From the NCBI GenBank assembly GCA_016218705.1, contig JACRDC010000001.1, positions 1 to 39,002 on the forward strand: a DNA stretch of 39,002 nt. The letters run 5' to 3'. The DNA comes from Desulfarculus sp. (GTDB lineage: Bacteria > Desulfobacterota > Desulfarculia > Desulfarculales > Desulfarculaceae). The translations under genes and the position numbers were made by a program. Under the pieces are notes generated by a model that was not told where the DNA came from, searched no databases, and was given only the letters and a program-made list of their open reading frames with translations. Of the stretch, positions 1 to 39,002 are shown one piece after another (the first letter of the stretch is position 1; the number at the start of each line of letters is the position of its first letter).

Positions 1-1116
1 AACGACATCTTCCGCACCAGCGCCATCAACGCCCTGACGCCCACCACCGCCCTGGCCGGCACCGACGGCGTCTTCGGCATCCGTTACAGCACCGACGGCG
101 GCACCAGCTGGAACACCTACGGCTACGTCAACGTCGACGCCAGCACCGACACCCTGACCGACGTGGTAGGCCGCATCAACCAGGGCTCCGCCCAAGCCGG
201 TTCTTTCAGCTTCACACCAGGCAGCGTCGTGGCCGGGGATAGCATCACCATCGGCGCCGACACGTTCACCTTCAACAACGGCACCGCGGCCACCACCTAC
301 AATGCCGCAACCCACACGGGCACCATTGATATTACTGCCGCCGCCGCCGGCACCACCTTCGCCAGCAAGGTGGCCGCCCTGATAAACCGGAATCTCAGCG
401 ACCTGAACCTCTATGCCACCAACTCCGGCGCCGCAACCAGCGTGATCTCGCTGACCTCCGCCACCCTGGGCAGCACCACCTCGATAGCCACCTCCGCCTC
501 CGCGAACGTCACCGCCAACCAGGCCTACCTCACTGGCGGCGCCGGCACCCAGGTCACCGCCTCGGTGTATCACGACACGAGCACGGGGTACTACCAGTTG
601 CAGTTGACCGACAACAGCAAGGGCAACAACTACCAGATGCGCATCGTGACTGGTACCGGCGCCGATGTGTTGCTGAGCGGCTCGGCCGACGCTACCCTGC
701 GCCTGAGGACCGCGCTCGACGGGTCCACTCAGATCGCCAGCTACACCCTCACCGACACCGCCGCGGAGTGGAGCGTGACCCAGAACGCCAGCGGCGTGAC
801 CAACTGGGATGGCAAGGACATCCTGACCCAGTCTGGTGCCCAGCTTGCCCTGGCCCAGTTGGACGCGGCCATCAACACCAAGGACAGCGCCCGCGCCAAC
901 CTGGGCGCCTTGCAGAACCGGCTGCAGAACACCATCACCAACCTGCAGATCCAGGCCGAGAACCTGCAAGCCGCCGAATCGCGCATCAGCGACGTGGACG
1001 TGGCCACCGAAATGACCATGTTCACCCGCAACAACATCATGGCCCAGGCGGGAGTGGCCATGCTGGCCCAGGCCAACAGCCTGCCGCAGTTGGCCCTCCA
1101 GCTCCTGCAGGGCTAG
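1..1116 (+). CDS. fliC: Flagellin, C-terminal part (gene starts before the window)
   Basis: This is the filament subunit exported through the flagellar type III system. The frame is open from base 1, so 371 residues are visible and the N-terminal D0/D1 part lies outside. The last ~90 residues are the classic flagellin C-terminal helix: ISDVDVATEMTMFTRNNI followed by QAG, AQANSLPQ and a Leu-rich end. The visible N-terminal two thirds is a Thr/Ser/Gly/Ala-rich variable domain with short beta-type repeats (for example DSITIGADTFTF and NVTANQAYLTGG), which would be the surface-exposed, glycan-accepting part. Dense sugar-synthesis genes follow, so O-glycosylation of this domain is a reasonable inference. 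A rho-independent-type hairpin ends the gene. Identification is secure; the full length cannot be given. Confidence 0.97.
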   Translation, partial: NDIFRTSAINALTPTTALAGTDGVFGIRYSTDGGTSWNTYGYVNVDASTDTLTDVVGRINQGSAQAGSFSFTPGSVVAGDSITIGADTFTFNNGTAATTYNAATHTGTIDITAAAAGTTFASKVAALINRNLSDLNLYATNSGAATSVISLTSATLGSTTSIATSASANVTANQAYLTGGAGTQVTASVYHDTSTGYYQLQLTDNSKGNNYQMRIVTGTGADVLLSGSADATLRLRTALDGSTQIASYTLTDTAAEWSVTQNASGVTNWDGKDILTQSGAQLALAQLDAAINTKDSARANLGALQNRLQNTITNLQIQAENLQAAESRISDVDVATEMTMFTRNNIMAQAGVAMLAQANSLPQLALQLLQG

Positions 1117-1170
1117 CCCTGAACCCCCAAGGCCCCGCGCCGCCCCCGGGCCGGGCCTAGAGAACCAAAC

Positions 1171-1212
1171 CCGGGCCCCATCCTCCAGCGAGGGTAGGGC
1201 CCGGCCCCTTTT
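1171..1212 (+). terminator. Hairpin terminator of the flagellin gene
   Basis: CCGGGCCC (1171-1178) and GGGCCCGG (1197-1204) form a perfect 8-bp outer stem, with CCTC/GAGG able to extend it inside the loop. A short T run (CCCCTTTT) follows. It lies 55 bases after the flagellin stop codon. Confidence 0.8.
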
Positions 1213-1230
1213 GGGGGCACCACTCACTCA

Positions 1231-1383
1231 GGCGTCACTGGGGTGTTGCCTGGGCCGCGTCTTCGGGGGCAATATGGGGCCAGCCGCCAACCCTGGCGGG
1301 GGGCACGCGCCTTGCTCATAGAGGGCCTCCCCTATCACCTGCGCAACACCATCACCGATCTGGGTGGCGCCGGCAATCACCTG
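1231..1383 (+). pseudogene. Gene remnant cut by the composite repeat
   Basis: An open plus-strand frame ends exactly at the repeat boundary (1384). It encodes LLIEGLPYHLRNTITDLGG, which resembles GLIQDIPHHLRNTVERLD near the start of the broken minus-strand gene at 21832-22462. The shared LI-x2-(I/L)P-x-HLRNT-(V/I) block suggests both are remains of one gene family lying beside flagellar genes. No start codon or ribosome-binding site is visible and the family is not recognised. The opposite strand also stays open here, so the reading direction rests only on the similarity to the second remnant. Confidence 0.35.
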
Positions 1384-1585
1384 ATACCAATATGCAATCA
1401 AAGCCATCCATGGCTTTGATTGCTGATCGGCCGGGCAAAAGCGTGATTTTGCCCGGCCTCCCGGACGCTTACGCGCCCGGCGGGCCATCCACCGGGGTCC
1501 CCAAAAAAGCGCGGCTTTTTTGGGGTGGTTCTTGGCCCGCATACCAAGTTGCGATCAAACTATTCGTTTGATCGCAACTTGGTAT
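1384..1585 (+). repeat. Composite palindromic repeat, full copy 1
   Basis: A 202-bp element begins ATACCAA and ends TTGGTAT. It contains five hairpins in order: 1394-1423 (GCAATCAAAGCCA and its complement), 1431-1456 (CCGGGCAAAA / TTTTGCCCGG), 1461-1480, 1499-1525 (CCCCAAAAAAGC / GCTTTTTTGGGG), and a terminal 45-bp palindrome at 1541-1585 with 20-bp arms. Copy 2 lies at 27623-27826, a truncated inverted copy at 14953-15026, and a solo terminal palindrome at 37873-37917. No transposase is encoded, so if mobile it moves in trans, like a MITE. Confidence 0.9.
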
Positions 1586-1604
1586 GATTCCCCACTGCCG
1601 GGCT

Positions 1605-1620
1605 AGGCACGCTTCTTGAA
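1605..1620 (+). promoter_or_regulatory. Probable sigma-54 promoter for the flagellin-tail mini-protein
   Basis: AGGCACGCTTCTTGAA matches the -24/-12 form TGGCACG-N4-TTGC with GG and the TTG block 12 bases apart. The -12 dinucleotide is GA instead of GC. It starts 20 bases after the composite repeat and lies 67 bases before the ATG at 1687. It shares GGCACG-N4-TTG with the elements at 1927 and 22615. Confidence 0.55.
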
Positions 1621-1686
1621 TAAATTGGCGTATATCCCCGCCCAGAGGGGCGTGGAGTTCGTTTTCGCCATTTTGCGAGGAAAATC

Positions 1687-1893
1687 ATGCCTAGCACGCA
1701 CACCCCCCAGCATCCCCTGCCCGCCGCCCCCGCCGTGGCGGTTTGGGACCAGGCCTCCCCGCCGTCCCCGGAGATGGTCAGCCACGCCAAGGGGGGCATC
1801 CTGCGCCAGGCTGGCCAGGCCCTGCGCGCCCAGGCCAACAGCCTGCCCGGCCTGGCCTGCCATCTGCTGGCCGGCAGCCAGGGCGGCAACTGA
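1687..1893 (+). CDS. 68-residue protein with a flagellin C-terminal tail
   Basis: The ATG follows GAGG with a 6-base gap (GAGGAAAATCATG), and the frame is short but has the codon bias of real genes here. Residues 1-35 are Pro/Ala-rich and resemble nothing I know. The C-terminal half (about residues 36-64) copies the end of flagellin: ILRQAGQALRAQANSLPG aligns without gaps to the flagellin tail upstream, which has QAG, AQANSLP and LL at the same spacing. By eye 17 of 27 positions are identical. That tail is the FliS-binding, filament-core D0 helix in flagellins. The rest of flagellin is absent. It could be a remnant duplicate, but the promoter and ribosome-binding site argue that it is expressed. 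Possible roles are a FliS competitor, an export signal mimic or a filament cap/junction peptide; all are inference. Confidence 0.7.
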   Translation: MPSTHTPQHPLPAAPAVAVWDQASPPSPEMVSHAKGGILRQAGQALRAQANSLPGLACHLLAGSQGGN

Positions 1894-1926
1894 CGCTGGG
1901 TTGACGCCAAGCCCCGTCCCGCACCG

Positions 1927-1942
1927 TGGCACGATACTTGTA
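1927..1942 (+). promoter_or_regulatory. Probable sigma-54 promoter of the glycosyltransferase operon
   Basis: TGGCACGATACTTGTA fits the RpoN consensus TGGCACG-N4-TTGCA at all but one of the key positions (GT instead of GC at -13/-12). Transcription would start near 1953, about 65 bases before the ATG at 2018. Flagellar late genes commonly use sigma-54 in this group. Confidence 0.7.
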
Positions 1943-1961
1943 TTGTTCCTAGGGTGAGCCT

Positions 1962-1985
1962 CCCCCGCCCACTGGCGGGGGCTTT
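1962..1985 (+). promoter_or_regulatory. Leader hairpin, possible attenuator
   Basis: CCCCCGCC (1962-1969) and GGCGGGGG (1974-1981) form a perfect 8-bp stem with a four-base loop, followed by CTTT. It lies between the predicted sigma-54 start site (~1953) and the coding start at 2018. It could terminate readthrough from the mini-protein gene or attenuate the glycosyltransferase operon; the T run is short. Confidence 0.45.
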
Positions 1986-2017
1986 CCGCCACCCCCACAT
2001 GGACGGTCGTGCCTATC

Positions 2018-5000
2018 ATGAAACGCAAGAAGCCACGGCCCACCCGCCGGGACCAAACCCCGGCCCCTGGCCCCGCCGCCCCGGCCCCCCCCGAGGCTTT
2101 GGCTGATAACACAAGTATTGCCGGTGAGTTGGAGAGAGCGCGCCAGCTTGTGGGCTTGGGCCGCCAGGACGAGGCCCTGGACCTCTTGACCAGCCTGGCC
2201 CAAGGGCCGGACCCCCGTCCCCAGGCTTTGCTGGCCCTGGCGCGGCTGTACATGGACAGACAGGAATATGCCCAGGCGGTGTCAGTTTTTCGTCGCTTGA
2301 CCGACGGGTCACCTCGCGATGCCAGCCTGCGCAACTCCCTGGCCATGGCCCTGGTCATGGCTGGCCAGCAGGACGAGGCCCAACCCCACCTGGAGGAGGC
2401 GGTGCGCCTGGCCCCCCGGGAGGGGGTGTTTCAGCTCAACCTGGGCAAATACTTCATCCTGCGCCAGGATTATGAGCAAGGCCACCGGGTGCTGGCCGGC
2501 CTGTGGCCTTGGGTGCCGCCCGATCTGCGCGACGACACCCTGGGCCATCTGAACCAGTGCCTGACCCAGTTGGGCCTGCCCCTGGTCAGCGCTGAAACAC
2601 CTTCCATCGAACGGCCTAGGCCTTCGGTCTCGCCGGCAAGCCCATCCTTCATGCCGGTTTCGACCTCCTCGAGAAAACTGCTGTTATGCTGTCCGCCGGG
2701 CCTGGACAATTTTGTGGACAGCTTAATCGCCGGCCTGGCCCCCGAAATCATCATTGAAAAACTGGTGAGCAGCGATATGGCGGTGTTGCGGCGCCGGCTG
2801 CGGGCTCACCAAAATATCTGGATTGAATGGGGCAACGAGCAGGCCATCCATATCACTAGGGAATTGGCCAAGGATTTGGTGGGCAAGCGGGTATTTTTAC
2901 GTATACACCATTACGAGGTCATCGTCGGCTTGGCCGAGCAAATCAACTATCACGCGGTGACCGACTTAATGTTTGTGGGCCTGGACATGCGCGACATGTT
3001 GTTGGCCAAATGTCCCCAGATACGCCAGTTGGTGCCACGCATTCACGTCGTTCCCAATGGCGTGGACATGCGGCGCTACGAGCTTGGGCGACCTTCACCC
3101 GGCTTTAACATCGCCTACATCGGCTATTTGAACTTCAAAAAAGCGCCCATGCTGCTGATGCATGCCTTTGAGCGCCTGTATCGCTCGCAGCCTAGCTGCC
3201 ACCTACACGTGGCGGGCGTGTACCAAGACCCTTTCCACCAGTTGGCGTGCAATTCGTTTGTCGGCAACAATGGATTGGAGCACGCGGTCACCTATCATGG
3301 TTGGGTCAAGGACATCAGCGCTTGGTTGGCCAATAAAAATTTCATCCTGTGTACCAGCTTATCCGAGAGCCAGGGCATGGGCCTGATGGAGGCCATAGCC
3401 AGTGGAGTGCGGCCTCTTATCTACAACTTCCCCGAGGCGCCAGGCATCTATCCCCGCCAATGGCTGTGGAACAACCTTGATGAGTTGGTGGAAATGCTTC
3501 ACGAACCCTACGGCCCGCAAGAGGGCCGGCGCTTCGTGGAGGAAAACTACTCCCTGGAGTTGCAGGTACAGCGCCTTAAGCAGATGCTCTTCGAGGAGTG
3601 CGAGGTGATCTTCGAAGGGCCCCGGGTGGAGCTGACCCGACTGCCGGCCACGCCGGAGGCCTGCTTCAGCGAGGACCTGCCCCAGCGCCTGGAGGCCAAC
3701 AAGAACTTCGGCTTGCAATTGAAGCAGACGGGGTGGCTGAAGGAGGCCTCGGTATTTCTGGAGCGGGCCTGGGCCCAGTCGGGCTACCAGGACCAGCAGG
3801 CCGCCCATGACCTCCTGGACTGTCACCTGCGGCGTGGCCACTACGACGGCCTGGCCCAGGTGCACCGCCAGATGGGCATGGCTGCCGCCAGCCGGGGCGA
3901 CTACGCGGCCATGCTGCAAGCCTTTTATAACGTATACTACAGCGCCTATGTAAACACCGCCAGCTACCGATGGCAGCACTTCGATCCGGCCATCGAGACG
4001 GTGCTCAAGCTCATCGCCCCCCATGTGGAACCCCTGCCCGCCCACGAGGGCCTAGCCGCCTGCCTGGACCCGGCCAAGCTCAAGGTGGTGCTTGTGCTGG
4101 AGTCCTTTGATCTGTCCTGGGCCACGGTCAGGCGCTTCGTGGACATCGGCAAGCGTCTGGACAAGTCGCGTTTCGAGGTGATCTACCTGACGCGCATGGA
4201 GTTGCAGCCTGGCTGGCGGCCGGTGCTTGAAGACCTCAGGACCCATGGCTGCCACCTGTTGTGGGACCAGGGGCATGACTACTACACCAAGATTCGCGGC
4301 TACCTCTACATACTGCGCCGCATCGGCTGCGACGTGCTGATGATGAACACTCAGTTCCTCACGCCCTGGTACGACCTGTTGGCCTTGGCCGGCGCCTCCC
4401 GCAAGGTGGTCAAATTTCTCGCCCAGGGAGGGGGGCTGGAGACTTCGCCCGACCTGGTGGTCAGCACCGTGCGGGGGGCCTTGGCCGACGAGTTGGCCCC
4501 GGGCGTCTATCTGGGACCGGCCTATGTCTCGGAGATAGCCCGCCGCCGGGGCCAGCGCCCCAGCCCGGCCGGGCGCCTCAAGGGGGTCTGCGTGGGGCGG
4601 CCCGTGAAGTTCATCAACAACCAAAGGTTCTGGACGGTGCTGAGCCAGGCCCTGCGGCAGTTGCCCGGCCTGGAGATAGACATCGTGGGTTCCCAGGCCC
4701 GCGAGATATTCGGCACCGACCACAGCCCCATGGAGCGGCTTTCCCTCCTGGGCTTCCGCCAGGACGCGCAGGAAATCCTGGCCGGCTACGATGTGATGAT
4801 AGACACCTGGCCCTCGGGCGGCGGCTGCACCATCCGCGAGGCCCACGCGGCGGGCCTGCCGGTTATCTCCTGCCGCACCCCCTGGCACGAGCATTACAGC
4901 GAGGGGGCCAGCTTCTACGGCGGCCTGGATGACTTCATCCACCCTGATCTCAGTCTGGAGGGCTTCGAGACTTCGGCCCTGGTCAGCCGCCTGGGCCGCT

Positions 5001-5146
5001 TGGCCCAGGATTTGGACTATTATCGCCGGGTTCAGCAGGAGTGCGCCCGCATCCCGGTGCTGACCCCGGCCCAGTTCGTGGAGCGCCTGGGCGAGACGTT
5101 GTGGAGGCTCTGCGGCCGGCCTGCTGGCCAGGGCGTGAGGCCATGA
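2018..5146 (+). CDS. TPR protein with two glycosyltransferase domains (probable flagellin glycosyltransferase)
   Basis: A 1042-residue cytoplasmic protein. A basic, Pro-rich start is followed by TPR-like helices (about 35-185; for example AQAVSVFRRLTDGSP). A GT4-type glycosyltransferase spans about 220-540, with the nucleotide-sugar motif SESQGMGLMEAIASG near 455. A second helical stretch (560-670) leads to another glycosyltransferase domain (about 690-1035) whose DTWPSGGGCTIREAHAAGLP block near 930 resembles the O-GlcNAc-transferase/SPINDLY type. Such TPR-GT41 proteins glycosylate flagellin or adhesins on Ser/Thr. The gene follows the flagellin gene and a sigma-54 promoter. I prefer ATG 2018 over GTG 2009 because GGACGG at 2001-2006 is well spaced only for 2018. 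The middle domain (about 2680-3560) is visibly less GC-rich than both ends, suggesting a fusion of parts with different histories. The exact sugar is unknown. Confidence 0.88.
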   Translation: MKRKKPRPTRRDQTPAPGPAAPAPPEALADNTSIAGELERARQLVGLGRQDEALDLLTSLAQGPDPRPQALLALARLYMDRQEYAQAVSVFRRLTDGSPRDASLRNSLAMALVMAGQQDEAQPHLEEAVRLAPREGVFQLNLGKYFILRQDYEQGHRVLAGLWPWVPPDLRDDTLGHLNQCLTQLGLPLVSAETPSIERPRPSVSPASPSFMPVSTSSRKLLLCCPPGLDNFVDSLIAGLAPEIIIEKLVSSDMAVLRRRLRAHQNIWIEWGNEQAIHITRELAKDLVGKRVFLRIHHYEVIVGLAEQINYHAVTDLMFVGLDMRDMLLAKCPQIRQLVPRIHVVPNGVDMRRYELGRPSPGFNIAYIGYLNFKKAPMLLMHAFERLYRSQPSCHLHVAGVYQDPFHQLACNSFVGNNGLEHAVTYHGWVKDISAWLANKNFILCTSLSESQGMGLMEAIASGVRPLIYNFPEAPGIYPRQWLWNNLDELVEMLHEPYGPQEGRRFVEENYSLELQVQRLKQMLFEECEVIFEGPRVELTRLPATPEACFSEDLPQRLEANKNFGLQLKQTGWLKEASVFLERAWAQSGYQDQQAAHDLLDCHLRRGHYDGLAQVHRQMGMAAASRGDYAAMLQAFYNVYYSAYVNTASYRWQHFDPAIETVLKLIAPHVEPLPAHEGLAACLDPAKLKVVLVLESFDLSWATVRRFVDIGKRLDKSRFEVIYLTRMELQPGWRPVLEDLRTHGCHLLWDQGHDYYTKIRGYLYILRRIGCDVLMMNTQFLTPWYDLLALAGASRKVVKFLAQGGGLETSPDLVVSTVRGALADELAPGVYLGPAYVSEIARRRGQRPSPAGRLKGVCVGRPVKFINNQRFWTVLSQALRQLPGLEIDIVGSQAREIFGTDHSPMERLSLLGFRQDAQEILAGYDVMIDTWPSGGGCTIREAHAAGLPVISCRTPWHEHYSEGASFYGGLDDFIHPDLSLEGFETSALVSRLGRLAQDLDYYRRVQQECARIPVLTPAQFVERLGETLWRLCGRPAGQGVRP

Positions 5147-5179
5147 GAGCGGCGGCGGGGCCGCATCAGAGGTAGAGGT

Positions 5180-6304
5180 ATGCAGGCCCCAGACGGCCCG
5201 GCGGGGGGCGCGCCCGCCACCTGCTACAACACCAGGATGACCAACGACGACCGGCCGCCGGACTGCCCTGGCGACTGCCAGCCGCCAAAGCTGCCCCTGC
5301 GCCTGCCGCCGGACCTGTTGCGCCTGTCATTCGAGAAGCTGCGGCCCTCCGCCCAGGGCCTGGCCGCCTGGCAGGGGGGCCTGCGGGCCAAGCTGGCCGA
5401 GCTCTTGGCCCTGGACCTGGCCGCCCTGGCCGCCTGGCCCCCGGCCTGGCAAGTGCTGCAGCGCCGGGAGATGGACGGCTACAGCCTGAGCCTAATCAGC
5501 TTCCAGTCCCTGGAGGGGCTGACGGTGCCGGCCTATCTGCTCCTGCCGCGCACCCCGGGGCCTTGGCCCGGGGTGCTCATCGCCCACGGCCACGACCTGG
5601 GGGCGCGCTCGGCGGCAGGGGTCATCGAAAGCAACGACGGCCAGGAGGGCCTGGGCATGCGCCTGGCCAGGGGCGGCTTGGCGGTGCTGGCCCCCGACCT
5701 TCTTAGCTTCGGTCAGCGCCAGGTGGGGCCGCTGCCCGACCCCGTGGGCCGGCGCGCCCACGAGGTTTTCGCCAACTTCGCCATGGAGGTGGGGCGGCCC
5801 ATCGCCGGCCTGCACCTGATGGACCTGATGCAGGCCCAGGCCATCCTGGCCGCCTGGCCCGGCGTGGACGCCGGCCGCCTGGGGGTGGCCGGCCTTTCCC
5901 AGGGCGGGCGCCTGGCCTGCCTGCTGGCCGCCCTGGAGACGGGGCTGCGGGCCTGCCTGGTGGCCAGCGGCCTCACCAGCTCGCTGTTGGTGGACCGGGG
6001 CAACCAGCACCTGCACGACGCCGTGCCCGGCCTGCTGGCCTGGGCCGACTACCCGGACCTGGCCGGGCTGGTGGCACCCCGGGCCTTGATGCTATCCTGG
6101 GGACTCAGGGAGCCCTTCCCCTACTGCGTGGAGACCCGGGACCTGGTGACGCACAACTACCTGCGCCCCATCTGGGAGTTGGCCGGCGCGCCGGAGAACC
6201 TGGAGCTGGACCTGCACCCCCGGGGGCACTGCTATAATCCGGCGGCGGCCCTGGACTTCTTCGCGCGGCATTTGATGGCGGGCCGCACGGCGGCCATGGA
6301 ATAG
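5180..6304 (+). CDS. Alpha/beta-hydrolase, acetyl-esterase-like
   Basis: A 374-residue hydrolase of the dienelactone-hydrolase / acetyl-xylan-esterase type. VLIAHGHDLGARS (oxyanion-hole side) is followed by APDLLSFGQRQ, and then the nucleophile elbow GLSQGG with the Ser near residue 240. A late RGHCYNP near residue 349 supplies the probable catalytic His. There is no signal peptide, so it should act in the cytoplasm. It sits 33 bases after the glycosyltransferase and 15 bases before hisH, so it is probably cotranscribed with sugar-building genes. It may remove or move acetyl groups on sugar intermediates or on the glycan; this is inference. An alternative start at ATG 5237 would remove 19 poorly conserved-looking residues. 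The family is clear, the substrate is not. Confidence 0.75.
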   Translation: MQAPDGPAGGAPATCYNTRMTNDDRPPDCPGDCQPPKLPLRLPPDLLRLSFEKLRPSAQGLAAWQGGLRAKLAELLALDLAALAAWPPAWQVLQRREMDGYSLSLISFQSLEGLTVPAYLLLPRTPGPWPGVLIAHGHDLGARSAAGVIESNDGQEGLGMRLARGGLAVLAPDLLSFGQRQVGPLPDPVGRRAHEVFANFAMEVGRPIAGLHLMDLMQAQAILAAWPGVDAGRLGVAGLSQGGRLACLLAALETGLRACLVASGLTSSLLVDRGNQHLHDAVPGLLAWADYPDLAGLVAPRALMLSWGLREPFPYCVETRDLVTHNYLRPIWELAGAPENLELDLHPRGHCYNPAAALDFFARHLMAGRTAAME

Positions 6305-6319
6305 GCGGTAACGCGCGCC

Positions 6320-6934
6320 ATGCTGATTATCGTTGACTACCAGATGGGCAACCTGGGCTCCATCCACAACATGCTGCGCCGCATCGGGGCCAAGGCCGCC
6401 GTCTCCGCCCAGTCCGAGCACATCCTGGCCGCCGACGGCCTGATCCTGCCCGGGGTGGGGGCCTTTGACCAGGGCATGAAAAGCCTTCAGGCCCACGGCC
6501 TGCTGCCGGTGCTGGAGGAGGCGGTGCTGGGGCGGGGCAAGCCGGTGCTGGGCATCTGCCTGGGCATGCAGCTACTCACCCGCCGCAGCCAGGAGGGCAG
6601 CCTGCCCGGCCTGGGCTGGATCGCCGCCGACTGCCAGCGCTTCTGCTTCGGCCTGGAGCAGTGCCAGCTCAAGATACCCCACATGGGCTGGAACGCCACC
6701 CAGCCGGCCGGGGGGCACCCCCTCTTCGCTGGGCTGGAGGAGGCCGCCTTCTACTTCGTGCACTCCTTTCACGCCGTCTGCGACGACCCCGCCGACGTGC
6801 TGGCCTATAGCGAGCACGGCTACCGCTTCGCGGCGGCCATCGGCCGGGGCCGCGTCATGGGCACCCAGTTTCACCCCGAGAAGAGCCACAAGTACGGCAT
6901 GCGCCTCTTGCAGAACTTCGTGGAGATGATCTGA
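6320..6934 (+). CDS. hisH: HisH-type glutamine amidotransferase subunit (sugar-amidination paralogue)
   Basis: A 204-residue class I glutaminase. It has the GVGAFDQGM oxyanion motif, the nucleophile GICLGMQLL (Cys about 80) and FHPEKS (His about 184, Glu about 186), so the triad is complete. HisH hydrolyses glutamine and passes ammonia to HisF. The gene is not in a his operon. It overlaps hisF (TGATG) and is followed by a WbpG/PseA-type amidotransferase, the same trio that in Pseudomonas O-antigen loci (WbpG-HisH2-HisF2) converts an N-acetyl group on a sugar into an acetamidino group. I therefore infer ammonia supply for sugar amidination, not histidine synthesis, with an authentic hisHF expected elsewhere in the genome. 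Confidence 0.9.
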   Translation: MLIIVDYQMGNLGSIHNMLRRIGAKAAVSAQSEHILAADGLILPGVGAFDQGMKSLQAHGLLPVLEEAVLGRGKPVLGICLGMQLLTRRSQEGSLPGLGWIAADCQRFCFGLEQCQLKIPHMGWNATQPAGGHPLFAGLEEAAFYFVHSFHAVCDDPADVLAYSEHGYRFAAAIGRGRVMGTQFHPEKSHKYGMRLLQNFVEMI

Positions 6935-7695
6935 TGCTCATGCACCGGGTCATGCCCTGCCTGCTCTTGCGCAACCGCGCCCTGGTCAAGACGGTGCGCT
7001 TCAAGGACGCCTCCTACGTGGGCGACCCCATCAACACCATCCGCATCTTCAACGAAAAAGAGGTGGACGAACTCATCCTTCTTGATATAACCGCCACCAC
7101 CGACAACAAGCGCCCCAATCTGGATCTGCTCTCCGACATGGCCGGCGAGTGCTTCATGCCGCTGGCCTACGGCGGCGGGGTCAAGAGCCTGGAGGACTTC
7201 CGCGCCCTGTTTGGCCTGGGGGTGGAGAAGGTGGCCGTCAACTCGGCGGCTTTCACAGACCCCGGGCTCATCAGCCAGGCGGCGGGCGCCTTCGGCAGCC
7301 AGAGCGTCATCGGGGCCATTGACGTCAAGAAGTCGCTGTGGGGCAAGTACAAGGTCTGCCATCACGGCGGCAGGCAAGTGGCCGAGGTGGGGCCGGTGGA
7401 GTGGGCCAGGCGCCTGGAGGAGCTGGGGGCCGGCGAGATACTGCTCACCTCGGTGGAGCGCGACGGCACCTTCCAGGGCTATGACCTGGAGCTTGTCCGC
7501 CAGGTGAGCCAGGCCGTGGGCGTGCCGGTGATCGCCTGCGGCGGCGCGGGCAAACTGGAGCACCTGGGGCAGGCGGTCAAGCAGGCCGGCGCCTCGGCGG
7601 TGGCCCTGGGCAGCATGGTGGTCTACCAGGGGCCGCACAGGGCCGTGCTCATCAACTTCCCCCGGCCCCAGGACCTCAAGGCGATGGTGGACTGA
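6934..7695 (+). CDS. hisF: HisF-like cyclase subunit lacking the catalytic Asp11
   Basis: A 253-residue (beta-alpha)8 barrel that pairs with HisH. It starts in TGATG overlap with the hisH stop. Genuine HisF begins with a CLD motif whose Asp (position 11 in Thermotoga HisF) is the general acid/base for imidazole ring formation; here the sequence is MLMHRVMPCLLLRN, with Leu at position 11. The second catalytic Asp is kept (GAIDVKK, about residue 130), as are the barrel phosphate loops (GGGVK, CGGAGK). Loss of Asp11 fits HisF paralogues that serve WbpG-type sugar amidotransferases as an ammonia conduit. It is therefore unlikely to complement a hisF mutant fully. The interface with HisH and the ammonia channel should be intact. 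Confidence 0.9.
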   Translation: MLMHRVMPCLLLRNRALVKTVRFKDASYVGDPINTIRIFNEKEVDELILLDITATTDNKRPNLDLLSDMAGECFMPLAYGGGVKSLEDFRALFGLGVEKVAVNSAAFTDPGLISQAAGAFGSQSVIGAIDVKKSLWGKYKVCHHGGRQVAEVGPVEWARRLEELGAGEILLTSVERDGTFQGYDLELVRQVSQAVGVPVIACGGAGKLEHLGQAVKQAGASAVALGSMVVYQGPHRAVLINFPRPQDLKAMVD

Positions 7696-7734
7696 TGCCG
7701 GCCAAGCGGACCAACCCACGGACGGGGATAACTC

Positions 7735-8934
7735 ATGCAGCTTGACACCCACAGGAGCGAGCCTTGGATGGACCGCTGGGCCGAGCGTTTCGCCCAGCCG
7801 GCGAGGGTCTGCGCCCGTTGCGTTTACGACGCCAAGGTGCCCCACATCCAGTTCGATCAGGACGGCGTGTGCAACTACTGCCGCATGAGCGACCACCTGG
7901 ACGCCCAGTACCCCACGGGGGCCGAGGGCGGCCGCGTGCTGGAGCGCCTGGCCGACGAGATGCGCCGGGCCGGCAGGGGCAAGCGCTTCGACGTGGCCGT
8001 GGGGGTCAGCGGCGGTTGCGACTCCTCCTATCTGCTCATCAAGGCCAAGGAGCTGGGCTTAAGGCCCCTGGCCGTGCACTTCGACAACACCTGGAACTCC
8101 ACCATCGCCACCGAGAACATCAGCAACGTGCTGGGCAAGCTGGGGGTGGAGCTGTTCACTTACGTGGTGGACAACGAGGAGTACGACGACATCTACCGCT
8201 CCTTTCTCAAGGCCGGCGTGCCCGACCTGGAGTCGCCCACCGACATCGGCCTGGCCACCACCCTGTACCTGGCCTGCGACAAGCACCGAATCGGCTACAT
8301 GTTCGAGGGGCACTCCTTCCGCACCGAGGGCGTCTCGCCGCTGGGCTGGCTGTACATGGACGCCCAGTACATCGCCAGCGTGCAGAAGCGCTTCGGCACC
8401 AGGCCGCTCAAGACCTTCCCCAACTTGTGGTTCTGGCGCCAGATGAGGTGGATGGTCATGAGCCGCATCAAGAAGATACGCCCCCTGTACTACCTGGACT
8501 ACCACAAGGAATCGGTCAAGCGGATGCTCACGGCTGACTACGGCTGGCAGTGGTACGGTGGCCACCACCTGGAAAATCGCATGACCGCCTTCTACCACAC
8601 CTACTTCTTGCCCCGGCGCTTCGGCATAGACCAGCGGGCCAACGGCTTCGCGGCCCTGGTGCGCTCGGGGCAGATGGACCGCCAGGAGGCCCTGGAGGAG
8701 CTGCGCCGGCCGCCGGCCGTGGACCTGGAGCTGGTGGCCATGGTCAAGAAGCGCCTGGGCCTGGACGACGCCGAATTCGAGCGCCTGATGGAGATGCCCC
8801 GGCACTACTACACCGAGTTCAAGACCTACAAGCGCCGCTTCGAGCGCCTGCGCCCCCTGTTCTGGCTCCTTAGCGAGATGGACCTGGTGCCCAAGAGCTT
8901 CTACATCAAGTACACCTCCAAACAGAACATCTAG
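7735..8934 (+). CDS. wbpG: N-acetyl sugar amidotransferase (WbpG/PseA family)
   Basis: A 399-residue ATP-dependent amidotransferase. Two Cys pairs near the start (VCARC, residues 26 and 29; VCNYC, residues 46 and 49) probably bind zinc. A PP-loop VGVSGGCDSSYLL follows near residue 90, which binds ATP and adenylates the acetamido oxygen. The C-terminal part is rich in aromatic and basic residues (KTYKRRFERLRPLFWL). The family makes acetamidino sugars: WbpG on ManNAc3NAc-uronic acid, PseA on pseudaminic acid and LegG-type enzymes on legionaminic acid. The hisH-hisF genes directly upstream fit the WbpG model, where ammonia is delivered by HisH. Because a WbpB/WbpD-type fusion lies nearby, I favour a diaminouronic-acid substrate over a nonulosonic acid. 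Confidence 0.88.
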   Translation: MQLDTHRSEPWMDRWAERFAQPARVCARCVYDAKVPHIQFDQDGVCNYCRMSDHLDAQYPTGAEGGRVLERLADEMRRAGRGKRFDVAVGVSGGCDSSYLLIKAKELGLRPLAVHFDNTWNSTIATENISNVLGKLGVELFTYVVDNEEYDDIYRSFLKAGVPDLESPTDIGLATTLYLACDKHRIGYMFEGHSFRTEGVSPLGWLYMDAQYIASVQKRFGTRPLKTFPNLWFWRQMRWMVMSRIKKIRPLYYLDYHKESVKRMLTADYGWQWYGGHHLENRMTAFYHTYFLPRRFGIDQRANGFAALVRSGQMDRQEALEELRRPPAVDLELVAMVKKRLGLDDAEFERLMEMPRHYYTEFKTYKRRFERLRPLFWLLSEMDLVPKSFYIKYTSKQNI

Positions 8935-8943
8935 GGAGGACCC

Positions 8944-9624
8944 ATGGCGGCCGGGCCGCAAAAAATACTGATCCTGGGCACCGGCGGCAACTGCCGCGAC
9001 GTGGTGGACATCCTCCTGGACATCAACGCCGCCGCCGGGCGCACCCTATGGGAGCCGGCGGGCTTTCTGGACGACGACCAGGCCCGCTGGGGCCAGGAGG
9101 TCTGCGGCCTAAAGGTGCACGGTCCCCTGAACGCCGCGCCCCGCTTCGGCGATTGCCTGCTGGTCAACATCATCGGCAGCCCCCTCAATCATCGCCGCAA
9201 ACCGGAGATCGCCGCCAAAACCGGCCTGGGGCCGGAGCGCTTCGCCACCCTGGTGCACCCCACGGCGGTGGTCTCGCGCTGGGCCAGTCTGGGGGCGGGC
9301 TGCGTGCTCTTCCCCCAGGTGTGCGTGCACAACGGCGTCCGTCTGGACGCCCAGGTGATCGTCCTGGCCGGCGGCGTGATAAACCACGACACCGTGGTCG
9401 GCGACTACACCTTCATGGCCAGCGGGGCCAGGATATCCGGCCAGGTGAAGGTGGGCGCCTGCTGCTACCTGGGCAGCAACAGCGTCATCAGGGGCGGCCT
9501 CAAGATAGGCCGGGGCAGCCTGGTGGGCATGGGCGGGGTGGTCATCAAGGACGTGCCCACGGACAGCGTGGTGGCCGGCAATCCGGCGCGGCTGCTGCGC
9601 GCCTATCCATCCCAGGGCGTTTAA
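8944..9624 (+). CDS. NeuD/PglD-like sugar acyltransferase
   Basis: A 226-residue protein of the sialic-acid O-acetyltransferase / PglD type. A small Rossmann-like N-terminal half (ILILGTGGNCRDVVDILLD) carries the nucleotide-sugar site. From about residue 95 the protein is a left-handed beta-helix with hexapeptide repeats and ends VVAGNPARLLR. GGGAGG-like TAGGGAGGACCC gives a strong ribosome-binding site 10 bases after wbpG. The expected reaction is transfer of an acetyl (or other acyl) group from CoA to a sugar amine or hydroxyl. Its stop codon TAA (9622-9624) lies inside the palindrome TTAA, which also provides the stop of the converging glycosyltransferase gene. This ends the plus-strand operon begun at 2018. 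Confidence 0.82.
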   Translation: MAAGPQKILILGTGGNCRDVVDILLDINAAAGRTLWEPAGFLDDDQARWGQEVCGLKVHGPLNAAPRFGDCLLVNIIGSPLNHRRKPEIAAKTGLGPERFATLVHPTAVVSRWASLGAGCVLFPQVCVHNGVRLDAQVIVLAGGVINHDTVVGDYTFMASGARISGQVKVGACCYLGSNSVIRGGLKIGRGSLVGMGGVVIKDVPTDSVVAGNPARLLRAYPSQGV

Positions 9625-10505
9625 CCGGCGCCCGGCCCCAGGCCGGCCAGGCGGCGCTCCAGGCCATCCCACAACCGCCGGCCCTCGTCCTCCAGGCCCT
9701 GCTCCCGCCAGCGCGCGGCCAGCTCCTCCCGCGCCGCCAGGGGCCAGCGCCCCAGCAGCAGGGGCAGGTTGTGCCGGTCGCGGCTGGCCAGGGCCTGGGC
9801 GCCGGCCAGGGTGGCCCGCCCCGAGAAGTGGGCCACGTAGGCCCCCGGGGCTTGGCCCACGCTCAGGCCCGCTTGCCAGGCCCGCAGGCAGTAATCAAGG
9901 TCCTCGCAGCCCTGGATGAACCCCTCTTCCAGCCCGCCCAGACGCTCCACGGCCTGGCTTGACAAGGCCACGGCGTAGAAGCTCACGAAGGCGCGCGGGC
10001 GCGGGGGTTGGCCGGCGGCGCCCTGGTTGTAGGCGCCCAGCACCTTGTCCAAGTAGGGCCAGGCGCCGGGGGGCAGGTCGCCCGGCTCGGCCTGGGGCGG
10101 CAGCCTCAGGCGCCCGCCGGGCCAGGGCAGGTCCAGGGGCAGCTCGAAGTTGGAGACGGCCCCCACCACGCCGCAGCCCTGCTCCAGCCCGGCCAGGAGC
10201 CCCGCCAGCCAGCCCGGCGGGAAGTACAGGTCGTTGTTCAAGAGCACCACCGGGCCGCCCGACCCCCGGGGCAGGCCCTGGTTGCAGTTGGCGGAGAAGC
10301 TCAATCGCGCGGGGTTGACCAGCAGCTCGTGGGCGGACAGACCGGGCAAGGCGTCACCCGAGGCATTGTCAATCAGGAGCAAGCGGTGGGGCTCAGGGGT
10401 GTTGCGGCCCAGGCTCTCCAGGGCCAGGACCGTGAGGTCGGGCCGGTTGTGGTGGATCATCACCAACAGCGGGGGCACACCGCCGCTGGTGGCAAGGCCC
10501 GCCAT
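9621..10505 (-). CDS. Family 2 glycosyltransferase
   Basis: A 294-residue GT-A-fold glycosyltransferase. VMIHHNRPDLTVLALESL opens the nucleotide-binding half, LLIDNASGD (about 43-51) is the family 2 strand-turn, and LLNNDLYFPPGW (about 88-99) carries the metal-binding DXD equivalent (NND). A later ED pair occurs in GCEDLDYCLRAW. I take the ATG at 10505 because GGAGG lies 5 bases upstream; the frame is open further upstream, but only through the end of the asnB-like gene. It is the last gene of the minus-strand operon and ends in the shared TTAA stop at 9621. The likely role is addition of a sugar to the flagellin glycan. No membrane segments are seen. Confidence 0.82.
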   Translation of the reverse strand: MAGLATSGGVPPLLVMIHHNRPDLTVLALESLGRNTPEPHRLLLIDNASGDALPGLSAHELLVNPARLSFSANCNQGLPRGSGGPVVLLNNDLYFPPGWLAGLLAGLEQGCGVVGAVSNFELPLDLPWPGGRLRLPPQAEPGDLPPGAWPYLDKVLGAYNQGAAGQPPRPRAFVSFYAVALSSQAVERLGGLEEGFIQGCEDLDYCLRAWQAGLSVGQAPGAYVAHFSGRATLAGAQALASRDRHNLPLLLGRWPLAAREELAARWREQGLEDEGRRLWDGLERRLAGLGPGAG

Positions 10506-10513
10506 GGCCCCTC

Positions 10514-12457
10514 CTAGGCCGCCCGCGCCGGGGACGGGGCCATGCAAGTCTGGGGCAGTTCCAGGCCCACGGCGCCCTGGCCGAAGAAGGCGCGCAACCA
10601 CATCTCGAAGCAAAGCAGCGACCAGATGCGCAGGCGGTGATTGACGCCCTGGCGGCAGTGCTCATCCAGGGTGCGTTCTATCTCGGAGCGGGCGATGAGG
10701 TCGTGGCACATGGCCCGGGGATGCAGCAGGATGCCGCGCACCAGTTGCAAGTTGGCCCCCCGGTACCAGGACTCGTCGGGCGAGCTGAACCCCTGCTTCC
10801 TACGGTTTCTGATCTCGGCGGGCACGAACTTCTCCATGCCCAGGCGCAGCACGTTCTTACCGTCGTTGTGGGCGGCGAAGTAGCTGTCCACCTTGCGGGT
10901 CAGGTTCTCGTCCTGGCGCTTCCACTGCTCGATATTGGACAGCTTGTGGCGCACCGGCACCCGCATGGCGAACTCCACCAGGTCGTTGTCCAGGAAGGGC
11001 AGGCGCTCCTCCAGGCCGTGGGCCATGGAGAGTTTGTCGCCGATGATGAGCAGCCCGCTCAAAAAGGTCTTGCACTCGAAGTACAGCGAGTTGGCGATGT
11101 GGTCCTCGGGGGTCTCGAAGCGCAGCCCGTTGTGCTGGCGAAAGACCGTGGTCAGCACCTCCTGCAGGTTGGCCTGGCCCATGCGCGCCCGGGCCTGGCC
11201 GGTGAAGAAGCGCGTCTGCATCTCCTCGGGCACGATGCGCTGCCAGTAGGCGAAGTAGTCGTCCAAGAACTCCTGGCGGTTCAGGGCGCGGCTGGCGCGG
11301 TAGTAGCGCCAGGGATAGCCGCCGAAGAGCTCGTCGCCGCCGGTGCCGCCCAGGCAGACCTTGACGAACTTGCTGGCCAGGCGGGCGATGTAGAAGTTGG
11401 CGTAGCTCATGCCCAGGCGCAGGTCCTCCAGGTGGTTGACCACCTGGGGTAGGGCCCACTTCAGGTCGCCGGCGCCGATGACCTGCTCGTAGTGCTCGGT
11501 GTGGAAGGTATCGGCCATCATCTCGGCCGAGAGGCGCTCGTCAAAGCCGGCCTCGGCCCCGGCCACGCCCTCCAGGTGCCAGCCGCAGGTGAAGGTGGGC
11601 ATGCGCGGCAGGTCGCGGGAGGCGATGGCCACGATGGAGCCCGAGTCCATGCCGCCGCTGAGGTAGGCCCCCACCGGCACGTCGGACAAGAGCTGGCGGC
11701 GCACGGCCTGAATCATCAGACGCTGGGTCTCGGCGGTGGCGTCGGCCAGGGTCATGGTCTCATCGGGGTGATGGAAGTCGTAATCCCAGTAGCAGTGCAC
11801 CCCGCTGATGCCCCGCCGGGCGTCCAGGCTCATTATGCAGGCCGGCGGCATCTGCTGGACGTTCTCGAACAGGGTGTGGGGCCTGAAGAGGTTCTGGAAG
11901 GTGAAGTACTCGCGCAGGGCCTCATGGTTGATCCGGGCCGAAAGCGCCCCATGGGCCAAGAGGGCCTTGATCTCCGAGGCGAAGAGCCACAGTCCCCCCA
12001 GGTTGGCGTAGTAAAGGGGCTTGGTGCCGAAGCGGTCGCGCACCAGGTAGAGCCGGCGGGAGCGCGCCTCCCACATGGCAAAGGCGAAGTGACCGTTGAG
12101 CCGGGGCACCAGGTCGGCGCCCCACTCCTCCCAGCCGTGCACCAAGACCTCGGTGTCGCACTGGGAGGCGAAGACGTGGCCGCGCGCCTGCAGCAGCGCC
12201 CGCAGCTCGGGGTAGTTGTAGATGGTGCCGTTGAAGCTGACCACCACCTGGCCGTCCTCGGAGCACATGGGCTGGTGCCCGGCCGGGCTGGGGTCGATGA
12301 TGGCCAGGCGGCGGTGGGCCAGGCCCAGGTTGCCGTCCAGAAAGTAGCCCTCGTCGTCGGGGCCACGGTGGGCCAGGGCGCCGGCCATGCGCCGGAGCAG
12401 GGGCTGGGACACGGCCTCCCGCTGGGCCAGGTCCAGGACTCCCGCGATGCCGCACAT
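10514..12457 (-). CDS. asnB: AsnB-type glutamine amidotransferase / asparagine synthase-like
   Basis: A 647-residue class II amidotransferase. MCGIAGV at the start gives the N-terminal nucleophile Cys2; the glutaminase domain (about 1-210) contains FNGTIYNYPELR and the RDRFGTKPLYY block. The ATP-pyrophosphatase domain has GAYLSGGMDSGSIVAI near residue 262. Both active sites look complete. Class II enzymes of this length make asparagine, but in polysaccharide loci homologues such as WbpS amidate the carboxyl group of uronic-acid sugars. Here the gene starts one base into the aminotransferase stop (ATGA-type overlap at 12457) and is followed after 8 bases by a glycosyltransferase, so a sugar-amidating role is the better inference. 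The protein is longer than the C-terminal average, with an extended tail after about 600. Confidence 0.85.
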   Translation of the reverse strand: MCGIAGVLDLAQREAVSQPLLRRMAGALAHRGPDDEGYFLDGNLGLAHRRLAIIDPSPAGHQPMCSEDGQVVVSFNGTIYNYPELRALLQARGHVFASQCDTEVLVHGWEEWGADLVPRLNGHFAFAMWEARSRRLYLVRDRFGTKPLYYANLGGLWLFASEIKALLAHGALSARINHEALREYFTFQNLFRPHTLFENVQQMPPACIMSLDARRGISGVHCYWDYDFHHPDETMTLADATAETQRLMIQAVRRQLLSDVPVGAYLSGGMDSGSIVAIASRDLPRMPTFTCGWHLEGVAGAEAGFDERLSAEMMADTFHTEHYEQVIGAGDLKWALPQVVNHLEDLRLGMSYANFYIARLASKFVKVCLGGTGGDELFGGYPWRYYRASRALNRQEFLDDYFAYWQRIVPEEMQTRFFTGQARARMGQANLQEVLTTVFRQHNGLRFETPEDHIANSLYFECKTFLSGLLIIGDKLSMAHGLEERLPFLDNDLVEFAMRVPVRHKLSNIEQWKRQDENLTRKVDSYFAAHNDGKNVLRLGMEKFVPAEIRNRRKQGFSSPDESWYRGANLQLVRGILLHPRAMCHDLIARSEIERTLDEHCRQGVNHRLRIWSLLCFEMWLRAFFGQGAVGLELPQTCMAPSPARAA

Positions 12458-13653
12458 CAGAAGTACCTCTCGGGGTGGCGCAAGTAGGCCACGACCCTTG
12501 CTTGGTCATCGGGGCTTATACCGGCGAAGAGCGGCAGGGTGATGCTCAGCCGGTCGGCCAAGAGGCTATGGGGAAAATCGTTGGGCCTCAGCCCGTACTT
12601 GCCGGCGTAGTAGCCCAGGGTGTGCACGGCGTGGGTGCCCTGGCGCACGGTTACGCCGTCCCGCTCCATGGCCGCCATCAGGCGGTTGCGCTGGCGGTTC
12701 AGTTCCTCCAGGTTGTCCAGGCCGGGCTCTTGGCCTTGGGCGCCGCGGTAGAGGGCCACGTAGGACTGGTAGGCGTGGCCGTATCCCGCGGGCACCTGGG
12801 GCGGCGCCACGGCGGGCACCTGGGCCAACATTTGGTCATAGGCCGCGGCCCCGGCCCGGCGGCCGGCCAGGATGTCCTCCAGGCGCTCCATCTGGGCCAC
12901 GCCCAGGGCGCCCTGCAAATCGGTGAGGCGGTAGTTGAAGCCCAGCAGGTTGAAGGCGGGCAACAGCGAGCCTCCCTGCTGGTGGTGGCGCTCCAGGTCC
13001 GTGGCCTCGGCCCCGTGGTTGCGCAGCTTGCCGATGAGATCGGCCAGGGCCGCGTCGCCGGTGGTAATCATGCCGCCCTCGCCGGTGGTGATGGCCTTGC
13101 GGGGGTGCAGGGAATAGACGCTGGCCACGCAGCCTTGGCCGGTGTGACGGCCGGCGATGCTGGCCCCCAGGGCGCAGGCCGCGTCCTCCATGAGGAACAG
13201 CCCCCGGCGGCTGGCCAACTCGGCCAGGGCGGGCAGGTCGGCGGCCAGGCCAAAGAGCGACACCGCCACGATGCCCCGGGTGCGCGGGGTGATTAGCGCC
13301 TCCACGGCGGCCACGTCCAGATTGAAGGTGGCCAGGTCAATGTCGCAGAAGACCGGCCGCGCCCCGCAATACTCCACGGCGTTGGCCGTGGCCACGTAGG
13401 TGAAGGAGGGCACGATCACCTCGTCACCAGGCCCCAGGCCCAGGGCGTGCAGCACCAGGTGCAGGCCGGTGGTGCAACTGCTCACCGCCAGGGCGTGGTC
13501 CGCGCCCACGTAGGCCGCGAACAACTTCTCGAACCTGGCCACGTAGGGACCCTGGACCACCCAACCCGTCTCCAGGGGCTTGAGCAAGAGCTCGCGCTCC
13601 CGCTCCCCGAAGACCGGTCTGGTGATGGGGATGGGCTTAGGACCCTCCGGCAC
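12457..13653 (-). CDS. DegT/DnrJ/EryC1 family sugar aminotransferase
   Basis: A 398-residue PLP enzyme. SSCTTGLHLVLHALG binds the cofactor phosphate, VPSFTYVATANAV and MEDAACALGA line the site, and the Schiff-base Lys (about 186) lies in HPRKAITTGEGG. A GTG start at 13653 is preceded by GGAGG with a 6-base gap. The family transfers the amino group of glutamate to a keto sugar nucleotide. Next to a WbpB-WbpD-type fusion it would be the WbpE step (3-keto to 3-amino uronic acid). The HPRK version of the active-site motif also occurs in C4 perosamine-type enzymes, so the ring position is uncertain. It overlaps the radical SAM gene upstream by 17 bases and asnB downstream by one. Confidence 0.85.
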   Translation of the reverse strand: MPEGPKPIPITRPVFGERERELLLKPLETGWVVQGPYVARFEKLFAAYVGADHALAVSSCTTGLHLVLHALGLGPGDEVIVPSFTYVATANAVEYCGARPVFCDIDLATFNLDVAAVEALITPRTRGIVAVSLFGLAADLPALAELASRRGLFLMEDAACALGASIAGRHTGQGCVASVYSLHPRKAITTGEGGMITTGDAALADLIGKLRNHGAEATDLERHHQQGGSLLPAFNLLGFNYRLTDLQGALGVAQMERLEDILAGRRAGAAAYDQMLAQVPAVAPPQVPAGYGHAYQSYVALYRGAQGQEPGLDNLEELNRQRNRLMAAMERDGVTVRQGTHAVHTLGYYAGKYGLRPNDFPHSLLADRLSITLPLFAGISPDDQARVVAYLRHPERYF

Positions 13654-14566
13654 GGCGCGCCTCCAGGCCCGGTGTGTACAACTCGCCCACGTAGGGCTTG
13701 TCCAGGTAGGATATCTTCCAGTGGTCGCAGTGCAGGCAGGTGGGGTCGCTCAGCTCCAGGGGTGCCTGGTGCTGGCGCCGCAGCTCCTGGTAGGCCGGCC
13801 CCAGCCAGACCTCGGCCACCGTGGCGACGTTCAGGTCGCCCAAGGCCGGGGCGCGGTACCAGTCGTGGTTGCACAGGGCCACGCCGCCGTCAAAGTAGAC
13901 CACCATGTCGCCAAAGAGCTTGTGGCAGGGCCGGCGCTCCATGAAGCGAGGCACCTCAGGGCAGTTAAGGCTACCGGTGTGGCCGTCGCCGGAGTGCTCG
14001 TAATAGATGCGGGTGCGGTCGGCGCGCTCTTGCCAGTAGGCGATGAAGTGGCTGATGCTCTCCTGGTTGAGGCTGGTGCGCGTGGCCGACACCTGCACCT
14101 CGGTGCTGTAGCCGCCACGGCCCCGCAGGTCCAGGAAGCGGGCCAGGTTGGCCATGACGGTGACAAAGTCCCCGCCCTGGCGAATCTGGGCGTATTCCAC
14201 CGGGCTGACCGTGTCCAGGCTGAAGGATATGAAGTCCAGGCCCAGGTCAAGAAGGCCCTGGGCGATCTCGGCGGTCAGCAGCATGCCGTTGGTCACCAGT
14301 TGGATGGGACCCAGGCCGCGCCCCTTGGCGTACTCCAACAGGGGCAGAATCTCGGGGTGCAAGAGGGGCTCGCCCCGGAAGAAGGGCACCAGGGTCACCG
14401 GCAGGTGCTGGGCCGCCTCATCCACGATGCGCCGGAACAGGCTGGGGGCCATCAGGCCCTTGGCCTCATCGGGCCTTAGCCGCGAGGGGCACATGGCGCA
14501 ACGGAAGTTGCAGGCGTTGGTCAGCTCCAGGGTGAGCCGGGGGGGGAACGGGGCCGTCAAAAGCAT
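13637..14566 (-). CDS. Radical SAM / SPASM protein
   Basis: A 309-residue radical SAM enzyme. The cluster motif is C-x3-C-x2-C in LTNACNFRCAMC (Cys 19, 23, 26). The barrel contains FFRGEPLLHPE and ISFSLDTVSPVEY. C-terminal cysteines in CHKLFGD, ALCNHDW and CLHCDHW form a SPASM-type auxiliary cluster region. I take ATG 14566 with AGAAAGG upstream; an open frame extends to 14647 but without a good site. It is the first gene of the four-gene minus-strand operon that makes and transfers sugars. SPASM proteins modify peptides or carbohydrates (dehydrogenation, epimerisation, C-C bond formation). Acting on a sugar or on flagellin itself are both open; this is the least predictable enzyme of the locus. 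Confidence 0.85.
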   Translation of the reverse strand: MLLTAPFPPRLTLELTNACNFRCAMCPSRLRPDEAKGLMAPSLFRRIVDEAAQHLPVTLVPFFRGEPLLHPEILPLLEYAKGRGLGPIQLVTNGMLLTAEIAQGLLDLGLDFISFSLDTVSPVEYAQIRQGGDFVTVMANLARFLDLRGRGGYSTEVQVSATRTSLNQESISHFIAYWQERADRTRIYYEHSGDGHTGSLNCPEVPRFMERRPCHKLFGDMVVYFDGGVALCNHDWYRAPALGDLNVATVAEVWLGPAYQELRRQHQAPLELSDPTCLHCDHWKISYLDKPYVGELYTPGLEARRAGGS

Positions 14567-14670
14567 GGCGCAAAGCCTTTCTAATGGGCCGGGCTGCCAG
14601 GGGGCCGTCAGAGGGCCGACAGGGTGCCCAGCATTTTTTGCCGCCAACGGGGATAACCTCCGCTCCAGCC

Positions 14671-14686
14671 GGCAAATTCTGCGCCC
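14671..14686 (-). promoter_or_regulatory. Weak sigma-54-like element before the radical SAM operon
   Basis: Read on the minus strand, GGGCGCAGAATTTGCC has GG and GC exactly 12 bases apart and a perfect TTGC -12 block; the -24 block matches TGGCAC at four of six positions. It lies about 105 bases before the start at 14566. In GC-rich DNA such matches arise by chance, so this is only a candidate. Confidence 0.3.
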
Positions 14687-14818
14687 GGGCGCCGCCCCGG
14701 CCAGGGCCGGCCAGGCCTGGATGCCAAAAACCCAAGCAAAATCATATGCTAAACGTGAAAGGGCCGGCGGGGCCTGGGTTTTACCACTGATTAAAGCAAG
14801 TAATGTGCCGCTAGCCGG

Positions 14819-15090
14819 TCAGGCTGGGGCGGGCTGGGCTGGCCGAGGGTGCAGCACCGGCCCGCGCTGCTGGCCGGTGACGCAACGGTGCACGGCCTGG
14901 GCGTCTTGGCCCATGAAAAGGATGAGGGAGTAGGCGTTGGGGTAGACGAACTGGGGGGCAAAACCACGTTTTTGCCCGGCCGATCAGCAATCAAAGCCAT
15001 GGATGGCTTTGATTGCTGATCGGTATTAGGCCCAGCAGCATCATCAGCAGGAGAATCTCGTTAAGCTGCAAGCAATGACTTGAGGGCGCT
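14819..15090 (-). pseudogene. Small gene remnant split by the truncated repeat copy
   Basis: On the minus strand a frame carrying NEILLLMMLLGLI runs into the repeat at 15026. Beyond the repeat a frame carrying QFVYPNAYSLILFMGQDA and HRCVTGQQRG runs to a TGA at 14819. Both sides have the codon bias of genes here, and joining them would give a hydrophobic segment followed by a soluble tail. I read this as one small gene interrupted by the repeat. No start codon with a ribosome-binding site was found and the family is not recognised. The rest of 14567-15325 holds only the candidate promoters listed here. Confidence 0.3.
14953..15026 (-). repeat. Composite repeat, truncated copy in inverse orientation
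   Basis: Read on the minus strand this starts ATACC at 15026, repeats the first palindrome of copy 1 and the first internal hairpin (CAAAA-loop-TTTTG), and then stops. The first palindrome is longer here than in copy 1: arms of 21 bases (14980-15000 and 15003-15023) around GG. The remaining three hairpins of the full element are missing. Confidence 0.85.
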
Positions 15091-15216
15091 GGCTCCTCCC
15101 TGATCGCTTGGGGAATGGCCGGGCAGGCCGGGCCGCACCAGGGCAATGACGAGGCCTGTCGGAAAAACCGCGCAAAAGTTGTGCTACTATGGGTCTTGTT
15201 CGGCCGTAGGTCAAAA

Positions 15217-15233
15217 GGGGCGGAACCCTTGCA
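15217..15233 (+). promoter_or_regulatory. Weak sigma-54-like element before the WbpB-WbpD fusion gene
   Basis: GGGGCGGAACCCTTGCA has GG and GC 12 bases apart and a full TTGCA block, but its -24 half matches TGGCAC poorly. It lies about 95 bases before the ATG at 15326. Candidate only. Confidence 0.25.
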
Positions 15234-15325
15234 GGGCTGGCCATGAAATTGCATTTAGTTCCCATGAATTGCGAGCCCCGGTCCGGGGCCTGGCTCAATC
15301 CGAGATGGTGCGGAGACGAGGGGAC

Positions 15326-16918
15326 ATGAGCACGGAACAAGCAGCTATAGGCGTGGCGGTTATCGGCGCGGGCTACTGGGGCAAAAACCTGGTGCGCAAC
15401 TTCGCCCAACTGGGGGCCTTGGCCGCCGTGGTGGACAGCGACCCCGAGCGGCGCCAGGCCATGGCCCGGGAATATCCCCAGGCCAAGGTCTTGGAGGACC
15501 TGGACCAGGTGTTGGCCGACGAGGCCATACGCGCCGTGGCCATCTCCACCCCGGCCGAGACCCACGCCGCCCTGGTGGCCCGCTGCCTCAACCGGAATAA
15601 GCACGTCTTCGTGGAAAAGCCCCTGTGCCTGGACGTGGCCGAGGGGCGCGAGCTCGTGCGCCGGGCCGAGGAAAAGGGCCTGGTCTTGATGGTGGGGCAC
15701 CTGTTGCACTACCACCCGGCGGTGATACGCCTCAAGGCCATGGTGGAGGACGGCCAACTGGGCAAGCTCCAGTACATCTACTCCAACCGCCTGAACCTGG
15801 GCAAGTTCCGCAACGAGGAGAACATCCTGTGGTCGTTCGCCCCTCACGACGTCTCGGTGATTCTCTCGCTGACCGGCGAGATGCCCGAGCAGGTCACCAG
15901 CTTCGGGGGCAATTACCTGCAATCGCGGGTGCAGGATGTCACCATGTCCACCCTGAGCTTTCCCTCCGGGGTCAAGGCCCACATCTTCGTCAACTGGCTG
16001 CACCCCTTCAAGGAACAGAAGCTGGTGGTGGTGGGCACCGAGGGCATGGCCGTCTTTGACGACGTGGAGCCCAGCGACAAGCTCTTGGTCTATCCCCACC
16101 GCATCCACTGGAAGCACCACCAGCCCATACCCGAGAAGGTTCAGGCCCGGGTCATCCCCCTGGAGAAGGCCGAGCCGCTGAAGAACGAGTGCGCCCACTT
16201 TTTGGAGTGCGTGGCCGCCGGCTTAAGCCCCCGCACCGACGGCCGCGAGGGCTTGGCGGTCTTGAGCGTGCTGGACGCCTGCCAGCAGTCCCTGGAGATG
16301 GGCGGCGGCGTGGTGCGGCCGGGCCTGAGCGCCCTTAACGTGGTGCAGGAGCAGAGCTACAGCGTGCATCCCACGGCCATCGTGGACGAGGGTTGCTCCA
16401 TAGGCCAGGGCAGCCGCGTCTGGCACTTCTGCCATGTGATAAGGGGCAGCCGCATCGGCGACCACTGCAACCTGGGGCAGAACGTCATGGTGGGGCCGGA
16501 CGTCTTCGTGGGCAACGGCGTCAAGATCCAGAACAATGTCAGCGTGTACAAGGGCGTGACCCTGGAGGACAACGTCTTCTGCGGTCCCTCCATGGTCTTC
16601 ACCAACGTCTACAACCCCCGCTCGGCCATCAGCCGCAAGGAGGAACTGCGGCACACCCTGGTCAAGGAGGGGGCCACCCTGGGGGCCAACTGCACCATCG
16701 TCTGCGGCAACACCATCGGCCGGCACGCCTTCGTGGGTGCCGGGGCGGTGGTCAATCGCGACGTGCCCGACTATGCCCTGGTGGTGGGCAATCCCGCCGT
16801 GCACAAGGGCTGGATGTGCGCCTGCGGGGTGAGGCTGCGCTTCGAGCAGGGCCAGGCCAAGTGCGCCGCCTGCGGCCGCAACTACGCTCTGGAGGACGGC
16901 CGAGTGCGCCCGGTGTGA
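15326..16918 (+). CDS. WbpB-WbpD-type fusion: Gfo/Idh/MocA dehydrogenase plus N-acetyltransferase
   Basis: A 530-residue bifunctional enzyme. Residues 1-335 are a Gfo/Idh/MocA NAD-dependent sugar dehydrogenase ([13 protein letters not shown] near 14, [10 protein letters not shown] near 95, [13 protein letters not shown]). From about 343 a left-handed beta-helix acyltransferase begins ([11 protein letters not shown]) and contains [26 protein letters not shown] and [18 protein letters not shown], the signature of WbpD-like UDP-3-amino-uronate N-acetyltransferases. A tail of about 35 residues has CAC and CAAC Cys pairs, probably a zinc ribbon. In Pseudomonas, WbpB oxidises UDP-GlcNAcA at C3 and WbpD acetylates the 3-amine; the aminotransferase step between them could be the DegT gene at 12457-13653. 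ATG 15326 is chosen because GAGGGG lies just upstream. UDP-GlcNAc dehydrogenase (WbpA) and epimerase (WbpI) are not in the window. Confidence 0.88.
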
Positions 16919-17008
16919 GGGCCGGGGCCGCGAGCCGCGGCGGGCGATAACGGGCCGGGTGGCGTTGCGGGGCTGCCGCAAAAAAATACCCCGGCGGGGG
17001 TAATCCCA

Positions 17009-17071
17009 GCCCCTACGAAGAAAAGCCATTGTTTTCTTTGGATTTCGTAGGGGCGGGGTTTATCCCCGCCC
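17009..17071. repeat. Inverted pair of short palindromic repeats
   Basis: GCCCCTACGAA (17009-17019) and TTCGTAGGGGC (17044-17054) are inverted arms around an AAAAGCC/TTTTC-containing spacer. The right unit continues into GGGCGGGG / CCCCGCCC (17051-17071), an 8-bp stem with a five-base loop. The latter unit is repeated at 21804-21827. This resembles a REP pair; it lies between convergent genes and may also act as a terminator. Confidence 0.7.
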
Positions 17072-17095
17072 GTCTTTATTTCCAGGGAAGTTGTC

Positions 17096-17117
17096 ATTGC
17101 GAGCGCAGCGAAGCAAT
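17096..17117. repeat. Palindromic ATTGCGAG...GCAAT repeat
   Basis: ATTGCGAGCGCAGCGAAGCA and the following AT form an imperfect palindrome of a type dispersed in many bacterial genomes (GCAATGACA / ATTGC ends). It lies between the REP-like pair and the stop of the minus-strand membrane protein gene. Only one copy is in this window. Confidence 0.55.
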
Positions 17118-17152
17118 CTTCAACTTCGCTTTTTCAGCCGGCGCCGTGAGTG

Positions 17153-18040
17153 CTATCCCTTGGCGGTGCGTTCCTTGGCTAGCACCTGCTCGCTTATCTC
17201 CGGGTAGAGATCGCGTATGCATTCGGGGCAGATGCCGTGGCTGAACTTGGCCTCGCTGCGGGTGCTGATGTAGGCTTCCACCTGGTGCCAGTCGCCCTGG
17301 CCGTCACGGATGCGCTTGCAGTTGGCGCAGATGGGCAAGAGGCCGCTGAGCAGGTTCACCTCGTGCTGGGCCTGGGAGAGGTCTTGCTCCAGCCGCTGCA
17401 TGTTCAGCGACACCAGGCCGGTGGCGCTGAATATCTGGCCGGCGAAGGAGAGGATGAAGGTGACGGCCTGCAAGGTGCTGTTGGCCATGAAATGCTCGGG
17501 CTGGGACAGGCCCAGCAGGTTGGCCAGGCCGCGCACCAGGAACAGGCCCGACATGCCGGCCAGGGCGGCGATGAGCATCCAGTTGCGCGAGCCCAGCAGG
17601 GCGGCCACCGGCCCGGCGGCCAACAGGTAGCCCCGCGCCAGGTAGTAGGACAGCAGCAGGGAGATGACGGCGATGCGCATGGCCACGCTGATGGGGCCGT
17701 AGGTGAACCAACAGGTGATGATGGCGTAGACGGCGTAAAGGATGATGTCCGGCCACCACCCAGGCCGCTGGCCGATGAAGGCTGCCAGTCCCCGGTAGAT
17801 CATCAGGGGATAACCCAAAATCAACGCACCGGACAGGACGATGGAAAGCAGGTCTGGCACGATCCCCCGCAAGGCGATCAGGACCAGGCCCACCCCCGCC
17901 GCCAGGCTGCCCCGGGTCCACAGGCGGAAGCCGGGGTAGGTCTTGCGGGTGGCCTGCACATGGAACATGTAGACGAAGAGCACCACGGCGATGACCCCCG
18001 AGGCCAGGACCAGGGTCCGGATATCCACCAGGTTGGTCAT
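17153..18040 (-). CDS. Multi-pass membrane protein with a C-terminal Cys-pair module
   Basis: A 295-residue inner-membrane protein. About seven hydrophobic segments fill residues 8-215 (for example LVLASGVIAVVLFVYMF, IAVISLLLSYYLA and MLIAALAGMSGLFLV), resembling the membrane sensor halves of diguanylate cyclases or histidine kinases. A short coiled region (LEQDLSQAQHEVNLL) leads to a C-terminal module with two Cys pairs (ICANC and ICPEC) and the spacing W-HQVEAYI-S-HG. This module is found appended to signalling proteins in Desulfobacterota and probably binds a metal or haem. No GGDEF, kinase or PAS domain is present, so the output is unknown. ATG 18040 has GGAGG 7 bases upstream. It is convergent with the WbpB-WbpD fusion gene and may be a sensor without an output domain. 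Confidence 0.75.
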   Translation of the reverse strand: MTNLVDIRTLVLASGVIAVVLFVYMFHVQATRKTYPGFRLWTRGSLAAGVGLVLIALRGIVPDLLSIVLSGALILGYPLMIYRGLAAFIGQRPGWWPDIILYAVYAIITCWFTYGPISVAMRIAVISLLLSYYLARGYLLAAGPVAALLGSRNWMLIAALAGMSGLFLVRGLANLLGLSQPEHFMANSTLQAVTFILSFAGQIFSATGLVSLNMQRLEQDLSQAQHEVNLLSGLLPICANCKRIRDGQGDWHQVEAYISTRSEAKFSHGICPECIRDLYPEISEQVLAKERTAKG

Positions 18041-18197
18041 CGCCGTCCTCCGGGGGTGATCCACAAAGGGGTCTCAAGGCTGGCCGAAAGCCCTACTATT
18101 ACACTATGTCATGTCCCCAGGCCGGGAGCTAACCCTAAGCCGGGCTCTCCCCGCTCCGCCTGCCCCCGGCGCGGGGAGGAGGATGAGGCTGGCCTGC

Positions 18198-18713
18198 CTA
18201 CACCTGGGGTGGCTTGATGGGCTTCATCAGGTGGGGTATGCGCGGCACGTTGAGGGAGGGGCGGTTGGCGGCCAGGTTGCGCATCAGCCAGGTGTGGCCC
18301 AGCACGTATGCCGGTTGGCCGTCACGCTCCGGCCCCGGCTCCAAAAAGCCCTCGGCCAGCCAGGCGTTAACCTGGGTCTGGCCCTCGGCGGGGAGGATGC
18401 CCAGCACCCGGCTGATCTCCTCCAGGGTGATGCGGTCGTTCTCGTTGAACATGGGCAGCACCCGGCGCTGGGACTTGGGCAGCTTGCGGCGGGCCTGGGC
18501 CGCCTCGCGGCTGGCCGGGTCGGGGTCTTCCTCGGCGGTGGCGCCGTCGGGACGGCCCTGCTGAAGGTAGCGCTCCACGTGGGCCATGAAGCCCACGGCC
18601 ACCCAGTCGCCCAGCACCCCGGCCTCAATGAGCTTGGCCGCCGGCGTGCTGGCCAAGAAACGCCGCCAGGCCTCATGTATTTCGGGGCTCAGTTCCAGTT
18701 CGATGCGCGGCAT
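18198..18713 (-). CDS. Hypothetical 171-residue soluble protein
   Basis: Not recognised. The start at 18713 has GGAGG 7 bases upstream; an open frame continues to 18833 without a better site. The protein is helical: an N-terminal part (LSPEIHEAWRRFLAST, AHVERYLQQG), an acidic/basic linker, and a middle piece (ENDRITLEEISRVLGILPAE) that could be a winged-helix-like DNA-binding segment, as in proteins that end each helix with TLEEISRVLG. The tail is Pro/Lys-rich. It is divergent from the sugar isomerase gene at 18832 and follows the membrane protein gene on the same strand after 157 bases. A regulator of either neighbour is possible; nothing proves it. Confidence 0.6.
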   Translation of the reverse strand: MPRIELELSPEIHEAWRRFLASTPAAKLIEAGVLGDWVAVGFMAHVERYLQQGRPDGATAEEDPDPASREAAQARRKLPKSQRRVLPMFNENDRITLEEISRVLGILPAEGQTQVNAWLAEGFLEPGPERDGQPAYVLGHTWLMRNLAANRPSLNVPRIPHLMKPIKPPQV

Positions 18714-18831
18714 GGTTCGCCTCCTGGTTGGCAAGCAAGTAATACCAAATGCGGACCCCGGCGTCCAGGCCACCCCCGCCGGCCCGCCGGGGCTGATATA
18801 ATTGCCGGCAGGAAATACGAGGCAGCCCGAC

Positions 18832-20031
18832 ATGAGCGATTCACCCCCCGTGATCTGGATCTGCGGCTCCGGCCAGGCCCGCCGGCGGGCCGCGCCCTTA
18901 ATCGAGGCCCTGAACGGCCTGGGCGCATGCCTGTTTCTGGGCGACGGCGCCCAGGGCGAGGTGCACCTGGACCTGGGGGCTCAGCCCGATCTGGGCCTGG
19001 CCCTGGAGTCCTGCCCGCCGGGGCTGCGCCCCCGGGCCTGCCTGTGGCTGGGCGATGGCCATGAGCCCCCGCCGGCGGGGTTGACCAGCCTGCCCTGTCC
19101 GGTGCTGGGCCTGGGCGGGGAGGCCCCCGAGGGGAGGCTGCCCAGCGAGCCCTGGCCAGCGGCCCAGGCCCTGGGCCAGGCCCTGGAGCAGGGGTTAAGA
19201 CTGCCCTGGATGGCCGGGGTGCAGGTCAACGTGCCCCTGCGCGATCTTTTGGGCCAATACCGCCACCTGGTGGGGAGCCATCCCCTCAACCCCGAGGTGG
19301 GCATAGACCACCAGGCCCTGGACACCCTGGGGCCGGCGGACCTGCGCCAGGCCAGCGCCATGCTGGCCGGCCGCCGGGTGAGCGCCCACCTGCCCTTTGG
19401 CGACCTGGTGCCCGGCAGCCCCGACCCCCAGGTGGCGGCCCTGGCCGGGGGGCGGCTCATGGCCGCCGGCCAGTGGGCCTTGGAGTTGGGCGCGGTGCAG
19501 GCGGTGCTGCATTTGGGCTTCGAGCCGCGCCTGCACCAGGACGCCCAGCCCTATGCCCAGCGCCTGGCCGCCACCCTGGCCCCCCTGGCCCGCCTGCTGG
19601 CCGATGGCGGTTGCCGCCTGGTCATGGAGAACACCTTCGAGCTGGAGCCCTCGCCCCTCTTGCTGTGCCGCCAGGCCCTGGCCCAGGCCTCCGGGGTGGA
19701 GGTGGGCTTCTGCCTGGATGTGGGGCACGCCAGTTGCTTCTCGCGCACCGGGCTGTCCGCCTGGTGGCGGGCGCTCTCCCCCCACCTGGGCGAGATGCAC
19801 CTGCACGACAACGACGGCCTGGGCGATCAGCACCTGCCCCCCGGCCAGGGCCGCGTGGACTGGGCCTTCCTGGCGCAGGAACTGGCCGCGCTGCCCCAGG
19901 CCCCAATCTTGACCCTGGAGCCCCATGCCGAGCCCCATCTGTGGGCCTCCCTGCGCGCCCTAGAGAACCTCTGGGGCCGGCCTGGTCAAGCCTGGGCTAT
20001 TGACGGCAGCGGTGGTCCGGTCCTAACCTGA
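18832..20031 (+). CDS. Sugar-phosphate isomerase/epimerase-like TIM barrel with an extra N-terminal domain
   Basis: A 399-residue protein. From about residue 130 it is a xylose isomerase-like / AP-endonuclease-2 (PF01261-type) barrel: LHLGFEPR, MENTFE, CLDVGHAS, MHLHDNDG, LPPGQGRVDW and LEPHAEP supply the usual His/Glu/Asp metal ligands, all present. The first ~115 residues (VIWICGSGQARRRAAPLIEAL, ACLFLGDGAQGEVHLDLG) form a separate alpha/beta piece, not part of the barrel and not recognised. ATG 18832 is preceded by GAGG about 10 bases upstream. It is followed by the membrane protein gene (26 bases) and an alcohol dehydrogenase-like gene, so the three look like an operon. Substrate unknown; a keto or amino sugar connected to the glycan locus is possible. 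Confidence 0.75.
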   Translation: MSDSPPVIWICGSGQARRRAAPLIEALNGLGACLFLGDGAQGEVHLDLGAQPDLGLALESCPPGLRPRACLWLGDGHEPPPAGLTSLPCPVLGLGGEAPEGRLPSEPWPAAQALGQALEQGLRLPWMAGVQVNVPLRDLLGQYRHLVGSHPLNPEVGIDHQALDTLGPADLRQASAMLAGRRVSAHLPFGDLVPGSPDPQVAALAGGRLMAAGQWALELGAVQAVLHLGFEPRLHQDAQPYAQRLAATLAPLARLLADGGCRLVMENTFELEPSPLLLCRQALAQASGVEVGFCLDVGHASCFSRTGLSAWWRALSPHLGEMHLHDNDGLGDQHLPPGQGRVDWAFLAQELAALPQAPILTLEPHAEPHLWASLRALENLWGRPGQAWAIDGSGGPVLT

Positions 20032-20057
20032 AAGCCAACCCCCTGGGACGATAGCCC

Positions 20058-20669
20058 ATGGAGCAAGGATTCTTCAGCCGGCCCCTGGGACTGTGGCTGG
20101 TGACCGTGGCCATGGCCGCCGCCCTGCTGGGCCTGGGTTACGAGTTGGCCCGCCACGGCCTGGAGCCCCAGCTCCGGCAGGCCCAGGAGCAACTGGCCGC
20201 CGAGGGCAGCCGGGCCAACCGCCTGGCCGCCGAGAACCTGCGCCTGGAGTCGCGCCTGATCCAGGCCGAGGCCGCGCTAAGCCAGCGCCCCGCTCCGCCC
20301 CCGCCCTGGCCCGAGGCCCCGCCGGGCTTCCGCCCCGGCCCACCGCCACCCCGGCCCGAGGCCGAGCCCCCCGGCGAGCCCGAGGCGGGCGGCAGCCGGG
20401 TGCTGCACCGGGGCGAGGCGGCGGTGCTCCTGGAGGGGCGGCTGGTGCTGGTCCTGGAGGGCTTTGCCAAGGACCGCCGCCAGGCCCAGCTTACCCTCAG
20501 GGTGCTGGACGGCCCGGAGACCAGGGCCGATCTGGCCCCCGGGGCCGAGACCCGCGTGCGCGTGCAGGAACGGGGCTACCGCTTGGTGCTCAGGAAGATA
20601 CTGGCCAACTCAATAGTCTACACCCTGCTGCCCCTTGAGGAGGGGCCGCGGCCCCGCCGGGAGAGATGA
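20058..20669 (+). CDS. Single-pass membrane protein with coiled coil and soluble C-terminal domain
   Basis: A 203-residue protein, not assigned to a family. Residues 12-32 (LGLWLVTVAMAAALLGLGYEL) are one transmembrane segment. Residues 35-85 are a heptad-type coiled coil (LRQAQEQLAAEGSRANRLA), followed by a Pro-rich linker (PPPPWPEAPP) and a small beta-rich domain (about 130-195; VLLEGRLVLVLEGF, LVLRKILANSIVYTLL). It has the layout of a membrane-anchored adapter. Its last four bases overlap the next ATG (ATGATGA type at 20666), so expression with the dehydrogenase-like gene is likely. The name should remain hypothetical. Confidence 0.65.
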   Translation: MEQGFFSRPLGLWLVTVAMAAALLGLGYELARHGLEPQLRQAQEQLAAEGSRANRLAAENLRLESRLIQAEAALSQRPAPPPPWPEAPPGFRPGPPPPRPEAEPPGEPEAGGSRVLHRGEAAVLLEGRLVLVLEGFAKDRRQAQLTLRVLDGPETRADLAPGAETRVRVQERGYRLVLRKILANSIVYTLLPLEEGPRPRRER

Positions 20670-21643
20670 TGCTAAGCGCCTGGTTTGAGGACGGCCGCGC
20701 CAGCCTGGTAGAGCGGCCCGCGCCCCGGCCCCAGCCCGGCCAGGCCCTCCTGAAGGTGCGCCTGGCCGGCATCTGCAACACCGACCTGGAGCTCTTGGCT
20801 GGGTACTACGGCTTCGTGGGGGTGCCGGGGCACGAGTTCGTGGCCGTGGTGCAAGAGGCCCCGGGGCACGACTACCTGGAGGGCCTGCGCGTGGTGGCCG
20901 ACATCAACGTGGGCTGCGGCCAGTGCCCCCGCTGCCGCCTGGGCGACCCCCGCCACTGCCCCCAGCGCCGGGTCATCGGCATCAAGCACTGGGACGGGGC
21001 CTTGGCCCAGTACCTGCTGGCGCCGGTAAGCAGCCTGCACGGGGTGCCCGACGGCCTGCCCAGCCCGGCGGCGGTCTTTGCCGAGCCCCTGGCCGCCGCC
21101 CTGGAGGTGGGACGCCAGGTGCCCCTGGACCCGGAGATGCGCGTGGCCGTGCTGGGCGACGGCAAGCTGGGGCTCCTGGCCGCCCTGGGCCTGCGCCACC
21201 AAGTCCCGGGGCTGCTGTTGATGGGCCACCACCCCGCCAAGCTGGCCATCGCCCAGGCCCAGGGCGTGGCCACCCTGCTGGTGGAGCGGGGGGGCATCTG
21301 GCCGCCGCCGGGCCAGGGGCCATTTGATCTGGTGGTGGAGGCCACCGGACACCCCCAGGGGCCGGCCCTGGCCCTGGACCTCTTGCGCCCCCAGGGCACC
21401 CTGGTGCTCAAGACCACCTCCCACTTGCCCACCAATATCAACCTGGCCCGGGTGGTGGTGGACGAGATCGCCATCCTGGGCTCGCGCTGCGGCGACCTGG
21501 CCCTGGCCCTCGACTACCTAGCCCAGGGCCGCCTGGACGTACGCCCCCTGATCGCCCAGACCTATCCCTTCGCGGAATTGACCACGGCCCTGGAGCACGC
21601 CCGCCGGCCAGGGGCCTTGAAGATTCTGCTGCGCTTCCCCTAG
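20666..21643 (+). CDS. Zinc-dependent medium-chain alcohol dehydrogenase-like protein
   Basis: A 325-residue MDR-family enzyme. The catalytic zinc site is GICNTDLELLAGYYGF with GHEF, and the structural zinc loop has CGQCPRCRLGDPRHC (four cysteines). A Rossmann segment follows (VAVLGDGKLGLLAALGLR), and then VVEATGHPQGPAL, which in the family precedes the substrate channel. Related enzymes oxidise threonine, sorbitol, galactitol or glucose; sequence alone does not choose between them. It begins inside the stop of the upstream membrane protein gene. The structural zinc loop is slightly short, with the spacing C-x2-C-x2-C-x7-C. Cytoplasmic, NAD(P)-dependent. It may act on the same sugar as the isomerase-like gene at 18832. 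Confidence 0.8.
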   Translation: MMLSAWFEDGRASLVERPAPRPQPGQALLKVRLAGICNTDLELLAGYYGFVGVPGHEFVAVVQEAPGHDYLEGLRVVADINVGCGQCPRCRLGDPRHCPQRRVIGIKHWDGALAQYLLAPVSSLHGVPDGLPSPAAVFAEPLAAALEVGRQVPLDPEMRVAVLGDGKLGLLAALGLRHQVPGLLLMGHHPAKLAIAQAQGVATLLVERGGIWPPPGQGPFDLVVEATGHPQGPALALDLLRPQGTLVLKTTSHLPTNINLARVVVDEIAILGSRCGDLALALDYLAQGRLDVRPLIAQTYPFAELTTALEHARRPGALKILLRFP

Positions 21644-21803
21644 CCGCTGGCAATTCCAGACCAGGTTCGCTCCACCGCATGGCGTTGCGCCAAGGAGCAA
21701 TCGCGGGCGGGGATCGAGTGCCTCGACTCCCAGTGCCGGTCGGGGGGTGCTTTCCCCTGACGGGCCTCGACGGCTCGCGTACTAACCTCGTCTAACATAC
21801 AGG

Positions 21804-21827
21804 GGGCGGGGTTTATCCCCGCCCGTC
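21804..21827 (+). repeat. Second copy of the GGGCGGGG/CCCCGCCC short repeat
   Basis: This 24-base unit is identical to 17051-17074: GGGCGGGG, a TTTAT loop, CCCCGCCC and then GTC. It lies immediately beyond the 3' end of the broken minus-strand gene and after the dehydrogenase-like gene, so it may serve as a terminator for either. Confidence 0.7.
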
Positions 21828-21831
21828 TCGC

Positions 21832-22462
21832 CTAGGCCAGGTCCGGGGCCACCCAGTTGGCGCCGGCCGGCAGGCGGCCCTGGAGGGCCGCCAGGCTGAA
21901 GTCCAGGCTCTGGCGGTATAGCTCCTCCTTGAGTTGGGGCCGGCCCATCCATTGGGCCATATAGCCGCGCTCCTCGGCCACCTCCTGGCGGGCCAGCACC
22001 ACCCGCGCCAGCTCCTCCACTCCGCCGAAGTTGGCCTGGGCCCAGTCCGCGAGGCCCTGGGGGGACCAATCCGGCTCATCCGGCCCGCCCCACCGGCACC
22101 CTGTGCAACTTGAAGCGCTGGGAGGGCTGGCCCGGCGGCAAAAGCTCGCGCACCAGGGGGTGGCCCTCCAACAGGGGGCGGGTGGGGCCGGGGTCCATGT
22201 ACATTCTGAGCGGCCGGCCCTGGTTGCGGATCAGGCCCAGCAGCATCAGGGTGTCGCCCAGGGCCAGACCCTCGGGGGGGTGGCACTCCGAGGGCGACAA
22301 ATCCAGGTGGATGGGCAGGTCCAGGCGCTCCACGGTGTTGCGTAGGTGATGGGGGATGTCCTGTATCAGCCCCGGGGCCTCCTTTGGCCGGCGATGCCCC
22401 AACCCGGGGACGCGGGGCCTGCCGGGTTCTAGGCCCCGCGCGGGCCGGCTGTCAAAGATCAT
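21832..22462 (-). pseudogene. Frameshifted gene of an unrecognised family
   Basis: A good start (ATG at 22462, AAGGGG upstream) opens MIFDSRPARGLEPG and continues through LIQDIPHHLRNTVERLDLP and LALGDTLMLLGLIRNQG to a stop at 22076. Just before that stop, another frame takes over without a gap (DEPDWSPQGLADWAQANFGG to GANWVAPDLA, ending at 21832). Together they would make about 205 residues; one base lost or gained near 22080 explains the break. GDTLMLLGLI resembles the nucleotide-binding start of family 9 (heptosyltransferase-like) glycosyltransferases, but this is weak. The PxHLRNT block also occurs in the remnant at 1231-1383. A second in-frame ATG (ATGAGC) at the break could allow a separately translated downstream gene. 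Confidence 0.45.
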
Positions 22463-22614
22463 TCAAGTCCAACCCCTTAGCTTCCGATCAAGTGAACAGG
22501 CCGGCGGGGTTTGCCGGGTGGCGCCCCGGGGCCAGGCGCGGCAAAAAATGCCGCCCGCCCAAGGTCTGCCAGCAAAGTTGCAGCCATTACGGCGTGTTGG
22601 CATGAAGGCTCTGG

Positions 22615-22630
22615 CGGCACGCATGTTGCA
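22615..22630 (+). promoter_or_regulatory. Sigma-54 promoter of fliD
   Basis: CGGCACGCATGTTGCA matches TGGCACG-N4-TTGCA at every position except the first, with GG and GC 12 bases apart. The predicted start is near 22641, 44 bases before the fliD ATG. This is the best sigma-54 site in the window. Confidence 0.78.
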
Positions 22631-22635
22631 CGATA

Positions 22636-22661
22636 GGTTGGCGTACCACCGTGCGCCAACC
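22636..22661. promoter_or_regulatory. Inverted repeat across the fliD transcription start
   Basis: GGTTGGCG (22636-22643) and CGCCAACC (22654-22661) are perfect inverted arms with a 10-base spacer. They span the predicted sigma-54 start site, so they could be an operator or, in the RNA, a leader hairpin just ahead of the ribosome-binding site AGAGGAGTAAGG. Confidence 0.5.
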
Positions 22662-22684
22662 GCCAGAGGAGTAAGGCCGGGACC

Positions 22685-25144
22685 ATGGCCGACAGCACCA
22701 TCAGCGGGCTGAGTTCTTCCACCAGCGACCTGACCACCACCGGTCTGGCCAGCGGGTCCATCACCTTCACCGGCCTGGGCTCCGGCACCGACTTCACCGA
22801 GATCGTGGACCAGTTGGTGAAGATCGAGTCCATCAACAAGACCCGCATGGAGACCTGGAAGAAGACCTGGCAGGCCAAGATCACCTCCATGACCTCGCTC
22901 AACCAGCGCATGGACGCCCTGGAGGAGGCGGCCGGGGCCATGCGCACGCCCAACGACTTCCTGGCCCGCACGGCCACCACCAGCAACAGCAGCGTGGTCA
23001 CCGCCACCGGCGACAACAGCGCCGTGCCCGGGGCCTACCAGGTCACCGTGGGCACCAACGTCAAGCACATCCTGCGCTCGTCCGGCGTGGCCGACAGCGG
23101 GGCCACCGTGGTCAGCGCCGCCGGCACCCTCCAGTTGACCAGCAACGGCGTGACCTACAACGTGGTCCTGGCCGGCACCGAGACCCTGACCCAACTGCGC
23201 GACGCCATCAACGCCGTCACCGGCGCCAACATCGTGGCCAGCGTGGAGGACGACGGCACCTCCTCCAAGCCCTACCATCTGGTGCTGACCAGCGGCACCG
23301 GCGGGGCCGCCGGGGTAATCACCTCCGGCCAGAACCCCACCAATTTCTCGCTGTCGCCCAAGGACGTGGTGAAGCAGTCCTCCACCCTGGGGGTCAGCGC
23401 CGGCCTGGCCGGGCAGTTCACCGGTGACAAGGCCAGCGGCAGCGTGGCCACCTACGCCATCACCGTGCAGAACGTCACCGGCGGCGGCGTGGTGGGCACC
23501 GACGGCTTCGAGCTGAGCTGGACCCGCAGTTGGGACGGCGGCGCGGCAAGCGCCCCCACGGTCATCAGCGTGCCGGCCACCTATCAGCCCGGCGACAGCA
23601 TCCAGTTGGAAAACGGCGTGTATATCCAACTGGGCTCGGGGACCGTGGCCAACGGCCAGGTGCTCAATCTGCGGGCCTACGCCAACGACATAGACGCCGC
23701 CGAGATGGGCACCTGGAGCGGTACCAGCAGCGTGGCCACCCAGGGCAACTACCTGGGCACCACCAACAAGACCTACAGCTTCACGGTGGTCACCGCCGGC
23801 ACCCTGCAGGCCGGCGGCGGGGCCGGCACGGCGGTGCTGCGCTGGACCGACTCCAGTGGCGGCACCGGCACGGTCAGCCTCTCCGACAGCGACCTGTCCT
23901 ACAGCGTGGACGAGGGGCTCAAGCTCAAGCTCACGGCCGGTACCCTGGTTAGCGGCGATACGTTCCAGATCAACGCCTTCGCCCCCGACCAGCAGCGAGG
24001 CCAGGACAAGGGCCTGGCCCAGGCCACCAAGCTGGTGCACTCTGGCTTCGCCGACCAGTACGTGACCCCGGTCACCACGGCGGCGGCTTCCTTCAGCTAC
24101 ACCTACGGCGGCCAGGGCGTGACGGTTTCGGTGGCGGCCAACACCACCCTGAGCGGACTGGCCACCCTGATAAACAATGACTCCAACAACCCCGGGGTCA
24201 CGGCCAGCATCATCAACGACGGCATGGGCCTGCCCACCAGCTACAAGCTGGTGCTCACCGGCAAGGAGTCGGGCGCCCAGAACCAGATATCGGCGGTGAG
24301 CCACACCTTCAGCGGCTCGACCTTTGGCAGCGGCGGCGACGTGGGCGGCGGCTTCAGCCTGTCACAGTTGGCCACCAACAGCATGACCAAGGTGGACGGC
24401 TACCCCGCCGCCACTGATATCTACCTGCAACGCTCCACCAACACGGTCACCGGCATCGTGCCCGGCATCACCTTGAGCCTGCACGACGCCGGCACCGGGG
24501 TCATCACCGTGGCCACCGACACCAACGCGGTCAAGACCAAGATCGAGGCCCTGGTCAACGCCGTCAACTATGTGCAGAGCTTCATCCGCGAGGCAACCAA
24601 GTACGACGCCAGTACCAAGGAGTCGGGCATCCTAATCGGCAACTACGCCTACTACATCATCAAGACCCGCGTGGACTCGGCCCTGAACACCAGCATCAGC
24701 GGCCTGGTGGACGGCCAGGACACCTACGTCAACCTGGCCCAGGTAGGTATCCACACCGACCCCGACAACGAAGGCCAGTGGGTCATAGACTCCGCCACCC
24801 TCCTGGAAGCCCTCAACAGCGATCCCGACGCCGTGGCCAACCTTTTCGTGGAGAACACCACCAGGGACACCGACGGCGCGGCCCAGCGCGTGTACCAGGA
24901 GATGGCCGACCTCACCGACTCCGACACCGGCACCCTGAACGTGCTCATCAAGAACTACAACGAGATCGTCACCAACATAGACAAGCGTATCGCGTCGGAG
25001 ACCAAGCGCATCGAGGCCTTCCGGCAGCATCAGTTGGAGCTCTTCGCGCGCCTGGAGACGACCTTGAGCACGCTGAACAACCAGGCCAAGTCGCTGGAGA
25101 GCGCCATAGCCAAGCTCAACGGCAAGAGTAGCAGCAGCAGTTAA
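22685..25144 (+). CDS. fliD: Flagellar filament cap protein FliD (hook-associated protein 2)
   Basis: An 819-residue protein that caps the filament and inserts flagellin subunits. The FliD N-terminal domain is clear (TGLGSGTDFTEIVDQLVKIE, residues about 38-57, then WKKTWQAKITSMTSLNQRM). The C-terminal domain includes LVNAVNYVQSFIREATKYD, IDSATLLEALNSDPDAVANL and a closing coiled coil (FRQHQLELFARLETTLSTLN) before a Ser-rich end. Typical FliD proteins have 450-700 residues; here residues about 240-480 hold an enlarged Thr/Gly/Ser-rich beta-type insertion with flagellin-IN-like segments (for example YSFTVVTAGTLQAGG). The style matches the variable domain of the flagellin at 1-1116. It has its own sigma-54 promoter and is followed by fliS. 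Confidence 0.95.
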   Translation: MADSTISGLSSSTSDLTTTGLASGSITFTGLGSGTDFTEIVDQLVKIESINKTRMETWKKTWQAKITSMTSLNQRMDALEEAAGAMRTPNDFLARTATTSNSSVVTATGDNSAVPGAYQVTVGTNVKHILRSSGVADSGATVVSAAGTLQLTSNGVTYNVVLAGTETLTQLRDAINAVTGANIVASVEDDGTSSKPYHLVLTSGTGGAAGVITSGQNPTNFSLSPKDVVKQSSTLGVSAGLAGQFTGDKASGSVATYAITVQNVTGGGVVGTDGFELSWTRSWDGGAASAPTVISVPATYQPGDSIQLENGVYIQLGSGTVANGQVLNLRAYANDIDAAEMGTWSGTSSVATQGNYLGTTNKTYSFTVVTAGTLQAGGGAGTAVLRWTDSSGGTGTVSLSDSDLSYSVDEGLKLKLTAGTLVSGDTFQINAFAPDQQRGQDKGLAQATKLVHSGFADQYVTPVTTAAASFSYTYGGQGVTVSVAANTTLSGLATLINNDSNNPGVTASIINDGMGLPTSYKLVLTGKESGAQNQISAVSHTFSGSTFGSGGDVGGGFSLSQLATNSMTKVDGYPAATDIYLQRSTNTVTGIVPGITLSLHDAGTGVITVATDTNAVKTKIEALVNAVNYVQSFIREATKYDASTKESGILIGNYAYYIIKTRVDSALNTSISGLVDGQDTYVNLAQVGIHTDPDNEGQWVIDSATLLEALNSDPDAVANLFVENTTRDTDGAAQRVYQEMADLTDSDTGTLNVLIKNYNEIVTNIDKRIASETKRIEAFRQHQLELFARLETTLSTLNNQAKSLESAIAKLNGKSSSSS

Positions 25145-25238
25145 GCGGCGGGGCGGGACAACCCCCGCTGTCCGGCTTAGCCAATGGGACCAGGCCCAGG
25201 GAATGGGCCAAGAGCACCACCAAGGACGGGGTGAAACC

Positions 25239-25682
25239 ATGATGAACTACGGACAGAACCAATACCGCAAGACCCAGGTGGCCACCGTGGACCGCGGGCG
25301 TCTGATCGTCCTGCTCTACGAAGGGGCCATCAGCTTCTTGACCAAGGCCCGGGCCAGCATGGGCGATGGCGACATCCCCACGGCCTCCTCGCTGATCAAC
25401 CGCGCCCAGGACATCATAGACGAGCTGAACGCCTCGCTGAACATGGAGCAGGGCGGCGACATCGCCTACAACCTGCGCCGGCTCTACCTTTTCATGGGCG
25501 ACCAGTTGGTGCGGGCCAAGATCAAGGCCGACATCGAGCCCCTGGATGAGGTGGTGCGCATGCTGGCCAGCCTCAACGAGGCCTGGCGCGAGGCGGTGGC
25601 CAAGCCCGAGGCCCAGGAGGTGCTGAACCAGCAGCCGTCTCCGTCGGCGGCCGCCCAGACTCGGGGCGGCGTGCGCATATAG
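25239..25682 (+). CDS. fliS: Flagellin export chaperone FliS
   Basis: A 147-residue helical chaperone that binds the C-terminal tail of flagellin and prevents premature polymerisation. Typical features are YRKTQVATVDRGRLIVLLYE at the start, AISFLTKARASM and LNASLNMEQGGDIAYNLRRL, then YLFMGDQLVRAKIK. The first of two consecutive ATG codons (25239) is used, with GGGGTGA just upstream; an open frame reaches back to 25203 but lacks a site. It follows fliD by 94 bases and probably shares its transcript. The tail (QQPSPSAAAQTRGGVRI) is a disordered extension. As the binding partner of the flagellin tail, FliS is the natural candidate to bind the tail-like mini-protein at 1687-1893. Confidence 0.95.
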   Translation: MMNYGQNQYRKTQVATVDRGRLIVLLYEGAISFLTKARASMGDGDIPTASSLINRAQDIIDELNASLNMEQGGDIAYNLRRLYLFMGDQLVRAKIKADIEPLDEVVRMLASLNEAWREAVAKPEAQEVLNQQPSPSAAAQTRGGVRI

Positions 25683-25754
25683 ACCCGGCGGGGAGGGGGG
25701 CGGGCAGGGGGCGCGGCCACCTGACCGTCCCCGTCCCCATGGCCTTCGCCGGCC

Positions 25755-27272
25755 CTATCCCCGCGGGGGCAGACCCCGCACGTTGGGCAGGCAGAAGGAA
25801 TACTGGCTGGCGCCTCCGCACTGGGCGCAGGAGTATTTGACGATCACCGACCTGCACTTGAGGGCGTCGCGTATGTCGGAGACCGTCTCCAGGCGGCCGC
25901 CGCAGGAGCAGGCGCGGGGCACCACCAACAGGCAGGTGATGCCGCCTATGTCCTCTTCCAGGATGTCCAGCGCGCCCAGCCCCAACTGCCGCCATTCCTC
26001 CAACAGATCCTCGTAGAACCTGCGCGTGCGCAGGGTGCGCTGCCGGGCCAGGGCGCGGCCAAAGGCCGTCTTGAGCGTGCCGGGGGCGTGGTGGGCGTAG
26101 GTCAGCTCGATGCTGGCCCGCGCCAGCAAGTCGTCATCCAAAAAGCGGCGGCGCAGGGCGTTCTTGGCGAAAAACTGGGCCACTCCCATGCAGCCCAGCT
26201 TGTCCAGGCTGTCGGCGTCGTACACCGCGCGGCCCAGGCCGCCCCCGTCCTGGCCGGCCTGGTACATGGACAAAATGGCCTGGCTGACTTCCGGGAGCCA
26301 GGCTTCGTGGACGCTGCCGGCCAGGATGCTCCGGGCGAACTCCACCGCATGCTCCTCCTCGGGGATGTCGTCCTCGTGGTAGCGCCCCTGGGCGAACTTG
26401 CCCGTGTCGTGCAAGAGGCCCGCCAAGAGGGCCGGCCCCGGCTCCCACCCCTCGGCCCTGGCGATGCGGTGGGCGATGCGCCCCACCCGCGAGCTGTGCG
26501 TCCACAGGCTGGAGAGCGGCTCCTGGGACGACTGGCGCTGATAGGCCGTCTCCTGCTCGATCAAGGTCTGGCTGATCCGGCGCAAGACCTCGGGCGCGAT
26601 GGCGGCCAGGGCGTCCGGGCCGACGTCCTCCTGCCAGGACGGCGGGGATGGCGCCTCCCGGCCCCGCCCCTGCCAGCGGCGATATTCCTCCATGGTGTTG
26701 ATGTTCACGAAGGCCAGGTCCAGGTCCTGGGCCAGCCCCCGCCGGGCGAACCAGTCCTGGTCCAGGCGCAGGGTTTGGCAAGACCCGGTCAGGCCTTCAA
26801 TCTTGAGCATGCCGGCCTCCAGGGCCCGGCCCATGGCCGATAGGCAGCCCTTGCGGTAAAAGGCGTGCAAAAACTCGGGCCGGCCCCAGGGACAGGGCAC
26901 CACGATGTCGTGGCCGTCCAGTTCCTCATGCTGCGCCCGGATCAGCCCGGGGTTGAGGAAGGGCATGTCGGCGGCGCAGACAAAGGCCGTTTCATGCGTG
27001 GCCGCCAGGAGGCCGCTGTAGATGCCCATCAAGGGGCCGCGGCCTTGGCGCTGGTCGGCCACCAGGGGCAGGCCCAGGAAGCCGTACTTCTGGGGCGTGT
27101 TGGTCACCACCAGGACTTCCGTGAACAGGGAGGCGGCCACCGCCGCCGTGCGTGCTATGATGGCCTGGCCGTTGATCTCCAGAAGGGGCTTGTCCGGGCT
27201 GAGGCGCGTGCCCTTGCCCCCGGCCAGGATCAGGCAGGAGGCGTCGAGCTTTTGGGTGTCGGACGCGGTCAT
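25755..27272 (-). CDS. MobA-like nucleotidyltransferase fused to an HD hydrolase and Cys-rich tail
   Basis: A 505-residue three-part protein. Residues 10-215 are an NTP-transferase of the MobA/MobU type: LILAGGKGTRLSPDKPLLEI is the GTP-binding start and CAADMPFLNPG carries the metal-binding Asp. Residues 250-400 are an HD phosphohydrolase: THSSRVGRIAHRIA, LLHDTGKF and DADSLDKLG give the H...HD...D ligands. The last ~60 residues contain CSCGG and CAQCGG, likely a zinc ribbon. MobA attaches GMP to molybdopterin; the HD part would cleave a nucleotide or phosphodiester. The start at 27272 has GGAG 11 bases upstream; upstream in-frame sequence to 27428 is not protein-like. Function as a whole is unknown. 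No molybdoenzyme genes are near. Confidence 0.8.
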   Translation of the reverse strand: MTASDTQKLDASCLILAGGKGTRLSPDKPLLEINGQAIIARTAAVAASLFTEVLVVTNTPQKYGFLGLPLVADQRQGRGPLMGIYSGLLAATHETAFVCAADMPFLNPGLIRAQHEELDGHDIVVPCPWGRPEFLHAFYRKGCLSAMGRALEAGMLKIEGLTGSCQTLRLDQDWFARRGLAQDLDLAFVNINTMEEYRRWQGRGREAPSPPSWQEDVGPDALAAIAPEVLRRISQTLIEQETAYQRQSSQEPLSSLWTHSSRVGRIAHRIARAEGWEPGPALLAGLLHDTGKFAQGRYHEDDIPEEEHAVEFARSILAGSVHEAWLPEVSQAILSMYQAGQDGGGLGRAVYDADSLDKLGCMGVAQFFAKNALRRRFLDDDLLARASIELTYAHHAPGTLKTAFGRALARQRTLRTRRFYEDLLEEWRQLGLGALDILEEDIGGITCLLVVPRACSCGGRLETVSDIRDALKCRSVIVKYSCAQCGGASQYSFCLPNVRGLPPRG

Positions 27273-27622
27273 GGGCCGGGGTTCTCCAGGCTGCCGTGAA
27301 TACCAAGCATGGGTGGGCGGCGGGCGTGGCCTGCCGGTCTGCCCCCTGGAAAGGATTGTACGCATGGGGAAGGAATCCGGCCACCCCCCGGCCTTGCAGC
27401 AGCGCCACCGCGCGGTCCTGGCGGGCACGGCCTTGCGGGCGGTATTGATAAACCACTACCAGGAGCGCCGCGGTCTCTGGAAGAGGCTGTACGAGCCTCC
27501 CGGGGGCCACGGACAACCAGCCTGACCTCCCCCCCGCCGCCCTTGTCCAGGATGGCGCCAGCCAGGCCTGCCGTTGATCCCAAGAGCCGAACAGGCCGGC
27601 TTTTGCGCGGGTGGTGCGCATC
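27273..27622. other. Intergenic stretch with no supported gene
   Basis: Frames are open on both strands only because the DNA is GC-rich. None has a start with a ribosome-binding site or a recognisable motif. It ends at the composite repeat. Confidence 0.5.
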
Positions 27623-27826
27623 ATACCAAATATGCAATCAAAGCCATCCATGGCTTTAATTGCTGACCGGCCGGGCAAAAGCGTGATTTTGCCCGTCCTC
27701 CCGGGCGCTTACGCGCCCGGCGGGCCATTCCCCGGGGTCCCCAAGCAAACGCAGTTTGCTTGGGGTGGATCCATGGCCCGCATGCCAAGTTGCGATCAAA
27801 CTATTCGTTTTATCGCAACTTGGTAG
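27623..27826 (+). repeat. Composite palindromic repeat, full copy 2
   Basis: A 204-bp copy aligned over its whole length with copy 1. It keeps the five-hairpin plan. The fourth stem is CCCCAAGCAAAC (27739-27750) and GTTTGCTTGGGG (27754-27765), whereas copy 1 has CCCCAAAAAAGC and GCTTTTTTGGGG: bases differ on both arms but remain complementary. The third stem is perfect here (CCGGGCGC / GCGCCCGG, 27701-27720). The terminal palindrome (27782-27826) has a few mismatches and ends TTGGTAG. Left boundary ATACCAAATATGC. Confidence 0.9.
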
Positions 27827-28259
27827 CACACGGTTGCCTGATGGGCATTTCGGACAAAGCGTATGGTTATGCCGGCGGGTTTCCACCGATTATGGCCGGC
27901 GCTGTTCAGGTGGCGGAAGAAAGGCTAAGCGGTTTCTTTTTTTGTGGCGCAGAGTGAGGCCGCTGCACGGGGCAGGACGCCCCGTGCAGCACTCTCAGAG
28001 TACGTTTCCTACCAGGCGAGAGTCCGTAGGTGGTCGTAGGGCATTGAAACGGCTCAAGACGGATGGCGCTTCGTGCTCCCGCTCATGCCGCCAAGCCAAC
28101 GAAACCGTACAAGGTTGTGGAGTCCTGGGGAAGACCGGAATGCTGGGGGATGATTCCTGAGAATATGGTTGATCGGGCCCGCGCAATGCACCAGCGGCAC
28201 CGGAAGGCTCTCACGGGGAAGAAACGCGGCGTCAGCCGCATAAAAAAGGCAAAAAATAT
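27827..28259. other. Lower-GC gap with a perfect 12-bp hairpin; no supported gene
   Basis: GCTGCACGGGGC (27962-27973) and GCCCCGTGCAGC (27979-27990) form a perfect stem with a five-base loop. No T run follows. A 75-codon plus-strand frame at 28063-28290 (KPYKVVES-like, then VDRARAMHQRHRKAL) overlaps the next gene's start and has no good ribosome-binding site; I could not assign it. GCGGC-GTCA-GCCGC near 28229 may be a weak minus-strand terminator. Confidence 0.4.
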
Positions 28260-29261
28260 ATGCCCAGGCTGTTTCGTCCAATTTTGTTGATCGCGGTGCA
28301 GGCGTGCGCTTTTTGGGCTTCTGTCGCTTTAGCCGAGACATCCAAAGCCGAACCAGCAACCCCCAAGATCGCGTTAGAAAGAACAGAGGTTATCGTCCCT
28401 ACCGTCAAGGAAGGGCAGACTATCAGCGCCCAGTTCGCCTTCGTTAACCAGGGCCAGGCTGATTTGGTTATTGACGATGTAACCACCTCTTGTGGGTGCA
28501 CGGTGGCCCAGTTCAGCAAGGTTACTAAGCCCGGCGGCAATGGGATGGTCAGCTTGGAATTACAAACCAGTGGCACCGTAGGCCCCTACCGTAAAACTGC
28601 CATGGTTAGCACTAACGATCCTGACAAACCATCAATAACATTGACAATGATCGGCGAATCTTTAAGCAAAATCAAGGTGGATAAAGGCCGCAATTTGCAA
28701 CTGGTGGGCTGTCTGGATCAAAGCCCGAGCATCTCTTTTAACGTGAGCGATACTGATGGAGGACCTCTGGTCATCGCCGCGATAGAAAACCACTTGAAAG
28801 AGTTCCTAGACGCAGTGGCTGTCCCGCGGCAAGATGGCCGGTCCTACGACTTGACGCTGCGCTCTCGTGTCAAGGAGCCTAAGAATTTTTCAGGACCAAT
28901 CATTCTATTGATTCCTGATTCGCCCAGAGTGACGATCAATGTAATTGGTGAGATACAAGGCCCTTTCACCATGCAACCCCAAGTGGTACATTTTGGCCAA
29001 ATAATGAAGAATTTTCAGAGGAAGATAGCCCGTACTGTTTTGATTGAAAATACCTGCGATGATAGGCTGATTATAGACAACATTACGTACAATCACGACT
29101 ACTTCACATTGGAAGAGCGGTGGACGGAGCCGGAGCAGAAGCTTAAATTGGTAGTGAGTCCAAGGGCTGAAAACATCCCAACAGGGACTTTTGAGGAAAG
29201 AGTGGGCATTGAGTTCAAGGGAAAAGTTTACTTCATTGTTCTAAAAGGCACGGGCAGTTAG
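28260..29261 (+). CDS. Secreted DUF1573-family protein
   Basis: A 333-residue exported protein. A signal peptide (RPILLIAVQACAFWASVALA, cut after residue 25) is followed by a DUF1573-type beta-sandwich: EVIVPTVKEGQTISAQFAF, then DLVIDDVTTSCGCTVAQFS with the typical SCGCT, and TNDPDKPSITLTMIGE. The rest holds another Ig/ASPM-like repeat region (VVHFGQIMKNFQRKIARTV). It probably acts in the periplasm. The function of the family is unknown. GC content is clearly lower than in its neighbours (many A/T third positions), so it was probably acquired recently. No cotranscribed neighbour is seen; a hairpin at 29315-29342 follows. Confidence 0.8.
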   Translation: MPRLFRPILLIAVQACAFWASVALAETSKAEPATPKIALERTEVIVPTVKEGQTISAQFAFVNQGQADLVIDDVTTSCGCTVAQFSKVTKPGGNGMVSLELQTSGTVGPYRKTAMVSTNDPDKPSITLTMIGESLSKIKVDKGRNLQLVGCLDQSPSISFNVSDTDGGPLVIAAIENHLKEFLDAVAVPRQDGRSYDLTLRSRVKEPKNFSGPIILLIPDSPRVTINVIGEIQGPFTMQPQVVHFGQIMKNFQRKIARTVLIENTCDDRLIIDNITYNHDYFTLEERWTEPEQKLKLVVSPRAENIPTGTFEERVGIEFKGKVYFIVLKGTGS

Positions 29262-29314
29262 CCCACCTGTTAAAAAACATCCATAATAAATTCACATTAA
29301 AGCAGGTTGTTTGG

Positions 29315-29342
29315 TGGCCCTCCTCGTTACCGAGGAGGGCCA
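29315..29342. terminator. Hairpin between convergent genes
   Basis: TGGCCCTCCTCG (29315-29326) and CGAGGAGGGCCA (29331-29342) form a perfect 12-bp stem with a TTAC loop. It lies between the DUF1573 gene and the minus-strand uspA. There is no long T run on either side, so termination strength is uncertain. Confidence 0.6.
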
Positions 29343-29482
29343 AGTTCCACAGCCAAAGGCTTACCTACGGAGTACCACCGTTGCTCATGCTATCGTGCCG
29401 GTCCTGGTTGTAGCTGCCAGTCACATCGCGGCTGTCCCTGGTGCTAACGCTGCTGCCCTTACCTGCCGCGCTCTTGATTGAC

Positions 29483-29974
29483 TCAACGTGGCAACAATCC
29501 CTCCTCAGCCCTCAGCCGGCGCTGCACATCCATTTGCTCTTGGGTGTGCTTAAGAAACAGCACAGGCACCTTGCATTTGTAGAGCACGTAGCGGGCCACG
29601 CTTCCCCCCAGCATCTCGTTCCACTCGCTGAGGCCACTCTGGGCGATGATCACTAGGTCGTACCCCTCCTGTTCGGCCACCTTGCATATGGTGGACCCTG
29701 GAGAGCCGAACTCGATGCGCGTTTCGAACTCCATGTCGGCCCGGCGGAAAGGCTCGGCCGCTTCGGCCAGCACCTCCTCGGTCTGCCGGCGCTGGCTGGC
29801 GGAGATGCGTTCTTTATCAATGATGGTCAGGCCCCCGATCTCTAGGCCCCGGCTGTTCACAACCGAAAGCAGGGTAACGTTCATGGGCAGCCGCCAGTTG
29901 AATCTTATCGCGTATTCCTCGGCGGTCAGCGAGTTGCGCGCGGTGTCCACCGGCACCAACACCTTGCTCAGCAT
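29483..29974 (-). CDS. Universal stress protein, UspA family
   Basis: A 163-residue cytoplasmic protein with the UspA fold. VLVPVDTARNSLTAEEYAIRF begins it, LLSVVNSRG is the second strand, ICKVAEQEGYDLVIIAQSG precedes the ATP/phosphate loop LGGSVARYVLYKCKVPVLFL. The usual G-x2-G-x9-GS pattern is altered (LSEWNEMLGGSVARYV), so ATP binding is uncertain. The ATG at 29974 has AAGGAG 6 bases upstream. A 20-residue charged tail follows the fold. It is monocistronic. Function would be stress tolerance or signalling; not related to its neighbours. Confidence 0.88.
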   Translation of the reverse strand: MLSKVLVPVDTARNSLTAEEYAIRFNWRLPMNVTLLSVVNSRGLEIGGLTIIDKERISASQRRQTEEVLAEAAEPFRRADMEFETRIEFGSPGSTICKVAEQEGYDLVIIAQSGLSEWNEMLGGSVARYVLYKCKVPVLFLKHTQEQMDVQRRLRAEEGLLPR

Positions 29975-30089
29975 GGACAAACTCCTTGACTATGGATTGA
30001 GGACATTCAGTATCACATCCAGTATCGAGAAAAGTGGAGGAGGTGTGGTCCCCACCTCTATTCTCCCCTTTTGCCCCGCCAGAAATAAG

Positions 30090-30095
30090 TATAAT
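30090..30095 (+). promoter_or_regulatory. Possible -10 element before the recombinase remnant
   Basis: A perfect TATAAT occurs in a locally AT-rich patch, followed by the palindrome CTAATA-AA-TATTAG. No convincing -35 is at 16-18 bases. It lies in the gap between uspA and the recombinase remnant, and the rest of that gap holds nothing I can name. Confidence 0.3.
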
Positions 30096-30210
30096 CTAAT
30101 AAATATTAGAGGCGCGAGACAATGTGGGGAGACGTGCCCACAACCATCGAACTCGAGAAGGACGGCCGCCAGCCGGTCCAAAACAACAAGCCTGGCCCCG
30201 GGAGAAGTAA

Positions 30211-31022
30211 GTGGCCCTAGACGATGCCCAGGAAAAATGCGAGGCTGCCGGTCAGACGGCGACTATCCATGACCTAGCCGTAATGTATATGGAACGCCAC
30301 GCCAAGATCAACAAAAAGACCCGCAGCGTAGACATGGATCAAAGACTTCTGGGGACCGTGATCCTGCCAACCCTGGCGGCGGTGGAGGTGGCCGCTGTCA
30401 CCCGCGGGGATATCGAGCGCCTTCACCATGGCCTGCGCGAGTATCCCGTCAAGGCCAACCGCGTGTTGGCCCTGCTGTCCAAGATGTTCAACTTGGCGGA
30501 AGCCTGGGATCTGCGGCCAAAAGGCAGCAACCCCGTGAAAGGCATCAATCGCTACCCTGAGACAGGGCGGGAGTGGACTCTCAGCAAGGATGATTTTGCC
30601 CGCTTCTGCCGCATATTGGATGACCCTGAAGCTATTGGCCGCGTGTTGCCCACGCTACCCCTGGCCATAAAGCTCCTGCTAATCCTCGGCTGCCACCAGA
30701 AGGCGGTGCTCGCCCTGAAGTGGGACCAAGTCAAGCTGGAGGAAGGTTATATTTTGCTGGGTGACACCAGGGGTGAAGCCCGTTGGCTTGCTTTGTCTCA
30801 AGCCGCGATGGAGGCACTCAAGGCCGCGCCCCGTAGGGAGGGCAATCCCTTTGTTTGTTGGGGCAAGAAGAACGGAAGGCAGCTAGCCGATGTCAAAAAA
30901 TATTTTGGCAAGGTCGCGAAAAAAGCCGGCGTGGGAGCAAACCTGCGGATTCAAGATTTACGTCACATCGCCACGACCCACAGTCAATGGCTGGCACTGA
31001 TCTCAACCAGTGAAAGGCGCTC
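30211..31022 (+). pseudogene. Tyrosine recombinase (phage integrase), truncated at the C-terminus
   Basis: A GTG with GGAGAAG close upstream opens a frame with an integrase SAM-like core-binding domain (ATIHDLAVMYMERHAKINKK, VTRGDIERLHHGL, RVLALLSKMFNLAEAW) and part of the catalytic domain (LILGCHQKAVLALKWDQV, where family members have a TG-R-GE; and RIQDLRHIATTH for the HxLRH box). In the first of these the catalytic Arg is not seen and the box II His is Gln. The C-terminal GH and Tyr segment is missing: homology stops within 20 residues after LRH and the frame runs into the end of livF. It is therefore inactive. The N-terminal arm-binding domain may also be lost. This is a scar of an integrated element. 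Confidence 0.7.
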
Positions 31023-31736
31023 TCAGCCGCCGAGGTAAGCCTTGAGTATGTTCTGGTCGGACAAGAGCGCCTTGGCCTCGCCCTGGGCCGCCATGCCCCC
31101 CGTTTCCAGCACATAACCGTAGCTGGCCACTTTCAGGGCCGCGCGGGCGTTCTGTTCCACCAGGAGTATGGTGAGCCCTTTTTGATTGAGCGCGCCAAGC
31201 ACCTTGAGTATTTCGCGCACGACCAGGGGCGCCAATCCCATGGAGGGCTCATCCAACACCAATATGCGGGGGTTGGCCATGAGCGCCCGGCCAATGGCCA
31301 GCATCTGCTGTTGGCCGCCGCTGAGAGTGCCGGCGTACTGGTTTTGGCGTTCCTCAAGTATGGGGAAGAGATCATAAACGTAGTCTAGGAGCTCCTGACG
31401 CTTGGCCTGGTGCTTGCCGCCCCGCAGGAGGAAGGCGCCCAGGTTGAGGTTGTCAATGACCTTGAGCGTGCCAAAGACCTGACGCCCCTCGGGGACCAAA
31501 CACAGGCCCTTGGCCACGATGCCTTCAGCGCCCCGGCTGCTGATTTCCTGGCCCTCCAACCGGATGGAGCCTTGGCGGGCCGGCAGAAGGCCGGCTATAG
31601 CTTTGAGCAGGGTGGATTTCCCGGCGCCGTTGGCCCCCACCAGGGTGACTATTCCTCCCTGGGGCACCTCCAGGGAAACCCCCTTGAGGGCGTGCACGGC
31701 GCCGTAGTAGACGTGCAGATCGCGCACCTCAAGCAT
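31023..31736 (-). CDS. livF: Branched-chain amino acid ABC transporter ATPase LivF
   Basis: A 237-residue ATPase. Walker A GANGAGKSTLLKAI, signature LSGGQQQMLAIGRALM, Walker B ILVLDEPSMGLAPLVV and an H-loop-like VEQNARAAL are all present, with the LivF-specific N-terminus LEVRDLHVYYGAVHALKGV. It is the last gene of the liv operon and overlaps livG by 8 bases. It powers import together with LivG. Directly downstream lies the recombinase remnant with no terminator between, which suggests that a deletion brought them together. Confidence 0.95.
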   Translation of the reverse strand: MLEVRDLHVYYGAVHALKGVSLEVPQGGIVTLVGANGAGKSTLLKAIAGLLPARQGSIRLEGQEISSRGAEGIVAKGLCLVPEGRQVFGTLKVIDNLNLGAFLLRGGKHQAKRQELLDYVYDLFPILEERQNQYAGTLSGGQQQMLAIGRALMANPRILVLDEPSMGLAPLVVREILKVLGALNQKGLTILLVEQNARAALKVASYGYVLETGGMAAQGEAKALLSDQNILKAYLGG

Positions 31737-32505
31737 CGTCTTCTTCCTCGCCCAGGTAGGCCGCGATAACCGTAGGGTCCTGCTGTATCTGCCGCGGGGT
31801 GCCTTCGGCGATCTTCTGGCCGAAGTTCAGGACCACGATTTCGTCGGATATGCCCATCACCAGCGGCATGTCGTGCTCCACCAGGAGCACCGTCACCCCC
31901 CGACCCAGTATGGCCCGGATCAGGCGGGACAGCTCTTGGGTCTCCTGTTCGTTGAGCCCGCCGGCCGGTTCGTCCAGGCAGATCAGCCCCGGCTCGGTGG
32001 CCAGACCGCGGGCAATCTCCAGGACCTTCTGGTCGCCCAGGGGCAGGCTGGCCGCCGGCTCGCCGGCGTGCTCGGCCAAGCCCACGAACTCCAGCAGCTC
32101 CATGGCCTTGTCGGTTATGGCCTTCTCGGTGCGCCGCACGCTGGGCAGGCGCAGGCCCGCCGCCAACAGGCTGCCCCGGCTGCGGCAGTGCTGGCCCACC
32201 ATGACGTTCTCCAGCACCGACATATCTCCGAACAACTCCACCGTCTGAAAGGTGCGCGAGATGCCCAGGGAGGCGATGCGGTGGGGCGCCAGACCATGCA
32301 GGGACTGGCCGCGGAAATTAATGCTGCCTTCGGTGGGAGGGAAGATGCCGGTGATGAGGTTGAACATGGTGGTCTTGCCCGCGCCGTTGGGACCGATCAC
32401 CGACTTGACCACCCCGGCTTGCACGCCGAATTCGACCTCGGTCAGGGCCATCAGCCCGCCGAAGCGCTTGGTGAGGCCTTTCACCTCCAGGATCATCTGG
32501 CTCAT
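31729..32505 (-). CDS. livG: Branched-chain amino acid ABC transporter ATPase LivG
   Basis: A 258-residue ATPase partner of LivF. Walker A GPNGAGKTTMFNLI and Walker B GLICLDEPAGGLN are normal. The signature is LPLGDQKVLEIARGL, a LivG-type variation on LSYGQQ. The ATG at 32505 overlaps the livM stop (ATGA) and has GGGAAGG upstream; longer open sequence upstream belongs to livM. As usual for the family it has the longer H-loop region (VLLVEHDMPLVMGISD). Confidence 0.95.
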   Translation of the reverse strand: MSQMILEVKGLTKRFGGLMALTEVEFGVQAGVVKSVIGPNGAGKTTMFNLITGIFPPTEGSINFRGQSLHGLAPHRIASLGISRTFQTVELFGDMSVLENVMVGQHCRSRGSLLAAGLRLPSVRRTEKAITDKAMELLEFVGLAEHAGEPAASLPLGDQKVLEIARGLATEPGLICLDEPAGGLNEQETQELSRLIRAILGRGVTVLLVEHDMPLVMGISDEIVVLNFGQKIAEGTPRQIQQDPTVIAAYLGEEEDDA

Positions 32506-33476
32506 GAAGCCTTCCCCGGCTGCCCGCGGCCAGCCCAGCCCTTGATCTTCTCCGGCAAACCGGCCAGGCCGTCGGGTAGGAAGATGACGATAATGAGCAG
32601 GACCGCGCCGTAGATGAGCACCTCCCATTCCTGGAAGGCGTGCAGCCAGACATTGCTCAGGAAAGTGATGAGCACCGCCCCCAGTATGGCCCCCCACAGG
32701 GAATGGGTGCCGCCCATGACGATCATGATGATCAGCTTGACCGAGAAGAAGAGGTTGCAGGTGGAGGGGTTGATGAAGTTTATGTAATGCACGTACAGAC
32801 TGCCGGCCAGCGAGGCCAGGACGGCCGAGAGGACGAACGCCTGGACCTTGTGGGAGCTGATGTTGATGCCCATGGCCATGGCCGCCACCTCCGAGCCGTG
32901 AACGGCGCGGAAGGCGCGGCCGATGCGGGACTCCAGCAGGTTGGCGCAGAACCAGAAGACCAGGAGCACCACCGTCCAGACAAAGTAAAAGTAGCTCATG
33001 GTGGTGTTGAGCTTGAGCCCAAAGAGGGACAGGCCGGGTATGCGGCTCAGGCCGTCGGGGCCGCCGGTGATATCAACTTCCTCGTTGAAGATGATGAAGA
33101 CGATGATCCCGAAGGCCAGGGTGGCCATGGCCAGGTAATGGCCCTTGAGCTTGAGGGTGGGCACGCCTATGGCCAAGGCCACCAGCAGGGACAAGAGCGC
33201 GCCCAAGATCAGGCACAGCCAGGGGTCCAGGTTGTAGGTGGCCGTGCCCACCGCCGAGGCATAGGCCCCGATGCCGAAGAAGGCGGCGTGGCCCAGGGAT
33301 ATCTGGCCGGCGAACCCCACCAGCACGCTCAAGCCCATGGTGATTAGGGAGTAGATCCCCGCGTAGATCATCACCTCGGGGTAGGAACCCAGGCCGGGCA
33401 CCACCTTGGCCAGCCAGGGGAAGGCCGCCAGACCGGCGGCCAGGATCAACAGACCCTTGCGCGATATTTTTTTCAT
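32502..33476 (-). CDS. livM: Branched-chain amino acid ABC transporter permease LivM
   Basis: A 324-residue integral membrane protein with about nine hydrophobic helices. Family markers are ISLGHAAFFGIGAYASAV and FRAVHGSEVAAMAMGINISSHKVQ, which matches the EAA-like cytoplasmic loop that docks on LivG/LivF. It begins 6 bases after the livH stop region and overlaps livG by 4 bases. Confidence 0.94.
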   Translation of the reverse strand: MKKISRKGLLILAAGLAAFPWLAKVVPGLGSYPEVMIYAGIYSLITMGLSVLVGFAGQISLGHAAFFGIGAYASAVGTATYNLDPWLCLILGALLSLLVALAIGVPTLKLKGHYLAMATLAFGIIVFIIFNEEVDITGGPDGLSRIPGLSLFGLKLNTTMSYFYFVWTVVLLVFWFCANLLESRIGRAFRAVHGSEVAAMAMGINISSHKVQAFVLSAVLASLAGSLYVHYINFINPSTCNLFFSVKLIIMIVMGGTHSLWGAILGAVLITFLSNVWLHAFQEWEVLIYGAVLLIIVIFLPDGLAGLPEKIKGWAGRGQPGKAS

Positions 33477-33482
33477 CGGTAT

Positions 33483-34385
33483 TTAAAAGCGCTTCATTTT
33501 GGCCACAGCACCGCTGCGGAGCAAGCCGCTGGGCTTGATGAACAGCACCAGCAGCAGGAATACCAGGGCGAAGACGTCCTTGTAGGCCGAGGAAACCAGG
33601 CCGGCGCCGAAGGATTCGATGCCGCCCAACAGCAGCCCGCCCAGCACCGCCCCGGGAAAGCTGCCCAGTCCACCCAGAATCAAGGCCCCGAAGCCCTTCA
33701 CCGCCAGCATGGCCCCCCGGTCGTAATCCATGAGGGAGAGAGGGGTGATGACGATGCCGGCCAAGGCGCCGATGCCCGCGCTGAGGGCGAAGGAAAGCAG
33801 GACCATCCTACGCACGTTGATGCCCACCAGACGGGCGGCGCTGGGGTTGTCGGCGCAGGCGATCATGGCCTTGCCCACGATGGTATTGCCGAAAAAATGG
33901 GTCAGCACGGCCACCACCACCCCCAGGATGCCCATCACCCACAGGTTTTGCGGCTGGATGCTGGCCCCCAGGAACATGATGGGCACGCGCCCGCTGAAGG
34001 CGGCCACGTCATAGGGGTCCTTGCCCCAGAGGAGCATGGCCGCGCCCTTGAGCAGGATGGAGGCGGCGATGGTGGCCATGATAAGAGTCATGACCGTGGG
34101 CTGGCGCACCGGGCGGATGGCCAGCCGGTCCAGCATCACTCCGATGCCGGTCACCGCCAGCATGGCCAAGGGCAGAACCAGGAAAAAGGGCACCCCCAGC
34201 CAGTGGCAGAGCGTGGCCATGATAAGCCCGCCCAACATGACGAACTCACCCTGGGCGAAGTTGATGATCTCGGTGACGTTATAAATGATGTTGAAGCCGA
34301 TGGCCACCATGGCGTAGATGCTGCCGATGGTCAGGCCGGCGATCAGGTACTGCACCAACTGGGTGGCCAGGGTGTATTGCTCCAT
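33483..34385 (-). CDS. livH: Branched-chain amino acid ABC transporter permease LivH
   Basis: A 300-residue membrane permease with about eight helices. Markers are GLTIGSIYAMVAIGFNIIYN, INFAQGEFVMLGG and MIACADNPSAARLVGIN. The ATG at 34385 is preceded by GAGGTGGG. It follows the livK hairpin at 34411-34446, so its expression is likely lower than that of livK. Confidence 0.94.
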   Translation of the reverse strand: MEQYTLATQLVQYLIAGLTIGSIYAMVAIGFNIIYNVTEIINFAQGEFVMLGGLIMATLCHWLGVPFFLVLPLAMLAVTGIGVMLDRLAIRPVRQPTVMTLIMATIAASILLKGAAMLLWGKDPYDVAAFSGRVPIMFLGASIQPQNLWVMGILGVVVAVLTHFFGNTIVGKAMIACADNPSAARLVGINVRRMVLLSFALSAGIGALAGIVITPLSLMDYDRGAMLAVKGFGALILGGLGSFPGAVLGGLLLGGIESFGAGLVSSAYKDVFALVFLLLVLFIKPSGLLRSGAVAKMKRF

Positions 34386-34410
34386 GCGTGCCCACCTCGG
34401 TGTGAAAATC

Positions 34411-34446
34411 GCCGCCGTCCCCCTCCCGGCGGAGGGGGACGGCGGC
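34411..34446 (-). terminator. Attenuating hairpin between livK and livH
   Basis: A perfect 16-bp stem: GCCGCCGTCCCCCTCC (34411-34426) pairs with 34431-34446 around CGGC. On the minus strand it is followed by GATTTTC, a short T run. Its position between the binding-protein gene and the permease genes fits partial termination or mRNA protection that raises LivK over LivHMGF. Confidence 0.8.
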
Positions 34447-34457
34447 GGCGGGAGGTG

Positions 34458-35639
34458 TTAGTCGGCCATGGCCCAGTCGTTGCCCTTGACCACCACCATG
34501 CTGAAGGATTCGGGGGTCAAGCCGTTGTGGTCAGCGGGCGACATGTTGAACACGCCGTGCTGGCCCACGAAGTTCTTGGTCTGTTCCAGGGCGTCGCGAA
34601 TCTTGGAGCGGTCGGGACCAGCGGTCTTCAAGGCGTTGACGGCCAGCATCAGGCCATCCCAGCCATGCCCGCCGAAGGAGGAGAGGGGCTCGTTGAACTT
34701 GGCCTTGTACATCTTGGCGTATTCGCCGGTCACCGCCTTTTGGGGGTGATTGGCGGGCAGTATCTCGTCTATGTTGCAGGCGCCCAGGGGAACCAGGACG
34801 CCCTCGGCCGCGCCGGCCGCCAGTTGGATGTTGTTGCGGTTGCCAAAGCCGTGGCTCTGGTAGAAGGGGGTCTTGATGCCCAGGTCCTTGGCGTTGCGCA
34901 GCGCCACCACCTGCACCGGACCGATGGACCAGTTGATGATGGCCTGGGGGTTCAAGCCCTTGATCTTGGTGAGTTGGGCCGTGAGGTCGGTGTCCTTGGG
35001 GCCGTACTTCTCGTCAGCCACGATCTCGATGCCCGAGTCCTTGAGCCCGGCTATGCGCACCAGCTCTTGACGCCCGCTCTGGCCGAAGCCGTCGGTGGCG
35101 GTCATGATGGCGATCTTCTTGATGCCCTTCTTCTTCATGTGGGCGAAGATGGCCTCCACGGCCAGGGAATCGCTCTGGGGGGTCTTGAACACCCACTTGT
35201 AGGGCTTGCCGGTCTTTTCGTCCAAGACGATCTTGTAGCTGGCCGCGCAGGAGATGAGGGGAATCTCGTTGGCCTCGGCCAGGGGCACCACGGCCAGGGA
35301 CAGGCCGCTCAGGGAGGGTCCGATCACCGCCAGGACCTTGTCCTCGGTCATGAGCTTCTTGACCGCCAGGGCGCATTTGGTGGCGTCGCTCTCGTCGTCG
35401 TAGACGATCACCTTGAGGGGAACGCCGTTGATCCCCCCGGAGGAGTTGATCTTCTCAACCATCATCTCCACGGTCTTTTTCTCGGGATCGCCCAGCATGG
35501 AGCCGTTGCCGGTGACCGAGAACACGGCCCCCAGCTTGTAGGGCTCGGCGGCCAGCGCCAGCGAAGGCAGAACCCAGGACAAGGCCAAAAAGGTTAACAC
35601 GCACCCTAACCAAAGACGCCTCCCGGTCCTTCCCGTCAT
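34458..35639 (-). CDS. livK: Branched-chain-amino-acid-type substrate-binding protein LivK
   Basis: A 393-residue periplasmic binding protein. The signal peptide runs from the ATG at 35639 (RRLWLGCVLTFLALSW) to ALAAEP. The mature part is of the LivJ/K type: YKLGAVFSVTGNGSMLGDPE, VIVYDDESDATKCALAVKKL, AVIGPSLSGLSLAVVPLAEA. Ligand-binding Ser/Thr residues are plausible in GPSLSG. The start has AAGGAG just upstream. Ligand could be leucine/isoleucine/valine, or an aromatic or amide compound; sequence-based choice is not possible. It is the first gene of the operon. Confidence 0.93.
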   Translation of the reverse strand: MTGRTGRRLWLGCVLTFLALSWVLPSLALAAEPYKLGAVFSVTGNGSMLGDPEKKTVEMMVEKINSSGGINGVPLKVIVYDDESDATKCALAVKKLMTEDKVLAVIGPSLSGLSLAVVPLAEANEIPLISCAASYKIVLDEKTGKPYKWVFKTPQSDSLAVEAIFAHMKKKGIKKIAIMTATDGFGQSGRQELVRIAGLKDSGIEIVADEKYGPKDTDLTAQLTKIKGLNPQAIINWSIGPVQVVALRNAKDLGIKTPFYQSHGFGNRNNIQLAAGAAEGVLVPLGACNIDEILPANHPQKAVTGEYAKMYKAKFNEPLSSFGGHGWDGLMLAVNALKTAGPDRSKIRDALEQTKNFVGQHGVFNMSPADHNGLTPESFSMVVVKGNDWAMAD

Positions 35640-36011
35640 AGCTCTCTCCTTAAGTTTGTTACCGTTGAATAGCATTGGCAGCCAGCCTGGGAATAGCGGC
35701 ATGGGGTGGTGGCGCGGTGGAGCTTGGATGGGCAAGTCAGCTAACCGCAGCCTGGTGCCTGGGATTTCAGATCAGTTCGTGGAAACTACTATTCGATAAA
35801 GGCCTTCCTAACCATCCCTACAAATATCGCTGGTTGATCCACCCAGCCCAGAGTGGGGCATCAGCGAGGCTAGGAGCAGGGGCCGTGACCCTGTTTCTAT
35901 TGCCGAGCACCTCACGAGCATGCATTCCGTTTGCTGCTGAACATAGTAACTTTCTCAAGGCAAGTTGGTCAACTGCCCTGGTTGAAATAATGTCACCCAT
36001 TCAGACCGCGC
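35640..36011. other. Upstream region of livK; no supported gene
   Basis: About 370 bases between livK and the IS3 element, where the livK promoter must lie. I found no convincing -35/-10 or sigma-54 site. A 124-codon plus-strand frame (from about 35675) has no ribosome-binding site and no family features. Confidence 0.4.
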
Positions 36012-36061
36012 TGAACCGCCCCGGGATTGCCGGAGACTCCAAATCTTGAGAGGATGGGGTC

Positions 36062-37290
<1,229 letters not shown>

Positions 37291-37320
37291 AAGAGCCTCC
37301 GAGGAAACCGGGGCGGTTCA

Positions 37321-37872
37321 CAAGGCCTTCTTCTCCTGGTGCCGCAAGATGCACCGCATGACCTGCGACCCCACGGCGCCCATAGACCCCATGCCTTACA
37401 CCAAGAAGGGCCGGCGCCTGATACCTGTGCAGGATATCTGGCGAGTGATCCTGGCGGCCCCCCCATGCCGGAGCGGGCCTTGATCGGCGCCTGCTGGCAT
37501 ACCGGCGCCCGGCGGGGGGAGGTTTTGCGTTGGGCCTGGGCCGAGGATGTCAACTTCGAGGAGCGGTGGGTCAGGCTGGGCACCCACAAGTCCAGGGGCG
37601 GGTCCATTCGTCTATGAAAAGCTCTGGATGAACGAAGACTTTCACGACCTCCTATGGGCGGTCTGGAGGAAGCACCGCCAGCCCGTGAGCCCCCACGTAT
37701 TCCCACGTTACTACCAGCCCAACCAGCGGGGGCAGAACCTCATCGGCGAGCAAAGGGCGCAGCGTCTCTTGATGGGCTACACACGGCAGCTGGGCAAGGG
37801 CGAGAAGCGTTATCTTGGGCTCTGCGAGCAGGCGGGAGTGACGCCTTTCGGGTTTCACGATATCAGGCATTC
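37321..37872 (+). pseudogene. Tyrosine recombinase remnant, frameshifted and interrupted
   Basis: Three successive frames encode parts of one integrase: KAFFSWCRKMHRMTCDP (core-binding) ending at a stop near 37482; ALIGACWHTGARRGEVLRWA, with the box I Arg region TGARRGE, ending near 37617; then WAVWRKHRQPVSP to GFHDIRHS with the box II H-x2-R-H. The last frame runs directly into the 45-bp palindromic repeat after HDIRHS, so the GH/Tyr segment is lost. The start of the gene is missing at the right end of the IS3 element. Dead gene. Confidence 0.75.
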
Positions 37873-37917
37873 ATACCAAGTTGCGATCAAACTATTCGTT
37901 TGATCGCAACTTGGTAT
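37873..37917. repeat. Solo 45-bp terminal palindrome of the composite repeat
   Basis: ATACCAAGTTGCGATCAAAC, a TATTC loop and the exact complementary arm. It is identical in sequence to 1541-1585, the last 45 bases of full copy 1. It sits inside the integrase remnant immediately after the HDIRHS codons and supplies an early stop. Confidence 0.9.
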
Positions 37918-37927
37918 TAGCTCATCG

Positions 37928-38155
37928 TCACGAGCGAAGCAACTGGTTGAATTGCTCAATGGTTAGCCCAGCCTGGCGCAATATGGCACGCAAGGTGCCC
38001 CTATCCAGCTCAGGGTGGTCTGGCACGACGACCATGGTGGCCGGCTCTAGGCGACGCAGGACGACATGGCTTCCCCGCTGACGGCGTACCTCAAAACCGG
38101 CCTTGCCCAAAGCGGCAATGACCTCCCGACCGGATAGAACGGGAAGACCGGTCAT
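37928..38155 (-). CDS. hicA: HicA-type mRNA-interferase toxin
   Basis: A 75-residue YcfA/HicA-fold toxin. LSGREVIAALGKAGFEVRRQ leads to the catalytic His in GSHVVLRR, followed by MVVVPDHPELDRGTLRAI and LRQAGLTIEQFNQLL. HicA cleaves mRNA in a ribosome-independent way. It starts in ATGA overlap with hicB, so the pair is translated together with antitoxin first, an order found in many HicBA loci. Its position beside tRNA genes and broken recombinases fits a mobile-island cargo. Confidence 0.88.
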   Translation of the reverse strand: MTGLPVLSGREVIAALGKAGFEVRRQRGSHVVLRRLEPATMVVVPDHPELDRGTLRAILRQAGLTIEQFNQLLRS

Positions 38156-38358
38156 ACCGCCACCAAAAAGGCCTCGAACTTTTCCTGAGGAATTGGCCGC
38201 CCCTCGGTCTCTAGGTCCTCAAGATAGACTTGGATTGCCTCTTTGACGTTGACCAGGGCCTCCTCGCGGGTGCGCCCTTGGCTGAGACACCCGGGCAGAC
38301 TAGGACACTCGGCTACCCAATAGCCGTCTTCCCCTGGGTAAATCAAAACTTGCCGCAT
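38152..38358 (-). CDS. hicB: HicB-type antitoxin
   Basis: A 68-residue partial RNase H-fold protein. MRQVLIYPGEDGYWVAECPS and LPGCLSQGRTREEALVNVKE are the HicB hallmark, then VYLEDLETEGRPIPQE. The ATG at 38358 has GGAG 6 bases upstream, so the 19 in-frame residues further up are not needed. No DNA-binding C-terminal domain is present, as in many short HicB proteins. It neutralises the HicA toxin made from the overlapping downstream gene. Confidence 0.85.
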   Translation of the reverse strand: MRQVLIYPGEDGYWVAECPSLPGCLSQGRTREEALVNVKEAIQVYLEDLETEGRPIPQEKFEAFLVAV

Positions 38359-38600
38359 TACGGACTCCAATAAGTGGTCAGGGTATCCAATCGTCTTCGG
38401 GATGGTTGGCCCCACTCTCAGGGTATTATTTTACCTGCTTCGCGCCAAAGACTTGGTGGTTTTTCTGGTGGGTACCCAGGAGGTCTGAACCGCCCTGGAT
38501 AGCCTGGGCCGCAGGGGCGCAAAGGTCATCGAATTTAAGCGTAGCGGCGAGGGCGGAGAATTAGGGCGGCCGGACAAACCGTTTCCGCTAAAACGAAGAA

Positions 38601-38622
38601 GGGCTAGGCCGAAGCCTAACCC
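38601..38622 (-). terminator. Terminator after the tRNA pair
   Basis: On the minus strand GGGTTAGGC-TTCG-GCCTAGCCC (one G-U pair, TTCG loop), followed by TTCTTCGTTTT. It lies 13 bases after the tRNA-Glu CCA end. Confidence 0.78.
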
Positions 38623-38634
38623 CTTAAAATCAAT

Positions 38635-38712
<78 letters not shown>

Positions 38713-38728
38713 GCGATAGAGAGCTGAT

Positions 38729-38801
38729 TGGGCCGTGCGTGATTCGAACACGCGACTCTCTGCTTAAAAGGCAGATACTCTACCTACTGAGTTAACGGCC
38801 C
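38729..38801 (-). tRNA. tRNA-Lys (anticodon TTT)
   Basis: Acceptor stem GGGCCGT / ACGGCCC on the minus strand, anticodon stem TCTGC/GCAGA with loop CTTTTAA, T-loop GTTCGAATC, discriminator A. No CCA is encoded. It lies 16 bases upstream of tRNA-Glu and is presumably cotranscribed with it. Confidence 0.95.
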
Positions 38802-38934
38802 GCACGACGAATTCGGTTTCATACCACGGGGCCAGGGGGGTGTCAAGCAAAGGGCCGCCCGTGTGTTAGCAACGCAATAGTGTCCCCTTCAATTGCAAAG
38901 CTAAAATGTCCCCTTCATGGGAGACATAATTAGC

Positions 38935-39002
38935 ATGAGCCAATCGGAGAGGGGACGGCACCACGCCTTGCGGATGGTGCTTGAGGGCAGGATCAGCCTG
39001 AA
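38935..39002 (+). CDS. Start of an insertion-sequence transposase (runs past the window)
   Basis: ATG 38935 begins SQSERGRHHALRMVLEGRIS, which resembles the helix-turn-helix start of ISNCY-type transposases (typical SQ-x-E-RxR...G-IS). The two copies of TGTCCCCTTC at 38881 and 38908 probably belong to the left end of the element. Only 22 codons are visible, so the family assignment is tentative. Confidence 0.55.
   Translation, partial: MSQSERGRHHALRMVLEGRISL

Follow-up and report, generated by a model that had tools for sequence, protein, structure and literature searches.

The window analysed here, a stretch of 39,002 nt from a genome of Desulfarculus sp. (G000), begins inside a fliC gene. 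On the same strand, the 3' part of fliC is followed by a small open reading frame and then by a TPR-glycosyltransferase gene (Table 1). Position, strand, ATG start and length of 68 codons of the small frame agreed with a preliminary description of this DNA. Its predicted product is MPSTHTPQHPLPAAPAVAVWDQASPPSPEMVSHAKGGILRQAGQALRAQANSLPGLACHLLAGSQGGN. The coding score was +0.53 bits per codon in frame; the two remaining forward frames scored -0.69 and -0.78, and fliC +0.55.

Table 1. Features of the tail-gene locus and of the fliD-fliS region, in window positions.
Feature	Position	Strand	Details
fliC, 3' part	1..1116	+	contig begins inside the gene; Pfam Flagellin_C E 8e-25; tblastn match to the tail ORF
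Terminator-like hairpin (intrinsic) of fliC plus CCCCTTTT	1171..1212	+	RNA fold -31.4 kcal/mol, z -3.4; located 3' of fliC, before the tail gene
Sigma-54-type promoter-like site AGGCACGcttcTTGAATAAA (also given as AGGCACGCTTCTTGAATAAA and AGGCACGcttcTTGAA)	1605..1624	+	about 65 nt before the tail-gene ATG
Ribosome-binding site and start block GAGGAAAATCATGCCTAGCACGC	1677..1699	+	23/23 nt identical in the three-genome alignment
Free flagellin-tail gene	1687..1893	+	ATG, 68 aa; residues 1-28 Pro/Ala-rich linker, residues 29-65 D0-C-like tail
Conserved core GQALRAQANSLPGLACHLLAGSQ (residues 43-65)	1813..1881	+	1, 7 and 8 differences per 69 nt in the three pairs
Sigma-54-type site TGGCACGATACTTGTA of the TPR-glycosyltransferase gene	1927..1942	+	conserved in G003 and G001
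TPR-glycosyltransferase gene	2009..5146	+	conserved neighbour downstream of the tail gene
Sigma-54-type site CGGCACGCATGTTGCA before fliD-fliS	22615..22630	+	same in G003; close match in G007 (another genus)
fliS	25239..25682	+	Pfam FliS E 6e-39; TIGR00208 E 6e-25; only copy found in this genome

When the product was searched against its own genome with tblastn, residues 28-65 matched the fliC tail best after the self-match (E 1.1e-4, 50% identity over 38 residues). The homologous segment of fliC, which ends in RNNIMAQAGVAMLAQANSLPQLALQLLQG, lies at 1003-1116, and a DNA search within the region gave an 80% match over 51 nt (E 3e-9). Solved structures were searched with a profile built from the ORF and its relatives: the top match was chain B of 1ORY (E 1e-7), a flagellin peptide co-crystallised with FliS, and the second was a FliC-FliS chimera. 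NCBIfam returned weak matches to the flagellin C-terminus (best E 2.9e-4). A Pfam scan found no Flagellin_C (PF00700) match in this short piece, which contains only the last ~37 flagellin residues, and no Flagellin_N (D0-N/D1-N), the front being unlike MSLVINHN...; PHROGs and Pfam gave no meaningful match. Residues 29-65 align without gaps with the last ~37 residues of flagellin (FliC/Hag, PF00700), and AQANSLP and the terminal Leu-Leu are equally spaced. The earlier claims that the C-terminal half copies the FliS-binding D0 tail at flagellin spacing, and that all other flagellin parts are missing, were borne out. Unlike flagellin, the tail protein lacks D0-N, D1 and the rest of D0-C, and has its own Pro-rich front, a C-terminal extension (AGSQ...), Arg47 and Cys58. 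AlphaFold modelled, with low confidence, helices at 28-51 and 53-62 and an unstructured front.

Because the strong hairpin plus CCCCTTTT 3' of fliC is conserved in the relative G001 (z -6.2, RNA fold), transcription of fliC probably stops before the tail gene; the terminator assignment comes solely from the fold, and a simple pattern scan did not list the hairpin. A sigma-54-type promoter, proposed in the preliminary description, was recovered in part. A site with the -24 GG is present and was found upstream of 3/3 orthologues by pattern search, but it is degenerate and has GA instead of GC at -12. The proposed ribosome-binding site was recovered in full, as GAGG, a 6-nt spacer and the ATG within the start block that is identical in three genomes. 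In G003, the promoter-like site and the start block with its ribosome-binding site are set apart by a mobile repeat. It is a copy of a palindrome-rich, MITE-like repeat of ~203 nt (ATACCAA...TTGGTAT ends), which occurs in the window at 1383-1592 and 27623-27825 and has 99 matches in this genome and 49-103 in relatives. In G003, an open 378-aa ORF (L038 6440-7576, minus strand) also intervenes between the tail gene and fliC; remnants resembling it are seen in the window at 1310-1380 and 22076-22462.

The genus, a small one of groundwater bacteria, was sampled with six genomes, one of which (G005) is only 54% complete. Clear orthologues of the tail gene were found in G003 (70 aa) and G001 (69 aa), with identities of 76% and about 52%. 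Both relatives are MAGs (Desulfarculus sp. NC_groundwater_1546 and Deltaproteobacteria bacterium WY2.bin153), and in both the orthologue lies 3' of fliC, directly before the TPR-glycosyltransferase gene. A scan of the named-genome contigs found no tail genes beyond these two relatives. In G002, a divergent tail-like ORF follows fliC-fliC-TPR (L040 15168-15414), its GTG start overlapping the TPR stop; it matched the flagellin-tail profile weakly (E 0.019 among 8,718 frames) and is a candidate for a possible distant family member. G004, the most distant genome by FliS and the first outgroup, has fliC without a tail gene at the locus seen, and one origin of the tail gene within the genus would fit.

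A profile search covering about 460 genomes (63 from the class, 395 from the phylum) found no other free tails, although strongly diverged ones would escape the profile. Short open-frame tails at contig ends in seven genomes were rejected as flagellins cut by the contig end. A candidate in G309 (L167 1336-1833) was rejected as a truncated flagellin relic with D1-C/D0-C only, located beside a transposase-like ORF. We also rejected the idea that the fliC tail was recently duplicated in tandem, since none of the flagellins checked has the residues shared by the orthologues.

The residues kept and lost were determined against 25 flagellin tails of relatives and by gap-free mapping to solved flagellins, including 6LEA. 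All three orthologues retain I38, A45, A48, Q49, A50, N51, S52, L53, P54, L56, A57, L60 and L61. At near-invariant flagellin positions they share the changes N36>G, L47>R (the position before AQAN) and L58>C, the latter two of which occur in 0/25 of the relatives' flagellin tails. As the same non-flagellin residues are present in all three, the tail genes appear to have been inherited as one gene and not to decay independently. Contacts to FliS reported for H. pylori FlaB (PMC7248283) include A500, Q501, N503, L512 and L513, which correspond to A48, Q49, N51, L60 and L61 of the tail and are all retained. They also include E481 and K487, which are E29 and K35 in the window protein; the Phe at the F485 position is lost. 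The B. subtilis Hag residues reported to be needed for docking of FliS-flagellin to FlhA are Q297, V299, L300 and R304 (PMC6070490), and the tail has G55, A57, C58 and A62 in their place. Only Q297 and L300 are informative here, since the window's own fliC also differs from Hag at V299 and R304; the Leu at the L300 position is invariant in the 25 flagellins. The residues kept and lost predict that FliS binding is retained and FlhA docking lost, and they fit a tail peptide that can still sit on FliS but would make a poor export complex. Homology to the co-crystallised peptide, the retained FliS-contact residues and a conserved, independently placed gene support a putative role in FliS-binding tail mimicry.

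FliS is the predicted partner of the tail protein. Because the tail gene and fliD-fliS have sigma-54-type sites, whereas the fliC genes of the lineage have sigma-28-type promoters (TTAAAG...GCCGATCA), the tail protein is probably co-produced with FliS, ahead of flagellin. Sigma-54-type motifs are enriched in this genome (72 sites vs 11 in reversed controls). A similar site, GGCACGCGCCTTGAATATA, conserved in G003, was seen elsewhere (L091 at 1500; G000:C46:5155), before a tiny ORF that starts with MGTIAIIALVGCGLLWVAAVVEFSRTL.

We rate as unlikely the main rival to the decoy reading given below, namely that the frame is a decaying fragment of a second flagellin gene that stays open by chance in GC-rich DNA. 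Long open frames arise easily at such a GC content, a true flagellin relic beside a transposase-like ORF exists in the phylum (G309), and the neighbouring gene at this locus is already reduced to remnants. The preliminary description had named two signs of a decaying duplicate: loss of the gene or its frame in close relatives, and equal rates of synonymous and nonsynonymous change. Gene and frame exist in relatives, which speaks against decay. Pooled dN/dS, however, is about 1 and speaks for it (0.81 for G000-G003, 1.30 for G000-G001, 0.94 for G003-G001), compared with 0.13-0.28 for FliS and 0.36-0.42 for the glycosyltransferase. The equal rates apply to the front, as purifying selection is not seen in the linker or in codons 29-42, and not to the start block and core. 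Between G000 and G001, codons 29-42 even outpace the neutral yardstick, and half of the presumed FliS-binding helix is therefore not conserved. Constraint appears to be confined to the region around the start and to the final ~23 codons, which is the strongest point against the mimicry reading. The blocks conserved in the three-genome alignment are the start block, these final codons and the sigma-54-type site that belongs to the downstream gene. An identical start block argues against a relic, and so does the depletion of change in the core, where 1, 7 and 8 differences fall below the expectation from the FliS synonymous rate (P 2e-4, 0.02 and 8e-4, taking that rate as a fair neutral yardstick and with blocks chosen after seeing the alignment). 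The same applies to the reading frame, which survives divergence of the linker and length differences of 3 and 6 nt, to the retained promoter-like site and to the non-flagellin residues common to all three orthologues; the conservation evidence for the family comes from only three clear sequences.

It is improbable, in our estimate, that the tail acts as a co-chaperone that stabilises FliS or helps it to fold without competing with flagellin. In H. pylori, HP1076 improves the folding of FliS in vitro, and a null mutant for it is motile (PMC7248283), but the segment carried by the tail is precisely the one that flagellin places in FliS, and competition is therefore expected. Slightly less probable again is that the small gene serves the glycosyltransferase gene as a leader peptide, or that its product acts on a target other than FliS, such as FlhA, FliW or the glycosyltransferase encoded next to it. 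The conserved adjacency to the glycosyltransferase gene and the overlap of the G002 ORF with the TPR stop are in favour of such a role, but a conserved sigma-54-type site belonging to the glycosyltransferase gene follows the tail gene, and FliW recognises N-terminal and D1 regions of flagellin (PMC6070490), which the tail protein does not have. That the tail is part of the filament or is exported as a peptide is very hard to credit: flagellin homology is all that suggests it, whereas D0-N, D1 and the N-terminal export region are missing and the invariant Leu58 and Leu47 positions are altered.

We give about even chances to the reading that the tail protein is a FliS-occupying decoy or place-holder, encoded by a real, genus-restricted small gene. 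From the gene itself, its conservation, its homology to a FliS-bound peptide and its promoter-like motifs we infer expression of the protein, FliS binding, displacement and an effect on assembly. A copy of the fliC 3' end would have been the source of the gene; it would have acquired a sigma-54-type promoter and a start codon of its own, been fused to a disordered linker free of constraint, and diverged thereafter. Produced in one regulatory class with FliS, earlier than the sigma-28-dependent flagellin, the tail would occupy the FliS pocket. This complex would keep FliS occupied until flagellin accumulates and, through its additional D1 contacts, displaces the tail. The tail-FliS complex should not be exported, since it has no flagellin N-terminus, which is needed for export, and its FlhA-docking positions are changed. 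This more specific form, in which a sigma-54-class decoy sets up a chaperone-occupancy checkpoint, is tentative, and we hold it a little less probable than not. As to the two roles suggested earlier, titration of FliS by a free tail is plausible, and plugging of the export gate found no direct support.

Bacteria have to hold back the synthesis and export of flagellin until the hook is ready, and one point of control is FliS, where FlgM, FliW/CsrA and HP1076 come into play. If the decoy reading is true, cells regulate a chaperone by copying its client's own ligand, and the tail would be a compact peptide tool for studying FliS. The preliminary description knew of no such protein, and we found no earlier description of a free flagellin-tail protein in the searchable open-access literature, which is weak evidence of absence. 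We place it with the FliS-binding flagellin mimics, as neither a flagellin nor an HP1076 homologue. The anti-sigma-28 factor FlgM is a small partner that FliS is proposed to hold until flagellin takes its place (PMC8527033). FlgM is a sigma-28 inhibitor and is exported, and a sequence relation to the tail protein is not expected. HP1076 of H. pylori, reported to be RpoN-dependent, competes with flagellin for FliS by mimicking D1 (PMC7248283). No HP1076 homology was seen among the PDB sequence matches of the tail protein, and the low-confidence model gives two helices, not a D1-like bundle. By analogy, both are small non-flagellin proteins that mimic a part of flagellin and would be expected to compete for FliS, and the tail gene has a conserved sigma-54-type site, with a deviating -12, which may or may not reflect RpoN-type control like that reported for HP1076. 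HP1076, with 171 aa, is a D1 mimic that uses the D1 interface, whereas the tail protein copies the D0-C tail itself; the free tail would thus be the D0 counterpart of the D1-mimicking HP1076.
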